Source: Roseburia faecis (lineage in GTDB: Bacteria; Bacillota; Clostridia; Lachnospirales; Lachnospiraceae). Taken from it: DNA of 64,000 nt. The notes below the pieces were generated by a model. It was not told the DNA's origin. It saw only the letters and a program-made list of their open reading frames with translations, and ran no database searches. The DNA lies in NCBI RefSeq assembly GCF_001406815.1, contig NZ_CVRR01000071.1, positions 62,001 through 126,000 on the forward strand, given 5' to 3'. Position numbers and translations under genes: made by a program. Shown here piece by piece: positions 1 through 64,000 of the stretch (position 1 is the first letter of the stretch; every line of letters starts with the position of its first letter).

Positions 1-971
1 TGATCAAAAACGGAAGTTTTAATGCAGGTATGGCAGGTTTTGAAGTCTATTGCTATACACCATCCAATGTAAAGTATGTTGTTGACTCCTTAAACGAAGA
101 CAATGCGGCAGATTTCACAATTGACGATACCGGGGAAGCTGACTGGCATATCCAGTTAAAGCAGACAGGGGTAAAACTCGAACAGGGACAATGGTATCGA
201 CTCTCCCTGAAAATGAAATCTTCTATCGACCGTAAAGTGTCTTATGCGTTGCAGAGAGATGGAAGCACCCATAAGGATGCAGATGGAAATGAGGACTGGA
301 CTCCATACTGCCAGGAAACCGTAGATCTGACCGGCGAATATCAGACGATCACGAAAGAGTTTCAGATGAAAGAGGATACAGATCTGGAAACGATCTTTAA
401 TATTGCCATGGGTGCAGTCGGTGGAAAACAGATCACACAGCAGCACAGAATCTGTATGGATGACATTGTGCTGGAAAAGATAGAGGCACCGGAGATCAAG
501 CCGGAGGAAACCGGAAAGAATCTGCTGACCAATGGAGATTTTTCGAATGGAACGAATGGATGGGACATTAATGCAAATGCGGATCAGACGGCAACAACAG
601 TAGTTACTGATGGCGGTATTGTGTTTCAGGTGAAAAATCCGGGCGAAAAAGACTGGGATGTTCAGCTTAAGCAGACTGGATTTACACTTGAAAAAGGATG
701 TAAATATCGTGTAAAATTCAAAGTCACTTCGACGAAAGCACGAACCATAAAACTCGGCTTAATGGATAACAGTTCCCAGAAGTGGTATGGCGGAGCAGAT
801 ATTTCTCTGGCGGAAGCAGAGGAAAAGGAAGTTAGTTATGAATTTACGATGCAGCAGGACACAGATAATGTTTCAGAAATGTTTATTTCCATGGGAAAAA
901 TCAGTGATAAAAATACACCAGCTTCAGACATTACGCTGACGAATTTCTCTCTTGAGAAGATCACAGAGTAG
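1..971 (+). CDS. Carbohydrate-binding module protein, 3' end only
   Basis: The frame is open from base 3, so the gene starts upstream and only about 323 C-terminal residues are visible; the ATG at 30 is internal. Two similar modules of about 150 residues lie in tandem: one begins at the window edge with an N-G-S-F-N-A-G segment, the second with N-G-D-F-S-N-G near residue 180. Each continues with D-W-x-x-Q-L-K-Q-T-G and ends in a phrase of the type D-I-x-L-x-x-x-x-L-E-K-I. This is the beta-sandwich pattern of CBM4/9-like carbohydrate-binding domains, usually appended to secreted glycoside hydrolases. No catalytic domain is visible; it would lie upstream. A terminator follows. Secreted polysaccharide binding is inferred from the family, not from a visible signal peptide. 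Confidence 0.75.
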   Translation, partial: IKNGSFNAGMAGFEVYCYTPSNVKYVVDSLNEDNAADFTIDDTGEADWHIQLKQTGVKLEQGQWYRLSLKMKSSIDRKVSYALQRDGSTHKDADGNEDWTPYCQETVDLTGEYQTITKEFQMKEDTDLETIFNIAMGAVGGKQITQQHRICMDDIVLEKIEAPEIKPEETGKNLLTNGDFSNGTNGWDINANADQTATTVVTDGGIVFQVKNPGEKDWDVQLKQTGFTLEKGCKYRVKFKVTSTKARTIKLGLMDNSSQKWYGGADISLAEAEEKEVSYEFTMQQDTDNVSEMFISMGKISDKNTPASDITLTNFSLEKITE

Positions 972-1005
972 TACCAGAAAGATAGTTTAAAAAGAAAACA
1001 GAAAA

Positions 1006-1057
1006 GACACCATGACAGAATCCATTTTTACGACAGGGGGCGTGTCATGGCGTTTTT
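1006..1057 (+). terminator. Rho-independent terminator after the CBM gene
   Basis: An inverted repeat pairs CACCATGACA (1008-1017) with TGTCATGGCG (1043-1052), with one mismatch and a roughly 25-nt loop, followed by a T run. The flanking A-rich left side and T-rich right side extend the stem. It separates the CBM gene from the solute-binding protein gene. Confidence 0.65.
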
Positions 1058-1112
1058 CTGCATATTGGGGGAAGAAAAGGGGAGAAGAGGAGTAATAAAA
1101 GGAGACATTTGA

Positions 1113-2453
1113 ATGAGAAAGAAGAGTTGGAAACAGGTAGCGGCAATTGTCATATGTGCGGCATTATTAAGTGGATGTACGGGAGAAAACGGACAGAAAA
1201 AAAATACCGGGCGTAAGGAAGGACAGGTTGTAAATATTTATTGCTGGAATGATGAGTTTAAGGAAATTTATGACAAATATGCATCAGATCTTGCTAAAAA
1301 ACACGATGTTGAAGTGAACTTTGTCATAATTTCCAGTGATAATAATGCTTATCAGATCAATCTGGATGAAGCATTAAAAGAGCAGAATACATGTATTGAT
1401 GATGACAAAGTGGATTTGTTTTTAATTGAGGCAGATTACGCATCAAAATATGTAAAGTCAGATAATTCCATTGATGTAAAAAAAACAGTGGGACTGACCG
1501 ATGAGGATCTGAAGCAGCAATATGATTATACAAAGAAAATTGTATCGGAAAATGGAATACAAAAGGGAGTGACCTGGCAGGCAACGCCGGGGTTGTTTGC
1601 GTATCGCAGGTCCATTGCAAAAAAGGTATTGGGTACAGACGATCCGGATCAGGTACAAAAGCAACTGAAGGATTGGGATAAGTTTGATCAGGTTGCACAG
1701 AAGATGAATGCCGCCGGATATAAAATGTTATCGGGATATGATGATTCCTATCGGGCATTTTCCAACAATGTCTCACATCCCTGGGTGGTCGGTAACAAGA
1801 TTGTTATAGATGAAAATATCAAGAAGTGGATTCGTCAGACGAAGGAATATGCTCAAAAAGATTATAACAATCATACCACACTGTGGAGTCCGCAGTGGAC
1901 GCAGGATCAGGGACCGGATGGGAATGTTTTTGGCTTTTTCTATTCGACCTGGGGCATTAATTTTACTCTGATGGGAAATGCATTGGCAGACAGTAGTAAA
2001 CCCGCAGAAAAAGGAAATGGAATTTACGGAGATTATGCCGTGTGTGAAGGTCCACAGGCATATTATTGGGGCGGTACATGGATGTGTGCGGCGCAGGGAA
2101 CCGATAATATTCCTTTTATCAGGGATTTGATGAAGCGTCTGACGTGTGATATCAAAACCATGAAGCAGATTACATTGGATACGCAGGACTATACCAATAA
2201 TGAGAAAGCAATGGATGAGATTGCAAAAAGTAACTATCAGTCGGATTTCCTTGGTGGACAAAATCATATTGCACTTTTTGCAGAGGCTGCAAAGAAAATT
2301 GATATGAGTAATATATCAGATTATGATAAGGACTGCAATGAGCAGATTCAACAGTGTCTGCATCCGTATTTTGAAGGTAAAATTTCACTTGCGCAGGGAA
2401 TGGACGATTTTTATAAAAAGATGGAGCAATTGCATCCGGAATTATCCCATTAA
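1113..2453 (+). CDS. Extracellular solute-binding lipoprotein (ABC sugar type)
   Basis: The 446-residue protein starts with a lysine/arginine-rich lipoprotein signal peptide and a lipobox L-S-G-C at about residues 19-22, so the mature protein should be lipid-anchored outside the membrane. The rest resembles family 1 sugar-binding proteins: an N-terminal strand V-N-I-Y-C-W-N-D-E, then repeated W/Y-rich stretches (W-G-G-T-W near residue 326) fit for stacking on sugars. The start has a good AGGAGA site (1100-1105). No ABC permease or ATPase lies beside it; the next genes are a chemoreceptor and a sugar-sensor/GGDEF protein. It may therefore deliver ligand to a receptor, or to permeases encoded elsewhere. 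Ligand not predictable; carbohydrate is inferred from the family and the CBM neighbour. Confidence 0.8.
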   Translation: MRKKSWKQVAAIVICAALLSGCTGENGQKKNTGRKEGQVVNIYCWNDEFKEIYDKYASDLAKKHDVEVNFVIISSDNNAYQINLDEALKEQNTCIDDDKVDLFLIEADYASKYVKSDNSIDVKKTVGLTDEDLKQQYDYTKKIVSENGIQKGVTWQATPGLFAYRRSIAKKVLGTDDPDQVQKQLKDWDKFDQVAQKMNAAGYKMLSGYDDSYRAFSNNVSHPWVVGNKIVIDENIKKWIRQTKEYAQKDYNNHTTLWSPQWTQDQGPDGNVFGFFYSTWGINFTLMGNALADSSKPAEKGNGIYGDYAVCEGPQAYYWGGTWMCAAQGTDNIPFIRDLMKRLTCDIKTMKQITLDTQDYTNNEKAMDEIAKSNYQSDFLGGQNHIALFAEAAKKIDMSNISDYDKDCNEQIQQCLHPYFEGKISLAQGMDDFYKKMEQLHPELSH

Positions 2454-2479
2454 TTTAGGCAGAAAGAGAGGAAATACCT

Positions 2480-4209
2480 ATGAAGTGGTTGAATCAGATC
2501 AGTATTAAAGTAAAGGTTATGCTGCCAATTTGTATTTTGGGAATTGTTATTCTTTTGGCAAGTATTTCAAGTCTTGTAAATTCGAAAAGGCTGTTGCAGG
2601 CGGGGGTTGTAATTTCGCAGGATTGTTCGAAGAGTATTGAACTATTGATGGATATGTCATCCGAGCTGGAATCCATGGGGAAAAATATGTATGGACACTG
2701 TGATGCGGAAAATTCTATTTCCAAAGAAAGCTTTGCAACAACCATCCATGAAAAGCTGGAATCTATGGATAGTTATTTTAAACAGTATAAAAAACAGAAA
2801 AAACAGCGCGGGAAAAAGAATATTTCGGGGCATTACAAAATCGCTTTAAAAAGTATAAAGAAGGAATGGAACAGGTTCTTACCGCAAGTTCAAAAGGCGA
2901 TGCGGATGGTGCAACGGAGGCAATCAATGTGATACAGAAACCTTCGGAAGATTATCTTGCAAAGAAAATCAGCAGTCTGATTGCTATGCGGAAACAGGCA
3001 ATGAATCATTCATTACAAGTACAGCAGGCAGAATATGAATTTTCAAGGAATTCTGCTATTGTATTCGTTGCAGTTTCAATGCTTATGATTTTGTTTTCTC
3101 TTTGGATTTGTGTGAAAGGGATTGTAGGACCGATGCACTATATCAGTCACACATTGCAGAAAATGGTGGCAGATATTGAAAAAAATCAGGGAGATCTTTC
3201 TGTAAGATTAAAGATTTCAGGAAAAGATGAGATTGGTAAAGTTGGAAGGAATGTAAATGCATTTATTGATACGCTTCAAAATGTTATGGGACGGATTACA
3301 GACAGTTCTTTGCGTATGAACCAGATTATCCGGGAGGTGGATGACAAGGTACGTAGTTCAAACGAAAATTCGGATGATATTTCCACTGCCATGGAAGAAT
3401 TATCGGCATCCATGATTTCCGTTGCAGATATGGTTTCCGGGATTACAAAAAATATGAAAGAAGTGGAAGATCGTACGAAAGAACTTTCGGAAAAATCGGA
3501 TGGTCTTTTATCCTATTCAGATACGATGGATCAGAACGCGGATAAACTCAAAAATGATGCAATTTTAAATAAAAAAAATACGGGAGAAATTGTCACTGAT
3601 ATTATCGGAAAACTGCAGACAACAATTCAGGAAAGTAAAAAAGTAGAAAAAGTCAGTGAACTTACTAATGATATTTTAAATATTGCAGATCAGACCAATC
3701 TGCTTGCATTAAATGCATCCATTGAGGCAGCACGTGCAGGGGAAGCAGGACGTGGTTTTGCAGTAGTTGCCTCTGAAATTGGTAAATTATCGGAATCCAG
3801 CAGGGACGCAGCGGTTAATATCCAGTCCATCAATAGTACCGTGATTGGAACCGTGCAGGAATTGATAAAAAATGCTAACGCGCTGGTAACTTATATGGAA
3901 CAGAATATACTTCCGGATTATGACAATTTTGTGTGCGCTGGGGCACAGTATAATGATGATGCAGTCTATATTAATGAAGTGGTTGAGAAGTTTCATCAGA
4001 TGGCGGCAGATTTAAAACAGCGCACCGAGTCAGTAATGGAATATATTTCACAGATTCAGAGGGCGGTAGAAGAAGGCTCTGAAGGTATTAATCTTGCTGC
4101 AAAAAATACAGCCACGCTTTCCGAAGAAATTTCACACATTTCCAGCCAAATCATGCATAATAAAAAAATAGCTGATGTACTCAGTGAAGAAGCAGAACAC
4201 TTTATTTAA
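2480..4209 (+). pseudogene. Methyl-accepting chemotaxis protein, broken by a frameshift
   Basis: Two overlapping reading frames together make one chemoreceptor of about 576 residues. Frame one (2480-2932) gives an N-terminal membrane segment (L-P-I-C-I-L-G-I-V-I-L-L) and the start of an extracellular helical sensor domain. Frame two is open from 2791 and supplies the rest: a second membrane segment near 3058-3125, a HAMP-like region, and the conserved signalling hairpin tip ([16 protein letters not shown], near 3700-3750). Restoring one base in the A-rich tract 2811-2820 joins the frames and yields a smooth helix ([10 protein letters not shown]). It is thus a -1 shift, a missing base, in a homopolymer-rich stretch: real inactivation, phase variation or sequencing error. 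The gene sits 26 bases after the binding protein and 23 before the GGDEF gene, so likely one operon. Confidence 0.85.
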
Positions 4210-4232
4210 TAAAGGACACAGATGGAGAAGGT

Positions 4233-6068
4233 ATGAAACGAAAAATTGCAATTATTGCAGACGGATGGCGCAGACATATTACATATGTCTGGATCCGGGG
4301 ATGCAGGAATTACATCAAAGAACATGAGCTGGATATAGAAATTTCGGTATTTCACAGTTTCGGAAATTTCAGCAGGGATGAAAAATTCAATGCAGGAGAA
4401 TACAATATCATCCATCTGCCGGATTTGTCACAGTTTGATGGTATTATTCTGGAAGTTACGAATATGCTGAATCAGAAAAAGAAGCAGCAGATCATACAGA
4501 TTATTCAGGAGTCCGGGGTACCGGCAGTATCGCTGCTTGAAAAAATTCCGGGATTGTATCATGCAGGACCGGACAATTACGCAACAATGGAACAGATGGT
4601 GGAGCATCTGATAGTGGCTCATTCCTGCAAAACATTAAACTATGTGGGAGGACCGGCAGAAAGCCAGGAAAATCTTTTGCGTCGGCAGGCTTATGAAGAT
4701 GTCCTGCAAAGATATGGAATTCCGCTTGAAAATGACAGAATCTGGAATGAAAGCTATGAAGTGGAGAGCGGTGTCCGTGCATTCATACATTTTCAGGAAA
4801 AACATCTGCTGCCGGATGCCTTTGTCTGCGCAAATGAGAATATTGCGGTGGGGCTCTGCCATCAGGCACAGCAGGAAGGATTTAAAATTCCGGCTGATTT
4901 TTGTGTGACAGGATTTGATAATTTTGATAAAGCATCTTATTACAGACCGCGGATTACGACGGTGTCATACGAGAGAGAAGTCATTGCTGAGGCAGCCATG
5001 GATCTTCTGGTACAGATCTGGGGGCAGAATACAACAGCTGACTGTAAAACGGTTCCTGTACAAATGTTGTTTCAGGATAGTTGTGGCTGTAAACCAGAAC
5101 AGGTAAGAAGCAGGAGTGAATATATTGAAGACCGGATTTTTCAGGAAGTGAGGGAAATTGATCTGCACAATGAGATTATGGAATTAAAGCACAATCTTAT
5201 CGAGTGTGAAGATTATAAGCAGATGGCACAGTATTTTACAAAATGTGTCTGTGGTCTGCGTTGTAAAGGCGTGCGTATCTGGATGAATCAGGATCTGGTG
5301 GAGGAATCATTGAGCGATTCCACGGGTGAGGCTTCTTATATTACAGATGGATATCCGGATACCATGCACGTGATCTGTGAAAAGGGAATGGAGCAGGAAT
5401 ATTCATTGTATGTGTATGTACCACTGCATTTCCGGGAGCGGGAAGTAGGGTATGTTGTTCTGGCAGACTGCGATTATATGCTTGAAAATCAGTTCTTGTT
5501 TGAAACAATGAATACGTATCTGGAATCCCTGGAATATCTGTATCGCAAACTCAGGCTTCGAAAAGCAAACGAAAAATTATCCCGGTTGTATGTGCTGGAT
5601 TCTCTTACAGGGTTGTATAACCGTATGGCATACCAGGAGTTTGCAGAGCCTTTGTATGAAAAATGCAGATTGCAAAAAAAAGCGGTGACGGTTATGTTCA
5701 TTGACGCGGATCATCTGAAATATATTAATGATACGTTTGGGCATGATATGGGGAATCTGGAAATTCGTGGGATAGCGGATGTGATTCGTAAAGTATTTCC
5801 ACCGGAAGCCGTTTCCATGCGGTACGGTGGAGATGAGTTTGTTGTACTGCTTCCGGGATGCGAAAAAACGCAGGCTGAAAGTTTAAAGGCAGCGTTTTTA
5901 AAAGCATTGGATGAAATATCGAAAAGTCTTCATGCTGAATTTGATGTGGAAGCGAGTATCGGATATGAGGTAGTTCTCTGCGGGGAAAAAAGTCTCAATG
6001 AATGTATCAATAATGCGGATGAAAAAATGTATCAGTTTAAAAAAGCGCGGAAAGCACAGCGCGAATAA
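4233..6068 (+). CDS. LacI-type sugar-sensor domain fused to a diguanylate cyclase (GGDEF)
   Basis: The 611-residue protein has no signal peptide, membrane segment or DNA-binding helix-turn-helix. Residues ~1-280 match the periplasmic-binding-like sensor fold of LacI/GalR regulators (start K-I-A-I-I-A-D-G-W; later C-V-T-G-F-D-N-F, then R-P-R-I-T-T-V). A linker of ~150 residues, possibly GAF-like, leads to a GGDEF domain at ~450-605 with D-S-L-T-G-L-Y-N-R, F-I-D-A-D-H-L-K and an intact R-Y-G-G-D-E-F (about 530-536). No RxxD inhibitory site precedes it. It should make c-di-GMP from two GTP in the cytoplasm in response to a small sugar-like ligand (inference). GGAGAAGG stands before the ATG. Its position behind a binding protein and chemoreceptor suggests coupling of nutrient sensing to motility or adhesion. 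Confidence 0.88.
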   Translation: MKRKIAIIADGWRRHITYVWIRGCRNYIKEHELDIEISVFHSFGNFSRDEKFNAGEYNIIHLPDLSQFDGIILEVTNMLNQKKKQQIIQIIQESGVPAVSLLEKIPGLYHAGPDNYATMEQMVEHLIVAHSCKTLNYVGGPAESQENLLRRQAYEDVLQRYGIPLENDRIWNESYEVESGVRAFIHFQEKHLLPDAFVCANENIAVGLCHQAQQEGFKIPADFCVTGFDNFDKASYYRPRITTVSYEREVIAEAAMDLLVQIWGQNTTADCKTVPVQMLFQDSCGCKPEQVRSRSEYIEDRIFQEVREIDLHNEIMELKHNLIECEDYKQMAQYFTKCVCGLRCKGVRIWMNQDLVEESLSDSTGEASYITDGYPDTMHVICEKGMEQEYSLYVYVPLHFREREVGYVVLADCDYMLENQFLFETMNTYLESLEYLYRKLRLRKANEKLSRLYVLDSLTGLYNRMAYQEFAEPLYEKCRLQKKAVTVMFIDADHLKYINDTFGHDMGNLEIRGIADVIRKVFPPEAVSMRYGGDEFVVLLPGCEKTQAESLKAAFLKALDEISKSLHAEFDVEASIGYEVVLCGEKSLNECINNADEKMYQFKKARKAQRE

Positions 6069-6079
6069 GTGCTGTTTCT

Positions 6080-6109
6080 GGGAACCGGATGTCCGGTTCC
6101 CATTTTTTC
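6080..6109 (+). terminator. Rho-independent terminator after the sensor-GGDEF gene
   Basis: A perfect 9-bp stem GGGAACCGG (6080-6088) / CCGGTTCCC (6093-6101) with a 4-nt loop is followed by ATTTTTTC. It closes the binding protein / chemoreceptor / GGDEF transcript. Confidence 0.92.
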
Positions 6110-6170
6110 TGAAATGATTGCAAAAGTACGGAAAATACCGTAAGATATAGGAATGAAGAAGGAGAACGGC

Positions 6171-6410
6171 ATGTATTATTTGATGAATAAAAATGAGAAA
6201 ATTGCAAAGACGGCATTTGAAGGGGGGCTGCATGGGCGGCATCTGAGCACAACATCCCCGGAGTATGGCACGGATGGTTCATTTGCCAAGTGTTGGATCA
6301 GACTTCCCTATGCAGTGGAACCGGACGAATTTACCTACGGTGGTACTTATTACCGGGAGCATGGACCGCGGATCGGTGACAACTGGGTAAATATAGCGGT
6401 GGCATGCTAA
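6171..6410 (+). CDS. Small hypothetical protein, 79 aa
   Basis: I do not recognise this protein. The start at 6171 is chosen because AGAAGGAG (6157-6164) lies 6 bases before it; an in-frame ATG at 6153 would overlap that site and lacks its own. The protein is rich in glycine, tyrosine and aromatic residues, with no membrane segment and no signal peptide; it ends in N-W-V-N-I-A-V-A-C. It stands alone after a strong terminator and 29 bases before a TPR lipoprotein gene with which it may be cotranscribed. It could be a small conserved family or the remains of a larger gene. Confidence 0.5.
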   Translation: MYYLMNKNEKIAKTAFEGGLHGRHLSTTSPEYGTDGSFAKCWIRLPYAVEPDEFTYGGTYYREHGPRIGDNWVNIAVAC

Positions 6411-6439
6411 AAGTAGTTTTCAGAAAGAGAGAATAGAAC

Positions 6440-7393
6440 ATGAAGAAGCGAATCATTTCCGTGCTGCTTGCAACAGTGTTTGCGCTGTCTGTGATTGGAT
6501 GCGGAACGAAAGATACAAAGGAACAGGATGCCTATCGGCAGTATGGAATTACCTGCATGGAGAGCGGAAAGTATGAAGATGCGGTCAAGGCATTTCAGAA
6601 TGCGCTTGGAGAGTCGATCGGACATATCGGGGAGAAAGAACTGGATATCTGTTTTTACAAGGCAAAAGCACAGGCACTGGACGGAAAGACAAAAGATGCA
6701 CTTGCAACGTATAATGCCATTATCAAATATAATAAAGATGCACGCGCATACTATCTGCGTGGAGATCTTTATATGGATATGGGAGAAGAAAAAAAGGGCA
6801 GGGCAGATTTTGAGAGTGCTGTGCAGCAAGGCAAAAAAAATTATGAAATCTACATTGGAATCTATGAGTCTTTAAGCCGGCACGAGAAAAAGGATGAGGG
6901 ACAGAAATATCTGTCTGCTGCGATGGAGATCAAAGGGGATAAACCGGAAGACGAACTGTACAAAGGAAGAATCAGTTATCTGCTCGGTGAAAACAAAGAT
7001 GCCATCAGTTATCTGGAAAAAGCAAAAGAACATAAGCAGATGCTGGCATCGTATTATCTGGGACTTGCATATGATGCCAATGGAGATTCGGACAAGGCAA
7101 AGAAATGTATCGCGGAGTATATAAAGAGTGGAGTGGCTACATCCTATGATTTGTATGAACTTGGCATGCAGGAGATGCAGGATGGAAATTATAAGAATGC
7201 ACTGACTTATTTTAATTCCGGTCTGGAACTGGAGAAAGTGCCGAATAAGCAGAATCTCATGAAAAGTGCCATTGCGGCATATGAGTACAGTGGCGACTTT
7301 GATTCCGCGAAAAAGATGATGAAGGAATATTTAAAGGCTTATCCGGATGATGAGGAAGCAAAACACGAGAATACATTTTTGGAGACTAGATAA
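6440..7393 (+). CDS. TPR-repeat lipoprotein
   Basis: The 317-residue protein starts with a basic, hydrophobic lipoprotein signal (lipobox V-I-G-C at about residues 18-21). The mature part is a chain of tetratricopeptide repeats, visible as Y-G-I-T-C-M-E-S-G-K-Y-E-D-A-V, then A-R-A-Y-Y-L-R-G-D-L-Y, then Y-Y-L-G-L-A-Y-D-A-N-G-D and Y-E-L-G-M-Q. Such proteins act as protein-protein scaffolds on the outer face of the membrane. The stop overlaps the hflX start (TAATG), so the two are translationally coupled, although no functional link is known to me. AGAGAGAATAG precedes the ATG. Confidence 0.85.
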   Translation: MKKRIISVLLATVFALSVIGCGTKDTKEQDAYRQYGITCMESGKYEDAVKAFQNALGESIGHIGEKELDICFYKAKAQALDGKTKDALATYNAIIKYNKDARAYYLRGDLYMDMGEEKKGRADFESAVQQGKKNYEIYIGIYESLSRHEKKDEGQKYLSAAMEIKGDKPEDELYKGRISYLLGENKDAISYLEKAKEHKQMLASYYLGLAYDANGDSDKAKKCIAEYIKSGVATSYDLYELGMQEMQDGNYKNALTYFNSGLELEKVPNKQNLMKSAIAAYEYSGDFDSAKKMMKEYLKAYPDDEEAKHENTFLETR

Positions 7394-8637
7394 TGGGTGA
7401 ACCAATTGTTTTAGAAGATTTTAAAGAGAGAGTTATTCTGGTGGGTGTAAGTGAGCAGGATGGAGACGATGCAGAGGATTCGCTCGCTGAGCTTGCCGAA
7501 CTGGTAAAGACTGCGGGGGCATCGGTTGCCGGTACGCTGATCCAGAAACGGGAGCTGATCCATCCGGGAACCTATGTGGGAACCGGAAAAGTAGCAGAGA
7601 TTGCAGAACTTTTAGAGCACACGGGGGCAACGGGAATTGTCTGTGATGATGAATTGTCCCCTGCGCAGTTAAAAAATCTGGAGACGATGTTAAATACCAA
7701 GGTGATGGACCGGACGCTTATCATACTGGATATTTTTGCAGCCCGTGCAACAACCAGTGAGGGAAAAATTCAGGTGGAACTTGCTCAGCTGAAGTACCGC
7801 CTGAGCAGATTAACCGGACTTGGCAGATCCATGTCCCGTCTGGGTGGTGGAATCGGTACCCGTGGACCGGGAGAAAAAAAGCTTGAGATTGACCGCCGTC
7901 TGATCAATGACAGGATTGCACAGCTCAACCGGGAATTAAAAGAAGTGGTCAAACACCGCGAAATTGCCAGAGCAAAAAGAGAGCGCAATGCAGTTCCGGT
8001 TGTGGCAATTGTCGGATATACAAATGCCGGAAAATCCACCCTCCTGAATCATCTGACGGACGCAGAGGTTTTAGAGGAGGATAAACTGTTTGCAACGCTG
8101 GACCCGACGACACGGATGCTGGAGCTGGAAGGACACCAGCAGGTGCTGCTGACGGATACGGTAGGTTTTATACGGAAACTGCCGCATCATCTGATTGAGG
8201 CATTTAAAAGTACACTGGAAGAAGCCAAATATGCGGACTATATTATTCATGTAGTGGATGCTTCCAATCCGCAGCGCGACAAGCAGATGTATATCGTCTA
8301 TGAGACACTTGATCATCTTGGCGTTAAAAATAAAAAAATTCTGACGCTTTTTAATAAGATCGATATCAGAACCGATGATGACCCACTGCAGGATTTTCGT
8401 GCGGATCATGTTCTTCAGATTTCCGCAACGGAAAATGCCGGACTGGATGCAGTAAAAGATGTGCTGCAGGAAATGTTAAGAGAAGATAAAATTTATATTG
8501 AACGCGTGATTCCCTATGCGCAGGCAGGTGTATTGCAGCTTGTACGAAATAAGGGAGAACTTGTCTCAGAAGAGTATGTGCCGGAAGGAATTTCCATTCG
8601 GGCATATGTCCCTATGGAGGTATACGGAAAACTGTAA
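7393..8637 (+). CDS. hflX: Ribosome-associated GTPase HflX
   Basis: The 414-residue length and order are those of HflX. The N-terminal glycine-rich domain (about 1-185) contains the family segment Y-V-G-T-G-K and a G-R-S-M-S-R-L-G-G-G-I-G-T-R-G-P-G-E loop. The G domain has P-loop G-Y-T-N-A-G-K-S-T (about residue 205), switch-II D-T-V-G-F-I-R-K-L-P and N-K-I-D. HflX binds stalled ribosomes and splits them, for example under heat or antibiotic stress. Translation starts inside the stop of the preceding TPR gene. No terminator is obvious after it. Confidence 0.96.
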   Translation: MGEPIVLEDFKERVILVGVSEQDGDDAEDSLAELAELVKTAGASVAGTLIQKRELIHPGTYVGTGKVAEIAELLEHTGATGIVCDDELSPAQLKNLETMLNTKVMDRTLIILDIFAARATTSEGKIQVELAQLKYRLSRLTGLGRSMSRLGGGIGTRGPGEKKLEIDRRLINDRIAQLNRELKEVVKHREIARAKRERNAVPVVAIVGYTNAGKSTLLNHLTDAEVLEEDKLFATLDPTTRMLELEGHQQVLLTDTVGFIRKLPHHLIEAFKSTLEEAKYADYIIHVVDASNPQRDKQMYIVYETLDHLGVKNKKILTLFNKIDIRTDDDPLQDFRADHVLQISATENAGLDAVKDVLQEMLREDKIYIERVIPYAQAGVLQLVRNKGELVSEEYVPEGISIRAYVPMEVYGKL

Positions 8638-8842
8638 TCGCTGTGTGTGAAATTTTATAATCCTTTCTTTTGGCTATGGTTTTAATGGAAATAAATGAAA
8701 AAATAAGTAAACAACAGGAAATACAAGTCGGAACAGGTAACTTTTTGGGAAATTAATGGGAATAGGAAATTGTGGAATATGGATGGATTTCCTAAAATAT
8801 AGGCATCTAATGATAATATGATTTTACAGGAGGACAGTCAGG
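8638..8842 (+). promoter_or_regulatory. hflX-xfp intergenic region with a candidate xfp promoter
   Basis: A moderate sigma-A candidate TTGTGG (8770-8775), 17-bp spacer, TAAAAT (8793-8798) precedes xfp, with another -10-like GATAAT at 8812-8817. The AGGAGGA ribosome site is at 8829-8835. I see no riboswitch or terminator in this stretch. The -35 match is poor, so the promoter call is tentative; activator dependence would explain it. Confidence 0.35.
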
Positions 8843-11212
8843 ATGTCAGATGTTGTTGAAAAACAGCCGTTAACCGAAGATTACCTGAAGAAGATGGATG
8901 CCTACTGGCGCGCAGCCAATTACCTTGGTGCCGCACAGTTATATCTGCTGGATAATCCACTTCTTCGAGAGCCGCTTACCAGAGATCAGGTAAAGAAAAA
9001 GATTGTTGGTCACTGGGGAACCGTACCGGGACAGAACTTTGTCTATGTACATTTAAACCGTGTGATCAAAAAGTATGATCAGGATATGATTTTAATTTCC
9101 GGTCCGGGACACGGCGGAAACTTCTTTGTTGCCAATACTTATCTGGAAGGTACCTATAGCGAGGTATATCCAAATATCGGAGAAGATATGGATGGACTGA
9201 AGAAACTGTGTAAGCAGTTCTCTTTCCCGGGAGGAATCTCCAGCCATGTAGCTCCGGAAACTCCGGGTTCCATCAACGAAGGTGGTGAGCTGGGATATTC
9301 CCTGGCACATTCGTTTGGTGCGGTATTTGATAACCCGGATCTGATTGCTGCCTGTATCGTGGGAGACGGTGAGTCCGAGACCGGACCTCTTGCAACTTCA
9401 TGGCAGTGTAATAAGTTCTTAAATCCGGAGAGCGATGGAGCGGTTCTTCCAATCCTTCATATGAATGGATATAAGATCAGTAATCCAACCATTCTTGCAC
9501 GTATTTCTCATGAAGAACTTGAGCATTTCTTTGATGGATGCGGATGGAAACCATATTTTGTAGAGGGCGATGATCCAATGACCATGCACCGCAAGATGGC
9601 AGAGACACTTGATACCGTTATGGACGAAATCAAGGCGATCCAGAAGAATGCAAGAGAAAACCACGATACCACAAGACCAAAGTGGCCAATGATTGTACTT
9701 CGTACTCCAAAGGGATGGACAGGACCAAAGGTTGTAGACGGAAAGCAGATCGAGGGATCTTTCCGTGCGCATCAGGTTCCGATCATGATGGACAAACCGG
9801 AGCATCTGGAAATGTTAAAAGAGTGGTTACTCAGCTACCATCCGGAAGAATTGTTTGATGAGAATGGAAAACTGATTCCGGAACTGAAAGCACTTGCACC
9901 GACCGGAGACCGCAGAATCGGTTCTAACCCACATGCAAACGGTGGTAAGCTCTTACGTGACTTAAGACTTCCAGATTTCCGTGATTATGCACTTGATGTT
10001 CCGGCGCCGGGAAGCGTTGAGGCACAGGATATGGTAGAACTTGGCGGATTTGTCCGTGATATCTTCAAACTGAATGAGGATTCCAAGAACTTCCGTATTT
10101 TCGGACCGGACGAGACAATGTCAAACCGTCTGATGAAAGTCTTTGAGGAGACAAACCGTGACTGGAACAATGAAAAACTGGATTCCGATGAATTCCTTGC
10201 TACAGATGGCCGTGTTATGGATTCTATGTTAAGTGAGCATATGTGTGAGGGATGGTTAGAGGGATATCTTCTGACAGGACGTCATGGATTCTTTGCAAGT
10301 TATGAAGCATTTATCCGTGTGGTAGATTCTATGTGTGCACAGCATGCAAAGTGGTTAAAGGTATGTAATCAGCTTCCGTGGAGACAGTCCATTGCTTCCC
10401 TGAACCTGATTCTTACATCCAATGTATGGCAGCAGGATCACAATGGATTTACCCATCAGGACCCGGGATTTTTAGATCATATTGCAAATAAGAAGGCAGA
10501 TGTGGTACGTCTTTATCTGCCACCGGATACCAATTGTCTGCTGTCCTGCTTTGATCACTGCATCAGAAGCCGCGATTATGTGAATGTGCTTGTTACATCC
10601 AAGCATCCGAGACAGCAGTGGCTGACTATGGAACAGGCAGTAAAGCATTGTACACAGGGTATCGGCATCTGGGAGTGGGCAAGTAACGACCAGGGACAGG
10701 AGCCTGATGTGGTTATGGCATGCTGTGGAGATACTCCGACACTGGAGACATTAGCAGCAGTTACGATTTTAAGAAAGGCAATGCCGGAGATTAAGATTCG
10801 CGTGATCAATGTTGTCGATCTGATGAAACTTGAGCCAAGCACCAAGCATCCGCATGGTCTGACAGATGCAGAGTACGATGCACTGTTCACCAAAGATAAG
10901 CCAATCATCTTTGCATTCCATGGGTATCATACACTGATCCACGAGCTGACCTATCGTCGTACCAACAGAAATATTCATGTATACGGATATCAGGAGGAAG
11001 GAACCATCACAACACCATTCGATATGCGTGTACAGAATGAGATTGACCGTTTCCATCTGGTAAAGAGCGTAATTGAGCATCTTCCACAGTTAGGAAATCG
11101 TGGCGCTTATCTGACACAGAAAATGAATGACAAGCTTGTAGAACACAAGCAGTACATTCATGAGTATGGTGTTGATATGCCGGAGATCCGTGACTGGAAA
11201 TGGGATTTATAA
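8843..11212 (+). CDS. xfp: Xylulose-5-phosphate/fructose-6-phosphate phosphoketolase
   Basis: The 789-residue protein has the full family length. It cleaves xylulose 5-phosphate (and usually fructose 6-phosphate) with inorganic phosphate to acetyl phosphate plus glyceraldehyde 3-phosphate (or erythrose 4-phosphate), using thiamine diphosphate. Visible signatures: N-terminal G-P-G-H-G-G (about 90), P-G-G-I-S-S-H, the cofactor-binding G-D-G-E-S-E-T-G-P, and C-terminal [10 protein letters not shown]. It is cytoplasmic and provides a pentose route to acetate and ATP. It stands alone; the next gene is a convergent AraC-type regulator. Codon use is strongly biased, as in highly expressed genes. Confidence 0.97.
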
Positions 11213-11221
11213 AATAAAATA

Positions 11222-12271
11222 TCAACAGGATTCTTTGCGGAACTGTGCCGGAGTCATCCGGTGCCGTTCCGTAAATATTTTGTAGAAATATCCTTTGTTT
11301 TTGTAGCCGACTTCGGCAGCAATCGCATCGATTGTCAGTCTGGTGTGCAGCAACAGTTCTTCGGCTTTCTGCAGACGCAGATGCTGCAGATATTCCGTAT
11401 AAGTCATTCCGGTCCGGTTTTTCAGTAACCGGTTGAAATAATCTTCCTGAAAATGGAATTCTTCACAGAGCATTCGTATGGAAATGTTTTTCATATGCTG
11501 CTTCATATAATCAGAAATTTCTTCATATAAAATCCAGTTCATTTTCTGTCGCAGTTTTTTTGACAGCGAAAATTCATATTGTGTATTTAAAATACGAAAA
11601 ATGCGCAGGAGAAGTCCCCGACAGATGATCGGAGAAGCCTCATCATGACGCTGTAATTCCAAAAGAAGTGATGTCATGGTTTCATCCATCTGTGAGACTG
11701 CCTCCTCTGCCTGAGGGAGAAAATGCAGATATTGCTGGAGCGATTTCTGTTCCATCAGTGCCATCTTCAGGAACGAGCTGATACGCTCTGTTGTAATCTG
11801 CCGTTTCATAATGTCCTGAAACATCACATTGGTAATGCCAAGAAACAGAAGTGTGGCAGAAGTTCCTTCCATGATTTCCTGATGCAGACAGTTTTTGTCG
11901 ATCAGGCAGACTTCACCCCGGTGAAAAGTAAATTCATTGCCCAGAATTTTCTGCCGGTATTCTCCGTCAATGATATAAAACAATTCCAGATATTCGTGTG
12001 AGTGCATCTGCGTGCGCATGCCGGGTGTAAACTCTTTTTCATAAAGGAACGAGGGCTGGGAGGGCAGAATCGTTGCAGAAAGCATATGTCCGTCATGAAT
12101 ATCCCACAGCAGGGAAAACAGATGTTCATTTTCCGGAAGCGGATAGGTTTTGACAACGCTTTCATGAGCCGAATATTCCGGATGCAGAATCTGAAACCGG
12201 CTGAAGTTATCCGGGATCTGTGTATTTGCACTCTGATAAATCAAATGTTTTGTAAAATTCTTCAAATCCAT
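11222..12271 (-). CDS. AraC-family transcriptional regulator with cupin sensor
   Basis: The 349-residue protein has an N-terminal cupin-like sensor (about 75-160, with T-Q-M-H-S-H-E-Y-L-E and R-G-E-V-C-L-I-D) and a C-terminal pair of helix-turn-helices (about 250-349) ending in A-E-V-G-Y-K-N-K-G-Y-F-Y-K-I-F. This layout is typical of regulators of sugar catabolism. The start at 12271 is supported by GGAGACG just upstream (12276-12282 on the + strand). It is convergent with xfp, 9 bases apart; control of xfp is an attractive but unproven guess. The ligand is unknown. Confidence 0.9.
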   Translation of the reverse strand: MDLKNFTKHLIYQSANTQIPDNFSRFQILHPEYSAHESVVKTYPLPENEHLFSLLWDIHDGHMLSATILPSQPSFLYEKEFTPGMRTQMHSHEYLELFYIIDGEYRQKILGNEFTFHRGEVCLIDKNCLHQEIMEGTSATLLFLGITNVMFQDIMKRQITTERISSFLKMALMEQKSLQQYLHFLPQAEEAVSQMDETMTSLLLELQRHDEASPIICRGLLLRIFRILNTQYEFSLSKKLRQKMNWILYEEISDYMKQHMKNISIRMLCEEFHFQEDYFNRLLKNRTGMTYTEYLQHLRLQKAEELLLHTRLTIDAIAAEVGYKNKGYFYKIFTERHRMTPAQFRKESC

Positions 12272-12284
12272 GGAACGTCTCCTG

Positions 12285-12317
12285 TAAAAAATTACTCCAC
12301 CATGGAGGTGGAGTAAT
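12285..12317 (-). terminator. Rho-independent terminator after typA
   Basis: A perfect 11-bp stem ATTACTCCACC / GGTGGAGTAAT (12291-12301 / 12307-12317) with a 5-nt loop runs, on the minus strand, into a T tract (the A run 12285-12290). It ends typA transcription just before the AraC gene, which must have its own promoter in or near this segment. Confidence 0.93.
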
Positions 12318-12343
12318 TGTAAGTGTATGTTTTTGCCTGTTAT

Positions 12344-14188
12344 TTATTTCATGGCATTTTTCTTGGCGATGGAAGCACGCTTGCGCATCGTAGGATCCAG
12401 AATTCTCTTGCGGATACGCAGGCTTTCCGGAGTTACCTCAAGAAGCTCGTCGGTATCAATGAAGTCAAGAGCCTGCTCTAAGCTTAATTTGCGAGGCGGA
12501 ACCAGAGTCAGTGCCTCATCTGCAGAAGAGGAACGTGTATTGGTCAGATGCTTTTTCTTGCAGACATTTAACTCAATATCTTCGGCTTTGGAACTCTGTC
12601 CGATGATCATACCGGAATATACTTTTTCGCCAGGTCCGATAAAGAGCGTACCACGCTCCTGTGCGGAGAACAGACCGTAAGTTACGGATTCACCGGTCTC
12701 AAATGCAATCAGGGAACCGGTAGAACGGTAAGCAATCTCACCGCGGAATGGCTCATATCCGTCAAACATGGTATTGATGATACCGTTTCCTTTGGTGTCG
12801 GTCATGAACTCCCCACGATATCCGATCAGACCACGGGAAGGAATCTTAAACTCTAAGCGGGTATAACCGCCGGCAATGGAACCCATATTTAAAAGTTCAC
12901 CCTTCCGCTGCTGCAGTTTGGAGATAACGGCGCCGGTAAATTCATCCGGTACATCCACGTAAGCAAGTTCCATTGGCTCAAGTTTTTTGCCATTCTCATC
13001 GTAGTGATAGAGAACCTCGGCTTTGCTGACTGCAAATTCATATCCTTCACGGCGCATATTCTCGATCAGGACGGACAGATGCAGCTCACCACGGCCGGAT
13101 ACTTTTAAGCTGTCCGGGCTGTCGGTTTCTTCGACACGGAGAGAAACATCGGTATTTAACTCACGGAACAGTCTGTCGCGGATATGACGGGAAGTGACAT
13201 ATTTTCCTTCCTGACCGGCGAGAGGACTGTCGTTTACGATGAAATTCATGGAGATAGTCGGCTCAGAAATCTTCTGGAACGGAATAGCTACCGGATTTTC
13301 CGGAGAACAGATGGTATCTCCAATGTGAATGTCCGCAATACCGGAGATGGCTACGATGGAACCGATCTTTGCTTCACTGACATCTACTTTATTTAAACCA
13401 TCGAACTCATACAGTTTGCTGATGCGGACTTTCTCAAGTTTGTCCGGATCGTGATGGTTGACAACGACTGCTTCCTGGTTGACTTTCAGGGAACCGTTGT
13501 CGACTTTACCGATACCGATACGGCCAACGTATTCGTTGTAATCGATGGTACTGATTAAAACCTGTGTGTTGGCATCCGGATCTCCGGTCGGGGCCGGGAT
13601 ATAGTTTACGATCGTCTCGAAAAGAGGAGTCATGTCCTTCTTTTCATCGTCGAGATTATACATAGCGTATCCGTCTCTTGCGGAAGCGTAGATGAACGGG
13701 CAGTCAAGCTGCTCATCGGAAGCATCCAGATCCATGAAAAGCTCTAACACCTCATCAATCACTTCTGCAGGGCGCGCTTCCGGACGGTCGATCTTGTTGA
13801 TGCAGACAATAACCGGGAGATTTAAAGCAAGTGCTTTCATCAGTACGAATTTGGTCTGCGGCATGGTTCCCTCGAATGCGTCTACGACGAGGACTACACC
13901 ATTTACCATCTTAAGAACACGCTCTACCTCACCACCGAAATCGGCATGGCCAGGCGTATCGATAATGTTGATTTTTGTATCCTTATAAAATACAGCGGTA
14001 TTTTTGGACAGGATAGTGATACCACGCTCACGCTCGATATCGTTGGAATCCATGACACGTTCCTGTACTTCCTGATTGGCACGGAACACACCGCTTTGTT
14101 TTAACAGCTCATCGACCAATGTGGTTTTACCATGATCGACATGGGCGATGATTGCGATATTACGAATGTCGTCTCTTGTTGTTACCAT
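12344..14188 (-). CDS. typA: Translational GTPase TypA/BipA
   Basis: The 614-residue protein has the normal length of TypA. The P-loop A-H-V-D-H-G-K-T-T is at about residues 14-22, then R-G-I-T-I, D-T-P-G-H and N-K-I-D; EF-G-like domains II, III and V follow with the BipA-specific C-terminal domain (G-Y-R-G-E-F-M-T-D-T-K-G-N-G). It binds ribosomes like EF-G and supports 50S assembly and growth at low temperature or under stress. It is transcribed alone from a promoter at 14241-14268 and closed by a strong terminator. Confidence 0.97.
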   Translation of the reverse strand: MVTTRDDIRNIAIIAHVDHGKTTLVDELLKQSGVFRANQEVQERVMDSNDIERERGITILSKNTAVFYKDTKINIIDTPGHADFGGEVERVLKMVNGVVLVVDAFEGTMPQTKFVLMKALALNLPVIVCINKIDRPEARPAEVIDEVLELFMDLDASDEQLDCPFIYASARDGYAMYNLDDEKKDMTPLFETIVNYIPAPTGDPDANTQVLISTIDYNEYVGRIGIGKVDNGSLKVNQEAVVVNHHDPDKLEKVRISKLYEFDGLNKVDVSEAKIGSIVAISGIADIHIGDTICSPENPVAIPFQKISEPTISMNFIVNDSPLAGQEGKYVTSRHIRDRLFRELNTDVSLRVEETDSPDSLKVSGRGELHLSVLIENMRREGYEFAVSKAEVLYHYDENGKKLEPMELAYVDVPDEFTGAVISKLQQRKGELLNMGSIAGGYTRLEFKIPSRGLIGYRGEFMTDTKGNGIINTMFDGYEPFRGEIAYRSTGSLIAFETGESVTYGLFSAQERGTLFIGPGEKVYSGMIIGQSSKAEDIELNVCKKKHLTNTRSSSADEALTLVPPRKLSLEQALDFIDTDELLEVTPESLRIRKRILDPTMRKRASIAKKNAMK

Positions 14189-14240
14189 AAATTTAACCTT
14201 CTTTTTAATATTGTTTAACTTTACATAAATAACCTATCCT

Positions 14241-14268
14241 ATTTTATCATAAAAAGCTGATTTCGCAA
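14241..14268 (-). promoter_or_regulatory. Sigma-A promoter for typA, overlapping a hairpin
   Basis: On the minus strand TTGCGA (14268-14263), 16-bp spacer and an extended -10 TGA-TAAAAT (-10 at 14246-14241) precede typA by about 50 bases. The same DNA contains an inverted repeat AAAAAGCT / AGCTTTTT (14251-14276). The remaining 14189-14409 region, between divergent genes, holds a CCGGCGA / TCGCCGG hairpin (14286-14320) without a T run and no other recognisable element. Confidence 0.6.
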
Positions 14269-14409
14269 GCTTTTTTCAGCGTACACCGGCGATTTAAGCG
14301 TTTTAGATAGTTTTCGCCGGCCTTATCGACAAGGTTTGATGATTTCTACCAACCATTAAATGGTAAAACAGAAGCCTATCAAAAATTTCCACAAAAGGAA
14401 GGAGTATTC

Positions 14410-15036
14410 ATGGCAGATAAAATGTGTGAAAACAATCAGGTCACTATTATGGGAGAAATTGTATCGGACTTTTCGTATAGTCACGAGGTATATGGGGAAG
14501 GATTTTATATGGTGGAAGTATCTGTCCACCGCCTGTCCAGTTTCGTCGATTATATTCCGGTGATGGTATCGGAGCGTCTGGTCAATGTGCAGGAGAGTGC
14601 GGAGGGAAAATGCGTCTATATTACAGGACAGTTCCGTTCATTCAACCGGCATGAGGAGCATAAAAACCGTCTGGTGTTATCGGTTTTTGCGAGGGAGTTT
14701 GAACTGGTTGAGCAGTTTGAGGAAGAAAATGCAGCCAACCAGATTTTTCTGGATGGATTTATCTGTAAGGAATCGGTATACCGAAAAACACCTCTGGGAA
14801 GGGAGATCGCGGATCTTCTGGTCGCAGTCAACCGGTCATATGGCAAATCGGACTATATTCCCTGCATCTGCTGGGGCAGAAATGCAAGATTTGCATCCGG
14901 ATTCGAGGTCGGATCACATGTGCAGATCTGGGGAAGAATCCAGAGCCGCGAGTATGTAAAGAAAGTCAGTGAGACACAGGTGGAGCAGAGGGTTGCTTAC
15001 GAGGTATCCGTCAGCAAGATTGAATTCCTGGAGTAG
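14410..15036 (+). CDS. Single-stranded DNA-binding protein-like, two OB folds
   Basis: The 208-residue protein reads as two tandem OB folds. The first (about 10-100) has N-Q-V-T-I-M-G-E-I and V-Y-I-T-G-Q-F-R-S-F-N; the second (about 110-205) has N-Q-I-F-L-D-G-F-I-C, R-K-T-P-L-G-R-E-I-A-D, I-P-C-I-C-W-G-R-N-A and G-S-H-V-Q-I-W-G-R-I-Q-S-R. The second repeat is close to SSB/PriB. There is no acidic partner-binding tail as in housekeeping SSB; it ends in S-K-I-E-F-L-E. The ATG has GGAAGGAG in front. It probably binds single-stranded DNA, perhaps as an accessory SSB; the specific role is not known. Confidence 0.75.
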   Translation: MADKMCENNQVTIMGEIVSDFSYSHEVYGEGFYMVEVSVHRLSSFVDYIPVMVSERLVNVQESAEGKCVYITGQFRSFNRHEEHKNRLVLSVFAREFELVEQFEEENAANQIFLDGFICKESVYRKTPLGREIADLLVAVNRSYGKSDYIPCICWGRNARFASGFEVGSHVQIWGRIQSREYVKKVSETQVEQRVAYEVSVSKIEFLE

Positions 15037-15109
15037 ACTTGATTATTTGACGCTTTTGTGTTATCTTACATAGGATTTCATTTGGTTAAGAGATATCATG
15101 GAGGCTGAA

Positions 15110-15595
15110 ATGGACAGAGGAGTGATTCAGGTTTATTATGGAGAGGGACATGGTAAATCGACCGCGGCAATCGGGAATGCAATTCGTATTGCCAGCGAGG
15201 GAAAAAGCGTCATTATCATTCAGTTCTTGAAGGGAAAAAATGAAAACGAACTGACATTTTTAAGCCGGCTGGAGCCGGAAATAAAAATATTCCGTTTTGC
15301 AAAATCGGATGAGTGTTTTGAGGCACTTTCCGAGGAGGCAAAACAGGAAGAAAGTATGAATCTGCGCAATGGATTCAATTACGGAAAGAAAGTCGTTACG
15401 ACAGGTGCCTGTGATATGCTAATCTTAGATGAGGTACTTGGAATTGTGGACGAAAAGGTGATAAGCCCTGAAGAAATTTGTGAGCTGTTTGCCGCAAAGC
15501 CGGAAGAAATGACTCTGGTCTGCACAGGACGCGTTCTGGATGAAAAAATCCGTGAGGCAGCAGACGAGGTTTATAATATCGCACCGGAGAAATAG
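15110..15595 (+). CDS. cobO: Cob(I)yrinic acid a,c-diamide adenosyltransferase-like ATPase
   Basis: The 161-residue protein begins with the P-loop motif V-Y-Y-G-E-G-H-G-K-S-T characteristic of the CobO/BtuR corrinoid adenosyltransferases and has the later L-I-L-D-E and C-T-G-R segments. These transfer the adenosyl group of ATP to Co(I) corrinoids, making the coenzyme B12 form. I choose the ATG at 15110 because GGAGG (15100-15104) lies 5 bases before it; an ATG at 15098 would sit on that site. It is shorter than enterobacterial BtuR (about 195 residues), as is common in clostridial versions. Its stop codon abuts the dapA promoter. Confidence 0.82.
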   Translation: MDRGVIQVYYGEGHGKSTAAIGNAIRIASEGKSVIIIQFLKGKNENELTFLSRLEPEIKIFRFAKSDECFEALSEEAKQEESMNLRNGFNYGKKVVTTGACDMLILDEVLGIVDEKVISPEEICELFAAKPEEMTLVCTGRVLDEKIREAADEVYNIAPEK

Positions 15596-15596
15596 A

Positions 15597-15625
15597 TTGA
15601 CAGACTATGCCGGTGGTGGTAGAAT
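15597..15625 (+). promoter_or_regulatory. Sigma-A promoter of the lysine riboswitch / dapAB transcript
   Basis: A consensus -35 TTGACA (15597-15602), 17-bp spacer and TAGAAT (15620-15625) begin one base after the cobO stop. The expected start, near 15632, lies about 11 bases before the riboswitch core. Confidence 0.9.
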
Positions 15626-15642
15626 GAAAGAAATACATGGGA

Positions 15643-15858
15643 TAGAGGTCGCGTAATTCATGAGTAGCCTGTTGGATGTGGCAGACACAGTCGAATGCAG
15701 GTAAAAGGGGAAAGCGCCGAAAGAACCGGATGACTGCAGTCTGGTTTTTGGGCATGCGGTGAATAATCGTATGACTGTCAGAAGCGTATGAGCGTGGATG
15801 GAGAGCTATCAGATCTAAAAAAGGTTAGATTGACCAGCTCGTTTTGAGCTGGTTTTTT
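15643..15858 (+). promoter_or_regulatory. Lysine riboswitch (L-box) with terminator, upstream of dapA
   Basis: The leader carries the recognisable L-box blocks in order: AGAGGTCGCG (15644-15653), ATTCATGAGTAGCC (15656 on), AGGTAAAAGGGGAAAGCGCCGAA (15700-15722, a near-invariant core), a TGACTGTCAG segment (15772-15781) and GCGTGGATGGAGAGCT at the end. It is followed by an intrinsic terminator. In this family lysine binding stabilises the aptamer and lets the terminator form, shutting off transcription. Placement in front of dapA, the committed step to lysine, fits exactly. Confidence 0.93.
15833..15858 (+). terminator. Riboswitch-controlled terminator before dapA
   Basis: The stem ACCAGCTC / GAGCTGGT (15833-15840 / 15846-15853), loop GTTTT, is followed by seven T. 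It lies 9 bases before the dapA ribosome site and is the expression platform of the lysine riboswitch. Confidence 0.92.
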
Positions 15859-15881
15859 TATTTAGAAAGGAGAATAAAACA

Positions 15882-16769
15882 GTGGCAATTTTTAAGGGAG
15901 CCGGAGTCGCAATCGTGACACCAATGAAGAACAATGAGGAAGTTAATTATGATAAACTTGAGGAACTGATTAACCAGCAGATTGACGGTGGTACAGATGC
16001 CATCGTAATTGCAGGTACGACAGGAGAAAGCGCAACACTTACGATGGAAGAACACCGTGATGTGATCAAGGCAGCCATCGAGTTTACAAAACATCGTGTT
16101 CCGGTTGTGGCAGGTACTGGTTCAAACTGCACACGTACAGCCATTCAGCTTTCACAGGAGGCAGAAGAGGCAGGAGCAGACGGACTTCTGATCGTTACAC
16201 CATATTATAACAAGGCAACACAGGCAGGCCTGATCAGCCATTATTCACAGATCGCAGACAGCACCAAGTGTCCGATCATTATGTATAATGTGCCGGGACG
16301 TACCGGATGTAATCTTCTTCCGGAGACGGTTGCCGAGCTGGTCCGCACCAAGAGTAATCTCGTAGGATTAAAGGAAGCAACCGGAAATCTGGCACAGGCT
16401 TCCAAGACGATGGCACTTACCGACGGAAAACTGGATCTTTATTCCGGTGAAGACGGTCTTGTTGTACCGCTTATGTCAATCGGTGCAGTCGGTGTGATTT
16501 CGGTATGGAGCAATGTGGCACCGGGCAAAGTACACGCAATGTGTGAAAGCTTCTTCAAGGGTGATATTAAGACAGCAAGAAAACTGCAGCTGGAGGCGCT
16601 TCCACTGGTAGATGCACTGTTTTCCGAAGTAAATCCGATTCCGGTTAAGAAGGCATTAAACCTGATGGGTATGGAAGTAGGACCTCTTCGTTCCCCACTC
16701 TGTGAGATGAGCGAGGCTAATGCAAAGAAACTTGCAGAAGTAATGAAAAATTATGGAATTTTAGCATAG
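15882..16769 (+). CDS. dapA: 4-hydroxy-tetrahydrodipicolinate synthase
   Basis: The 295-residue protein condenses pyruvate with aspartate semialdehyde at the branch to diaminopimelate and lysine. Family marks: A-G-T-T-G-E-S near residue 44, M-Y-N-V-P-G-R-T-G with the active tyrosine near 133, and the Schiff-base lysine in V-G-L-K-E-A-T-G-N near 162. Translation starts at a GTG (15882), supported by AAAGGAG at 15866-15872. It forms an operon with dapB, 21 bases downstream, under lysine riboswitch control. Confidence 0.97.
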   Translation: MAIFKGAGVAIVTPMKNNEEVNYDKLEELINQQIDGGTDAIVIAGTTGESATLTMEEHRDVIKAAIEFTKHRVPVVAGTGSNCTRTAIQLSQEAEEAGADGLLIVTPYYNKATQAGLISHYSQIADSTKCPIIMYNVPGRTGCNLLPETVAELVRTKSNLVGLKEATGNLAQASKTMALTDGKLDLYSGEDGLVVPLMSIGAVGVISVWSNVAPGKVHAMCESFFKGDIKTARKLQLEALPLVDALFSEVNPIPVKKALNLMGMEVGPLRSPLCEMSEANAKKLAEVMKNYGILA

Positions 16770-16790
16770 ATCAGGGAGGCACAAAAGAAA

Positions 16791-17552
16791 ATGACAAGAG
16801 CGATCATGAATGGCTGCAACGGGAAGATGGGACAGTGTATCACAGGAATCTGTGCGCAGGATGAGGACATTGAGATTGTTGCAGGAATTGATACTTATGA
16901 TGGAATCAAAAATGATTATCCGGTATTTGCCAGTCTGAAAGAGTGTACGGTGGATGCGGATGTAATCATTGATTTTTCCAATGCAAAAGCAGTGGATGCG
17001 CTGCTTGCATATGGTGTGGAAAAACAGATTCCGATCGTGCTTTGTACGACAGGACTTTCCGAACAGCAGCTTGCCGATGTGGAAAAAGCATACGAAAAAG
17101 TTGCAATTTTAAAATCCGCAAATATGTCTCTCGGAATCAATACTCTGATGGAACTGCTCAAAAAAGCTGCGCAGGTATTTGCGCCGGCAGGATTTGATAT
17201 GGAGATTGTAGAGAAACATCATAACCAGAAGCTGGATGCACCGAGCGGCACGGCACTGGCACTGGCTGATTCCATGAATGAGGCACTGGATGAGGCATAT
17301 ACCTATACCTATGACAGAAGCCAGAAGCGCAAGAAGAGGGATAAATACGAAATTGGACTCTCTTCTGTTCGTGGCGGCAATATTGTCGGAGAGCATGAAG
17401 TGATTTTCGCCGGACAGGATGAGGTGATTGAATTCAAGCATACGGCATACTCCAAGGCGGTATTTGCAAAGGGCGCTGTGGAAGCAGCAAAATTTTTAAA
17501 AGGAAAGTCTGCAGGACATTATGATATGGCAGATGTCATTGCGGCAAAATAA
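16791..17552 (+). CDS. dapB: 4-hydroxy-tetrahydrodipicolinate reductase
   Basis: The 253-residue protein reduces hydroxy-tetrahydrodipicolinate with NAD(P)H in lysine and peptidoglycan-precursor synthesis. The nucleotide-binding start is M-N-G-C-N-G-K-M-G-Q and the catalytic loop is E-K-H-H-N-Q-K-L-D-A-P-S-G-T-A (about 143-157). Second gene of the riboswitch-controlled dapA-dapB transcript, ended by the terminator at 17564-17588. GGGAGG precedes the start. Confidence 0.97.
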   Translation: MTRAIMNGCNGKMGQCITGICAQDEDIEIVAGIDTYDGIKNDYPVFASLKECTVDADVIIDFSNAKAVDALLAYGVEKQIPIVLCTTGLSEQQLADVEKAYEKVAILKSANMSLGINTLMELLKKAAQVFAPAGFDMEIVEKHHNQKLDAPSGTALALADSMNEALDEAYTYTYDRSQKRKKRDKYEIGLSSVRGGNIVGEHEVIFAGQDEVIEFKHTAYSKAVFAKGAVEAAKFLKGKSAGHYDMADVIAAK

Positions 17553-17563
17553 ACGGGAAGAGA

Positions 17564-17588
17564 GGCACTGATAATCAGTGCCTTTTTT
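17564..17588 (+). terminator. Rho-independent terminator after dapB
   Basis: A perfect 8-bp stem GGCACTGA / TCAGTGCC (17564-17571 / 17575-17582) with a 3-nt loop is followed by TTTTTT. Confidence 0.95.
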
Positions 17589-17599
17589 GCGCAAAATGT

Positions 17600-17629
17600 T
17601 TGACAGTGCAGCTGGTTCATATTTATAAT
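17600..17629 (+). promoter_or_regulatory. Sigma-A promoter for the papain-like protease gene
   Basis: TTGACA (17600-17605), 18-bp spacer, TATAAT (17624-17629): consensus in both boxes. The start site would be about 30 bases before the protease ATG. It may also serve pyrC-pyrF-pyrK-pyrD, since no terminator or other promoter is visible before pyrC. Confidence 0.88.
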
Positions 17630-17666
17630 GGAAAGAAGAAACCTGACGATAAGAAAGAGGTAGAAA

Positions 17667-19442
17667 ATGAAAAATAAAACCAGAAGGCTTGCAGCATTTT
17701 TGCTTTCTGCAGCAGTTGTCATAACTGCTGTTCCGGGAATGCAGGAACGGGTTTATGCCCAGAAAACCGGCGGATACACAGAGTCACCCAAAAGTGAAAA
17801 TGTTCCGGTGGTACAAGAAACAAAATCCAGGCTGAAAAAGGCAGAAGCAGTGCCGTCCGCCTATATGAACAAGTTGTCGGAACTTACGATTCGCTATCCT
17901 GGCGTGCGTGATCAGGGAAAATATGATACGTGCTGGGCATTTTCCGCAATCGGACTTGCGGAGTTTGATCTGATTGCAGACAATCAGACGGCAGACAAAA
18001 GTATTGATCTGAGTGAATTGCAGCTTGCCTATTTTACTTATAATAATGTAGAAGACCCGCTGGGTGGAACATTTGGCGACTCTTTAAATATTATGAACCA
18101 TAAAAATTATCTGACCATGGGCGGAAATTTGGATTTCGCGAGCCGGACGCTTCTGCAGTGGGAAGGGGTGACGGACGAGAACCGTGTACCGTACGCTCTG
18201 GCACCGACCACCACGACACTGGCAAAAAGTTACGCTTTTGATCAGGATGTGGCACATCTGCAGAATGTATATATTATTAATATTCACAAAAATGCTACCC
18301 AGGTGAAATGTGAGATTATGCAGCACGGATCTGCCGGGCTGGGACTGTATATGGACGGAACGGCCAACTATGTGGGATCTGCAGTCTATGCAGAAACAGG
18401 AGAGAATGTGGCAACCTATTACTGCCCGACAAGCAGTGTTGCATCGAACCATGCAGTGAATATTGTGGGCTGGGATGATAATTTTCCGGCATCTTCGTTT
18501 AAAAATAAACCGGCAGGAGACGGAGCATGGCTTTGCAGGAACAGCTGGTCGGATAAGACAGAAAACAATATCAACAGTTATTTCTGGCTTTCTTATTATG
18601 ATAAATCCATCGAGGATGCTGCATGGATTTTTGATTTTGAGTCTGCGGATAATTATGATTATAATTATCAGTATGATGGTGGGGCAGATGTGGGAAAACT
18701 GCGTGGAATTTCGACTTCAGCGAATATTTTCAGGGCAAAAAAGGCAGATAATGAACTGGTGAAAGCAGTTTCAATTTCCCTTTCCAAAGATGCGAATGTT
18801 CCATATACGATCCGTGTATATACGAATCTGACAAACCTGCATAATCCTAAGAGTGGCATACTTGCAGCAAAGGTGTCCGGTACAACAACGTATGCCGGAA
18901 CCCATACCATCAGGCTGAATAAAGCGGTATCCGTACCTCAGGGAACTTACTATGCGGTTGTGGTAGAACTGCAGAAAAGCGGTGTCGGACTCGATATGGA
19001 ATATGCAGTCAGTGACAGCAGTTTAACCAGCCGGGTATATTGTGATTATAATCAGAGTTTCCTCTATCGCGGTGGCAGCTGGGAAGATGTGGCGGATGTA
19101 AGCACCAGTTACGGTGGAAGAATCGGAAACATCTGTATCAAGGCATATGCGGATAATGCAGGGACAAGTATCGGTGCGGTAGAGAATATAAAAGCAGTCC
19201 GCTGTGCAAAAAATGCAGTGCGTATTTCCTGGGGCAAAACGGCAGGTGCGAAAGGGTATGAAATTTATCAGGCATCCAGCAAGAACGGAACTTATAAAAA
19301 GATTGCAGCTACAACGTCCACAAAGTACAAAATTAAGACAACCTCAAAGAAGTCGGTATATTATAAAGTACGCGCTTATAAGACAACGCAGGGTATTCGG
19401 ATCTGTGGGAATTTTTCGGGATCTGTTGCTGTGAAACGTTAA
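17667..19442 (+). CDS. Secreted papain-family (C1A) cysteine protease with C-terminal FN3-like domain
   Basis: The 591-residue protein has a signal peptide (basic start, hydrophobic core to about residue 26, probable cut after V-Y-A). The C1A catalytic domain spans about 70-310: Cys in D-T-C-W-A-F-S-A (residue ~89), His in S-N-H-A-V-N-I-V-G-W-D (~261) and Asn in C-R-N-S-W-S (~290), all present. A beta-rich domain of the kind found with such proteases in clostridia (lectin-like) follows at ~340-495, then a fibronectin III-like module (~505-591). No propeptide-like inhibitor segment is obvious. It should act outside the cell on protein or peptide substrates. AAAGAGGTAG precedes the ATG. Confidence 0.88.
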   Translation: MKNKTRRLAAFLLSAAVVITAVPGMQERVYAQKTGGYTESPKSENVPVVQETKSRLKKAEAVPSAYMNKLSELTIRYPGVRDQGKYDTCWAFSAIGLAEFDLIADNQTADKSIDLSELQLAYFTYNNVEDPLGGTFGDSLNIMNHKNYLTMGGNLDFASRTLLQWEGVTDENRVPYALAPTTTTLAKSYAFDQDVAHLQNVYIINIHKNATQVKCEIMQHGSAGLGLYMDGTANYVGSAVYAETGENVATYYCPTSSVASNHAVNIVGWDDNFPASSFKNKPAGDGAWLCRNSWSDKTENNINSYFWLSYYDKSIEDAAWIFDFESADNYDYNYQYDGGADVGKLRGISTSANIFRAKKADNELVKAVSISLSKDANVPYTIRVYTNLTNLHNPKSGILAAKVSGTTTYAGTHTIRLNKAVSVPQGTYYAVVVELQKSGVGLDMEYAVSDSSLTSRVYCDYNQSFLYRGGSWEDVADVSTSYGGRIGNICIKAYADNAGTSIGAVENIKAVRCAKNAVRISWGKTAGAKGYEIYQASSKNGTYKKIAATTSTKYKIKTTSKKSVYYKVRAYKTTQGIRICGNFSGSVAVKR

Positions 19443-19457
19443 AAGAAAGGAAAAAGA

Positions 19458-20744
19458 ATGACCATTTTAATCAAAGGGGGACATGTCATCAATCCGGCAA
19501 CACAGATGGATGAGGTGGCAGATGTCCTGATCGAAGATCAGAAGATAAAAAAGATTGGAAAAGAACTTCCGGAAAAAGAAGCCGAACGTGTGATCAATGC
19601 GGACGGATGTTATGTGATGCCGGGATTTATTGATATGCATGTACATTTCCGCGATCCGGGATTTGAACAGAAAGAGGATATTTATACCGGGATGCAGGCC
19701 GCTGCGCATGGTGGATATACGACAGTGCTGACCATGCCGAATACAAAGCCGGTAGCAGACAATCCGGATATTGTCAATTATGTGCACAACAAAGCAAAAT
19801 CCGGGAACTGTATTCATGTCCTGCAGGTTGGTGCGGTGACAAAGGGACAGCAGGGAAAAGAGCTTGCGGATATTGAAGGAATGGTTAAGGCAGGAAGTCC
19901 GGCAATCAGCGAGGACGGAAAATCTGTCATGGATGCCGCTTTGTATCGGGACGGTATGCTTGAAGCAGCGCGTCTGGGCATTCCGGTACTTGCCCATTGC
20001 GAAGATATCCATATGGTACGCGGAGGTGTCATGAATGCCGATGCAAAAGCAAAAGAACTGGGACTTCCGGGAATTACCAATTCCGTGGAGGATGTGATTG
20101 TTGCAAGAGATATTATTCTGGCAAAAGATACCGGGGCACAGCTTCATCTGTGTCATTGTTCCACAAAGGATTCCGTGCTCATGGTAAAAGTGGCAAAGGA
20201 AGAAGGTGTCCGGGTGTCGGCAGAAGTGTGTCCGCATCACTTTACGCTGTCCACAGACGATATGAAAGAAGCGGATACCAATTACAAGATGAATCCGCCA
20301 CTCCGCACAAAGGAAGACGTGAAAGCACTGCGTGAGGGACTGCGGGATGGCATTATGGAAGTGATTTCCACAGACCATGCGCCACACACATTTGAAGATA
20401 AAAACCGTTCGATGCAGGAAGCACCGTTTGGAATTGTCGGACTGGAAACCGCCGCATGTCTTACACATAATGAACTGGTACTCGGTGGATATCTGACGCC
20501 GATGCAGATGGCAGCGTGTATGAGTTACCATCCGGCACAGATTGTCGGTATTGATAAGGGAGATATCCAGCCGGGAAAAGCGGCAGATGTCGTGATCTTT
20601 GATCCAGAGGAAACCTACCGCATTGACAAAAACACATTTGCTTCCAAGGGAAGAAATACACCGTTTGACGGGAAAGAAGTTACGGGACGTGTAAAGTGCA
20701 CGATCTGTGACGGCGAAGTTGTATTTAATGAATTAAATAAGTAA
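19458..20744 (+). CDS. pyrC: Dihydroorotase
   Basis: The 428-residue class I dihydroorotase cyclises carbamoyl aspartate to dihydroorotate. Metal ligands appear in D-M-H-V-H-F-R-D-P-G (about 58-67), H-C-E-D (about 180), C-P-H-H-F near 255 and the S-T-D-H-A-P-H loop near 305. It opens the pyrimidine cluster pyrC-pyrF-pyrK-pyrD; carAB and pyrB are not in the window. It starts only 15 bases after the protease stop with AGAAAGGAAAAAG as ribosome site. Confidence 0.96.
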   Translation: MTILIKGGHVINPATQMDEVADVLIEDQKIKKIGKELPEKEAERVINADGCYVMPGFIDMHVHFRDPGFEQKEDIYTGMQAAAHGGYTTVLTMPNTKPVADNPDIVNYVHNKAKSGNCIHVLQVGAVTKGQQGKELADIEGMVKAGSPAISEDGKSVMDAALYRDGMLEAARLGIPVLAHCEDIHMVRGGVMNADAKAKELGLPGITNSVEDVIVARDIILAKDTGAQLHLCHCSTKDSVLMVKVAKEEGVRVSAEVCPHHFTLSTDDMKEADTNYKMNPPLRTKEDVKALREGLRDGIMEVISTDHAPHTFEDKNRSMQEAPFGIVGLETAACLTHNELVLGGYLTPMQMAACMSYHPAQIVGIDKGDIQPGKAADVVIFDPEETYRIDKNTFASKGRNTPFDGKEVTGRVKCTICDGEVVFNELNK

Positions 20745-20769
20745 TAAATTAAGAAGGGAAATCAATCAC

Positions 20770-21702
20770 ATGATCAACAAATTAGTAGAAAAAATTAAAA
20801 AGACCAACGCACCTATCGTTGTGGGACTCGATCCGATGCTTTCTTATGTGCCGGAGCACATACAAAAAGCAGCGTTCGCTCAGTTCGGTGAGACGTTAGA
20901 GGGAGCAGCAGAAGCCATCTGGCAGTACAATAAAGCTATTGTTGATGCAACATACGACCTGATTCCTGCAGTGAAGCCGCAGATCGCGATGTATGAGCAG
21001 TTTGGTGTGGCCGGTGTAGCGGCATTCCAGAAGACGGTAGATTACTGCCACGAGAAAGATCTGGTTGTGATCGGAGATGTAAAGCGTGGGGATATCGGTT
21101 CCACATCCGCAGCCTATGCGACCGGACATCTCGGAAAAGTACAGATCGCAAGCAAAACATATACCGGTTTTAATGAGGATTTTGCTACAGTAAATCCATA
21201 TCTGGGAACCGATGGTATCAAGCCGTTTGTGGATGTATGCAAAGAAGAAAAGAAAGGAATCTTTATTCTCGTAAAGACCTCCAATCCATCCAGCGGAGAG
21301 TTCCAGGATCGTCTGATCGACGGTCGTCCGCTGTATGAACTGGTTGGTGAAAAGGTAGCAGAGTGGGGAAGCGAATGTATGGGAGATTCCTACAGCTATG
21401 TTGGAGCAGTTGTCGGAGCAACGTATCCGGAGCAGGGAGAAATTCTTCGTAAAGTGATGCCGAAATCGTTCATTTTGGTACCGGGTTATGGTGCACAGGG
21501 AGGACAGGGCAAGGATCTGGTACATTTCTTTAATGAGGATGGATTAGGAGCAATTGTAAACTCTTCCCGTGGTATCATCTGTGCTTACAAACAGGATAAG
21601 TATAAAGAGCAGGGAATTACACCGGAGAACTTCGCAGATGCCTCCCGTCTGGCAGTCAAAGATATGATCGCAGACATATCCGGAGCACTTGCACAAAGAT
21701 AA
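20770..21702 (+). CDS. pyrF: Orotidine 5'-phosphate decarboxylase (long form)
   Basis: The 310-residue protein belongs to the longer OMP decarboxylase subgroup. The catalytic motif is D-V-K-R-G-D-I-G-S-T (about 98-107), preceded by V-G-L-D-P near 20 and followed by V-P-G-Y-G-A-Q-G-G near 240. It converts OMP to UMP, the last step of the pathway. It lies 25 bases after pyrC and 42 before pyrK. Confidence 0.96.
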   Translation: MINKLVEKIKKTNAPIVVGLDPMLSYVPEHIQKAAFAQFGETLEGAAEAIWQYNKAIVDATYDLIPAVKPQIAMYEQFGVAGVAAFQKTVDYCHEKDLVVIGDVKRGDIGSTSAAYATGHLGKVQIASKTYTGFNEDFATVNPYLGTDGIKPFVDVCKEEKKGIFILVKTSNPSSGEFQDRLIDGRPLYELVGEKVAEWGSECMGDSYSYVGAVVGATYPEQGEILRKVMPKSFILVPGYGAQGGQGKDLVHFFNEDGLGAIVNSSRGIICAYKQDKYKEQGITPENFADASRLAVKDMIADISGALAQR

Positions 21703-21744
21703 AAATAAAGTCGTGATTTTACAAAAGGGAGACAGTTGGATTTT

Positions 21745-22536
21745 ATGAGCGAAAAATTTCAGGAAAATGTTACGGTGCTGAAGCAGCAGTGCATCGGAAA
21801 AGATATCTATGACATGACAATCCAGACGAAGCATATTGCAGGACATGCAAAGGCAGGACAGTTTGTATCATTGTACAGTAATGATGCCAGCAAACTGCTG
21901 CCACGTCCGATCAGCCTGTGTGGGATTGATGCAGAGGCAGGAACACTTCGTCTGGTATACCGGGTAACGGGAGAAGGAACCGGAACGGAAGAATTCTCCC
22001 GGTTAAAAGCGGGCGATACGATCCGGGTACTGGGACCGCTTGGAAACGGATTTACCGTGGAGCCGGGAAAGAAAGCTTTCCTGATCGGCGGAGGAATCGG
22101 AATTCCTCCGATGCTTGAACTTGCAAAGAGCATCAAGGCTGCCGGCACCTGTGAATTTGTCAGTGTGATGGGATACCGGGATGCACAGACGTTTCTTCTG
22201 GATGAATTTAAAGAACAGGGAGACTGTTACGTGGCAACGGAAGATGGAAGTGTCGGTGCAAAGGGAAATGTGCTGGATGCCATGAAAGAATATAAATTAA
22301 ATGCAGATGTAATATATGCGTGCGGACCGACACCGATGCTGCGGGCGTTGAAAGCGTATGCAGCAGAGCAGGGCATGACCTGTTATATTTCCATGGAAGA
22401 ACGGATGGCATGCGGAATCGGTGCATGTCTGGCATGTGTGTGCGATTCCAAAGAAAAAGATGCACATTCCAATGTGAAAAACAAGAGAATCTGTAAAGAA
22501 GGACCGGTATTTCTGGCTGAGGAGGTGGATCTGTAA
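21745..22536 (+). CDS. pyrK: Dihydroorotate dehydrogenase electron-transfer subunit
   Basis: This FAD and 2Fe-2S protein passes electrons from PyrD to NAD+. FAD-binding R-P-I-S-L-C is near residue 53, the NAD loop G-G-G-I-G-I-P-P-M near 118, and the 2Fe-2S cysteines cluster in C-G-I-G-A-C-L-A-C-V-C plus a later cysteine. Start uncertain: ATG 21745 (263 residues) stands 13 bases after GGGAG, while an in-frame TTG at 21736 stands 4 bases after it. The stop overlaps pyrD (TAATG), so subunits are coupled in translation. Confidence 0.94.
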   Translation: MSEKFQENVTVLKQQCIGKDIYDMTIQTKHIAGHAKAGQFVSLYSNDASKLLPRPISLCGIDAEAGTLRLVYRVTGEGTGTEEFSRLKAGDTIRVLGPLGNGFTVEPGKKAFLIGGGIGIPPMLELAKSIKAAGTCEFVSVMGYRDAQTFLLDEFKEQGDCYVATEDGSVGAKGNVLDAMKEYKLNADVIYACGPTPMLRALKAYAAEQGMTCYISMEERMACGIGACLACVCDSKEKDAHSNVKNKRICKEGPVFLAEEVDL

Positions 22537-23441
22537 TGAATACAAGTGTGGAATTATGTGGTGTTACCTTAAAAAACCCGGTAATGACGGCATCCGGAAC
22601 CTTTGGCTCCGGAGCAGAATACAGTGAATTTACAGACTTAAACCGGCTTGGTGCGGTGGTTACCAAAGGTGTGGCAAATGTACCGTGGCCGGGAAATCCG
22701 ACTCCGCGTGTGGCAGAAGTCTATGGCGGGATGCTCAACGCCGTGGGATTGCAGAATCCGGGAATTGATCTGTTCTGCGAGAGAGATATTCCATTCCTGA
22801 AAAAATATGATACTAAAATTATTGTAAACGTATGCGGACACTCGACAGAGGAATATGTGGAAGTGGTAAAACGGCTGGCAGAAGAGCCGGTGGATATGCT
22901 GGAAATCAATATTTCCTGCCCGAACGTAAAAGAGGGTGGAATTGCTTTTGGACAGGATCCGAAAGCGGTAGAAGCAATCACAAAGGAAATGAAAAAGTAT
23001 GCAAAACAGCCGGTGATCATGAAACTGAGTCCGAATGTCACAGACATCACAGAGATGGCGCGTGCAGCGGAAGCAGGTGGTGCGGATGCCTTGTCTTTGA
23101 TTAACACGATCACGGGAATGAAGATTGATATCAACCGGAGAAAATTTGTTCTTGCAAACAAGACCGGTGGGATGTCCGGTCCGGCCATTCATCCGGTAGC
23201 CGTGCGTATGGTTTATCAGACGGCACAGGCAGTAAAGATTCCGATCATTGGAATGGGAGGAATTATGAATGCTGCAGATGCGATTGAGATGATACTGGCG
23301 GGTGCGACAGCTGTATCTGTCGGCACCGCCAATTTCCAGAATCCGGCAGTGACCATGGAAATTGTAGAAGGGATTGAGCGCTACATGGAAAAATATCATG
23401 TGAGCGATATCAAAGAACTAATCGGTGCCGTTTCGGAATAA
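22536..23441 (+). CDS. pyrD: Dihydroorotate dehydrogenase, type 1B catalytic subunit
   Basis: The 301-residue FMN enzyme oxidises dihydroorotate to orotate. Type 1B identity is shown by the active-site cysteine in N-I-S-C-P-N-V-K-E-G-G (about 128-138), the flanking M-T-A-S-G-T-F-G-S near 18, and the adjacent pyrK. Phosphate loop G-M-G-G-I near 243. AGGAGGTGG precedes the ATG inside pyrK. Confidence 0.96.
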   Translation: MNTSVELCGVTLKNPVMTASGTFGSGAEYSEFTDLNRLGAVVTKGVANVPWPGNPTPRVAEVYGGMLNAVGLQNPGIDLFCERDIPFLKKYDTKIIVNVCGHSTEEYVEVVKRLAEEPVDMLEINISCPNVKEGGIAFGQDPKAVEAITKEMKKYAKQPVIMKLSPNVTDITEMARAAEAGGADALSLINTITGMKIDINRRKFVLANKTGGMSGPAIHPVAVRMVYQTAQAVKIPIIGMGGIMNAADAIEMILAGATAVSVGTANFQNPAVTMEIVEGIERYMEKYHVSDIKELIGAVSE

Positions 23442-23459
23442 TAAAGATATGGTAACTGC

Positions 23460-23660
23460 TTACTGTTTTTGAATATATTGTACCAGGGATTTCATTTTGG
23501 CAGCAATGTTTTCCAGAATCTGTGTGTTTACGGTCTCTGCATCCATTGTTTCGGATGCATGGGCGGTCAGTTCTTCAGAAACTGCGGAAATTGTCTGTAC
23601 GGAATCTGAAATTGCCTGATTAGAGTTACGCAGATCTGTGGTATTGCTGGTCAGTTCCTC
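23460..23660 (-). pseudogene. C-terminal remnant of a methyl-accepting chemotaxis protein
   Basis: Read on the minus strand, 23660 to 23460 encodes about 66 residues with the character of a chemoreceptor C-terminal helix: E-E-L-T-S-N-T-T-D-L-R, then I-S-A-V-S-E-E-L-T-A-H-A-S-E-T, ending I-Q-K-Q and a stop at 23460-23462. There is no start codon, ribosome site or signalling tip; upstream the frame turns to unrelated sequence and hits a stop at 23682-23684. It is a decayed gene end between pyrD and pyrE. Confidence 0.75.
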
Positions 23661-23709
23661 GCAACACAGTAAAAGTAACCGTTAAATAACAGCCGGATCC
23701 GTATTTAAG

Positions 23710-23770
23710 AACAGCATCCGAAACTTTGCGGGGCGGATCGCCTCGCAGGGTTGGGGATGCTGTTTCTTTT
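23710..23770 (+). terminator. Two-tier hairpin terminator between pyrD and pyrE
   Basis: An outer 10-bp stem AACAGCATCC (23710-23719) / GGATGCTGTT (23755-23764) encloses an inner stem TGCGGGGC / GCCTCGCA (23727-23734 / 23740-23747, with one G-U pair). TTTCTTTTTA follows. It likely ends the pyrC-pyrD transcript or the remnant region before the pyrE promoter. Confidence 0.7.
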
Positions 23771-23783
23771 TATGATTCGCGCA

Positions 23784-23812
23784 TTGAAAACCCACCGGAA
23801 GTATGCTAAAAT
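23784..23812 (+). promoter_or_regulatory. Extended -10 promoter for pyrE
   Basis: TTGAAA (23784-23789), 17-bp spacer, and TGC-TAAAAT (-10 at 23807-23812). It shows that pyrE is transcribed apart from pyrC-pyrD and rules out a long pyrE start at 23803, which would lie inside the promoter. Confidence 0.82.
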
Positions 23813-23874
23813 TTAATAGAAAACTGCGAAATAACAAGGGCAGAATGCCTTTTGATACAGGAGGAAAGTATACA

Positions 23875-24555
23875 ATGGAAAGTTACAAGAGTGAGTTCAT
23901 TGAGTTTATGGTAGAGAGTGATGTTCTCAAATTTGGCGATTTTACACTGAAGAGTGGAAGAAAATCGCCATTTTTTATGAATGCAGGTGCATACGTGACA
24001 GGTTCCCAGTTAAAGAAACTCGGAGAGTATTATGCAAAGGCGATCCACGCCAGTTACGGGGATGATTTTGATGTGTTATTCGGACCGGCATACAAGGGAA
24101 TTCCACTGGCTGTTGTTACCGCAATTGCATTCAGTGAATTGTACGGAAAAGAGATCCGTTACTGCAGTGACCGCAAGGAAGCCAAGGATCACGGGGCAGA
24201 CAAAGGCGGATTTTTAGGAAGCAGCTTAAAAGATGGAGACCGCGTGGTGATGATCGAGGATGTGACGACATCCGGCAAGTCCATGGAAGAAACTGTTCCA
24301 AAAGTACGTGGGGCTGCAAACGTTGAGATCGTTGGTCTTATGGTCAGCTTAAACCGCATGGAAGTCGGACAGGGCGGCGTAAAGAGCGCACTCGATGAAA
24401 TTCATGAGAAATATGGTTTTGAAGGAAAAGCAATTGTTACCATGGAAGAAGTGGTAGAACACTTATATAATCGGGAATGTCAGGGCAGAATTGTAATTGA
24501 TGACACGATCAGGAAAGCAATCGATGCCTATTATGAGCAGTATGGATGCAAATAA
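23875..24555 (+). CDS. pyrE: Orotate phosphoribosyltransferase
   Basis: The 226-residue enzyme joins orotate and PRPP to OMP. The PRPP-binding motif is V-V-M-I-E-D-V-T-T-S-G-K-S (about 122-134); F-G-P-A-Y-K-G-I-P-L and E-A-K-D-H-G mark the family. ATG 23875 is chosen because AGGAGG (23859-23864) precedes it and the promoter excludes earlier starts. A small membrane-protein gene follows after 30 bases. Confidence 0.96.
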   Translation: MESYKSEFIEFMVESDVLKFGDFTLKSGRKSPFFMNAGAYVTGSQLKKLGEYYAKAIHASYGDDFDVLFGPAYKGIPLAVVTAIAFSELYGKEIRYCSDRKEAKDHGADKGGFLGSSLKDGDRVVMIEDVTTSGKSMEETVPKVRGAANVEIVGLMVSLNRMEVGQGGVKSALDEIHEKYGFEGKAIVTMEEVVEHLYNRECQGRIVIDDTIRKAIDAYYEQYGCK

Positions 24556-24585
24556 GCAAAAAGGTTGTAGGAAAGAGAGACGCAT

Positions 24586-24912
24586 ATGAGAAACCGGAGA
24601 AGACGTGGCTATAAGTTTACCGAGAAAAAACATTCCAGACAGGGAATACTGGCCACGGTATTAGCACTTGCTCTTCTGGTATGGTATCTTGTGTTCCTGA
24701 AGCTTGCTTTTCAGGGAGGCGGTTCGCTGTCTGCTTATTATGGGAGCGCAGGAGTCGTTGCGATGATCGCAACATTTGTTGTTCTTGTCATCGCAGCCAA
24801 AAGTCTGCGGGAAGAAGATTCCTTCCAGTTGTTTCCGAGACTGGGACTGGGACTGACCCTTTTGGATATGGTATGCTGGATCGGAACCTATATCTGGGGA
24901 TTTTTGAGCTAA
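24586..24912 (+). CDS. Small membrane protein, 108 aa (DUF6142-like)
   Basis: A basic N-terminus (about 22 residues, many K/R) is followed by three hydrophobic segments: about 23-45, 50-70 and 83-106. The sequence resembles a family of short Lachnospiraceae membrane proteins that I recall as DUF6142; this is not certain. Function unknown. It lies between pyrE and an aminopeptidase gene, 23 bases before the latter, likely in one transcript. GGAAAGAGAG precedes the ATG. Confidence 0.7.
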   Translation: MRNRRRRGYKFTEKKHSRQGILATVLALALLVWYLVFLKLAFQGGGSLSAYYGSAGVVAMIATFVVLVIAAKSLREEDSFQLFPRLGLGLTLLDMVCWIGTYIWGFLS

Positions 24913-24935
24913 AAATTATAAGAAGGAAACAAACT

Positions 24936-26975
24936 ATGAGCTTTAGAGAGATCAATCACAAAAATAACGAGGAATACTGGGAACGGCTGGAACTTGTGAT
25001 GGAGCGCATTGAGGCGGTCAGCGAGGAGGAAGCCTCCAGTGTGGAAGAACTGTACCGGAGATATTTCTTTGAAATGTCGGAACTGTTTCTGGTTTTGTAT
25101 AAATTAGCAGAAGCGTCCCTGAGTGGAAAACTGGCAGAAATTTCCACGCTGGAAGGGAAAAAGATCAATCGCCGTCTGTATCTGGATGTGCAGGAAGATT
25201 ATGCGGACAGTTATGCAAACCCGGCATATGCCGTCAGTAAGATGGGCTGGGAATACGGACCGCTGCTCTCGGCATTGGATGCCAGACTGCATGGAATTTA
25301 TACCAGCTGTATGGAAGGAAATATCCGTTATCTGTGTATTTATGCGGAACTTTTTGTGGAAATTTACAACTGTTTTGAGGATGCACAGAATCTGAATGTG
25401 CACGAGATCAGAAAATGCATTTATTCTTTTATGCATGATTACACAGAAATTTTTAATGCGGATGCGATCTGCAGACTGATCGATCCGGAATATGATTATT
25501 TCACCCAGATCGTGATGGAAGCGGAGCTGGATCATCCGGCATATCTGTACCGTTATGGTCTGTATATCGGAAAAGATGAGACGGAGTCCGCACATTTTCT
25601 GCATTCCTTGACAAAGCAGCAGATGCAGGCAATGGCGGATACATTTACCGAAGGATACCGGATCGGATTTGAAACAACCGGAAAAGATATTTCTAAAAAG
25701 TCGGTAGTGGAGATCCGTTATCCGCTGGGATTCGAGCGGATGGTACGCGCCGCCGTACACAATTTTAAAAAGATCGGATTGCAGCCGGTGCTGCGTCCGT
25801 ACTCTATTTCCCTGAACAAGCAGTTTACTTACGATCACAAAGAGGATCGCGGGCTGTGGCTGGATAAGGCACTCATCGAGCGGGGACTCGAAGTTGACCG
25901 TACTGTCTGGGAAAATCACAAAGCGATTGCTCCAAATTACGGAGGACCGGCAGTGATCGAAATTTTCGGGACAAAGCCGTTTTCGCCGGAGCAGAAAGAG
26001 GAGCGCGTTACCTATACCGACAAACAGAGGGAAATCGATGTGTATGAGCGCAGCGAGAAGAGCCAGCTGATCAATCATTACATTCACGGGGAGGAACGCA
26101 GTTTTACGATTATTGCTTACCCGGTTCCGTCCATCGGAGAAAAATACGAAGAAATCTTTGCGGAAACGGTGCATATCAATACGCTTGATTATATGCTTTA
26201 CCGCAATATGCAGCAGAAGATCATTGATGTGCTGGATACGGCGGACCGTGTGCACATCAAAGGCTGTAACGGAAACCGCACGGATCTGTATGTAAAGATT
26301 CATCCGCTTTCCGATCCTGCCAAAGAGACCGCATTTGAAAACTGTGTGGCAGATGTCAATATTCCGGTAGGGGAAGTGTTCACATCTCCGGTATTGCAGA
26401 AAACAGAAGGAAAGCTGCACGTCACACAGGTCTATCTGGGGGAATTCCTTTTCAAGAATCTGGAACTGGATTTTGAAAACGGAAGAATTACAGCTTATTC
26501 CTGTACAAATTTTGATTCTGAGGATGAAAACCGCAAGTATATAGAGGACAATATTCTGTTCCATCACAAAACACTTCCGATGGGAGAGTTTGCAATCGGA
26601 ACAAATACCACCGCATACCGGATGGCACGGAAATATCAGATCGCGGATAAGCTTCCGATTCTGATTGCGGAAAAGACAGGTCCGCATTTTGCGGTCGGAG
26701 ACACCTGTTACACGTACGATGAGGACAACATGACATACAATCCGGATGGAAAAGCGATCATCGCAAGGGACAATGAAATTTCGATCCGGCGCAAAGAAGA
26801 TATTTCAAAAGCATATTTTAACTGTCATACCGATATTACGATTCCGTATGATGAGTTAGGAGCGATTACGGTAGTACGTGCAGATGGCACGACGACAGAT
26901 ATTATAAGAAACGGGCGGTTTGTCGTTCCGGGAACGGAACCGTTAAATGAGCCGCTGGATGCAATGGAACCATAA
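24936..26975 (+). CDS. Aminopeptidase, M29 family
   Basis: The 679-residue protein ends in an M29 (AmpS/AmpT-type) metallo-aminopeptidase domain. Candidate metal ligands: Glu in G-E-V-F-T-S-P, Glu in P-M-G-E-F-A-I-G-T-N-T, His in K-T-G-P-H-F-A-V-G-D-T-C-Y, and His/Asp in N-C-H-T-D-I. The N-terminal ~270 residues are an extension not found in short (about 410 residue) M29 enzymes. ATG 24936 follows AGAAGGAAAC; an open frame runs further upstream to 24681 but overlaps the membrane-protein gene. Cytoplasmic peptide turnover is expected. purE follows 29 bases later. Confidence 0.88.
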   Translation: MSFREINHKNNEEYWERLELVMERIEAVSEEEASSVEELYRRYFFEMSELFLVLYKLAEASLSGKLAEISTLEGKKINRRLYLDVQEDYADSYANPAYAVSKMGWEYGPLLSALDARLHGIYTSCMEGNIRYLCIYAELFVEIYNCFEDAQNLNVHEIRKCIYSFMHDYTEIFNADAICRLIDPEYDYFTQIVMEAELDHPAYLYRYGLYIGKDETESAHFLHSLTKQQMQAMADTFTEGYRIGFETTGKDISKKSVVEIRYPLGFERMVRAAVHNFKKIGLQPVLRPYSISLNKQFTYDHKEDRGLWLDKALIERGLEVDRTVWENHKAIAPNYGGPAVIEIFGTKPFSPEQKEERVTYTDKQREIDVYERSEKSQLINHYIHGEERSFTIIAYPVPSIGEKYEEIFAETVHINTLDYMLYRNMQQKIIDVLDTADRVHIKGCNGNRTDLYVKIHPLSDPAKETAFENCVADVNIPVGEVFTSPVLQKTEGKLHVTQVYLGEFLFKNLELDFENGRITAYSCTNFDSEDENRKYIEDNILFHHKTLPMGEFAIGTNTTAYRMARKYQIADKLPILIAEKTGPHFAVGDTCYTYDEDNMTYNPDGKAIIARDNEISIRRKEDISKAYFNCHTDITIPYDELGAITVVRADGTTTDIIRNGRFVVPGTEPLNEPLDAMEP

Positions 26976-27004
26976 ATTTTTTCACATATAGGAGGATATT
27001 TAAA

Positions 27005-27505
27005 ATGGCACAAGTAGGAATTGTAATGGGCAGTGATTCAGATATGCCGATCATGGCAAAGGCAGCAGACATCTTAGACCAGCTGGGCGTCAGCTATGAG
27101 ATGACGATCATTTCCGCACACCGCGAGCCGGATGTATTTTTTGAATATGCAAAGAGTGCGGAGGAAAAAGGATTTAAAGTGATTATCGCAGGTGCAGGTA
27201 TGGCAGCACATCTGCCGGGCATGTGCGCAGCAATCTTCCCGATGCCGGTCATCGGAATCCCGATGCACACCACTTCTCTTGGCGGAAGAGATTCCCTGTA
27301 CAGTATCGTGCAGATGCCGACCGGTATTCCGGTAGCAACCGTAGCAATCAACGGCGGAGCAAATGCCGGTATTCTTGCAGCAAAGATTCTTGCAACCAGT
27401 GATGCGGATTTACTTGCACGCCTGAAAGAGTATTCTAAAAACTTAAAAGAGCAGGTTGAGGCAAAGGATGCCAGATTGCAGGAAGTGGGATATAAGAACT
27501 ACTAA
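27005..27505 (+). CDS. purE: N5-carboxyaminoimidazole ribonucleotide mutase
   Basis: The 166-residue class I PurE has G-S-D-S-D-M-P near the start, the I-S-A-H-R-E-P-D active-site loop (about 40-47) and A-G-A-G-M-A-A-H-L-P-G (about 65-75). It moves the carboxyl group of N5-CAIR to make CAIR in purine synthesis; a purK is not in the window. ATAGGAGG precedes the start. About 100 bases with a separate promoter candidate lie before purM. Confidence 0.96.
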   Translation: MAQVGIVMGSDSDMPIMAKAADILDQLGVSYEMTIISAHREPDVFFEYAKSAEEKGFKVIIAGAGMAAHLPGMCAAIFPMPVIGIPMHTTSLGGRDSLYSIVQMPTGIPVATVAINGGANAGILAAKILATSDADLLARLKEYSKNLKEQVEAKDARLQEVGYKNY

Positions 27506-27527
27506 TTAGATTTATTAACATTTATGA

Positions 27528-27557
27528 TTGGTAAAATCGAAAAATACCCGATATACT
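27528..27557 (+). promoter_or_regulatory. Candidate promoter for purM-purN-purD
   Basis: TTGGTA (27528-27533), 18-bp spacer, TATACT (27552-27557) in the 100-base gap between purE and purM. No purine riboswitch is recognisable there. The -35 box is weak. Confidence 0.4.
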
Positions 27558-27605
27558 ATAAGCGACAATAATAGATTAAAACACAGATATTAGGAGGAAA
27601 AATAA

Positions 27606-28631
27606 ATGGATTACAAGAACGCGGGCGTAGATATCGAAGCAGGATATGAGTCAGTGGAACTGATGAAGAAGTTTGTAAAGGGAACCATGCGTCCGGAGGT
27701 ATTAGGCGGACTTGGCGGATTTTCCGGTGCTTTTTCGCTGGATGCGATCAAGAATATGGAAGAGCCGGTTCTTTTATCCGGAACCGATGGATGCGGAACC
27801 AAGGTAAAACTGGCTTTCCTGATGGACAAGCATGATACGATCGGTATTGATGCCGTTGCAATGTGTGTCAACGATGTAGCCTGTGCCGGTGGTGAACCGT
27901 TATTTTTCCTGGATTATATTGCATGTGGAAAAAATTATCCGGAGAAAATTGCAACGATCGTAAGCGGTGTGGCAGAGGGTTGTAAGCAGTCCGGATGTGC
28001 ACTGATCGGTGGAGAGACTGCAGAGCATCCGGGACTGATGCCGGAGGATGAGTATGATCTGGCCGGATTTACCGTAGGTGTGGTTGACAAGAAGGATATC
28101 ATTACCGGAGAAGACGTAAAAGCCGGGGATGTGCTGATCGGTATGGCAAGTTCCGGTGTACATTCCAATGGATTTTCTCTCGTGCGCAAGATTTTCCGTA
28201 TGGACAAAGAAACCTTAAATACATATATGGATGAGCTTGGAACAACGCTTGGCGAGGCTCTTCTTGCTCCGACCCGTATCTATGTAGGCGCATTGAAGTC
28301 TATCAAGAACGCCGGAGTACGTGTGAAAGCCTGCAGCCATATTACCGGTGGTGGTTTCTATGAGAATATTCCACGTATGCTTCCGGAAGGAAAGCATGCC
28401 GTAGTGGAAAAGAACAGCTACCCGGTTCCTCCAATCTTTACCCTTATGGCAAGAGAGGGAAATGTAGATGAGCATATGATGTACAATACTTACAACATGG
28501 GACTTGGAATGGTTCTTGCAGTCGATCCGGCAGACGTGGACAAGACGATGGAAGCAATCAAAGCAGCCGGAGATACTCCATATGTGGTTGGTAAGATCAC
28601 AGACGGAGAGAAGGGTGTAACATTATGCTAA
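27606..28631 (+). CDS. purM: Phosphoribosylformylglycinamidine cyclo-ligase (AIR synthetase)
   Basis: The 341-residue protein closes the imidazole ring of the purine with ATP. Family marks: the start [12 protein letters not shown], the S-G-T-D-G-C-G-T-K segment (about 57-65), G-G-E-T-A-E-H-P-G and H-I-T-G-G-G-F. TTAGGAGG precedes the ATG. Its end overlaps purN by 7 bases, so the operon purM-purN-purD is tightly packed. Confidence 0.96.
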
Positions 28632-29251
28632 AAATCGCAGTATGTGTATCCGGCGGCGGAACCAATCTGCAGGCCATTATCGATGGAATTGAACAAAAAA
28701 CAATCACAAATACAGAGATTGCGGTAGTGATCAGCAATAATCCGGGAGCATACGCTTTGGAACGTGCAAAAAAGCACGGAATTGAGGCAGTATGCATCAG
28801 CCCGAAGGAGTATGAGAGCCGTGCGGCATTTAATGAAGATTTTCTGCGCAGACTTGATGCGTATGAGGTGGATCTGGTTGTGCTGGCAGGATTCCTTGTC
28901 GTCATTCCGGAACAGATGATTGCAAAGTACAGAAACCGCATCATCAATATTCATCCGTCTTTAATTCCGTCTTTCTGTGGAACCGGATATTATGGGCTGA
29001 AAGTGCATGAAGGTGCACTTGCCCGCGGAGTCAAAGTCACAGGTGCCACCGTGCATTTTGTGGATGAGGGAACGGATACCGGTCCGATCATTCTGCAGAA
29101 AGCGGTAGAAGTGCAGGAGGGCGATACGCCGGAGATCCTGCAGCGCCGTGTCATGGAACAGGCAGAGTGGAAGATTATGCCACAGGCGATCGACCTGATC
29201 GCAAATGGAAAAGTGACGGTGATGGGCAAAACCGTACATATCAGTAAATAG
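28625..29251 (+). CDS. purN: Phosphoribosylglycinamide formyltransferase
   Basis: The 208-residue enzyme transfers a formyl group from 10-formyl-THF to GAR. The N-terminal [11 protein letters not shown] motif, the [10 protein letters not shown] catalytic loop (about 106-115) and [10 protein letters not shown] are present. The site G-T-G-Y-Y-G replaces the more usual G-x-x-A-x-x form after the catalytic loop, as in other clostridial copies. Overlap with purM implies coupled translation. Confidence 0.95.
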
Positions 29252-29279
29252 GAAATGCATCACATATAGGAGGATAATC

Positions 29280-30554
29280 ATGAAAGTTCTTGTAATTGGA
29301 AGCGGTGGACGTGAGCATGCAATCGTAACAAGCGTTGCCAAAAGTCCGAGAGTTGACAAAATATACTGTGCACCTGGAAATGCGGGAATTGCAGCTTTAG
29401 CTGAGTGTGTGCCGATCGGAGCCATGGAGTTTGACAAGCTCGTTGCGTTTGCAAAGGAGAAATCCATTGATTTTACCATCGTTGGTATGGATGATCCGCT
29501 GGTTGGCGGAATTGTGGATGTCTTTGAAGCAGAAGGCTTAAAGGTATTCGGACCGCGCAAAAATGCAGCGATTCTGGAAGGATCGAAAGCATTCTCCAAG
29601 GATCTGATGAAAAAGTATCATATTCCGACAGCTGCTTACGAGAACTTTACTGATCCGGAAGAAGCTTTAAAATATCTTGAGACAGCAAAGATGCCAATCG
29701 TGTTAAAGGCAGACGGTCTGGCACTCGGAAAGGGTGTGCTGATCTGCAATACACTCGAAGAGGCAAAAGAAGGCGTGCGTACGATCATGGAAGATAAGAA
29801 ATTCGGAAATGCCGGAAATACGATGGTAATCGAAGAATTTATGACCGGACGTGAAGTATCGGTTCTGACCTATGTGGATGGAAAGACCATCCGCATCATG
29901 TCTTCCGCACAGGATCACAAACGTGCCAAGGATGGAGATCAGGGACTGAATACCGGCGGTATGGGAAATTTCTCTCCAAGTCCGTTCTATACAAAAGAAG
30001 TAGATGAATTCTGTAAGAAGTATATTTATCAGCCAACTGTAGATGCTATGGCTGCGGAGGGAAGACCATTTACCGGAGTTATTTTCTTCGGACTGATGCT
30101 GACAGGGGAAGGACCAAAGGTTCTTGAGTACAATGCCCGTTTTGGAGATCCGGAGGCACAGGTCGTTCTTCCACGTATGAAAAATGATATCATTGATGTC
30201 ATGGAAGCATGTGTCGATGGAAAACTTGACACGATTGATCTGCAGTTTGAGGACAATGCAGCTGTCTGTGTTGTACTTGCATCTGACGGATATCCGGTTT
30301 CCTATGAGAAAGGATTCCCAATCAGCGGACTTGAAAAGTTCGAGGGCAAGGATGATTACTTCTGTTTCCATGCAGGAACTGCATTCGATAAGGAAGGACG
30401 CATCGTAACAAACGGCGGACGTGTCCTTGGCATTACTGCAACCGGAAAAGATTTAAAAGAAGCAAGAAAGAAAGCCTATGAGGCAACCGAATGGGTGGAT
30501 TTCGCAAATAAGTATATGCGCCATGATATCGGAAAGGCAATTGACGAGGCATAA
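29280..30554 (+). CDS. purD: Phosphoribosylamine-glycine ligase
   Basis: The 424-residue ATP-grasp enzyme joins phosphoribosylamine and glycine. N-terminal V-I-G-S-G-G-R-E-H-A, ATP-binding K-A-D-G-L-A-L-G-K-G-V (about 141-151), and E-Y-N-A-R-F-G-D-P-E-A-Q near 283 are all present. ATAGGAGGATAATC precedes the ATG. The stop overlaps the HAD phosphatase start (TAATG). Confidence 0.97.
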   Translation: MKVLVIGSGGREHAIVTSVAKSPRVDKIYCAPGNAGIAALAECVPIGAMEFDKLVAFAKEKSIDFTIVGMDDPLVGGIVDVFEAEGLKVFGPRKNAAILEGSKAFSKDLMKKYHIPTAAYENFTDPEEALKYLETAKMPIVLKADGLALGKGVLICNTLEEAKEGVRTIMEDKKFGNAGNTMVIEEFMTGREVSVLTYVDGKTIRIMSSAQDHKRAKDGDQGLNTGGMGNFSPSPFYTKEVDEFCKKYIYQPTVDAMAAEGRPFTGVIFFGLMLTGEGPKVLEYNARFGDPEAQVVLPRMKNDIIDVMEACVDGKLDTIDLQFEDNAAVCVVLASDGYPVSYEKGFPISGLEKFEGKDDYFCFHAGTAFDKEGRIVTNGGRVLGITATGKDLKEARKKAYEATEWVDFANKYMRHDIGKAIDEA

Positions 30555-31189
30555 TGAAAAAAGGAATCATATTTGATATGGACGGAACACTCTGGGATTC
30601 CGCTGCGGAAGTGGCAGAGTCCTGGAATGAGACCGTAAAAAGAGCCGGCTACGACAGAAAACCGATTACGGTAAAGGACATCCAGTCAGTAATGGGAAAG
30701 ACGATGGATGTGATCGCACGGATTCTGTTTCCGGATCTGGAAGAAGGCGAACGCCAGAAACTTCTGGCACAGTGTGGGGAAGAAGAAAATGAATATCTCC
30801 GGATACACGGAGCAACTCTCTACCCGGATATCCGCAGGACAATGGAACAGTTGAAGAAAAAATATCATCTGTATATTGTAAGCAACTGCCAGTCCGGATA
30901 TATAGAGGCTTTTCTGGATTATTACAAACTGCACGATCTGATAGAGGATACTGAGTGCTACGGAAATAATGAAAAATCAAAAGGAGAGAATATCGCGTTA
31001 CTGTACAGGCGGAATGCATTGGATGATGCGGTATATGTAGGTGATATTCAGGGAGATTACGATGCAAGCATGGATGCGGGGGTTAAATTTATTCATGCGG
31101 CATACGGGTTTGGTACAATAGAAGACAAGGTTCCTGAAATTCACAAATTCTGTGAATTGGAGAATGTGGCAGATCAGGTTCTGCTGTAG
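30554..31189 (+). CDS. HAD-family phosphatase (phosphoglycolate phosphatase-like)
   Basis: The 211-residue protein has HAD motif I F-D-M-D-G-T-L-W-D (about 7-15), motif II V-S-N-C near 109, a lysine near K-S-K-G and motif IV V-G-D-I-Q-G-D near 158. A helical cap domain after motif I places it in the beta-phosphoglucomutase/phosphoglycolate phosphatase subfamily. The substrate cannot be told from sequence. It is translated from within the purD stop, so its dose follows purine enzymes; a house-cleaning or nucleotide-sugar phosphatase role is possible. Confidence 0.88.
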   Translation: MKKGIIFDMDGTLWDSAAEVAESWNETVKRAGYDRKPITVKDIQSVMGKTMDVIARILFPDLEEGERQKLLAQCGEEENEYLRIHGATLYPDIRRTMEQLKKKYHLYIVSNCQSGYIEAFLDYYKLHDLIEDTECYGNNEKSKGENIALLYRRNALDDAVYVGDIQGDYDASMDAGVKFIHAAYGFGTIEDKVPEIHKFCELENVADQVLL

Positions 31190-31202
31190 ATAAGAGGTTA
31201 CT

Positions 31203-33881
31203 ATGCGGGAGCAGAAAGAACAGGAAAAGCAAAATGAACTTCTCAGGGTGGTTGCAGAGCAAAACCATGAGAGATTGATAGAATATGATGTAAAAGAAGA
31301 CCGGGCAGTGGTTTATGCGATAGAAAATGACCGGTTCGAGGTCCTTTTTGATATCGAAGATTATGTAAAGAAGAACCATTATGGATCTGTTTTTATTGAT
31401 CCGGAAGATAAAAAGGTATTTCGCAGAGCGATGCATGCCTGCCTGCAAAAAGAAGGGACTGTTACGGTCGATGTCCGTTATTGCGAAAAAGAAAATCAAC
31501 CGGAATGGTACCGTTTTTATCTGGTGAGTATTGCGGAAGAAGATGGAAAAACAGATCGTATGGTGGGGCGTTTTTGCTGTGTGCAGCAGGAGAAAGCCAT
31601 CACGGAACGCATGCGGCGCCGGGCAGAGATTGATGTACTGACGAATGTGTATAACCATAAGGCATTTGAGGAATACTGCGCAAAAGAGCTTGCGGAATGT
31701 ACAACAAATGCCTTATTTGTCATGCTTGATATTGATGATTTTAAAATGATCAATGATACGCAGGGACATGCGGTAGGGGATATGGTCTTAAGCCAGACCG
31801 GAAGTATTTTAAGTGAAGTGATCGGTGACCGGGGAATTGTCGGCAGGCTTGGGGGAGATGAATTCGCGGTGTTTGCTTCCGGCTTTCAGAATTCTGTTGA
31901 AATGGAAGAATTTTGTGTCTCCCTGCGTGAAAATTTGAAAAAGATTATCTTTGATATGGAATATTCCGTATCTATCGGTGCTGCGAAACTGGATGGACGA
32001 AGAATCAGTTTTCCGGATTTTTATTATGAGGCAGACCGGGCAGTTTACGCGGCGAAAAGAGGCGGAAAAAACCGGATTGTTTTTTATGATCAGATCAAAG
32101 AAAATCAGGAGCCGGAAACGGCAGATCCGGTGGAACCGATTCTCGCACAAGGCAATGAAAAATCCATGTTAAGACAGCTCCGTACCTGTATGGAAGCGCT
32201 TGGAAGAGAGGGAATCGGAGATGCCCTTATGCAGACATTTGAAGCGCTGCGCCAGTATTTTGACGCGGACTGTGTTGTGCTTGCCTATGCAAAAGAGGGC
32301 GGTATCCGCTATGTGGAAGAGTGTCACAGGGATACGGCACAGATGATGGCAAGACTTGTGACCGAGGAAATTGAGTCAGGAGATGCAGAAGGAGTTATTC
32401 AGGAAATAGGACAACTCGGGGACGTGGTGATTCCGGATATCAAGTCGCTGAGAGAAAGTCATCCGGTGATCTATGAATATCTGGCAGAACTACGTGCATG
32501 GTCTGCAGCCGGGATTTCTTTGTATACAGGAGATCATCTGCTTGGAATTTTAATGGTTCTAAACCCACACAGACATCTCGGGGAGGCTGAGATTCTTTCC
32601 ATGCTTGGTGCGGCACTGGCTGCGCGGATTGAACTTCGCAATCTGCAGGAGCAGCAGGAATATGACCGCACACATGACAAACTGACCAATCTCTGGAACC
32701 GGGAGGGATTGTCCGTTATGGCACGTACTGGTGCGGACAATATGTTCTGTTCACTTGGCGTGATTACAACCGATGTGATCCATCTGTCGGAGATTAATAA
32801 ACAGTTTGGCTATATCAGCGGCAACCGCAGACTGATGGAAGTTGCGGATTTATTGAAATCCCTGTTTCCCAATTACCGGATTTACCGGTATGATGAGGAT
32901 GAGATGCTGGTTTTGTGTATCAACATTAAACGGCAGGAAATGGAGCAGCAGGTGGAAAATCTGCAGAAAAGGCTTGCCGGACTTGGCTTTGGCGTGGCGA
33001 TGGGATACAGCTGGAGTGCACATCCGCAGACACGCAGCCAGATTGCAGAGGCAGAGGTTCTTATGAGCAACGATAAGCTTAAGCTGATGCATGGCACAAC
33101 CGTGATGAAGCGCATGGAGCAGAGCGTGATAGATGAGATCAACGATCTGATGGAGCGAGGAAGGTATCTGGTATATCTGCAGCCGAAAGTGGATATCCAC
33201 ACAGGGCGCACAGAGGGCGCGGAGGCACTGATCCGGCAGCTGGATGATGAACTGGGCATTGTGGGACCGGGGATGTTTATTCCGGTGCTGGAACATTACA
33301 ATCTGGTGCATATGATTGACCTGTTTGTTCTGGATGAAGTATTTCGTTATCAGAAGGAACAGATCCGGGAAGGACATCGTACGGTGCCAATATCCGTGAA
33401 TTTCTCGAAGATGACGATCATGTATCCGGAACTTATTGAAAAAGTAACGCAGATGGTTCAAAAATATGATATTCCGGTGGAACTGATCCATATTGAGGTA
33501 ACGGAGACGGTGGGAGACATGGATCATGTTCTGATTGAAAATGTTGCAAACAGCCTCAAAGAACTCGGATTCAGGCTCTCAATGGATGATTTCGGAAGTC
33601 ATTATTCCAATCTTGCGGTACTGATCCAGTATGATTTCGATTCTGCAAAGATTGACCGGTCCATGGTAACTGAAATTACCAATAACCGCAAAAGCCGGAT
33701 TCTCCTCGACTATATGACTTCCATGATCAATGATCTGGGAATTCACTGTATCGTCGAGGGAATCGAGACAAAAGAGCAGGTAGATATTTTAAAGAAAACA
33801 AAGGCAGAGATGATCCAGGGATTTTATTTTGGAAAACCTGTGCCAAAAGAAAAATTTTATGAGGCCTTTATCGCAGAATAG
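31203..33881 (+). CDS. Multi-domain c-di-GMP protein: PAS-like, GGDEF, GAF-like, degenerate GGDEF, EAL
   Basis: The 892-residue protein has no membrane segment. Order: PAS-like sensor (~20-140), GGDEF (~145-300) with M-L-D-I-D-D-F-K and intact L-G-G-D-E-F, GAF-like region (~330-480), a second GGDEF fold (~490-630) in which the motif reads Y-D-E-D-E-M and so is inactive, and EAL (~645-890). The EAL residues look complete: E-A-L-I-R, S-V-N-F-S, I-E-V-T-E-T, D-D-F-G-S, A-K-I-D-R, V-E-G-I-E-T and Q-G-F-Y-F-G-K-P. It could both make and degrade c-di-GMP; no RxxD inhibition site precedes the intact GGDEF. It starts 13 bases after the HAD gene and ends convergent with a subtilase. Confidence 0.9.
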   Translation: MREQKEQEKQNELLRVVAEQNHERLIEYDVKEDRAVVYAIENDRFEVLFDIEDYVKKNHYGSVFIDPEDKKVFRRAMHACLQKEGTVTVDVRYCEKENQPEWYRFYLVSIAEEDGKTDRMVGRFCCVQQEKAITERMRRRAEIDVLTNVYNHKAFEEYCAKELAECTTNALFVMLDIDDFKMINDTQGHAVGDMVLSQTGSILSEVIGDRGIVGRLGGDEFAVFASGFQNSVEMEEFCVSLRENLKKIIFDMEYSVSIGAAKLDGRRISFPDFYYEADRAVYAAKRGGKNRIVFYDQIKENQEPETADPVEPILAQGNEKSMLRQLRTCMEALGREGIGDALMQTFEALRQYFDADCVVLAYAKEGGIRYVEECHRDTAQMMARLVTEEIESGDAEGVIQEIGQLGDVVIPDIKSLRESHPVIYEYLAELRAWSAAGISLYTGDHLLGILMVLNPHRHLGEAEILSMLGAALAARIELRNLQEQQEYDRTHDKLTNLWNREGLSVMARTGADNMFCSLGVITTDVIHLSEINKQFGYISGNRRLMEVADLLKSLFPNYRIYRYDEDEMLVLCINIKRQEMEQQVENLQKRLAGLGFGVAMGYSWSAHPQTRSQIAEAEVLMSNDKLKLMHGTTVMKRMEQSVIDEINDLMERGRYLVYLQPKVDIHTGRTEGAEALIRQLDDELGIVGPGMFIPVLEHYNLVHMIDLFVLDEVFRYQKEQIREGHRTVPISVNFSKMTIMYPELIEKVTQMVQKYDIPVELIHIEVTETVGDMDHVLIENVANSLKELGFRLSMDDFGSHYSNLAVLIQYDFDSAKIDRSMVTEITNNRKSRILLDYMTSMINDLGIHCIVEGIETKEQVDILKKTKAEMIQGFYFGKPVPKEKFYEAFIAE

Positions 33882-33890
33882 GGGAGTGGA

Positions 33891-35672
33891 TCACACAAAC
33901 GTCAGGCTGTTGCTGACGCAGAGTGTCCCGTACCCGCTCTGCGGATTGGGGTAGGAAACGGAAAATGGAAGCTGTCTGGCACCTCGGATCAGATATGCTT
34001 TCATTTTTTCGCCATATAGAAAAGGATCATTGTTCTGTAGAATGCCCCACTGCATGAGCAGTGCGCAGCTGCCGCTTACAAAAGGAGCAGCCATGGAGGT
34101 GCCGCTTCGGGATTCGTAACCGCCCCCGACAGCACAGCTGGTGATGTCGACACCGGGAGCGACCAGATCCGGTTTGACCTGTCCGGTATTCCAGGTATAT
34201 CCTCTGCCGGAAAAAGGGGCGAGCGTATTGGTGGAAGAATCGTAGGCACCGACGGTAATGACATTTCCGGCGGTGGAAGGTATCGTGAGAGTGGTTTCCG
34301 TTGTCGGTGTGAGAAATTGTGTGGCAGCCCCGCGGATAGCGGCCGCCGGCATCCACAGATCAATAATTCCTTCGATGACAGACCGTGCTTCTGCGGTAAA
34401 AAACCAGACACCTCCCGAAATATAGTCCCGCCGCGGCAGCAGATCGATGGCAATTTCCTGATACAGACTATAAGGGGAGGGAAGTCCGTAGTACACCAGA
34501 ATCTGTGTGGTGCCAAAGGAAAAGCGCCAGCTGCCGGGCTGATTGGGAATTTTAAATGAGGTTCCGAGACCCGGAGGAGTCAGCTGAAAACGAATATCAT
34601 CCCAATAATTTTTCCAGATCTGAATCGAAAGAGAAGATTCATAATTTCCAACGGCAAATTCAATTCTGGCAGATTCTAAAGAAGCCAGTCGGGCGCTGGC
34701 ATGCCCGCCGTTGTTTCCCTCATTTCCACTTCCGACAACAATATTAATGCGTCCGAGATTTGAGACATAGTCCAGGTAGGTTTCCAGAAGGGATGTTCCG
34801 CTGTGGGAGCCGTAAGTATTTCCAAAACTCAGGTTGATGACAAGAGGCACGGTATGTTCGATGGCATATCTTACGGAAAAATCGACCGCCTGCATCAGTT
34901 CGATCGTGTTTGGAAATCCCTTTGGATCGGGCGAGCCGAGTTTGACGGCAAGAAGTGAGGATTCCGGGGCAACTCCGCGGTAGAGTCCGCCGGAGGCACG
35001 GCCGTTTCCGGCGGCAATACCGGCGACATGGGTTCCGTGCCCTGTGACATCTGTGCTGGGTACAAGTTCCATGCGCTGCTCAAAAGTGTCTGCCTGAAGT
35101 GCCGCATTGATCTGTTCCGGAGAAAAAAGTGTACCCTGTGAATAACCGGCGGGGGCAAAGCGTCCAGCAGAAGGATCAGCGAGGATGGTCTGGTCCCAGA
35201 GAGCAACCAGCCGTGTGGTTTTGTCCGGATTGCAAAAATCGGGATGCGCATAGTCAATACCGGAGTCTATCACAGAAATCAGAATGCCTTTTCCGGTCAG
35301 ACCATAGCTGCTGTTTTCCTGAATGGCACTCAGACAGGAAGCCTGCCGGGCAGAAACAATCTCAAAGAAAAGCTGTCTTGGACGTTCGATATATATTACT
35401 TGTGGAAAGGCGGCAAGTGATGGAATGTCGTCCTCGGAGATTTTCACTATGGCATAATTTCCAAGGAGAAAGGTAAAGGAAGAGGAAGGAAATTCATTCT
35501 GTAACGTCTGTGGAGAACCGGTGTACAGAACAATCAGGTTCCAGAACCCGTCAGAGCTGCTCCCTGTGGACAGATCATCGGAAGCGTTTCGTTCGACGGG
35601 AGTTGCCTCAAGCGAAGCGCGCAGAGAAACATCAATTTTCTGATTGAAGTCCATCGTATTCATATTATCCAT
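33891..35672 (-). CDS. Subtilisin-like serine protease (S8, Csp-like), no signal peptide
   Basis: The 593-residue protein carries the full triad: Asp in V-I-D-S-G-I-D-Y (~120), His in G-H-G-T-H-V-A-G-I (~195), Ser in G-T-S-M-A-A-P-F-V-S-G (~530), plus oxyanion Asn in G-S-G-N-E-G-N. A long insert between His and Ser resembles clostridial Csp germination proteases. A propeptide-like stretch (~30-100) precedes the catalytic domain, but there is no signal peptide. I favour ATG 35672 (followed by D-N-M-N-T-M-D) over 35708; neither has a strong ribosome site. A role in spore germination is suggested by family resemblance only; no other spore genes are near. Confidence 0.85.
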   Translation of the reverse strand: MDNMNTMDFNQKIDVSLRASLEATPVERNASDDLSTGSSSDGFWNLIVLYTGSPQTLQNEFPSSSFTFLLGNYAIVKISEDDIPSLAAFPQVIYIERPRQLFFEIVSARQASCLSAIQENSSYGLTGKGILISVIDSGIDYAHPDFCNPDKTTRLVALWDQTILADPSAGRFAPAGYSQGTLFSPEQINAALQADTFEQRMELVPSTDVTGHGTHVAGIAAGNGRASGGLYRGVAPESSLLAVKLGSPDPKGFPNTIELMQAVDFSVRYAIEHTVPLVINLSFGNTYGSHSGTSLLETYLDYVSNLGRINIVVGSGNEGNNGGHASARLASLESARIEFAVGNYESSLSIQIWKNYWDDIRFQLTPPGLGTSFKIPNQPGSWRFSFGTTQILVYYGLPSPYSLYQEIAIDLLPRRDYISGGVWFFTAEARSVIEGIIDLWMPAAAIRGAATQFLTPTTETTLTIPSTAGNVITVGAYDSSTNTLAPFSGRGYTWNTGQVKPDLVAPGVDITSCAVGGGYESRSGTSMAAPFVSGSCALLMQWGILQNNDPFLYGEKMKAYLIRGARQLPFSVSYPNPQSGYGTLCVSNSLTFV

Positions 35673-35789
35673 AAAATCGCACCGTCTGATGTATTTTGAT
35701 AGATACATCTATAGCTTTTTAATGAAAATTTATGTACAATAAGGACATATTATGCTTAATAGAAACCACGAAAAAGCAAAGGAGATTTT

Positions 35790-37244
35790 ATGTACGCTGA
35801 TGAAAATGTAATCAAGATCAAGCATGCGGTTCTGCGTGAAGTCGCAAAACTGGCATTTGAAGGGACTCTTGATGCTCAGAGAGACCACATCGCGGTTCGT
35901 CTGATTCCGGGCCCGACACCACAGTTCCGTTGCTGTATCTACAAAGAGAGAGAGATTATCCGCCAGCGTGTCCGTCTTGCAGAGGGCAAAGCCCCAGGAC
36001 CGGAGGATAATGGAAATGTGATTCAGGTAATCAGTGCAGCCTGTGAGGACTGTCCGATTTCCAGTTATACCGTTACAGAAAACTGTCAGAACTGTATGGG
36101 AAAAGCATGTATCAATGCATGTAAATTTGGTGCTATTGAGGCAGGTCGTCATCGTTCCCATATTGATCCGCAGAAATGTAAAGAGTGTGGACGCTGCGCA
36201 GCCGCATGTCCTTACAACGCAATTGCACATTTAAAGAGACCGTGTAAATTTGCATGTCCGGTCAATGCGATTACATACAATGAATACGGTATTTCTGTAA
36301 TTGATGATTCCAAGTGTATCCGCTGTGGTAAATGTATCCATAGCTGTCCGTTCGGAGCAATCGGATCTAAGACATTTATGGTTGATGTCATCAATGCCTT
36401 AAAGTCTGATAAGAAAGTATACGTGATTGCAGCACCTGCTACCGAGGGACAGTTTGGTGCAAACATCACAATGGGAAGCTGGAAGAAAGCTATGCAGGAA
36501 GTTGGATTCAACGGATTTATCGAAGCCGGATTAGGTGGAGATATGACCGCTGCTTCCGAAGCCGCAGAGTGGGTAGAGGCATACAAGGCAGGAGAGAAGA
36601 AAGTAACTTCCTGCTGTCCGGGATTTGTCAATATGGTGCGTCTGCACTTCCCGGAGATGGCAGATAAGATTTCCACAACCATCTCTCCAATGTGTGCGGT
36701 ATCCCGTATGATCAAAGCACAGGATCCGGATGCTGTGACTGTATTTGTCGGACCATGTGTAGCAAAGAAGTCTGAGGTTGTCGATCAGAAGATTGAGGGC
36801 AATGCAGATTATGTGCTGACATACAGTGAGATGCGTGCCATCATGAGTGCCAAGGGCGTAGAACTGCAGCCAAGCGATACCAGCTATCAGGAGTCTTCCG
36901 TATACGGCAAGCGTTTCGCAAACTCCGGTGGAGTTACCGCAGCAGTTGTCGAGAGCATGAAAGAGATGGAAGCTGGCATTGAGCCGAAAGTATGCAAGGC
37001 AAACGGTGCCGCAGAGTGCCGCAAGTTCCTGATGCTTATGAAGGCTGGCAAGCTGCCGGATGACTTCATTGAAGGTATGGCATGTGAAGGAGGCTGCGTC
37101 GGTGGACCAAGCTCCTTTAACGATATGCTTGTGACAAAGAAGTTCCGTGACGAACTTCTTCAGAAAGCAGATGATCGTCAGATTCTTGACAATTTGAAGA
37201 ATTATCATATGGAAACATTCTCCATGCACAGAGAAGAAGAGTAA
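35790..37244 (+). CDS. [FeFe] hydrogenase with ferredoxin-like domains, group B-type
   Basis: The 484-residue protein carries 4Fe-4S clusters in its first half (C-Q-N-C-M-G-K-A-C-I-N-A-C, then C-K-E-C-G-R-C-A-A-A-C-P and C-I-R-C-G-K-C-I-H-S-C-P). The H-cluster motifs are T-S-C-C-P-G-F (~272), G-P-C-V-A-K-K-S-E (~318) and E-G-M-A-C-E-G-G-C-V-G-G-P (~430). These variants, in place of T-S-C-S-P-G-W and M-P-C-x-x-K, are those of the less studied group B enzymes common in gut clostridia. It should exchange electrons between ferredoxin and protons in the cytoplasm. No maturase (hydE/F/G) is in the window. AAGGAG precedes the ATG; a terminator follows. Confidence 0.88.
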   Translation: MYADENVIKIKHAVLREVAKLAFEGTLDAQRDHIAVRLIPGPTPQFRCCIYKEREIIRQRVRLAEGKAPGPEDNGNVIQVISAACEDCPISSYTVTENCQNCMGKACINACKFGAIEAGRHRSHIDPQKCKECGRCAAACPYNAIAHLKRPCKFACPVNAITYNEYGISVIDDSKCIRCGKCIHSCPFGAIGSKTFMVDVINALKSDKKVYVIAAPATEGQFGANITMGSWKKAMQEVGFNGFIEAGLGGDMTAASEAAEWVEAYKAGEKKVTSCCPGFVNMVRLHFPEMADKISTTISPMCAVSRMIKAQDPDAVTVFVGPCVAKKSEVVDQKIEGNADYVLTYSEMRAIMSAKGVELQPSDTSYQESSVYGKRFANSGGVTAAVVESMKEMEAGIEPKVCKANGAAECRKFLMLMKAGKLPDDFIEGMACEGGCVGGPSSFNDMLVTKKFRDELLQKADDRQILDNLKNYHMETFSMHREEE

Positions 37245-37255
37245 TATTAAGATGG

Positions 37256-37283
37256 GGCCGTCGCTTGCGATGGCCTCGTTTTT
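37256..37283 (+). terminator. Rho-independent terminator after the hydrogenase gene
   Basis: The stem GGCCGTCGC / GCGATGGCC (37256-37264 / 37267-37275, one G-U pair) with a very short loop is followed by TCGTTTTTTA. Confidence 0.88.
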
Positions 37284-37288
37284 TATTC

Positions 37289-37617
37289 CACAGTGGTTAA
37301 GGACAATAACAGTAGCTGGTGAGCAGATGCAGTCCTTTGTAAATGCACTGGCAGATAATGAGAACGCATGGCTTATTACAGAAAAACAAAGTGGAGCATG
37401 CATCGGATATGTTACGATGGATATTCCGTATCCACAGCTTGCAATTGGGGAGACCGGTTATGTGATTGGCGAGAAATACCAGAGGAAGGGCGTGGGCAAA
37501 TGCGCGAAGAGATATTAAGGAAGCGTTAAGGTTTTTTAAGGAAAAGAAGATGGTTTGCAGCAAATGAATGTGATATCGTAAACACATGGAACATGTTAGT
37601 AAGAAAAAGAAAGGGAA
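37289..37617 (+). pseudogene. GNAT acetyltransferase remnant, at least two frameshifts
   Basis: Three frames in succession give pieces of a GNAT fold. Frame one, to about 37507: A-W-L-I-T-E-K-Q-S-G-A-C-I-G-Y-V, then G-Y-V-I-G-E-K-Y-Q-R-K-G-V-G-K. Frame two, from 37511: D-I-K-E-A-L-R-F-F-K-E-K-K-M-V. Frame three, from 37560: A-N-E-C-D-I-V-N-T-W-N-M-L. In order these match the acetyl-CoA loop and C-terminal part of GNAT enzymes. The open frame beginning at 37252 starts inside the terminator and has no ribosome site. A dead gene, preserved between hydrogenase and ABC transporter. Confidence 0.7.
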
Positions 37618-37623
37618 ATGGTT

Positions 37624-38340
37624 ATGTTAGAAGTTGTACATGTGACAAAACGATACCGTAAGGTGCTTGCAAATGATGATATCAATCTTACCATAGAGGA
37701 TGGGCGCATCGGAGTACTGCTTGGACCTAACGGTGCAGGAAAAAGCACGATTATAAAATGTATTATGGGATTTCTGAAATATCAGGGACAGATACAGGTA
37801 AATGGTCTCGAAAACAAGTCCATCGAGGCGAAAAAGATCATGGGATATATTCCGGAAATTCCATCGTTGTATCCGAACCTGACTGTGGATGAACATATGG
37901 AATTTATTGCACGGGCATATAAATTAAAGGATTATAAAGCCTATAAAGATGCATTGCTGGAACGGTTTGATCTGACAGATAAGAAGAAAAAATTCGGGGA
38001 TGAGCTGTCAAAAGGGATGCAGCAGAAACTGTCCATCTGTTGTGGACTTTTGCCGAGACCACGGCTGGTACTGTTTGATGAGCCAATGATCGGACTGGAC
38101 CCACATGCCATCAAAGAACTGAAAAAGGTGTTTGAGGAATTGCGGGATAGTGGCTGCATGGTACTGGTCAGCACGCACATGATTGACAGTATGGAAGAAT
38201 TATGGGATACCACGTATATCATGAAACAGGGGCGGGTAGCCGCTGTGGTTGAGCGTGAAAATTTAAAGGATAACAATAAAAGTCTGGAAGATATTTTCTT
38301 TGAGATTACAGAGGGCGCGGCTCTGGAGAGAGAGGTGTAG
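37624..38340 (+). CDS. ABC transporter ATP-binding protein
   Basis: The 238-residue ATPase has Walker A L-G-P-N-G-A-G-K-S-T (about 36-45), the signature L-S-K-G-M-Q-Q-K-L (about 130), Walker B R-L-V-L-F-D-E-P-M (about 152-160) and the H-loop S-T-H-M. It is of the exporter (drug/peptide or membrane-remodelling) class with a separate permease just downstream. ATG 37624 is preferred over 37618 because AAGGGA (37611-37616) is 7 bases before it. Substrate unknown. Confidence 0.92.
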   Translation: MLEVVHVTKRYRKVLANDDINLTIEDGRIGVLLGPNGAGKSTIIKCIMGFLKYQGQIQVNGLENKSIEAKKIMGYIPEIPSLYPNLTVDEHMEFIARAYKLKDYKAYKDALLERFDLTDKKKKFGDELSKGMQQKLSICCGLLPRPRLVLFDEPMIGLDPHAIKELKKVFEELRDSGCMVLVSTHMIDSMEELWDTTYIMKQGRVAAVVERENLKDNNKSLEDIFFEITEGAALEREV

Positions 38341-38343
38341 GTG

Positions 38344-40002
38344 ATGCGGTTATGGGGTTATTATGCATGGCATACCTTTTGGAACACGATAAAAAAGATG
38401 TTTCGAAGTACATTTCTCGTGATCATTCTTGCCATTTTTGGATTTGGAATCATATTTGGACTGATTGGTGGCGTGGTCGGTTCCATGGTAGAAAAGCAAC
38501 AGTCGCTGGAAACTGTGGAATCGTCTTCGGAGGCGGATCGCGTACAGGAAGAAGCAATGGAAGAGGAAGAAACGCAAAAAACGCCACAGGAGATTGCCGC
38601 AATCAAAACCTATGTGGAAGCCGGAGTGATGATTGTTTTTCTTGCGATATTACTTTGGGGAATGTATTCCGGTTCTAAGGACGGTACGGATATTTTCCAG
38701 ATGGCAGACGTGAATCTGTTGTTTACGGCACCGATGAAACCACAGTCCGTGTTGATGTTTCGACTGAGTTTTCAGATGGTGGCAACAGTTTTCGCGTCCA
38801 TATATCTGGTTTTTCAGATTCCAAATCTCGTTGTAAATATGGGATTGGGGGCATCGGCAGTTGTAGCCATTTTTGCAGGGTGGATTCTGCTTCTGGTGTT
38901 TCAGAGACTTATGATTGTATTGACATATACGGTCTGCACCACACACGAAAAATTAAAACCATATGTGTTTCCTTTGATCGTGGGAATTGTTGTACTGCTT
39001 GGAATGATTGCAGGAGGAACATATCTGGCGAATGGGCAGAACCTGCTTGAAGCAGCACAGATGACTTTTGCCAGTCACTGGCTGCGGTATCTTCCGGTCA
39101 TCGGCTGGTACAAAGGCATGATTATGTGTGCAGTGAATGGGGAACTGTTTTCGTTTCTGGTTTATCTGGGATTGCTGCTTGTAAGTGTGGCGGTACTGAT
39201 TTTTGCCATCTGGCATATGAAAGCGGATTTTTACGAAGATGCGCTGGCTTCCGCGGGAAAACGTGCACAGATGCTTGAGGCAGCAAAAGAAGGACGGGTT
39301 ATTGCAGGAAAAGCACATGCAAAAAAGCAGCAAAAGGAAGGAAACTTAAAGGGCTGGGGCGCATCCGTGTTTTTTACAAAGGAAATTTATTGCCGTAAAC
39401 GTACGGCAAAATTTGGAATCATAACCAATACGATGCTGTTTTACCTGCTGGTCAGTGTCGGTATTTCCCTGTTTTGTGTCAGGATCATGGAGGTGTCCGG
39501 ATTTCTGGTGCCGGGCTGTATTTTGTTTTTTGTACTTTTCTTCCGGAATATGGGAAATCCGATTGCACAGGAGACTGCGCGAAACTGGCTGTTTCTGGTG
39601 CCAGAGAATCCATACAAGAAAGTTTTCTTCGGGGTGCTTGCAGGAACATCCCTCTGCGCGATGGATCTGCTTCCGGCATTTGTGGTTTCGGCATTGCTTT
39701 TGCATGAAAAACCGGGAATTATGCTTCTGTGGTATCTGACGTATCTGGTGGCGGATTTTATGTTTTCGGAAGTTGGGCTTTTGCTGGAAGCTCTTGTTCC
39801 GGCGTCTGCGATGGATACGGTTAAGAGTATGATCCAGATTTTGCTGCGTTGCATTATTTTAGTAATTGTTGCCGTTTTTCTGGCAATTGGATATTTCTTT
39901 GGCGGAATTGCAGGGGCTTTAGTGTTTACCTGTGCAGCTTCTGCCGGAATCGGCGGAGCGATTTCACTGATTTATCCATGGATGCTGCATCAGGGCAGAT
40001 AG
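38344..40002 (+). CDS. ABC exporter membrane protein
   Basis: About 552 residues with around 10-12 hydrophobic segments, the first at ~22-50. Between the first two lies an acidic, coil-like loop (~55-90, with E-E-A-M-E-E-E-E) likely outside the membrane. A cytoplasmic loop near 310-330 is lysine-rich. It pairs with the ATPase that ends 3 bases before, so the two form one exporter. It resembles the family of putative ABC exporter subunits common in clostridia. I choose ATG 38344 with GAGGTG six bases before; a GTG at 38341 is the alternative. Confidence 0.85.
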   Translation: MRLWGYYAWHTFWNTIKKMFRSTFLVIILAIFGFGIIFGLIGGVVGSMVEKQQSLETVESSSEADRVQEEAMEEEETQKTPQEIAAIKTYVEAGVMIVFLAILLWGMYSGSKDGTDIFQMADVNLLFTAPMKPQSVLMFRLSFQMVATVFASIYLVFQIPNLVVNMGLGASAVVAIFAGWILLLVFQRLMIVLTYTVCTTHEKLKPYVFPLIVGIVVLLGMIAGGTYLANGQNLLEAAQMTFASHWLRYLPVIGWYKGMIMCAVNGELFSFLVYLGLLLVSVAVLIFAIWHMKADFYEDALASAGKRAQMLEAAKEGRVIAGKAHAKKQQKEGNLKGWGASVFFTKEIYCRKRTAKFGIITNTMLFYLLVSVGISLFCVRIMEVSGFLVPGCILFFVLFFRNMGNPIAQETARNWLFLVPENPYKKVFFGVLAGTSLCAMDLLPAFVVSALLLHEKPGIMLLWYLTYLVADFMFSEVGLLLEALVPASAMDTVKSMIQILLRCIILVIVAVFLAIGYFFGGIAGALVFTCAASAGIGGAISLIYPWMLHQGR

Positions 40003-40042
40003 GAGACTGCTCGCAGCCCATATAAAATAAAAAAAATTGCAC

Positions 40043-40071
40043 TTGTCGAACATTTGTTCTTGTGATATGAT
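40043..40071 (+). promoter_or_regulatory. Promoter of the radical SAM / DUF4130 operon
   Basis: TTGTCG (40043-40048), 17-bp spacer, extended -10 TGA-TATGAT (-10 at 40066-40071). The start is expected near 40078. The two LexA-type boxes overlap the spacer and the start, a layout that allows repression. Confidence 0.75.
40047..40060 (+). promoter_or_regulatory. LexA (SOS) operator 1
   Basis: CGAACATTTGTTCT matches the Gram-positive LexA/DinR box CGAAC-N4-GTTYG at both half sites (GAAC-ATTT-GTTC is a perfect inverted repeat). It overlaps the 3' end of the -35 box and most of the promoter spacer. Confidence 0.85.
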
Positions 40072-40077
40072 GTAAAA

Positions 40078-40091
40078 AGAACGGATGTTCG
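40078..40091 (+). promoter_or_regulatory. LexA (SOS) operator 2
   Basis: AGAACGGATGTTCG contains the perfect GAAC-N4-GTTC inverted repeat. Its centre is 31 bp from that of operator 1, three helix turns, and it covers the predicted transcription start, so two LexA dimers could bind the same face. Confidence 0.82.
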
Positions 40092-40116
40092 GCATTTTTG
40101 CGGAGGGATACTGGAT

Positions 40117-41661
40117 ATGAGAGAAATTTTGCAGATGGATCGTATCATGGAAAAACTAACCATACTTTCGGCAGCTGCCAGATATGATGTTGCGTGTACT
40201 TCCAGCGGGGTGCAGCGTGGAGGAGATGGTACGCATACGGGAAACGCATATGCAAGTGGAATCTGTCATGCATTTACCGGGGATGGGCGCTGCATTTCAC
40301 TGCTTAAGATTTTATATACCAATGATTGTATCTATGACTGCAAATATTGCAGGAACCGTTGCAGCAATGATGTGAAGCGTGTCAGTTTTACACCGGAGGA
40401 AATCTGTAAGCTCACGATGGAATTTTACCGCAGAAATTATATCGAAGGATTGTTCTTAAGTTCCGGAATTTTACATTCTCCGGATTATACCATGGGACTT
40501 TTATATGAGACCCTTTATTTATTGCGCACAAAATATCATTTTAACGGATATATACATGTAAAAGGAATTCCGGGAGCATCAGCGGATCTGCTGGAATTAA
40601 CGGGGTATCTTGCAGACCGCATGAGTGTAAATTTAGAACTTCCCACGGCCGATGCGCTGCGGCAGATTGCGCCTAACAAAGTGCGTAAAAACATCCTTTC
40701 CCCGATGCGCCAGTTACAGAATGGAATTCGGCAAAGCCGCGAGTTTCACGGGGTATCGAGTATGAAAAGCCGGATGTATCTGGATGAGAAAACCTATTAT
40801 AACCAGATGGCAGAGATGAAGGAAAGTTATGCCCGTCTGCAGGACTACCACGACGGAATTGCTGCCATCCGGGAGCATAAAGCGCGACAGAGTGCAGTAC
40901 AAAGCTGGGGAGAAGAAATTGCCGGTGGGGAGAATTCCAGCAGAGTGAGAAACGTGCAAAAGAAACTTCCGCAGATAACGCGGGGATTGATGCGGCCGGA
41001 TCGTTATTTTGTGCCGGCAGGACAGAGTACACAGATGGTGATCGGGGCATCGGATGAAAGTGATTATCAGATCATTTCGGTTTCAGAAGCTTTGTATCAG
41101 AAGTTTGAGATGAAGCGGATATTCTATTCTGCATTTATCAATGTGAATCATGACAGTTCCCTGCCAGATTTGCCCGGACCACCATTGTTACGTGAGCACA
41201 GGCTCTATCAGGCAGATTTTCTGTTGCGGTTTTATGGATTCCGCGCAGATGAATTGCTGTCAGAGAAAAATCCGAATTTTAACGAACAGATTGATCCGAA
41301 GTGTAATTGGGCAGTGCACCATCTGGAACTGTTTCCGGTGGAAATTAATCGTGCGGATTATTATACGCTGCTTCGTGTGCCGGGGATCGGAACAAAAAGT
41401 GCCCGCCGGATTATGGCGGCCCGGCGGTACGCAAAGCTGGATTTTTCAGATTTAAAGAAGATCGGTGTTGTTTTGAAACGTGCAGTGTATTTTATCACCT
41501 GTAAAGGAAAGATGATGTATCATACCCGTATGGAGGAAGGATATATTACACGGAATCTGATGTATCAGGAACGTCCGATGCAGATGCTGCTTTCGGATGG
41601 AACGGTGCAGACCTATGAGCAGTTATCACTGTTTGATGACAGGGGGAAAATTGTAGTATGA
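40117..41661 (+). CDS. Putative DNA modification/repair radical SAM protein
   Basis: The 514-residue protein has the radical SAM cluster C-I-Y-D-C-K-Y-C (C71, C75, C78) and a C-terminal helix-hairpin-helix (about 413-440, L-L-R-V-P-G-I-G-T-K-S-A-R-R-I) of the type that grips DNA. This matches the family I know as TIGR03916, linked in genomes to a uracil-DNA-glycosylase-related partner and predicted to act in DNA repair; the reaction is not established. The partner gene overlaps by 4 bases (ATGA). The promoter with two LexA boxes adds independent evidence for a DNA-damage role. GGAGGGA precedes the ATG. Confidence 0.9.
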   Translation: MREILQMDRIMEKLTILSAAARYDVACTSSGVQRGGDGTHTGNAYASGICHAFTGDGRCISLLKILYTNDCIYDCKYCRNRCSNDVKRVSFTPEEICKLTMEFYRRNYIEGLFLSSGILHSPDYTMGLLYETLYLLRTKYHFNGYIHVKGIPGASADLLELTGYLADRMSVNLELPTADALRQIAPNKVRKNILSPMRQLQNGIRQSREFHGVSSMKSRMYLDEKTYYNQMAEMKESYARLQDYHDGIAAIREHKARQSAVQSWGEEIAGGENSSRVRNVQKKLPQITRGLMRPDRYFVPAGQSTQMVIGASDESDYQIISVSEALYQKFEMKRIFYSAFINVNHDSSLPDLPGPPLLREHRLYQADFLLRFYGFRADELLSEKNPNFNEQIDPKCNWAVHHLELFPVEINRADYYTLLRVPGIGTKSARRIMAARRYAKLDFSDLKKIGVVLKRAVYFITCKGKMMYHTRMEEGYITRNLMYQERPMQMLLSDGTVQTYEQLSLFDDRGKIVV

Positions 41662-42416
41662 GTGAACAGATCGTGCTTCGATGTGAGGATTCTCTGGAAG
41701 GAATTTTTACAGCACTTTTCGATGCGTTTGTGTGTAAAAATAAAATGAAAGCTCCTTATACAGACAGTATTTCCATTGCGGCCGGTGAAGGAGAAATGAC
41801 TTTGTTTGCCAGGGAGATCGAAGTACAGACAGATGCGCAGAAAGTGCAGAAGACGGTTTACAGTATACAGTCAAGACTGGGGTATCCGGTGTATGATACA
41901 CTGCTTCATGCATTATGCCATTTTGCAGAGGACCGGGGGACAGCAGTTCTTGGATATCTGGTGCGTGCATTTGCACAGGGACGTGGTATTTCCGATCAGC
42001 TTGCCGATCCGTTTGCACTTCGGGTGATGGAGTTGTCCCGCAAGGTAGACAATGAGCTGGATAAGCTGCTGGGATTTGTGAGATTTCAGGATCTGGGAAG
42101 TATTCTTGTGGCGCAGCTTGCACCAAAATGCAATATGGTTCCATTGATGATGGATCATTTTTCGGATCGTTTTCCGGATGAAAATTTTATTCTCTACGAT
42201 GAAAACCGAAACCTTGCTGCCGTCCATGAAGCCGGACACCGCTGTGTTCTGGTGAGTGGAGAGCAGCTTCAGATTCCGCAGGGGCATATGGATTATTTTG
42301 CTGTGCTATGGAAACAGTATTTTGCCACCATGGAAATCCGGGAGCGTCACAATGAGCAGTGTCAGAATCATCTTCTGCCAAAATGGTATCGCAAATATAT
42401 GACGGAGTGGAATTAA
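41658..42416 (+). CDS. DUF4130 / TIGR03915-like putative DNA metabolism protein
   Basis: The 252-residue protein belongs to the family that accompanies the radical SAM/HhH protein; in other genomes this domain can be fused to a uracil-DNA glycosylase domain, which is absent here. Visible landmarks: V-Y-D-T-L-L-H-A-L-C-H-F near 80, R-K-V-D-N-E-L-D-K-L-L-G-F-V-R-F (~125-140), and a tail K-W-Y-R-K-Y-M-T-E. No known catalytic motif is recognised. Start overlaps the stop of the radical SAM gene, so both proteins are made in step, probably as a complex. Confidence 0.88.
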   Translation: MSEQIVLRCEDSLEGIFTALFDAFVCKNKMKAPYTDSISIAAGEGEMTLFAREIEVQTDAQKVQKTVYSIQSRLGYPVYDTLLHALCHFAEDRGTAVLGYLVRAFAQGRGISDQLADPFALRVMELSRKVDNELDKLLGFVRFQDLGSILVAQLAPKCNMVPLMMDHFSDRFPDENFILYDENRNLAAVHEAGHRCVLVSGEQLQIPQGHMDYFAVLWKQYFATMEIRERHNEQCQNHLLPKWYRKYMTEWN

Positions 42417-42432
42417 TAAATAGAAACGAAAC

Positions 42433-42461
42433 TTGAAAACATTTCTTAAAACCAATATAAT
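42433..42461 (+). promoter_or_regulatory. Sigma-A promoter for the Nudix hydrolase gene
   Basis: TTGAAA (42433-42438), 17-bp spacer, TATAAT (42456-42461). Transcription should start near 42468, about 70 bases before the gene; no structured leader is evident. Confidence 0.85.
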
Positions 42462-42538
42462 GAATAGAGTTGCAGTTATAAAACTATGGCAGAAAAGAAT
42501 GATAGCAGCTGGCACATAGGAAAATTGGAGGAATGGAA

Positions 42539-43042
42539 ATGGAACGTTGGGATATCTACGATAAAAATAAAGTGCGGACAGGAAGAACCATGGAGCGGAA
42601 TCATTTCAATCTGGCAGATGATGAGTATCATCTGACGGTACTTGGCGTGATCAGGCGTCCGGATGGCAGATTTCTGATTACTAAGCGTGTGATGACCAAA
42701 GCATGGGCACCCGGATGGTGGGAAGTTTCCGGTGGTGCTGCGCAGGCAGGAGAAGAATCGGAAGAGGCAGTGCGCAGGGAAGTTTTAGAAGAGACCGGAC
42801 TGGATGTAAAAGAAGCGGAAGGTGGTTATGTATTTACCTATCACAGAGAAAATCCGGGCGAAGGAGATAACTATTTCGTAGATGTTTATCGTTACACGAT
42901 GGATGTTACAGAACAAGATGTCCATCTGCAGACGGAAGAAACAGACGGATGTCGGTTTGCTACACCAGAAGAGATCAGGGAACTCGCAGATCAGGGAATT
43001 TTCCTGCATTATGATAGTATCAAACGGGTATTTGAGGACTAA
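42539..43042 (+). CDS. Nudix hydrolase
   Basis: The 167-residue protein contains a complete Nudix box G-x5-E-x7-R-E-V-x-E-E-x-G-L (about 61-83). It opens with W-D-I-Y-D-K-N-K-V-R-T-G, the sequence style of the Idi-like/YfcD group that hydrolyses diphosphate-containing small molecules. The start at 42539 follows GGAGG (42527-42531) by 7 bases; an ATG at 42533 is too near that site. Monocistronic: own promoter and terminator. Substrate unknown. Confidence 0.88.
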   Translation: MERWDIYDKNKVRTGRTMERNHFNLADDEYHLTVLGVIRRPDGRFLITKRVMTKAWAPGWWEVSGGAAQAGEESEEAVRREVLEETGLDVKEAEGGYVFTYHRENPGEGDNYFVDVYRYTMDVTEQDVHLQTEETDGCRFATPEEIRELADQGIFLHYDSIKRVFED

Positions 43043-43087
43043 TTACAATGGATAGGAGAATATTTTAAAAGATGTATTCCCATACGC

Positions 43088-43127
43088 AAAAAAAGGAATG
43101 TTGCAGAAATGCAACATTCCTTTTTTT
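43088..43127 (+). terminator. Bidirectional terminator between Nudix and csp genes
   Basis: A 17-bp stem made of A7-GGAATGTTGC and its complement GCAACATTCC-T7 (43088-43104 / 43111-43127) gives T runs on both strands. It can stop the Nudix transcript on the plus strand and the cold-shock transcript on the minus strand. Confidence 0.95.
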
Positions 43128-43194
43128 AATCGTTGTATCCAATATCTTATTCTAAAGAAAGAAAAAGGTACATAGAAACTAGATTAGTCGGCAA

Positions 43195-43398
43195 TTATTT
43201 CACTACTGTTACGTTAACTGCCTGAGGACCTTTAGCGCCATCAGTGATTTCGAATTCTACTGCTGCACCCTCTTCGAGAGATTTGAACCCCTCCATGTTA
43301 AGTCCTGAGTAATGTACGAATACATCGTGGCCGTCTTCAGCGGTGATGAATCCGTAACCCTTCTGGTTGTTAAACCATTTTACTGTACCTTTGTTCAT
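43195..43398 (-). CDS. csp: Cold-shock protein, CspA family
   Basis: The 67-residue single cold-shock domain has RNP1 K-G-Y-G-F-I and RNP2 D-V-F-V-H-Y, and starts [10 protein letters not shown]. It binds single-stranded RNA and DNA and acts as an RNA chaperone. The start at 43398 is set by GGAGGTAC seven bases upstream; longer in-frame starts are not needed. Own promoter and shared terminator. Confidence 0.97.
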
Positions 43399-43442
43399 CG
43401 AAAGTACCTCCAATATATTTGTGTTGCCTTGCAACTATGCTA

Positions 43443-43471
43443 AGAATAGCATAACCAATTGGAAATGTAAA
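43443..43471 (-). promoter_or_regulatory. Extended -10 promoter for the csp gene
   Basis: On the minus strand TTTACA (43471-43466), 17-bp spacer, TGC-TATTCT (-10 at 43448-43443). The leader of about 40 bases is short for a cold-shock gene. Confidence 0.75.
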
Positions 43472-43498
43472 GCAAAATCTTCGTGAAATAGCCGGATT

Positions 43499-44002
43499 TT
43501 AAAGCACTTCAAAAGAAATGTCGTGTTGTGAGAGAAATTGTCTGACAAATTTGTCCCATTCCGGTTCTAATGTCTTATCTGTGGAAAAAATGCGGTAAGA
43601 AATTCCGGTAGTCAGTGTAAGCATCTGATTTTGAAATTTGATGTTCATGGACATGGCGGAAATATCCGCCGGGGTATAGGAACTTCCGATTCGTTCCATG
43701 GTGCGTTTTTGATTTTCCGGCGACAGCATCAGGACGAATTTAAAGGAGGATGGAGCCTTTTTTCCTTTGATCAGGTCAAAGATGCGTGGACGGAGCATGG
43801 AGAATGGAAGAAAATGAAAAGTTTTAATACCGAGTTCTTCGGCTTCTGTATCTGTATAGAATCCTTTGGTAATAGTTCCATCAATCACATAGCTTGCAAA
43901 AGAAACGACAATGCCCTCCTGAAGCAGAAAATGGTCAAAAATTTCAGTTTTGAGAAATTTATTCATAAAATCTTTTTTGTTTGTTAATGCAAGAGCCAGC
44001 AT
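43499..44002 (-). CDS. DUF5721-like protein, 167 aa
   Basis: Starting at 44002 (GGGGAGG on the minus strand 7 bases before; a longer frame to 44086 lacks a site) the protein begins M-L-A-L-A-L-T-N-K-K-D-F-M-N-K-F-L and continues F-D-H-F-L-L-Q-E-G. This resembles a Lachnospiraceae family I recall as DUF5721; not certain. It looks soluble, mixed alpha/beta, without known motifs. It lies between csp and the divergent M18 aminopeptidase gene. Confidence 0.75.
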   Translation of the reverse strand: MLALALTNKKDFMNKFLKTEIFDHFLLQEGIVVSFASYVIDGTITKGFYTDTEAEELGIKTFHFLPFSMLRPRIFDLIKGKKAPSSFKFVLMLSPENQKRTMERIGSSYTPADISAMSMNIKFQNQMLTLTTGISYRIFSTDKTLEPEWDKFVRQFLSQHDISFEVL

Positions 44003-44070
44003 AAAAAACCTCCCCATTGTGAAACCGATAAAACGGCAGCTGATATAGTTTAATTTTAGCATGAGTGACT

Positions 44071-44099
44071 TCATCTTTTCAATCATAATGTGTTATAAT
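44071..44099 (+). promoter_or_regulatory. Extended -10 promoter for the M18 aminopeptidase
   Basis: TGT-TATAAT (-10 at 44094-44099) is a perfect extended -10; the -35 position (44071-44076, TCATCT) is poor. Extended -10 promoters often need no -35. Confidence 0.55.
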
Positions 44100-44195
44100 G
44101 CCACTGATTGATAGAAAATGCACGGTTACTGCTCACAGGTTCCCCTGCGAACCGTAACGATGCAATCACTTAAGAAAAGAAGGGAAACTATAACT

Positions 44196-45476
44196 ATGAA
44201 AGAATCATTTTTGATAGATGTTTTAAAAAAAGGAGTATCACCGTTTCATTGTGTGGAAGCAGCCATGCAGACGTTAGAGGAATCCGGCTTTGAGGAACTA
44301 GAGTATGCCAGACCATGGAATCTGAAAAAAGGAAAGGCTTATATGATGAATCATCATGGAACAACGCTCTATGCATTTACAGTTGGAGAAAACTTCCGTG
44401 CGGATGCAATGCTGCGCATGGCAGCTGCACATACAGATTATCCATATCTGCGGATCAAACCAAATGCGGATTTTGTGACAGACCGGTATGCGCAGGTGAA
44501 CGTGGAAGTATATGGCGGACCGATTTTAAATACATGGTTTGATCGTCCGCTGGGGATTGCAGGGCGCGTGATCGTTCGAAGCAAAGATGTGTTTGCCCCG
44601 AAGACCATGCTGTATCGTTCCGGTCGTCCGGTTCTTATTATTCCAAACCTTGCCATTCACATGAACCGGGAAGTGAATAAGGGAGTGGCAATCAATAATC
44701 AGGTAGATTTGATGCCGGTTGCGGATATGCTGCCAGAAGAACAGCAGAGTACCGATTATTTCCTGTCATTTCTTGCGGAAGAGCTGGCAGTAAAAAAAGA
44801 GGATATTCTGGATTTTGAACTGAATACATACTGTGTGGAAGAACCGGCATATGTGGGGATAAAAGAGACACTGCTGTCTTCTCCGCGACTGGATAACCAG
44901 ACATCCGTTGCGGCACTGCTGGCAGCCATCGTGGAAGGAACACGGACCGATGGTATCAATCTGATCGCACTGTTTGATAATGAAGAAATCGGAAATACCA
45001 GCAAACAGGGCGCAGCATCGATCTTATTGCATGATATGGTAAAACGCATCTACCGATCGCTTGGCTGCAGTGAGGAAGAAACGGATTGTGCGATGTATGG
45101 AGGTATGCTGCTTTCCGTGGATGTGGCGCATGCACTGCATCCGAATCATAAGGAGAAAATGGATATTACCAATCATCCGGTGCTTGGGGATGGATTCTGT
45201 ATCAAAGAGGCATGTTCCCAGTCTTATGCGACGGATGCAAAGGCAATCGGAATTCTGCGGCAGCTCTGCGATCAGAATAAAATCGCATACCAGAGGTTTG
45301 TCAATCGTTCCGATGTGCGCGGGGGTGGTACACTGGGATCGGTTGCATCCACGCTGTTTCCGGTCCGCACAGTGGATATTGGAATTCCGCTCTTATCGAT
45401 GCATTCTGCACGGGAACTGATGGGACGAACGGATTTTGATGCTCTGGCATCAGCTGTGACGGCATATTTTTCCTGA
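44196..45476 (+). CDS. apeB: M18 family aminopeptidase
   Basis: The 426-residue enzyme is a two-zinc, cytoplasmic aminopeptidase for acidic N-terminal residues (family knowledge). Zinc ligands fit: H in A-H-T-D-Y-P-Y, D in S-P-R-L-D-N-Q, E-E in F-D-N-E-E-I-G (about 271-277), D in S-V-D-V-A-H-A and H in S-M-H-S-A-R-E at the end. The start at 44196 follows AGGGAA nine bases before; an earlier ATG at 44118 has no site. Confidence 0.93.
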   Translation: MKESFLIDVLKKGVSPFHCVEAAMQTLEESGFEELEYARPWNLKKGKAYMMNHHGTTLYAFTVGENFRADAMLRMAAAHTDYPYLRIKPNADFVTDRYAQVNVEVYGGPILNTWFDRPLGIAGRVIVRSKDVFAPKTMLYRSGRPVLIIPNLAIHMNREVNKGVAINNQVDLMPVADMLPEEQQSTDYFLSFLAEELAVKKEDILDFELNTYCVEEPAYVGIKETLLSSPRLDNQTSVAALLAAIVEGTRTDGINLIALFDNEEIGNTSKQGAASILLHDMVKRIYRSLGCSEEETDCAMYGGMLLSVDVAHALHPNHKEKMDITNHPVLGDGFCIKEACSQSYATDAKAIGILRQLCDQNKIAYQRFVNRSDVRGGGTLGSVASTLFPVRTVDIGIPLLSMHSARELMGRTDFDALASAVTAYFS

Positions 45477-45514
45477 AAAATATGAAGAAACTATAAAATA
45501 TGCCTTTTTCCCCT

Positions 45515-45542
45515 TTTCAAATATCTGAAACCGTGTTATGAT
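45515..45542 (+). promoter_or_regulatory. Candidate promoter for degV
   Basis: TTCAAA (45515-45520), 16-bp spacer, TGT-TATGAT (-10 at 45537-45542). The remaining 45477-45656 gap is A/T-rich, without a recognisable riboswitch or terminator. Confidence 0.55.
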
Positions 45543-45656
45543 ATGAACATAGTAATGAATACTACATGTAATAGAAAATAAAAACTTTTTATAAAGTAAT
45601 GATAAACACACGCACTTCATAAAATGATAGACGTATTTTAGAAAAGAGGGATGGAT

Positions 45657-46502
45657 ATGAGTCAGTATAAAATTGTAATTGACAGTTGTGGAGAACTTCC
45701 TGAGGATTTAAAGGCAGATGGACATTTTTGCACAGTGCCGCTTTTGCTGGATGTGGATGGATATCAGATCACAGATGATGAAACTTTTAATCAGAGAGAT
45801 TTCTTGCAGAGAGTAAAGGCATGTATTCACAGCCCGAAATCTTCCTGCCCGTCTCCGGAGCGTTATATGAGAGCTTATGAGGGAGAGGCGGAGCATGTAT
45901 ATGTTGTGACGTTGTCCGGAAAATTGAGCGGATCTTACAACAGTGCGGTACTTGCAGCAGATCTTTATCATGAAGAGCATGAGGATTCCAAGCAGATTCA
46001 TGTATTTAATTCCAAGTCGGCCTCGATTGGGGAAACCCTGATCGGATTAAAGATTCAGGAGCTGGAAGAATCCGGTGCATCTTTTGAAGAAATTGTAACA
46101 GAGGTGGAATCTTACATTTCTTCCATGAACACATTTTTTGTCATTGAGACACTTGAAACACTGCGCAAGGCTGGCCGTCTGAGTGGACTGAAAGCATTTG
46201 TGGCAAATACTTTAAACATCAAGCCGGTAATGGGATCCACCAAAGAAGGAACGATTCAGCAGCTTGGTCAGGCAAGGGGCATGAAGAAGGCACTTTCCAA
46301 GATGGTAGAGGATATGTTCAAAGTAACCAAAAACTGCGAGAACCGTGTGCTTGCCATTTCCCACTGCAATTGTCCGGAACGTGCACAGTTTGTGAAGGAC
46401 ACAATTGAGAAAGTCGCAAAATTCAAAAAGATTGTAATTGTCAATACGGCCGGGGTATCCAGCATGTATGCAAATGAAGGCGGAGTGATCCTTTCGGTAT
46501 AG
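45657..46502 (+). CDS. DegV family protein (fatty-acid binding)
   Basis: The 281-residue protein has the DegV layout: K-I-V-I-D-S-C-G-E-L-P at the start, L-S-G-K-L-S-G-S-Y-N-S-A near 88-98, K-A-G-R-L-S-G-L near 172-180 and I-K-P-V at about 191. DegV/FakB proteins bind fatty acids and pass them to FakA kinase; no fakA is visible here. ATG 45657 lies 6 bases after GAGGG; the alternative ATG 45651 is adjacent to it. A strong terminator follows. Confidence 0.93.
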   Translation: MSQYKIVIDSCGELPEDLKADGHFCTVPLLLDVDGYQITDDETFNQRDFLQRVKACIHSPKSSCPSPERYMRAYEGEAEHVYVVTLSGKLSGSYNSAVLAADLYHEEHEDSKQIHVFNSKSASIGETLIGLKIQELEESGASFEEIVTEVESYISSMNTFFVIETLETLRKAGRLSGLKAFVANTLNIKPVMGSTKEGTIQQLGQARGMKKALSKMVEDMFKVTKNCENRVLAISHCNCPERAQFVKDTIEKVAKFKKIVIVNTAGVSSMYANEGGVILSV

Positions 46503-46512
46503 GATTTTGCAC

Positions 46513-46541
46513 TTGAAACAACCGTCATATAGAAGTAGAAT
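46513..46541 (+). promoter_or_regulatory. Candidate promoter for folC, inside the degV terminator zone
   Basis: TTGAAA (46513-46518), 17-bp spacer, TAGAAT (46536-46541), ending just before the degV terminator hairpin. Starting near 46548, transcripts would miss the left arm of that hairpin and so escape it. Downstream, a CAGGTA / TACCTG hairpin with an inner CTGC / GCAG stem (46585-46621) sits in the folC leader. Confidence 0.6.
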
Positions 46542-46544
46542 ACG

Positions 46545-46577
46545 GGGAGAAGCTTTTTATAAGCTTCTCCCTATTTT
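46545..46577 (+). terminator. Rho-independent terminator after degV
   Basis: A perfect 11-bp stem GGGAGAAGCTT / AAGCTTCTCCC (46545-46555 / 46561-46571) with 5-nt loop is followed by TATTTTT. It excludes the open-frame start at 46507 for folC. Confidence 0.92.
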
Positions 46578-46635
46578 TGTGAGTCAGGTACCGGCTGCCG
46601 AAAGCAGTTTACAGATACCTGCAGGGAGAATAAAG

Positions 46636-47859
46636 ATGTATTCATATGAAGAAGTATTGGATCAGATAGAAAATGGAAGACGGTTTGGAAACCGGCCGGG
46701 AGTGGAAATTACCGGAATCATGTTAGAACAGATGGGACAGCCGCAAAACGGGATGCCATTTATTCATGTGGCGGGAACCAACGGAAAAGGATCGGTCTGC
46801 GCATTCCTGACATCAGTTTTCCGGGAAGCCGGATTAAAAGTCGGAACATTTATTTCTCCACACCTGATTGATTTTGAAGAGCGTATCATGGTTGATGGCA
46901 GACAGATTTCCAGAGAAGATGTGACACGAATCGGCAATGTTCTGCTGGAGCAGGAATTTGGCGTGACACCGACCATGTTTGATTATTGCGTGCTTATGGC
47001 GGTACTGTATTTTAAAGAACAAAACTGCGATCTTGTAATTATGGAGACCGGCCTCGGAGGCAGACTTGATTCTACGAATGCACTGGGAAATCCGGTGGTA
47101 TCGGTGATCACACGGATTGGTTATGATCACATGAACATTCTTGGAAATACCATAGAAGAGATTGCACAGGAAAAAGCGGGAATTATCAAAGCCGGAGTGC
47201 CGGTGGTAATTGCACCGCAGGAATCGGAAGCACTTGCGGTGCTGCAAAGGGCGGCCGCAGCAAAGGGAGTACGTGCGCGGTGTGTACAGGAGAATGACCT
47301 GCAGGGGGCAAAGGCAGTACAGCCGGGACTTTTGGGTGCTTATCAGAGAGAAAACGCCGCTACAGCCATGTGTGCGGCACAAGTGGCATGGACCGGATGC
47401 CGGATAGAAAAAGAGAAGATGAAAACCGTTATTGCCCGTGGAATTCACAGAGCGGTATGGCCGGGGCGTATGGAAATTTTAAGTACAGAACCGTTTCTGA
47501 TGGTGGATGGTGCACACAACAGTAACGGAATCCATGCATTGCGTACAAGTCTCGAAGAATTGTATCCGGAGGAAAAGTTTCATTTTGTGATGGGTGTGAT
47601 GGCAGACAAAGACTATGAAAAGATGATCGGGGAACTGTTGCCGATTGCCATGGATTTTGTAACCGTCACACCAGAGAGTGCACGGGCACTGCAAGGGGAA
47701 ACACTGGCAGAAGATATCAGAAAACAAGGGGTGCCTGCACACGCAATTACAAAGGTTGCAGAGATTCCGGAACTTTTAACACCAAAAGAAAAGACGATTG
47801 CGCTGGGGTCTTTGTATTTTATCGGGGAATTAAAAAGCGTATATCAGAATAGGGCATAA
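46636..47859 (+). CDS. folC: Folylpolyglutamate synthase / dihydrofolate synthase
   Basis: The 407-residue Mur-ligase fold enzyme adds glutamate to folates using ATP. P-loop A-G-T-N-G-K-G-S-V is near residue 49, S-P-H-L-I-D-F-E-E-R-I near 75, and D-G-A-H-N-S-N-G in the C-terminal half. Start at 46636, with CAGGGAGA upstream (46620-46627). It is followed after 19 bases by an LRR gene with which it may be cotranscribed, though the functions look unrelated. Confidence 0.95.
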   Translation: MYSYEEVLDQIENGRRFGNRPGVEITGIMLEQMGQPQNGMPFIHVAGTNGKGSVCAFLTSVFREAGLKVGTFISPHLIDFEERIMVDGRQISREDVTRIGNVLLEQEFGVTPTMFDYCVLMAVLYFKEQNCDLVIMETGLGGRLDSTNALGNPVVSVITRIGYDHMNILGNTIEEIAQEKAGIIKAGVPVVIAPQESEALAVLQRAAAAKGVRARCVQENDLQGAKAVQPGLLGAYQRENAATAMCAAQVAWTGCRIEKEKMKTVIARGIHRAVWPGRMEILSTEPFLMVDGAHNSNGIHALRTSLEELYPEEKFHFVMGVMADKDYEKMIGELLPIAMDFVTVTPESARALQGETLAEDIRKQGVPAHAITKVAEIPELLTPKEKTIALGSLYFIGELKSVYQNRA

Positions 47860-47878
47860 CAGATGCAGGAGTATCCAT

Positions 47879-48751
47879 ATGGCATTGCAATATGAAACAA
47901 CAAAAGAACATACAATTACCGTTACCGGGTATGAAGGAACCATAAGACATCTGGTCATTCCGGATCAGGTGGATGGATGTCCGGTGAAAACGATCGGCAA
48001 AAATGCATTTTCCGCAAGGGAAGATTTAGAGAGTGTAAGTATTCCAAAGACGGTGGAAACGCTTGGAAGATATGCATTTTATAACTGTAAAAAACTCAAA
48101 AACATTTCGCTGTACGACAGTGTGGAAGACTATTATGACGGCGTGATCAAACAGTGCCATTGTCTGGAAGAAGTGAAGCTGACGCAGCTTAGAGGAGACT
48201 ATTCGGTGATGAAAGAACTTCTGGCAGATACCGACCGCAGGCTGCATTTTCGCATAGAGCCATGTGGGCTGCAGCTGACGTTTCCGGCATATGTATACAA
48301 TTTTGTGGAAGATGTGGAGGCTCGGGTTCTGCATCACAAGATTGAGGGAAGCGGGTATCCGTACCGGGAATGTGTCACAAGAAAAGGCGTAGATTTACTG
48401 GCGTATGACCGTCTGTTTGCGCAGGTGGTAAATGATGATTATCGCACGGCAATTGAGATTGCCTGTGACCGGCTGATGCATCCGATTGAGCTGGAGAACC
48501 ATCTGCGGGAACAGTACGAACAGTATCTCGAACAGAATGCAGAGGTGATCCTTAAGGTGCTGATTCCGGAGAATAAGGTGGAAGAGATTTCCTATCTTTG
48601 TGATTCCTGCCTGATTCCGGAAGCGGCACTTGCCGATGCCCTTCCGCTGGCATCGGAGGAAAAGATGAGTCAGATTGCAGCAATACTGATGGAATATCAG
48701 CGGAGTAATTTCGGAAAGAAGAAAGCATTCACCATGTCTTTGGACTGGTAG
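47879..48751 (+). CDS. Leucine-rich repeat (BspA/LRR_5-like) protein
   Basis: The 290-residue protein begins with one and a half LRR_5 units (about 25-85: G-C-P-V-K-T-I-G-K-N-A-F, then L-E-S-V-S-I-P-K-T-V-E-T-L-G-R-Y-A-F). The remaining ~200 residues are unrecognised, mostly helical, with no signal peptide; LRR_5 proteins are usually secreted, so an intracellular copy is unusual. It stands directly before VWA and MoxR ATPase genes (13 and 16 bases spacing), and likely supplies a recognition subunit of that cassette (inference). GGAGTATCC precedes the ATG. Confidence 0.8.
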   Translation: MALQYETTKEHTITVTGYEGTIRHLVIPDQVDGCPVKTIGKNAFSAREDLESVSIPKTVETLGRYAFYNCKKLKNISLYDSVEDYYDGVIKQCHCLEEVKLTQLRGDYSVMKELLADTDRRLHFRIEPCGLQLTFPAYVYNFVEDVEARVLHHKIEGSGYPYRECVTRKGVDLLAYDRLFAQVVNDDYRTAIEIACDRLMHPIELENHLREQYEQYLEQNAEVILKVLIPENKVEEISYLCDSCLIPEAALADALPLASEEKMSQIAAILMEYQRSNFGKKKAFTMSLDW

Positions 48752-48764
48752 GAAAAGGAGAACG

Positions 48765-50189
48765 ATGAAGACAAGGGAACAACTGGAAGCAACCGGAAAT
48801 AAAATATTAAACAGTGTCAGGACAGAACTGTATCTGTCGATGCGGTTTATGGGACCGGCACTCGGAAGTCTGGGATTTGCCATGGATCTGTCAACGAGAA
48901 CAGTGGGCACGGATGCGGTATATATCCGGTTCAATCCGACCTATCTGCTGCAGACTTATATTGAACGGCCGGAAATTTTAAATCGGACATATATGCATAT
49001 GCTCATGCACTGTCTGTTCCGGCATATGTTTTCCGCAAAACAGCACGAGGATGCACAGCTGTGGGATCTCTGTTGTGATATTGCAGTGGAATCGGTGGTG
49101 GATTCCATGGATTATCCGACCATTTTGCGTGTGACTTCGGATTTCCGGCAGGAGTGGTATGAAAAACTGGAAAAGGAAGTTTCAGTGCTTACAGCGGAAA
49201 AACTGTACCAGTATTTTATGCTGCGCAAACGCGATCCATATCTGGAAGAATCCCTCCGGCAGGAATTTTTGCTCTGTGACCACAGTTTCTGGCAGCGCAT
49301 GGAGAAAGAACCGTCGCAGGAGCAGAATAAAAACCAGCCCCCGGTGCCGCAGGAGAATCCGCAGATGGACAGTGATCAGCAGGAAAATGCCGGGGAGAAA
49401 ACGTCTGATGCAACGCCGCTTGGAAAAACCGATCCAAAGGAAGACGAGTGGAAAGAACATGCAAAGCGTATCGAAAGCGATATGGAAACCTATGCAAAAG
49501 ACGCGGCGGCAGATGCGGGAAAGCTTGCATGGATGTTAAAGCTGAGCAGCCGGGAGCGAAAAAGCTACAAAGAATTTTTAAAGAGGTTTGCAGTTGTGAG
49601 AGAAGAAGTTTCCGTGGATATGGATTCGTTTGATTACGGATTTTACATGTATGGACTGCAGCATTACGGAAACATGCCTCTGATCGAGGAAAACGAATTC
49701 CGGGAGGCAAAAAAGATCGAAGAACTTGTTATTGCAATCGATACTTCGGCCTCCTGCAAGGAAAAACTTGTGCAGCAGTTTTTGAATGAGACGGGGGCAA
49801 TTTTAAAGCACCAGGAGAGTTTTTTCCATAAAGTGAATATCCGCATCATCGAATGTGATAACCAGATTCAAAAAGATATTCCAATCAAAAATCTGGATGA
49901 AATCGGGAAATATACCGAGCAGTTTTCCGTTTCCGGAGGGTATGGAACGGATTTTCGGCCGGTATTTTCCTATGTAGAGAAATTAAGAAACAGCGGGGAA
50001 CTCAAAAACTTAAAAGGACTGATGTATTTTACGGACGGGTATGGAGAATATCCGAAAAAACCGACGGATTATCAGACGGTATTTGTTTTTTACGGGGATG
50101 ACACACCGCAGAAAACTTTTTCGGGAGAGCCGATAAAAGTGCCGGACTGGGCAGTGAAATTATATTTGTCAGAGGATACAAAAGGATAG
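48765..50189 (+). CDS. DUF2201-like putative metallopeptidase with VWA-like domain
   Basis: The 474-residue protein has an N-terminal region (1-140) like the metallopeptidase half of DUF2201 proteins, but the HExxH position reads H-M-L-M-H-C-L-F-R-H, lacking the catalytic glutamate. A charged, Q/E/P-rich linker (~180-240) leads to a VWA-like domain (~320-474) with the metal-site motif A-I-D-T-S-A-S. Such proteins pair with MoxR AAA ATPases, and the next gene is one. Cytoplasmic; a chaperone or assembly role is likely but unproven. Confidence 0.85.
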   Translation: MKTREQLEATGNKILNSVRTELYLSMRFMGPALGSLGFAMDLSTRTVGTDAVYIRFNPTYLLQTYIERPEILNRTYMHMLMHCLFRHMFSAKQHEDAQLWDLCCDIAVESVVDSMDYPTILRVTSDFRQEWYEKLEKEVSVLTAEKLYQYFMLRKRDPYLEESLRQEFLLCDHSFWQRMEKEPSQEQNKNQPPVPQENPQMDSDQQENAGEKTSDATPLGKTDPKEDEWKEHAKRIESDMETYAKDAAADAGKLAWMLKLSSRERKSYKEFLKRFAVVREEVSVDMDSFDYGFYMYGLQHYGNMPLIEENEFREAKKIEELVIAIDTSASCKEKLVQQFLNETGAILKHQESFFHKVNIRIIECDNQIQKDIPIKNLDEIGKYTEQFSVSGGYGTDFRPVFSYVEKLRNSGELKNLKGLMYFTDGYGEYPKKPTDYQTVFVFYGDDTPQKTFSGEPIKVPDWAVKLYLSEDTKG

Positions 50190-50205
50190 ATAAAGGAGAA
50201 ATTTT

Positions 50206-51717
50206 ATGAACATCAAACAGGCAAAACAGGAAATCATAAATACGGTTCAGGCGTACCTGACAAAAGATGAGACCGGGGAGTATGCGATTCCTGTGGAACG
50301 ACAGCGTCCGGTACTTTTGATCGGGCCGCCTGGAATCGGTAAGACCGCAATTATGGAACAGGTGGCGCAGGAGTGCGGAATCAATCTGGTTTCTTATACG
50401 ATCACACATCATACGAGACAGAGTGCGATCGGACTGCCGTTTATCTCGAAGAAAACCTATGATGGGGAGGATGTATCGGTCACAGAGTATACAATGAGTG
50501 AAATTATCGCCTCGATCTATGATCAGATCGAACAAAGCGGAATTCATGAGGGAATCCTGTTTCTCGATGAAATCAACTGTGTATCCGAGACGCTGGCTCC
50601 GACGATGCTGCAGTTCCTGCAGTACAAGACATTCGGAAATCACAGGGTACCGGATGGCTTTGTCATCGTTACGGCGGGAAATCCTCCAGAATACAACAAG
50701 TCGGTGCGGGATTTTGATATTGTTACTTATGACCGTGTCAAGCGGATTTATATAGAAGAAGATTTTTCTGTGTGGAAAGAGTATGCGTATAAAGCGCAGA
50801 TTCATGGAGCAATTCTTTCTTATCTGGAGATTAAAAAGAACAATTTCTATTCGGTTGTGTCGGATCTGGATGGAAAACGGTTTGTGACCGCCCGTGGATG
50901 GGAAGATCTCTCACAGGTCATGAAAGTGTATGAACAGCTTGGATTTGCCATAGACTATGACTTTGTTGTGCAGTATCTGCAGGACGAGGAGATTGCCCGC
51001 GATTTTGCTGCTTATTATGAACTGTACAATAAGTATAAGAATATTTACCGTATACCGGAAATCTTAGAGGGTAGTATACCGGAAAACAGTATGACGATCA
51101 AAAATGCACCGTTTGACGAGAAGCTGAGTCTGCTGGGGCTGCTTTTGGACAGCCTGGGACAGGAATTCATTTCTTATTACCGGAAAAAAGCTGCACAGGA
51201 AGCTTTTTTTGAGCAGCTGGGATTTTTGCGGAGCGATCTGAAAGAAGGACGGGGAAGCGGAAAAGAAATTCTGGAAAGACAGATTTCTTCTTATGACACC
51301 ATGATCACTCACCGGAAAAAGGCCGGCATGATCGACAGGGAACAGGAAAAAGCCATGTGTGCGGCACTTCAGGCAATGAATGACTGCCTGACGGCACTGG
51401 CAGTCGAAGGAACCGGTGATGCAAAAGGAGATTTCTTATGTGTCAAGAAACTGTTTGATGAGAGGGAGCAGATCCGCCAGAAGGAAATTTCAGATGCAGG
51501 CCGTCATCTGACGCATGCATTTGAATTTCTTGCACGGGTATTTGGAGAGGGACAGGAAATGGTAATCTTTTTGTCCGAACTTTCGGCCGGTTATTACAGT
51601 CTGAAATTTGTCAGTGAATGTGGAAATGATGCCTATTATAAGTACAACAAACTTCTGCTTTTGAAAGAACGCACACAGGAGTTAAAGGACGAAGCAATGG
51701 AACTTCTGGGACTTTAG
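50206..51717 (+). CDS. MoxR-like AAA+ ATPase
   Basis: The 503-residue protein has Walker A G-P-P-G-I-G-K-T (about 44-51), Walker B G-I-L-F-L-D-E-I-N (about 118-126) and sensor-1 V-T-A-G-N-P-P near 165. The C-terminal half (~300-503) is an unrecognised helical region, longer than in ordinary MoxR. With the VWA-like partner it should form an ATP-driven complex acting on some target protein, perhaps chosen by the LRR protein (inference). AAGGAG precedes the ATG. Confidence 0.9.
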   Translation: MNIKQAKQEIINTVQAYLTKDETGEYAIPVERQRPVLLIGPPGIGKTAIMEQVAQECGINLVSYTITHHTRQSAIGLPFISKKTYDGEDVSVTEYTMSEIIASIYDQIEQSGIHEGILFLDEINCVSETLAPTMLQFLQYKTFGNHRVPDGFVIVTAGNPPEYNKSVRDFDIVTYDRVKRIYIEEDFSVWKEYAYKAQIHGAILSYLEIKKNNFYSVVSDLDGKRFVTARGWEDLSQVMKVYEQLGFAIDYDFVVQYLQDEEIARDFAAYYELYNKYKNIYRIPEILEGSIPENSMTIKNAPFDEKLSLLGLLLDSLGQEFISYYRKKAAQEAFFEQLGFLRSDLKEGRGSGKEILERQISSYDTMITHRKKAGMIDREQEKAMCAALQAMNDCLTALAVEGTGDAKGDFLCVKKLFDEREQIRQKEISDAGRHLTHAFEFLARVFGEGQEMVIFLSELSAGYYSLKFVSECGNDAYYKYNKLLLLKERTQELKDEAMELLGL

Positions 51718-51773
51718 GGAATCAGGTTATGGTTTTTATGAATTTTTTTGATAGAGAAATTTCATAAGATCTA

Positions 51774-51802
51774 TAGACAAATACTTCAGATTGTACTAAA
51801 AT
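51774..51802 (+). promoter_or_regulatory. Sigma-A promoter for ilvE
   Basis: TAGACA (51774-51779), 17-bp spacer, TAAAAT (51797-51802), five of six in each box. The leader of about 80 bases has a GTACT / AGTAC inverted repeat (51793-51820) but no T-box or leucine-rich leader peptide that I can see. Confidence 0.65.
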
Positions 51803-51886
51803 ATGTAAAAATAATAGTACATCCAGTATTCCATAACGAAAAGTTATAGAACACTTGAATTGGAATAGAAAATGGAGGAAATGAAA

Positions 51887-52912
51887 ATGGAGAAAAAAAA
51901 TCTTGACTGGGGTAACCTGGGATTTGGTTACATGACCACAGACTACCGTTATGTTGCAAATTACAAGGATGGAAAGTGGGACGATGGAGCACTGGTAACA
52001 GATCCTACCGTTACATTAAATGAGTGTGCAGGTGTATTCCAGTATTCACAGTCCTGTTTTGAAGGATTAAAAGCATACACAACAGAGGACGGACATATTG
52101 TATGTTTCCGCCCGGACTTAAATGCAAGCCGTATGAAAGATTCCTGTGAGAGACTTGAGATGCCGGTATTCCCGGAGGATCGTTTTGTAGATGCCGTAGA
52201 GCAGGTAGTAAAGGCAAATGCAGCATGGGTACCTCCATTTGGTTCCGGAGCAACGCTTTATATCCGCCCATATATGATCGCTACAAACGCTGTTATCGGC
52301 GTAAAGCCGGCAGATGAGTACCAGTTCCGTATTCTGGTTACACCGGTAGGACCTTACTTCAAGGGCGGCGCAAAGCCAATTACAATCCGTGTTTCCGATT
52401 TTGACCGTGCAGCACCACACGGAACCGGACATATCAAAGCCGGACTGAATTACGCTATGAGTTTACATGCAATCGTAGATGCACATGCTCAGGGATATGC
52501 TGAGAACATGTATCTTGATCCTGCTACAAGAACTTATGTAGAGGAGACCGGTGGAGCAAACTTCATTTTCATTACCAAGGACGGAACATTCGTAACACCA
52601 AAGTCAGACAGTATTTTACCTTCCATTACCAGAAGATCCCTGATGGTTGTTGCTGAAAAGTATCTGCATATGCCGGTAGAGCACAGACCGGTTAAATTCT
52701 CAGAAGTACCTGATTTTGCAGAGTGTGGACTCTGTGGTACTGCAGCCGTTATTTCTCCAATCGGAAAAGTTGTTGATCATGGCAAAGAGATCTGTTTCCC
52801 GAGTGGAATGGAAGAAATGGGACCATATACTAAGAAACTGCGTGAGACACTTACCGGAATCCAGATGGGCGAGATTGAAGGACCGGAAGGCTGGGTTCAC
52901 AAGATTATGTAA
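51887..52912 (+). CDS. ilvE: Branched-chain amino acid aminotransferase
   Basis: The 341-residue class IV PLP enzyme moves amino groups to and from leucine, isoleucine and valine keto acids. PLP lysine in T-G-H-I-K-A-G-L-N-Y (about 189), E-E-T-G-G-A-N-F near 224, and Q-S-C-F-E-G-L-K-A near 57. ATG 51887 is preferred: GGAGG (51874-51878) lies 8 bases before it, while ATGs at 51872 and 51881 are too near. Strong codon bias suggests high expression. Monocistronic. Confidence 0.95.
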   Translation: MEKKNLDWGNLGFGYMTTDYRYVANYKDGKWDDGALVTDPTVTLNECAGVFQYSQSCFEGLKAYTTEDGHIVCFRPDLNASRMKDSCERLEMPVFPEDRFVDAVEQVVKANAAWVPPFGSGATLYIRPYMIATNAVIGVKPADEYQFRILVTPVGPYFKGGAKPITIRVSDFDRAAPHGTGHIKAGLNYAMSLHAIVDAHAQGYAENMYLDPATRTYVEETGGANFIFITKDGTFVTPKSDSILPSITRRSLMVVAEKYLHMPVEHRPVKFSEVPDFAECGLCGTAAVISPIGKVVDHGKEICFPSGMEEMGPYTKKLRETLTGIQMGEIEGPEGWVHKIM

Positions 52913-52930
52913 GTTTTTTCTCAATACGAC

Positions 52931-53605
52931 GAATTTGCGGCGGGCTGTTTTAGAGATAAGGTTTCTTAAAGCGATGAATTTGCGGTGGACATGATTTTGG
53001 TTTGAATTTTCTACAAATTAGCTCCGGCGTTGATTTCAGGTAGGTTTTAGCAGGGGGATATGTTTTTGCTATTAGCTTTCCCTGATGGAACACCGGAGCA
53101 GTTGCAGAAACTTCAAACCAAAACAGTACACGCGCAAATTCTGTGGATTGGAGAAAATATAAAGAAAAGAGCGATTGCCGCAAATTCTGGCTATGAGATA
53201 AACATAAAGCTTTAGAATTTGTTAAAAGAGAAAATTTGTGGAAGAAAATACGCGCGATGGAAGTTTTCATATTTAGAAAATTTCTATACGCGCGTATTTT
53301 TTATAATTTATAGAATTTTGCGTCCCCCAATCTTAAACTTATCTTTTCTCCAATCCTCAGAATTTGCAGCCTCAATTTTAAACTTATCTTTTCTCCAATC
53401 CACAGGAAGAAGGCGTATATTTCTTTCGGAAGAACAAATTTGCAACTTGCTCTGGCACTCATAACGTATAGCTAATTGCGTAAAATGATAAAATTACACA
53501 AAAGGACGTGAAATCAACGCCAGAGCTGACTTGCAAATTTTTCTGGAGAAAGAAAATGTACGCCTTCTTCCGTCGCATCGAGAAAACTTATGTTTGAACC
53601 ACAAA
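52931..53605. repeat. Cluster of three long imperfect palindromes built from a ~45-nt unit
   Basis: The 775 bases between ilvE and the amidase gene hold no credible gene. Palindrome 1: 52976-53141 (GAATTTGCGG against GCGCAAATTC, arms ~65 nt, ~80% paired). Palindrome 2: 53177-53370 (GCCGCAAATTCTG against CAGAATTTGCAGC), with a perfect 12-bp core AAAATACGCGCG / CGCGCGTATTTT (53245-53256 / 53289-53300) followed by T's. Palindrome 3: 53376-53605, inner arms 53404-53456 and 53520-53571 about 85% complementary. A ~45-nt unit, GAATTTGC then a stretch like TTAAACTTATCTTTTCTCC, recurs in both orientations; a 28-nt piece is directly repeated at 53329 and 53374 (one mismatch). It may be a dispersed repeat, a decayed element or structured RNA. 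Confidence 0.75.
53245..53302 (+). terminator. Terminator-like core of palindrome 2
   Basis: The stem AAAATACGCGCG / CGCGCGTATTTT with a 32-nt loop is followed by TTTT. It is the most GC-rich hairpin in the ilvE-amidase gap and could stop ilvE read-through, though it lies 330 bases after ilvE. Confidence 0.45.
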
Positions 53606-53687
53606 ACCCATTGACAGATACGCAATATGTGAGAAGATAGAAATAAGCCCCACAAAGGGGCAAAAATAATACAGGAGATATGCATTT

Positions 53688-54401
53688 ATGGCTCCAACCT
53701 ATCGAAAGAGATATAAAAAACGAAGAACAAGAAAAGAACAGCTGCAGATGCGCATTTTAATGATTCTCATTGCCGTAATTTTGCTTGGATCCATTCTGGG
53801 AATCATACATAAAGTGAAGCAGGAACGGGCGCAGCAGACGGTGTCTGACAGCAGCTGGGATATTACAGATAAAAAATACGTTGACCAGAGACCGGAATTA
53901 GACGTGGAACTGCTTCCGGTCAATGAATATTCCCGTCCGGGGCTTGCACTTAAAAAGGTTCGTGGAATTGTCGTTCATTACACGGCCAATCCGGGAACGA
54001 CTGCCATCCAGAACCGGAATTATTTCGCAGGGCTGGAACAATCTCACCAGACCAAGGCAAGCAGTCATTTCGTGATCGGGCTGGATGGAGAAATTGTACA
54101 GTGCATTCCCTGCAATGAAATCGCATATGCATCCAATAACCGAAACAGTGATACAATCGCAATCGAATGCTGTATTCCGGATGACACCGGAAAATTCAAT
54201 GACAGTACGTATCAGTCATTGATCCAATTGACAACCTGGCTGATCGGAAGATATGATCTTGGAATTGAAGATGTGATCCGGCATTATGATGTGACAGGTA
54301 AAAACTGTCCGAAATATTTTGTGGAACATGAGAGTGCATGGGAAGATTTTCATGATGATCTGGCGGCTTACATCGAAAAAAATGGAGTGGACAAAGAATA
54401 A
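53688..54401 (+). CDS. Membrane-anchored N-acetylmuramoyl-L-alanine amidase (Amidase_2)
   Basis: The 237-residue protein starts with a strongly basic cytoplasmic stretch (1-22), then one membrane anchor (~24-42), and an extracellular amidase_2 domain (~85-230). Zinc ligands: His in V-V-H-Y-T-A-N (~95), His in I-R-H-Y-D-V-T-G-K-N-C-P (~199), and the cysteine of that motif. It cleaves the lactyl-amide bond between MurNAc and the peptide in peptidoglycan. CAGGAGATATG precedes the ATG. It is in the same direction as the methyltransferase gene 67 bases on. Confidence 0.93.
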   Translation: MAPTYRKRYKKRRTRKEQLQMRILMILIAVILLGSILGIIHKVKQERAQQTVSDSSWDITDKKYVDQRPELDVELLPVNEYSRPGLALKKVRGIVVHYTANPGTTAIQNRNYFAGLEQSHQTKASSHFVIGLDGEIVQCIPCNEIAYASNNRNSDTIAIECCIPDDTGKFNDSTYQSLIQLTTWLIGRYDLGIEDVIRHYDVTGKNCPKYFVEHESAWEDFHDDLAAYIEKNGVDKE

Positions 54402-54468
54402 AAAATCATCTACAATAAATTAAATATAGGAAGTATTCTGAATAATTAACGGAACAGAGGAGAAATTT

Positions 54469-55944
54469 TTGATACAACTATTTACGGAATTACAGGAAAA
54501 GAAAAATGTAAGGAGTAATCTGAGTGCTCTGCGTGCCAGCCTGAAAGAAGCAACGGAAGAGCAAAAAGCGCAGGCTATAGAATTTGTACGCGGGCATGAA
54601 GATCTGGTGTTTGGATTTTTACAGGAAGAGGATGCAAAGACGCGGAAGAATGCAGCACTTCTTCTGGGAGACCTGGCAGTACAGAATGCGTTGCAGCCGC
54701 TCTGGAAAGCATATACCCGGGAACAGACACTGTTCGTAAAAAGTGCATATCTGGAAGCCATGAAGGCACTTCATGCAGAAGAAATCCTTTCGCAGCTGAA
54801 AGATCGTCTTGCAGAGCTGGAAGGAGAGCCGGTCACCGAAGAAAACCGGAAACACCGGGAAGCAGAACTGCGGGCACTGCGGGCAATCCTGATTCAGTAT
54901 GAAGGAATCGATACCCATCATTTTGATATAAAACAAAAGAACAATCATGTACTTTTGGTGACAAACCGCAATCATCGCGGAATACTGGAAAATCAGACCG
55001 GTGGAAAGGCGCATCCGCTCGGTGTGATTGTACAGACGGATGATCTGTTGCAGCTGTTGCAGATCCGCACATATCGGGACATGTTGTTTTTACTTCCGGT
55101 CAAAGGACTTCTGGAGCAGGAACCGGAAAAAGCAGCAGAGGCGGTGTGGAAGCCAATGCTTGCAATCTGTGCAAAATACCACCGGGAAGACAAGCCATTC
55201 TTTTTCCGGATTGAGTGCAGATCCGCAATGACACTGGAACAGAGAAGTCGGTTTGTCAAAAAGCTTGGATCTGCCATTGAACAGTTGTCGGATGGAAAAC
55301 TGGTGAATTCTCCGGGGGATTATGAGGTAGAACTTCGACTGATTGCAAATCGTGAGGGAAAGTTTTTCCCGGCACTGAAATTTTATACTATTCCGGATCA
55401 CCGGTTTGCGTACCGGAAACATGCAATTGCCGCTTCCATGCACCCTTCCCTTGCGGCATTGATTATGGAACTGGCAGCACCATATCTGAAAGAAAATGCG
55501 CAGATTATTGATCCGTTCTGCGGCGTGGGCACCATGCTGATCGAGAGGGATATCCGTGTTCCGGCACGTGAAAAATATGGTACGGATATTTTTGGAGAGG
55601 CAATTGACGGAGCACGGGAGAATGCGGCTCTGGCAGGAGAACAGATCAATTTCATACACAGGGATTTCTTTGATTTTAAACATGATTATTTGTTTGATGA
55701 GATTGTAACCAATATGCCGGTGCGGGGAAAAATGACGCGGGAGCAGCTGGACCGTCTGTATGAGAAATTTTTCCGGAAAGCATTAACCATTCTGGAAAAG
55801 GAGGCTGTGATTGTAATGTATACAGGAGAGATTGGATTTGTGAAGAAACAGCTGCGTCTTCACAGGGAATTCTCTCTTTTGGAAGAATATTGTATGCAGA
55901 GTAAGGCAGGATGTTATCTGTTAATTATAGGAGTAAAGAGGTAA
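54469..55944 (+). CDS. HEAT-like N-terminus fused to a class I SAM methyltransferase
   Basis: The 491-residue protein has a HEAT/ARM-like helical N-terminus (~1-145, including T-R-K-N-A-A-L-L-L-G-D-L-A) and a C-terminal Rossmann methyltransferase (~310-491) with I-D-P-F-C-G-V-G-T-M (~344). The middle resembles the region before the methylase in Trm14/TrmN-like enzymes. The catalytic motif IV, normally N-P-P-Y or D-P-P-Y, reads T-N-M-P-V, so target base chemistry may differ. Start is a TTG at 54469 after AGAGGAGA. An RNA methyltransferase is most likely; target unknown. It ends 4 bases before the next gene. Confidence 0.78.
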   Translation: MIQLFTELQEKKNVRSNLSALRASLKEATEEQKAQAIEFVRGHEDLVFGFLQEEDAKTRKNAALLLGDLAVQNALQPLWKAYTREQTLFVKSAYLEAMKALHAEEILSQLKDRLAELEGEPVTEENRKHREAELRALRAILIQYEGIDTHHFDIKQKNNHVLLVTNRNHRGILENQTGGKAHPLGVIVQTDDLLQLLQIRTYRDMLFLLPVKGLLEQEPEKAAEAVWKPMLAICAKYHREDKPFFFRIECRSAMTLEQRSRFVKKLGSAIEQLSDGKLVNSPGDYEVELRLIANREGKFFPALKFYTIPDHRFAYRKHAIAASMHPSLAALIMELAAPYLKENAQIIDPFCGVGTMLIERDIRVPAREKYGTDIFGEAIDGARENAALAGEQINFIHRDFFDFKHDYLFDEIVTNMPVRGKMTREQLDRLYEKFFRKALTILEKEAVIVMYTGEIGFVKKQLRLHREFSLLEEYCMQSKAGCYLLIIGVKR

Positions 55945-55948
55945 TGGC

Positions 55949-58576
55949 ATGAACGATGATACGAATCTGATAGATATATCAATGTTACAGCAGCTGCAGG
56001 ATCAGTTTTGCTGTGCAGATCATTTGTATCTGATGTGTGTGGATAAGAATAAAGGTGTTGTGACAAAACCGTTTGGAACAGAAGAACAGGTGGGGTTTTT
56101 ACGGACACAGGTAGATAAACATGCCTACATGGAACTGGTAGACCAGATGCAGCATGACCGGATGGAAACGGTTGTGGAGCGGGAAACAGCACAGGATTTC
56201 ATGAAATTGTGTGCTGTTTCCACAAAAGTAGAAGATCAGCTGCAGGTTGTCTGGATTGTTATGGGTATTATAAAGGAGCGGCTGACACCAGAGGTTCATC
56301 TGCCGGAGGGAATGCTTATTACGACGGAGGAGCAGTTTTACGCATCGGTAGAATTTCTATCACTGCTTTCCGGACAGTTGTTTGAGAGTCGCAGAAATCA
56401 GATGATCGCGCAGAAAGCGGTTGAAAAGAGTTCTGTTTCCGAGCTGGCGATGGAATACCAGCTGCACCGCAGCCGGGCAATGACCGAAATTTTGCAGATG
56501 ATGGATTCGGATAACAGTTTTGAAAAAGTGGCTGAGGATATTTTGCGGGAGGCCTGTGAAAGTCTGGAAATTTCCGGTGGATGTCTGTTGCGCGAGAATA
56601 CAGGGGAAAATACGGCAGACATGATCTGCGAGTATACAAAAGAACCAGACAAGTCCATTCTTGCAGAGGGGCAGCATATTCCGATCGGTGCACTGCCGTT
56701 TTATAATGGTAAAACTTATATGATCTCATCGGACTCCATCATGCCGGAACCGTTTGCACATTTATTTAAAACCTGTCATATCAGTGCCGGAATTTTTGAA
56801 CCGATTGAAATACAAAACCGCACGGCGATGTATTTTTGCGTGTATGATAATGAAAAAACAAGAATCTGGGAGAACAGAGATATCAAATTTGTCAGTGATG
56901 TGCGAAGAGTTGTGCAGAGCATCATGCTTAAAAGAATTGCAAAGAATTCGCTGGCAAGTTCCTATACATCTTTAGAGGCGATTCTGGAAAATACCGGATG
57001 TGGAATATATGTGGTTGATTACCATACCCATGCAATTCTTTATATGAATCACAAATTCAAAGAACTTTTCTCTCGCAGTATCGCGGGAAATCATCTGGAA
57101 AAAATGCTGTTTTCCGACCGGGAAACAAAGCGCAGCCAGTATTATGAGGAAATTTATTCGGTTGTTGAGGAACGCTGGCTGGATGTGCATAAGACCGAGA
57201 TTGACTGGGTGGATGGCAGAAAAGTTGCCATGTGTACACTCTATGATATTACCGAAAAGAAAATTTATCAGAAAGAAATTGAAAATCAGGCGAACAATGA
57301 TTTCCTGACAGGGTTGTTTAATCGCATGCGCTGCGAACAGGATCTGGGACAGTTTATACGAAAGACCCGGGAAAAAGATGCAACAGGAGCGTTGCTTTAT
57401 ATGGGACTGGATGATTTTAAGCATATCAATGACGGGCTGGGACACCAGTATGGGGATATTCTGTTGAAAGCGATTTCCCATAGCCTGCGCAGGATAGATG
57501 GGATTGAGAATACCTGTTACCGCATGGGAGGGGATGAGTTTGTTGTGATTATTCCGGATTCCGTGTATCCGGAGCTGGAACGGATTGTGCGGGATGTGAC
57601 ATCCATATTTAAGAAACCGTGGTTTTTAAAGGGAGAAGATTATTATTGCACCATAAGTATGGGGATTGTATATTTCCCGAAGGACGGAGAAACGGTGGAA
57701 GAACTTGTCCGTAAAGCAGATATTGCCCTGTTGTCGGCAAAACGCAGGGGCAAAAACCGCGTGGAATACTATGATGGGATGGACGCATCTTCCTCATACC
57801 GCAGACTGGATCTGGAGAAAAATATGCGTACTGCAGCCATGAATGCATGCACGGAATTTGAAGTGTTTTATCAGCCGATCATTGATGTCTGTCAGCCGGG
57901 AGAGCCATGCTGTGGTGCAGAAGCATTGATCCGCTGGAATTCAAGTGCACTTGGATTTGTGAATCCGGCAGATTTTATTCCACTTGCGGAATATCTGGGA
58001 CTGATCAATCCAATCGGTGAATATGTAATGAAAAATGCGGCATTGCGGTGCAAATACTGGAATGATATGGGGCATCCGGAGTATCATGTCAATGTAAATT
58101 TGTCGGTTGTACAGCTGTTGCAGAATGACATTGTAAAGAAGGTTGCAAAGGTTCTGGAAGAAACCCGTATCATACCACAGAATCTGACATTGGAAGTAAC
58201 GGAAAGCCTGGCGATTAATGATATGGTCCGGATGAAGAAGATATTAAGTGAGATCCGGAATCTTGGTGTACGCGTGGCACTGGATGATTTTGGAACAGGA
58301 TATTCATCCCTCAATCATATCCGTGAGATGCCGTTGGATGTGATCAAGATTGACCGTTGTTTTATTGAACATCTTGGAGAAGACGATTTTTCCAATGCAT
58401 TTGTGCGGATGGTATCGGAACTGGCAAATGCCATCAATGTACATGTGTGCGTGGAAGGTGTGGAGACGAAGCAGCAGAGGGATATTGTAAAGCAGATGGG
58501 AATCCGTATGATTCAGGGATTTTTTTATGGAAAACCGATGAAGATTGAAGAATTTGAAAAGAAATATCTGATATAA
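55949..58576 (+). CDS. c-di-GMP protein: sensor domains, PAS, GGDEF and EAL
   Basis: The 875-residue soluble protein begins with a region like the PocR sensory domain (~10-105), then a GAF-like stretch (~195-330), a PAS domain (~345-435), GGDEF (~445-605) and EAL (~625-875). GGDEF reads M-G-G-D-E-F, but the upstream metal motif is M-G-L-D-D-F-K with glycine in place of the usual first aspartate, which may cripple cyclase activity. EAL is intact: E-A-L-I-R-W, N-V-N-L-S, L-E-V-T-E-S, D-D-F-G-T-G-Y, K-I-D-R, V-E-G-V-E-T, Q-G-F-F-Y. Net phosphodiesterase activity is my prediction. It may share a transcript with the methyltransferase. Confidence 0.9.
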   Translation: MNDDTNLIDISMLQQLQDQFCCADHLYLMCVDKNKGVVTKPFGTEEQVGFLRTQVDKHAYMELVDQMQHDRMETVVERETAQDFMKLCAVSTKVEDQLQVVWIVMGIIKERLTPEVHLPEGMLITTEEQFYASVEFLSLLSGQLFESRRNQMIAQKAVEKSSVSELAMEYQLHRSRAMTEILQMMDSDNSFEKVAEDILREACESLEISGGCLLRENTGENTADMICEYTKEPDKSILAEGQHIPIGALPFYNGKTYMISSDSIMPEPFAHLFKTCHISAGIFEPIEIQNRTAMYFCVYDNEKTRIWENRDIKFVSDVRRVVQSIMLKRIAKNSLASSYTSLEAILENTGCGIYVVDYHTHAILYMNHKFKELFSRSIAGNHLEKMLFSDRETKRSQYYEEIYSVVEERWLDVHKTEIDWVDGRKVAMCTLYDITEKKIYQKEIENQANNDFLTGLFNRMRCEQDLGQFIRKTREKDATGALLYMGLDDFKHINDGLGHQYGDILLKAISHSLRRIDGIENTCYRMGGDEFVVIIPDSVYPELERIVRDVTSIFKKPWFLKGEDYYCTISMGIVYFPKDGETVEELVRKADIALLSAKRRGKNRVEYYDGMDASSSYRRLDLEKNMRTAAMNACTEFEVFYQPIIDVCQPGEPCCGAEALIRWNSSALGFVNPADFIPLAEYLGLINPIGEYVMKNAALRCKYWNDMGHPEYHVNVNLSVVQLLQNDIVKKVAKVLEETRIIPQNLTLEVTESLAINDMVRMKKILSEIRNLGVRVALDDFGTGYSSLNHIREMPLDVIKIDRCFIEHLGEDDFSNAFVRMVSELANAINVHVCVEGVETKQQRDIVKQMGIRMIQGFFYGKPMKIEEFEKKYLI

Positions 58577-58628
58577 GGTGAATGCTATGTATGCAGAAGA
58601 ACAGGTTTGATTGTTAATGGGAGGAAAA

Positions 58629-59717
58629 ATGCTTAATCTGAAAGGACCGTCTGATAAGAAAAGTAAAAATATAATTGGTATTATACAAAGCTGCCTTATC
58701 CTGGTATTGGTAATTCTTATTATTTTTATGATGATACAGATTAGCTGGTTACAAGGGACAGCGCGTGTAATAAATTATGCAGGTCTGGTACGTGGAGCTA
58801 CACAGCGTGAAGTAAAATTAGAAATTACAGAAAACCGGAATGAAGAATTAATGAAATATTTGGATGATATTCTGAGTGGGTTAAGATATCAAGATGGACA
58901 TTATGAACTGGTAAAACTCTATGATAAAGAATATCAGGAAAAATTAAAGATTCAGAGTGATTACTGGGAAAAATTGAAAACAGAAATTGAAGCCGTAAGA
59001 AGTGTGGGATATGAAAATACAGATATTGTCAATATGAGTGAGATTTATTTTAAGATGGCAGATGAAACTGTATTTGCAGCAGAAAAGTATTCCGAAAAGA
59101 TTGCCACAAAGATTCGCACCATAGAGATTCTGTCTGCGTTTGATATGCTGTGTCTGGTGATATTGGTTATTGTGCAGACCCTGATGGCAATGAAGATGGC
59201 GGTGAAAAATAAGCTGTTAGAACACAGGGCATATACAGATGCCCATACCGGATTGCCAAACAAAAGTGCCTGTAAGGAACTTCTTGGTAATAAAGAAATA
59301 ATTAGTGAGCCTACCGCATGCATAATGTTTGACCTGAATAATTTAAAGACGGTAAATGATACAATGGGACATTCGGCAGGAGACCAGTTAATATTGAATT
59401 TTGCCCGGCTTTTGCGCAATGTGATTCCGGAAAAAGACTTTGTTGGAAGATATGGTGGAGATGAATTTATGGCAGTTATTTATCATACAAGCCAAACAGA
59501 GGTTGAGGAAATATTAAAATGTTTATGTCTCGAAAAAGACCGGTTAAACAACAGGGAAGACAAAATGCTGATTGACTATGCATATGGATGGGCATTATCC
59601 ACAAACGACGGTAAATATACAATTCAGACATTGCTCGATAAGGCTGACTCTTATATGTACGAAAACAAAAAATTATGTAAGAGATATAAACGGATATCTG
59701 AGGTTGAATTTTTTTAG
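58629..59717 (+). CDS. Membrane diguanylate cyclase with PilJ-like sensor
   Basis: The 362-residue protein has a membrane segment (~18-42), an extracellular helical domain (~45-175) opening with V-I-N-Y-A-G-L-V-R-G-A-T-Q-R, the style of PilJ/type IV-pilus-type sensor domains, a second membrane segment (~180-200) and a GGDEF domain (~205-360) with F-D-L-N-N-L-K and R-Y-G-G-D-E-F. No RxxD site precedes it. Start 58629 follows GGGAGG (58619-58624); an upstream TTG at 58611 is less likely. A terminator follows. It would raise c-di-GMP in response to an outside signal; its neighbour is a likely phosphodiesterase. Confidence 0.88.
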   Translation: MLNLKGPSDKKSKNIIGIIQSCLILVLVILIIFMMIQISWLQGTARVINYAGLVRGATQREVKLEITENRNEELMKYLDDILSGLRYQDGHYELVKLYDKEYQEKLKIQSDYWEKLKTEIEAVRSVGYENTDIVNMSEIYFKMADETVFAAEKYSEKIATKIRTIEILSAFDMLCLVILVIVQTLMAMKMAVKNKLLEHRAYTDAHTGLPNKSACKELLGNKEIISEPTACIMFDLNNLKTVNDTMGHSAGDQLILNFARLLRNVIPEKDFVGRYGGDEFMAVIYHTSQTEVEEILKCLCLEKDRLNNREDKMLIDYAYGWALSTNDGKYTIQTLLDKADSYMYENKKLCKRYKRISEVEFF

Positions 59718-59728
59718 TCTTATAACAG

Positions 59729-59766
59729 GGAATCAGCATCTGTCAAATGCTGGTTCCTTTTATTTA
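59729..59766 (+). terminator. Rho-independent terminator after the membrane GGDEF gene
   Basis: Stem GGAATCAGCAT / ATGCTGGTTCC (59729-59739 / 59747-59757, one G-U pair), 7-nt loop, followed by TTTTATTTATTTT. Confidence 0.85.
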
Positions 59767-59855
59767 TTTTATCAGGAAGGAAGAGAAGCCGGCAAAGGTT
59801 CGGGAAGAAAACAGGCTTTGAGGGATGTCCTGAATGTGATCCATGAAAAAACCTC

Positions 59856-59883
59856 TTGCATTTCCGGAGAGGGTGTGTAATAT
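59856..59883 (+). promoter_or_regulatory. Candidate promoter and leader of thiD-cytX
   Basis: TTGCAT (59856-59861), 16-bp spacer, TAATAT (59878-59883). The rest of 59767-59967 holds no clear gene. The leader has an AGCG...CGCT segment (59892-59930) that might fold. I looked for a TPP riboswitch (CTGAGA ... ACCTGATCTGGATAATGC) and do not see one. Confidence 0.4.
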
Positions 59884-59967
59884 AGTACATGCAGCGGCAG
59901 ATTGGGGGCACCACCTTCAGTCGCTATATAAAATTAATGCACAAAGGGATACGATAAGGAGGATGTT

Positions 59968-60762
59968 ATGTACACAGCATTAACAATTGCTGGAAGTGAT
60001 TCCAGTGGAGGCGCCGGCATTCAGGCAGATATTAAGACAATGACAGCAAACCATGTTTACGCAATGAGTGCGATCACGGCTTTGACTGCCCAGAATACGA
60101 CCGGTGTAACAGATATTATGGAGGTAACCCCGAAGTTTTTGGCAGAGCAGCTGGACAGTATTTTTACGGATATCTATCCGGATGCGATTAAAACCGGAAT
60201 GGTTGCTTCTGGTGAACTGATTGGGACGATTGCGCAGAAGCTGACAGAGTATCACGCAAAAAATATTGTCGTAGATCCTGTCATGGTGGCAACCAGTGGA
60301 GCAAGACTGATCAGTGAGGATGCTATCAGCACATTGAAAAGTAAATTATTACCGCTTGCAACGGTGATTACGCCAAATATTCCGGAAGCGGAAGTGCTTT
60401 CCGAAATGCAGATCAAGACCGATGCAGATATGGAAAAAGCAGCAGAAATTATTTGTGACACATTGGGCTGTGCCGTTTTATTAAAAGGTGGTCATCAGTT
60501 AAATGATGCCAATGACCTGCTCTACCAGAAGGGTAAAGAGCCGGTATGGTTTGAGGGAAAGAGGATTGACAATCCAAATACACACGGGACAGGCTGTACG
60601 CTTTCTTCTGCGATTGCATCAAACCTTGCAAAAGGAAGAGATCTTGAAACGTCCGTGAAGTATGCAAAAAATTATATTTCCGGTGCACTTGCCGCCATGC
60701 TTGACCTTGGAAAAGGAAGCGGACCAATGGACCATGCATTTGCAATTGAAGGAGAATATTAG
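59968..60762 (+). CDS. thiD: Hydroxymethylpyrimidine/phosphomethylpyrimidine kinase
   Basis: The 264-residue ribokinase-fold enzyme phosphorylates HMP and HMP-P for thiamine synthesis. Marks: A-G-S-D-S-S-G-G-A-G-I-Q-A-D (about 8-21), D-P-V-M-V-A-T-S-G (~101), and N-T-H-G-T-G-C-T-L (~207) with the catalytic Cys region. Pairing with the cytX transporter supports salvage of HMP. AAGGAGG precedes the start. Confidence 0.94.
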   Translation: MYTALTIAGSDSSGGAGIQADIKTMTANHVYAMSAITALTAQNTTGVTDIMEVTPKFLAEQLDSIFTDIYPDAIKTGMVASGELIGTIAQKLTEYHAKNIVVDPVMVATSGARLISEDAISTLKSKLLPLATVITPNIPEAEVLSEMQIKTDADMEKAAEIICDTLGCAVLLKGGHQLNDANDLLYQKGKEPVWFEGKRIDNPNTHGTGCTLSSAIASNLAKGRDLETSVKYAKNYISGALAAMLDLGKGSGPMDHAFAIEGEY

Positions 60763-60813
60763 TATCCGGCAAATGTGAGGCCGGGTTTATCATAGGTTAA
60801 GAGGAGTGTACAA

Positions 60814-61998
60814 ATGGAAAAAAAAGGAACTTCCGTGTTCAGTAACGGATTAATTTGGTTTGGAGCAGGTGTATCCCTGGCGGAAATACTGACAGGTACT
60901 TATTTTGCACCGCTTGGATTTGGAAAAGCCATGGCAGCAATTTTACTGGGACATCTGATCGGCGGACTTATGATGTTTGCAGCAGGAATGATTGGAGCGA
61001 AAGAACGAAAAAGTGCCATGGAAACTGTGAAAATGAGTTTTGGCGAGAGAGGAAGCCTTCTGTTTGCTGTCTTAAATGTGTTACAGCTTGTAGGGTGGAC
61101 CGCAATTATGATTTATGACGGAGCACTTGCGGCAGACGGGGTTTTGCATACCGGAATCTGGGTATGGGCGATCATTATCGGCGCACTGATTGTTGTCTGG
61201 ATTTTTGTCGGACTTACGAATCTTGGCAAGTTAAATACGGTTGCCATGACCGCACTTTTTATTTTATCTCTGGTTCTTTTTAAAGTGATCTTTTTTGGAA
61301 CCGGAAGCGCGGCTCCGGTCGTGGATGATGGAAGTCTTACATTTGGTGCGGCTGTGGAACTTGCCGTGGCAATGCCGCTTTCCTGGCTGCCACTGATCAG
61401 TGATTATACAAGAGAAGCAGAAAAACCGTTTGCCGCAACACTTGTCAGTGTGGTTGTCTACAGTCTGGTCAGCATTTTTATGTATATGATTGGTATGGGG
61501 GCTGCTATTTTTACCGGCGAATATGATATTGCGCAGATTATGTTAAAAACAGGGTTTGGCGTTGTGGGACTTCTCATCATTGTATTTTCCACGGTTACGA
61601 CGACGTTTCTGGATGCATATTCCGCAGGAGTTTCAAGTGTTTCCATTTCTTCAAAAATTAAGGAGAAATGGGCAGCGATTGTTGTTACCGTGATTGGAAC
61701 TGTGGCAGCAATTGTTTATCCGATGGATAACATTACAAATTTCCTGTATCTGATTGGTTCTGTATTTGCCCCGATGATTGCAGTGCAGATTGCAGATTAT
61801 TTCATTTTAAAGAAAGCAGATGCTGGGGAATCCGCATTTCAGTGGAGAAATCTTGTGGTGTGGCTGGTCGGTTTTGTACTGTACCGGGTGCTGATGCATG
61901 TGGATACACCGGTTGGAAATACGCTGCCGGATATGGTGATTACCGTAATTGTCTGTGTGATTGTAGAGAAAATTGCAGCAGCAGTAAAAGAAAAATAA
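60814..61998 (+). CDS. cytX: Putative hydroxymethylpyrimidine transporter CytX
   Basis: The 394-residue NCS1-family membrane protein has about 12 hydrophobic segments starting at ~10; the signature near the N-terminus N-G-L-I-W-F-G-A-G-V-S-L-A-E and S-D-Y-T-R-E-A near 198 fit CytX, which imports HMP. It stands 51 bases after thiD, with AAGAGGAG as ribosome site. NCS1 relatives carry cytosine or purines, so the assignment rests on thiD linkage. Confidence 0.88.
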   Translation: MEKKGTSVFSNGLIWFGAGVSLAEILTGTYFAPLGFGKAMAAILLGHLIGGLMMFAAGMIGAKERKSAMETVKMSFGERGSLLFAVLNVLQLVGWTAIMIYDGALAADGVLHTGIWVWAIIIGALIVVWIFVGLTNLGKLNTVAMTALFILSLVLFKVIFFGTGSAAPVVDDGSLTFGAAVELAVAMPLSWLPLISDYTREAEKPFAATLVSVVVYSLVSIFMYMIGMGAAIFTGEYDIAQIMLKTGFGVVGLLIIVFSTVTTTFLDAYSAGVSSVSISSKIKEKWAAIVVTVIGTVAAIVYPMDNITNFLYLIGSVFAPMIAVQIADYFILKKADAGESAFQWRNLVVWLVGFVLYRVLMHVDTPVGNTLPDMVITVIVCVIVEKIAAAVKEK

Positions 61999-62039
61999 GG
62001 TGTTATCATCCTACACCTATTAATCATAAGACTTTTTGT

Positions 62040-62068
62040 TTGACTTTTTAGAAAAAGAGAAATATAAT
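62040..62068 (+). promoter_or_regulatory. Sigma-A promoter before the MATE gene leader
   Basis: TTGACT (62040-62045), 17-bp spacer, TATAAT (62063-62068), near-consensus. Transcripts would start near 62075, only a few bases before the first hairpin of the leader. Confidence 0.82.
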
Positions 62069-62077
62069 AATTTTCAA

Positions 62078-62121
62078 ACGAGTAGCAAACGAGCGTAAAT
62101 CCAGTTTTGCTGCTCGTTTTT
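62078..62121 (+). terminator. Leader hairpin 1 (terminator-like)
   Basis: Stem ACGAGTAGCAAA / TTTGCTGCTCGT (62078-62089 / 62106-62117, one G-U pair) with loop holding GAGCGTAAATCCAG, followed by TTTTTAATTTT. It could be the cytX terminator or, since it lies after a promoter, the first element of a MATE-gene attenuator. Confidence 0.85.
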
Positions 62122-62143
62122 AATTTTATAATGCCATGAAAAA

Positions 62144-62197
62144 GTGTGTAGCTTATCAGCGTAAGTCCAGCTTGTGAGATAAGTACATGCTTTTTTT
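62144..62197 (+). terminator. Leader hairpin 2 (terminator-like) just before the MATE ribosome site
   Basis: Left arm GTGTGTA-G-CTTATC (62144-62157, one bulged G) pairs with GATAAG-TACATGC (62178-62190, two G-U pairs), followed by seven T. Its loop contains AGCGTAAGTCCAG, nearly the loop of hairpin 1. AGGAGG (62208-62213) follows directly. Confidence 0.78.
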
Positions 62198-62224
62198 ATG
62201 TAGAAAAAGGAGGATTCAGTTAAG

Positions 62225-63604
62225 ATGGCAGAAAGAAACAGGATGAAGGAGATGCCGGTCAATAAGCTCATGGTACAGATGGGAATACCGATGATCTTGT
62301 CGATGGCATTGCAGGCGGTCTACAATATTGTGGACAGTGCCTTTGTCGGAAACATGAAGGAGGGAAGTGAAGCCGCTTTAAATGCACTTACGCTGGTGTT
62401 TCCGGTGCAGATGCTCATGGTAGCGGTAGGAATCGGAACCGGTGTGGGGACGAATGCACTTCTTGCGCGGACACTTGGACAGGGAAACAGCAAAAAAGCA
62501 GCAAAAGTTGCGGGAAACAGTTTATTTCTTGGAGTAATTATTTATGCGGTATGTCTGCTGTTTGGAATTTTCGGAGTGAAAGCCTATATTTCATCGCAGA
62601 CGGTTGATCCGGAAGTAATTTCGATGGGAACCGGCTATCTAAGGATATGTTGTGTGATGTCGTTTGGAATTATCTTCTTTTCCCTGTTTGAAAAGTTATT
62701 ACAGGCAACCGGACGTTCACTTTATTCTACAATCGGTCAGGTTGTGGGGGCAGTGGTAAATATTATTCTTGATCCGATCATGATCTACGGGATCGGACCT
62801 GTTCCTGAAATGGGAGTAGAAGGTGCTGCATATGCGACGGTAATCGGACAGGTTGCATCGGCAGTATTACTCTTTATTTTCCATACGAAATTAAATAAAG
62901 AATTTGCGCATGGAACAAAATACATGAAACCGGAGGGTGGAATTATAAAAGAGATTTATTCGATCGGACTTCCGGCGATCATTGCACAGGCATTGATGTC
63001 TATTATGGTTTATGTAATGAATCTGATCTTAAAATTTAATCCTTCGGCGCAGACCGCATATGGATTGTTTTATAAAGTGCAGCAGTTTGTGTTGTTCCTT
63101 GCATTTGGTCTGCGTGATGCGATCACACCGATCATCGCTTTTTCCTATGGGATGGGAAGTAAAAATCGAATTAAGGATGGTATGAAGTACGGACTGATTT
63201 ATACAATCGTACTTATGGTTCTTGGTGTGGCGATCACGGAAATTTTCCCGGGTGCATTTGCAACTTTATTCAACGCAGGGCAGTCAAGAGAATATTTTAT
63301 CGGAGCAATGCACATTATTTCTATCAGTTTTCTTTTTGCAGGAATCAATGTCGCATATCAGGGAATTTATCAGGCATTGGACGGAGGCATCGAGTCGCTT
63401 GTGATTTCGCTGCTTAGACAGCTTGTAATTATATTGCCGTTGGCAGGCATTTTCTCTATTTTCGTCCGAAACGGACAGATGGGAGTTTCGCTGATCTGGT
63501 GGGCGTTCCCGATCACAGAGTTTATCGCGTGTCTGGCCGGCTATGTATTTTTAAAGAGAATCCGTAAAACAAAAGTAGATGTTTTAAGCGAAAGGGAGAT
63601 GTGA
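62225..63604 (+). CDS. MATE family efflux transporter
   Basis: The 459-residue protein has about 12 hydrophobic segments and the MATE plan, opening with [22 protein letters not shown]. The second half repeats the first ([11 protein letters not shown] near 256). It should export drugs or metabolites with Na+ or H+; the substrate is unknown. The leader with promoter and two hairpins suggests control by premature termination. The next gene starts 2 bases after the stop. Confidence 0.92.
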
Positions 63605-63606
63605 TT

Positions 63607-64000
63607 ATGGCAAAAAGAATTATTACGATCAGCAGAGAGTTCGGAAGCGGTGGTCGTTTTATTGGGGAAGAAGTGGCAAAGCAGCTTGGCATAAAGTATT
63701 ATGACAAGGATATCATTGCGCAGATTGCGGAGCAGTCCGGATTTTCAGCGGAATATATTGAAGAAAAGGCAGAATTGTCTCCGAAGAAAGGACTGCTTGC
63801 CTATGCGTTTGCAGGACGTGACATCACCGGAAAATCCGTGGAAGATATGGTGTATGAAGCGCAGAGAAAAGTGATTTTGGAGATTGCGGAAAAGGAAAGC
63901 TGTGTGATCATAGGACGGAATGCGGATTTTATCTTAAAAGACAAAGATAATGTGCTGAACGTTTTTATACATGGGGATATGCCGGAAAAGGTGGCGCGTA
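63607..64000 (+). CDS. Cytidylate kinase-like family protein, 5' part only
   Basis: The gene runs off the window after 131 residues. The start M-A-K-R-I-I-T-I-S-R-E-F-G-S-G-G-R with Y-Y-D-K-D-I-I and V-I-I-G-R-N-A-D matches the cytidylate kinase-like (AAA_26) family found widely in clostridia. It probably binds a nucleotide with the P-loop-like G-S-G-G-R; true substrate is not established. AAAGGGAG lies in the end of the MATE gene, 10 bases before the ATG. Confidence 0.88.
   Translation, partial: MAKRIITISREFGSGGRFIGEEVAKQLGIKYYDKDIIAQIAEQSGFSAEYIEEKAELSPKKGLLAYAFAGRDITGKSVEDMVYEAQRKVILEIAEKESCVIIGRNADFILKDKDNVLNVFIHGDMPEKVAR

Follow-up and report, generated by a model that had tools for sequence, protein, structure and literature searches.

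In Clostridium acetobutylicum, control by LexA of the CAC3343-CAC3344 operon was predicted in 2013 (PMC3828012), in passages that contain no treatment of DUF4130, of cysteines or of conservation across genera. In Bacteroidetes, a COG1573-COG4277 operon has been placed under LexA by a paper that also cites earlier reports on Verrucomicrobia and Alphaproteobacteria (PMC8565304); the relevant passages describe this operon, which includes a uracil-DNA glycosylase, as a base-excision system. The families TIGR03915, TIGR03916 and DUF4130 are likewise in print (PMC3765255), and the precise physiological role of UdgX, a glycosylase that will be connected to them below, 'remains largely unknown' according to a passage in PMC10359453. 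The terms 'radical', 'operon', 'DUF' and 'fused' were absent from the UdgX papers that were searched by term, and a report of the reaction of the pair was not found in the literature searched (most subscription journals and bioRxiv lie outside it). Going by the passages cited, LexA control of such a pair is not new, as it was predicted before (PMC3828012, PMC8565304); new here are the footprint of the boxes across genera and three clues to the mechanism: six conserved cysteines, the predicted fold of the DUF4130 protein and a fusion to a UdgX-like domain.

The window, i.e. the whole stretch of 64 kb that was analysed, carries a gene pair that is probably a two-gene DNA-repair operon repressed by LexA. 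Like the COG1573-COG4277 operon the pair appears to be LexA-controlled, but unlike that operon, as far as it is described in the passages concerned, it contains no uracil-DNA glycosylase. COG4277 is presumably the COG of the family of radical SAM proteins with a helix-hairpin-helix (HhH) to which the first protein of the window pair belongs. The C. acetobutylicum operon comes from another clostridial lineage and is likened to the pair by its description. The pair consists of the following features:

40117..41661, + strand: radical SAM protein (TIGR03916 / rSAM_link_UDG), 514 aa, from open reading frame and profile; AlphaFold mean pLDDT 83.1
40195..40350, + strand: six invariant cysteines C27, C50, C59, C71, C75 and C78, from the multi-phylum alignment
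41326..41511, + strand: C-terminal HhH region (predicted DNA binding), about residues 404-465, from HHH_3 (below cut-off), 2duy and the alignment
41658..42416, + strand: TIGR03915 / DUF4130 protein, 252 aa, from open reading frame and profile; model mean pLDDT 93.4
41658..42047, + strand: N-terminal part (first half) of the DUF4130 protein, within the span aligned to the DHH domain of RecJ-type structures, from fold and conservation; no DHH signature
42054..42287, + strand: DUF4130 residues 133-210, aligned with DHHA1-type domains, with invariant E133, R142, F168, R171 and D181

An earlier note on this DNA had proposed that the two genes are translationally coupled, and the sequence confirms the arrangement: the stop of the radical SAM gene and the start of the DUF4130 gene overlap by four bases (ATGA). 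TIGR03916 scored over its cut-off in 87 of the 150 sampled genomes of the bacterial family, and among the control genomes Caulobacter has a match to it. DUF4130 follows the radical SAM gene at all but one of the 85 family loci (84), and the remaining locus runs into a contig edge. Among the best 80 named loci, 68 have a stand-alone DUF4130 and 8 a fused one; in the other 4 it was not found, but three of these are truncated where the stretch ends. A third conserved gene did not emerge from an all-against-all comparison of neighbours (~3 kb) at these 80 loci, as no cluster occurred in more than 9 of them, and so there is no sign that the Nudix gene at 42533 forms part of the unit.

A phage origin of the pair was considered and rejected, for phage-collection records do hold the pair but the two inspected, besides which 8 to 9 further records match, resemble bacterial or host DNA. 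The 240 kb record 'Acinetobacter phage MD-2021a' has glyS, glyQ and aidB beside the pair and thus looks like a bacterial chromosome; record MT835935.1 ('UNVERIFIED', unannotated, 15 kb), with matches of 99.6 and 100% to the two proteins, is probably host DNA. A scan of viral contigs yielded two relatives of the pair; in viral-collection contig L200 a tape-measure-like gene adjoins the pair, and this contig may represent a prophage edge. The match of PHROG 6306 (no assigned function) to the DUF4130 protein (E 4e-7) implies that phage copies may exist. The pair was also discarded as a candidate defence system, with no PADLOC match at E <= 0.001.

That the first gene encodes a radical SAM protein with a helix-hairpin-helix, as had been read from the letters, was borne out: TIGR03916 matches over positions 1-414 of its 415 with 647.1 bits (cut-off 343.5). 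The Pfam matches stay just under their cut-offs (HHH_3, 24.9 versus 27; Radical_SAM, 24.1 versus 29.5), but the HhH stretch matches the ComEA-type structure 2duy (E 0.0031, and 0.00034 using the alignment) and its residues P422, G423 and G425 are found in 64 of 64 aligned sequences (the window protein with 63 of the 76 homologues that were eligible). All six cysteines are kept in the same 64 sequences, and the cysteine pattern recurs in 85 of 85 family proteins. C71, C75 and C78 make up the radical SAM motif CX3CX2C; C27, C50 and C59 are, judging from their conservation, a candidate site for an auxiliary Fe-S cluster or another metal, in a stretch for which the confidence of the model is moderate (block pLDDT 66-82). 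The top solved fold for the model was lipoyl synthase (4u0o; Z 18.2, 3.3 A over 226 residues, model residues 9-371, identity 12%), tied with HydE (7o1o; Z 17.4, 2.4 A over 213 residues, model residues 46-373, identity 16%), neither of which shares the HhH tail and predicted DNA role of the window protein.

The earlier note had further stated that the uracil-glycosylase domain sometimes fused to DUF4130 is missing from the pair, and had supposed that this partner may be encoded elsewhere. The absence was reproduced (profile search of both proteins, E <= 0.001), but nothing was found in favour of the second idea. Among the best 80 named loci, 22 belong to phyla other than Bacillota and Actinomycetota, and there the glycosylase is fused to DUF4130 in 8 and DUF4130 stands alone in 12. 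The fused domain shows GEQPG and a loop ending in R-x-H in 8/8 cases, an expression for motif B matched just 4/8, and TIGR03914, the named UdgX family, matches all 7 of the 8 that were scanned; by these motif and profile matches the fused glycosylase is UdgX-like. TIGR03914 finds no match in the own genome and exceeds its cut-off in none of the 150 genomes (5 have weaker matches), and therefore nothing suggests that the fused partner sits elsewhere in this genome. General PF03167 glycosylases, of which the own genome has two, occur in 145/150 relatives and are thus not specific to pair-carrying genomes. A domain like UdgX (PMC10359453; PMC10776899) is in this way fused to DUF4130 elsewhere, and UdgX is absent from the window operon and genome.

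The repair role follows from the regulation, the families and these glycosylase fusions together. It is conceivable, but unlikely, that the pair instead modifies nucleic acid (DNA or RNA) in the damage response, or promotes mutagenesis or tolerance, and does not repair lesions: a passage of Aravind et al. counts in favour of this, as do the folds nearest to the predicted radical SAM structure, lipoyl synthase, HydE and similar enzymes, whereas a third domain of the UdgX type, a uracil-DNA glycosylase, points to the handling of damaged bases. Rather more doubtful is a direct reversal like that by SplB, in which the radical SAM protein alone would split the thymine photoproduct with DUF4130 as an accessory. 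Aravind et al. mention SplB-like radical SAM photolyases in this context (PMC3765255), but no spore photoproduct lyase appears among the listed Foldseek, VIA and sequence-profile matches, which speaks against this reading and is not an exclusion of it. The six invariant cysteines and the near-constant partner are also unlike such a lyase.

Within the repair operon that we prefer, the second protein (TIGR03915, 208.8 bits versus a cut-off of 112.25) possibly adopts a DHH/DHHA1-type fold (as in RecJ and Cdc45) but has no DHH signature; the likeness in fold is suggested by structure comparisons of its model that have modest scores. The best Foldseek match to DHH/DHHA1 proteins had an E of 1.5e-4 and a probability of 1.00, but a TM of 0.33 and an rmsd of 12.3, and unrelated folds set in at rank 40 (E 0.19). 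In VIA the best match reached Z 9.1 (5.1 A, 191 aligned residues), where models without a clear match typically give Z 7-8; among the 50 matches listed, 20 have titles that name RecJ, Cdc45 or DHH, and the remaining 30 are assigned to the DHH/DHHA1 superfamily, 14 of them as replisome chains presumed to be Cdc45, so that on this assignment none of the 50 is of another superfamily. Compared to RecJ, Cdc45 and NrnA, the DUF4130 protein has a shorter N-terminal half that lacks DHH: the signature of active phosphoesterases is present in 0/64 aligned sequences (all 63 eligible homologues plus the window protein, glycosylase-fused forms left out). The only polar residues before position 133 that reach 40 of the 64 are D59 (50), K62 (46) and R99 (48), and E or D occupies position 14 in 56 of them. 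Proof of kinship by sequence was sought with a negative outcome: hhalign gave no similarity to (shallow) DHH alignments of 8, 7 and 12 sequences, the best 25 of the 36 Pfam families matched by DUF4130 lack a DHH family, and so do its PDB sequence matches.

Upstream of the pair the following elements were found:

40043..40071, + strand: promoter-like TTGTCG-N17-TATGAT with TG before the -10; a 9/12 match to the consensus that alone is no evidence of function
40048..40059, no strand: LexA-type box 1, GAACATTTGTTC, overlapping the spacer and the final base of the -35
40079..40090, no strand: LexA-type box 2, GAACGGATGTTC, where transcription is expected to start (deduced from the -10)
40102..40107, + strand: ribosome-binding site GGAGGG

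Direct reading of the sequence agrees with the earlier description of two perfect boxes spaced by 31 (start to start); the box cores had been located correctly, the ranges given at the time (40047-40060 and 40078-40091) including one flanking base per side. GAACATTTGTTC and GAACGGATGTTC are the only perfect GAACN4GTTC sites within the window, in which sites with at most one mismatch number 17 versus 22.5 expected, so that one-mismatch sites are by themselves uninformative. The boxes had also been said to lie on the promoter, and they do lie on TTGTCG-N17-TATGAT, the sole promoter-like site on the + strand between 39950 and the radical SAM start codon, but promoter-like sites are as frequent in shuffled sequence (5 found versus 5.6 expected in the scanned stretch).

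Conservation of the boxes upstream of orthologues, whose failure the earlier note would have taken as a refutation, was analysed within the bacterial family and among the named loci. The radical SAM family was matched in 91 genomes, of which 6 with partial or HhH-only matches were left out (G025, G031, G063, G072, G074 and G142); the remaining 85 promoters, window included, are each from another genus. GAACN4GTTC with at most one mismatch was present at 83 of these 85 (shuffled promoters: mean 6.6), a perfect box at 43 (shuffle mean 0.3) and at least two sites at 68 (shuffle mean 0.24), while seven control patterns matched in 2-9 of the 85 and a one-mismatch site occurred in 26 of 255 coding windows; such conservation rules out a chance origin of the boxes. 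The named loci (best 80; phylum taken from record titles) overlap with the family genomes and therefore the two tallies are not independent. In Bacillota, where the upstream stretch was unusable in 5 of 53 loci, 46/48 evaluable promoters had the box and two control patterns matched 4/48 and 6/48; a box was thus not found at two promoters in this set, nor at two of the family set. The Actinomycetota (5/5) carry little weight, as the set is small and one control pattern also matched 3/5. For the other phyla (4 of 22 loci unusable), the 18 evaluable loci contained GAACN4GTTC in one case and perfect GAACN7GAAC, the alphaproteobacterial LexA motif, in two: the alphaproteobacterial loci L184 and L185, and likewise the viral-collection contig L200, have the latter at -17 to -20 instead. 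This is weak evidence, since neither pattern was found at the alphaproteobacterial locus L189 and GAACN7GAAC also occurs in 2/48 Bacillota loci.

The box at the promoter of the pair is of the same type as those before the own lexA, recA and uvrB genes: lexA is preceded by GAACATTTGTTT and GAACATGTGTTT, the single CGAACN4GTTCG of the genome lies ~18 bp before recA, and GAACTAATGTTC ~220 bp before uvrB. Genome-wide (3.33 Mb assembly) the perfect GAACN4GTTC is not enriched, with 26 sites versus 48 for the reversed control pattern; of the 18 that were inspected 11 fall within long ORFs, and the 7 outside lie at recA, uvrB, a uvrB fragment and the pair operon (2), and upstream of uncharacterised ORFs (2: L217, L218). 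That the boxes are chance words or sites of another regulator is highly improbable, because their low number in the genome, their many occurrences within ORFs and the weak promoter match are outweighed by a box conservation that, over 85 genera, greatly exceeds what shuffles and control patterns give, and by the shared box type at lexA, recA and uvrB. The presence of lexA, matched in 136/150 genomes of the family, was dropped as a correlate of the pair because it is too common to inform; no lexA match was found in 6 of the 91 genomes with the radical SAM family, which do have boxes at their promoters and 4 of which are less than 70% complete. Altogether, this comparison of promoters leaves LexA control of the pair well supported.

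The pair is thus most likely a damage-induced repair module, for which we infer the lesion and the chemistry as follows. In undamaged cells LexA dimers on the two operators, over the -35/spacer and at the start site, would exclude RNA polymerase, as their position and conservation suggest. Upon DNA damage, activated RecA would trigger self-cleavage of LexA and the operon would be derepressed along with lexA, recA and uvrB, the ATGA overlap presumably coupling translation of the two proteins. The radical SAM protein would bind DNA via its HhH tail and use the 4Fe-4S cluster at C71/C75/C78 to generate a 5'-deoxyadenosyl radical; a damaged nucleotide would then lose hydrogen to the enzyme, in which a second metal centre at C27/C50/C59 probably takes part. 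The DUF4130 protein, whose fold may be a short form of that of RecJ/Cdc45 lacking DHH, may bind the DNA strand and present or process the lesion. A bolder version, to which we give little credence, sees in the pair the physiological partner that UdgX has been missing: a radical enzyme carrying two Fe-S centres would, together with a RecJ/Cdc45-like DNA holder, process lesions derived from uracil or abasic sites, among them the covalent UdgX-DNA adduct, and in lineages that lack UdgX, the present one included, the core would act on the lesion directly.

The retention of a LexA box in about 85 genera marks DNA damage as the condition under which a phenotype should be sought, and concrete biochemical tests can be built on the UdgX link, the three additional cysteines and the partner that is possibly RecJ/Cdc45-like. 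If true, the pair would give anaerobic gut bacteria a repair route based on radical SAM chemistry.

The two perfect GAACN4GTTC boxes that the earlier note had claimed on the promoter of an overlapping gene pair were found when the sequence was read directly, 31 bases apart; the two genes, which encode a radical SAM (rSAM) protein and a DUF4130 protein, overlap through ATGA. The host assembly (G000) comprises 3.33 Mb in 100 contigs, the window being G000:C70:62001-126000, and the locus is organized as follows:

40043-40071: promoter-like site, on which both boxes are placed
40048-40059: box 1, perfect match to GAACN4GTTC
40079-40090: box 2, perfect match to GAACN4GTTC
40117-41661: radical SAM protein, 514 aa, TIGR03916 (well above the NCBIfam cut-off)
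41658-42416: DUF4130 protein, 252 aa, TIGR03915 (well above the NCBIfam cut-off)

A Nudix hydrolase gene, then a DUF5721 protein gene on the opposite strand, lie 3' of the operon (42533-44086). Elsewhere the pair is sometimes interrupted: by an alpha/beta-hydrolase-like gene in four Hymenobacter loci (L156, L158, L164, L190) and by a 279-aa protein in one Lachnospiraceae MAG (L127:4473-5312). Two loci filed as phage appear bacterial: L119 (CAKLQH020000003.1), which has glyS, glyQ and aidB, and L257 (MT835935.1), in which both proteins of the window's pair have matches of 99.6 and 100%.

Orthologous promoters were taken from the full-length rSAM genes found among 150 family genomes (one per genus), covering each rSAM start with 250 bp of upstream and 20 bp of downstream sequence (n = 85 with the window). 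Perfect boxes occurred in 43 promoters and two or more sites in 68; 100 dinucleotide shuffles gave means of 0.3 (maximum 2) and 0.24 (maximum 2), respectively, and a mean of 6.6 (maximum 14) for boxes with at most one mismatch. Seven control patterns at one mismatch were recovered in 2-9 of the 85 promoters, and 26 of 255 coding windows held a one-mismatch site. The scanned promoters of two loci (L092, L108) contained no box. Distances between neighbouring boxes fell mostly into two groups, of about 25-36 and about 54-63 bp. A second set, the best 80 named loci of a public collection, overlaps in genomes with the family sample; here the box was present in 5/5 Actinomycetota (controls 0/5 and 3/5) and in 1/18 evaluable loci of other phyla (controls 1/18 and 3/18); the two controls reached 4/48 and 6/48 in Bacillota. 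A perfect GAACN7GAAC stands in two of the 18, those of Maritimibacter and Aurantimonas marianensis, and this pattern turns up in two Bacillota loci as well; a third alphaproteobacterial locus has neither pattern. The earlier note had named a lack of conservation of the boxes upstream of orthologues as one outcome that would refute SOS control; they were recovered with at most one mismatch in 83/85 family promoters and in 46/48 evaluable Bacillota of the best 80 named loci. The finding passes this check and is real. Within Bacillota the footprint of the box is clear; outside this phylum it is no more than suggestive.

The word itself is not enriched: at one mismatch the window holds 17 sites against 22.5 expected, and the whole genome has 26 perfect sites against 48 for the reversed control. 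The case is therefore built on position and conservation. Inspection of 18 of the perfect sites placed 11 within long ORFs and seven outside: at recA, uvrB, a uvrB fragment, the rSAM operon (twice) and two uncharacterised ORFs. The last two lie 81 bp before a 350-aa ORF (L217 position 1501; G000:C11:67009) and 170 bp before a 118-aa helix-turn-helix-like ORF (L218 position 1501; C19:347345), and are possible further LexA targets. The 5' uvrB-like fragment (profile 1-90; G000:C7:1246-1656; L114, L205), about 13 kb away from the complete uvrB, has its own perfect GAACAAATGTTC box and looks like a truncated copy keeping its SOS promoter.

The single lexA match in the host genome is preceded by GAACATTTGTTT and GAACATGTGTTT, 34 bp apart, and by a third box with one mismatch; apart from its last base, box 1 of the rSAM operon is identical to one lexA box. 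recA is preceded, at about 18 bp, by the genome's sole CGAACN4GTTCG, and uvrB, at about 220 bp, by GAACTAATGTTC. A lexA match was missing in 6/91 genomes with the rSAM family; since boxes stand at the rSAM gene in every one of the six, four of which are <70% complete, missing sequence is the likely reason. LexA is by far the best candidate regulator, and its control of the pair appears almost certain. An arrangement of this kind has precedents: LexA control of such operons was predicted before, for CAC3343-CAC3344 in C. acetobutylicum (PMC3828012), and a COG1573-COG4277 uracil-glycosylase operon is placed within Bacteroidetes LexA networks by PMC8565304, which cites reports from Verrucomicrobia and Alphaproteobacteria. 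LexA regulons include radical SAM proteins of unstated family (PMC7739468, PMC9380542); the word 'radical' is absent from the main text of a C. difficile LexA study (PMC4234289). Proteins bearing the rSAM family's name are described as up on desiccation in Acinetobacter Tol 5 (PMC13130816) and in Fusobacterium nucleatum co-culture, listed with uvrC and nth (PMC9848294).

Six cysteines (C27, C50, C59, C71, C75, C78) are present in all 64 aligned rSAM sequences, drawn from many phyla, with constant spacing apart from the C27-C50 interval, and the pattern recurs in 85/85 family proteins. C71/C75/C78 form the radical SAM motif, directly preceded by the extra triad C27/C50/C59, approximately where lipoyl synthase has its auxiliary cluster. 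Among the VIA structure matches to the rSAM model, lipoyl synthase 4u0o (Z 18.2, 226 residues aligned at 3.3 A) and HydE share first place. Confidence in the model drops at about residues 20-60, and an auxiliary Fe-S cluster at the triad is thus a prediction. The C-terminal part matches a ComEA-type HhH, and an insertion at about residues 211-290 is modelled at low confidence.

The DUF4130 protein diverges faster than its partner, as judged by identity to the window copies (20-50% vs 43-73%). Among the best Foldseek matches of its confident model (mean pLDDT 93.4) are the PAP phosphatase 8a8k (E 1.5e-4), PggH, RecJ and NrnA-type proteins, with unrelated folds entering at rank 40; among 50 VIA matches listed, 20 are RecJ, Cdc45 or DHH proteins by title and the other 30 are presumably members of the same superfamily. 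VIA gave Z 9.1 for 8a8k (5.1 A, 191 residues), 8.4 for 7bih and 8.1 for RecJ 5f55, where Z 7-8 is typical without a clear match; the TM of the fold match was 0.33. For residues 133-210 by themselves, VIA matched 74-78 residues of type II pyrophosphatases (3.3-4.0 A). Sequence-profile comparison with DHH-type proteins found no similarity in shallow alignments of 8, 7 and 12 sequences or among the Pfam and PDB matches listed, and the DHH signature occurred in 0/64 DUF4130 sequences, all of which share E133, R142, F168, R171, D181 and R230. The protein may be built like RecJ/Cdc45; membership in the active phosphoesterases is not claimed.

In the 22 other-phylum loci of the best 80, DUF4130 was extended by a further domain in eight, alone in 12 and not found in two. 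All seven fused domains scanned match TIGR03914 (UdgX family in NCBIfam), and all eight carry GEQPG and a loop ending in R-x-H, four also having motif B by our expression; GEQPG and KRRIH are given as marks of UdgX, which removes uracil and then bonds covalently to abasic DNA (PMC10359453). TIGR03914 was above cut-off in 0/150 family genomes (weaker matches in five), whereas the rSAM gene was so in 87; the core unit is therefore, on this distribution, rSAM plus DUF4130, with UdgX a lineage-specific addition. The host genome has no TIGR03914 match, so there is no sign that the fused glycosylase, noted earlier as missing, merely lies elsewhere in it; general PF03167 proteins occur in 145/150 family genomes, with two in the host. 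That the pair is a partner of UdgX, handling its DNA adduct, we consider improbable.

LexA-type operators, conserved pairing, the cysteine pattern and UdgX-like fusions all emerge from comparison, and the pair is probably a LexA-controlled repair module. LexA would repress the operon, with induction on damage; the pair would bind DNA, radical chemistry in an rSAM protein with a second metal centre would act on a damaged nucleotide, and the DUF4130 protein may hold or process the DNA. A widespread uncharacterised pair thereby becomes testable.
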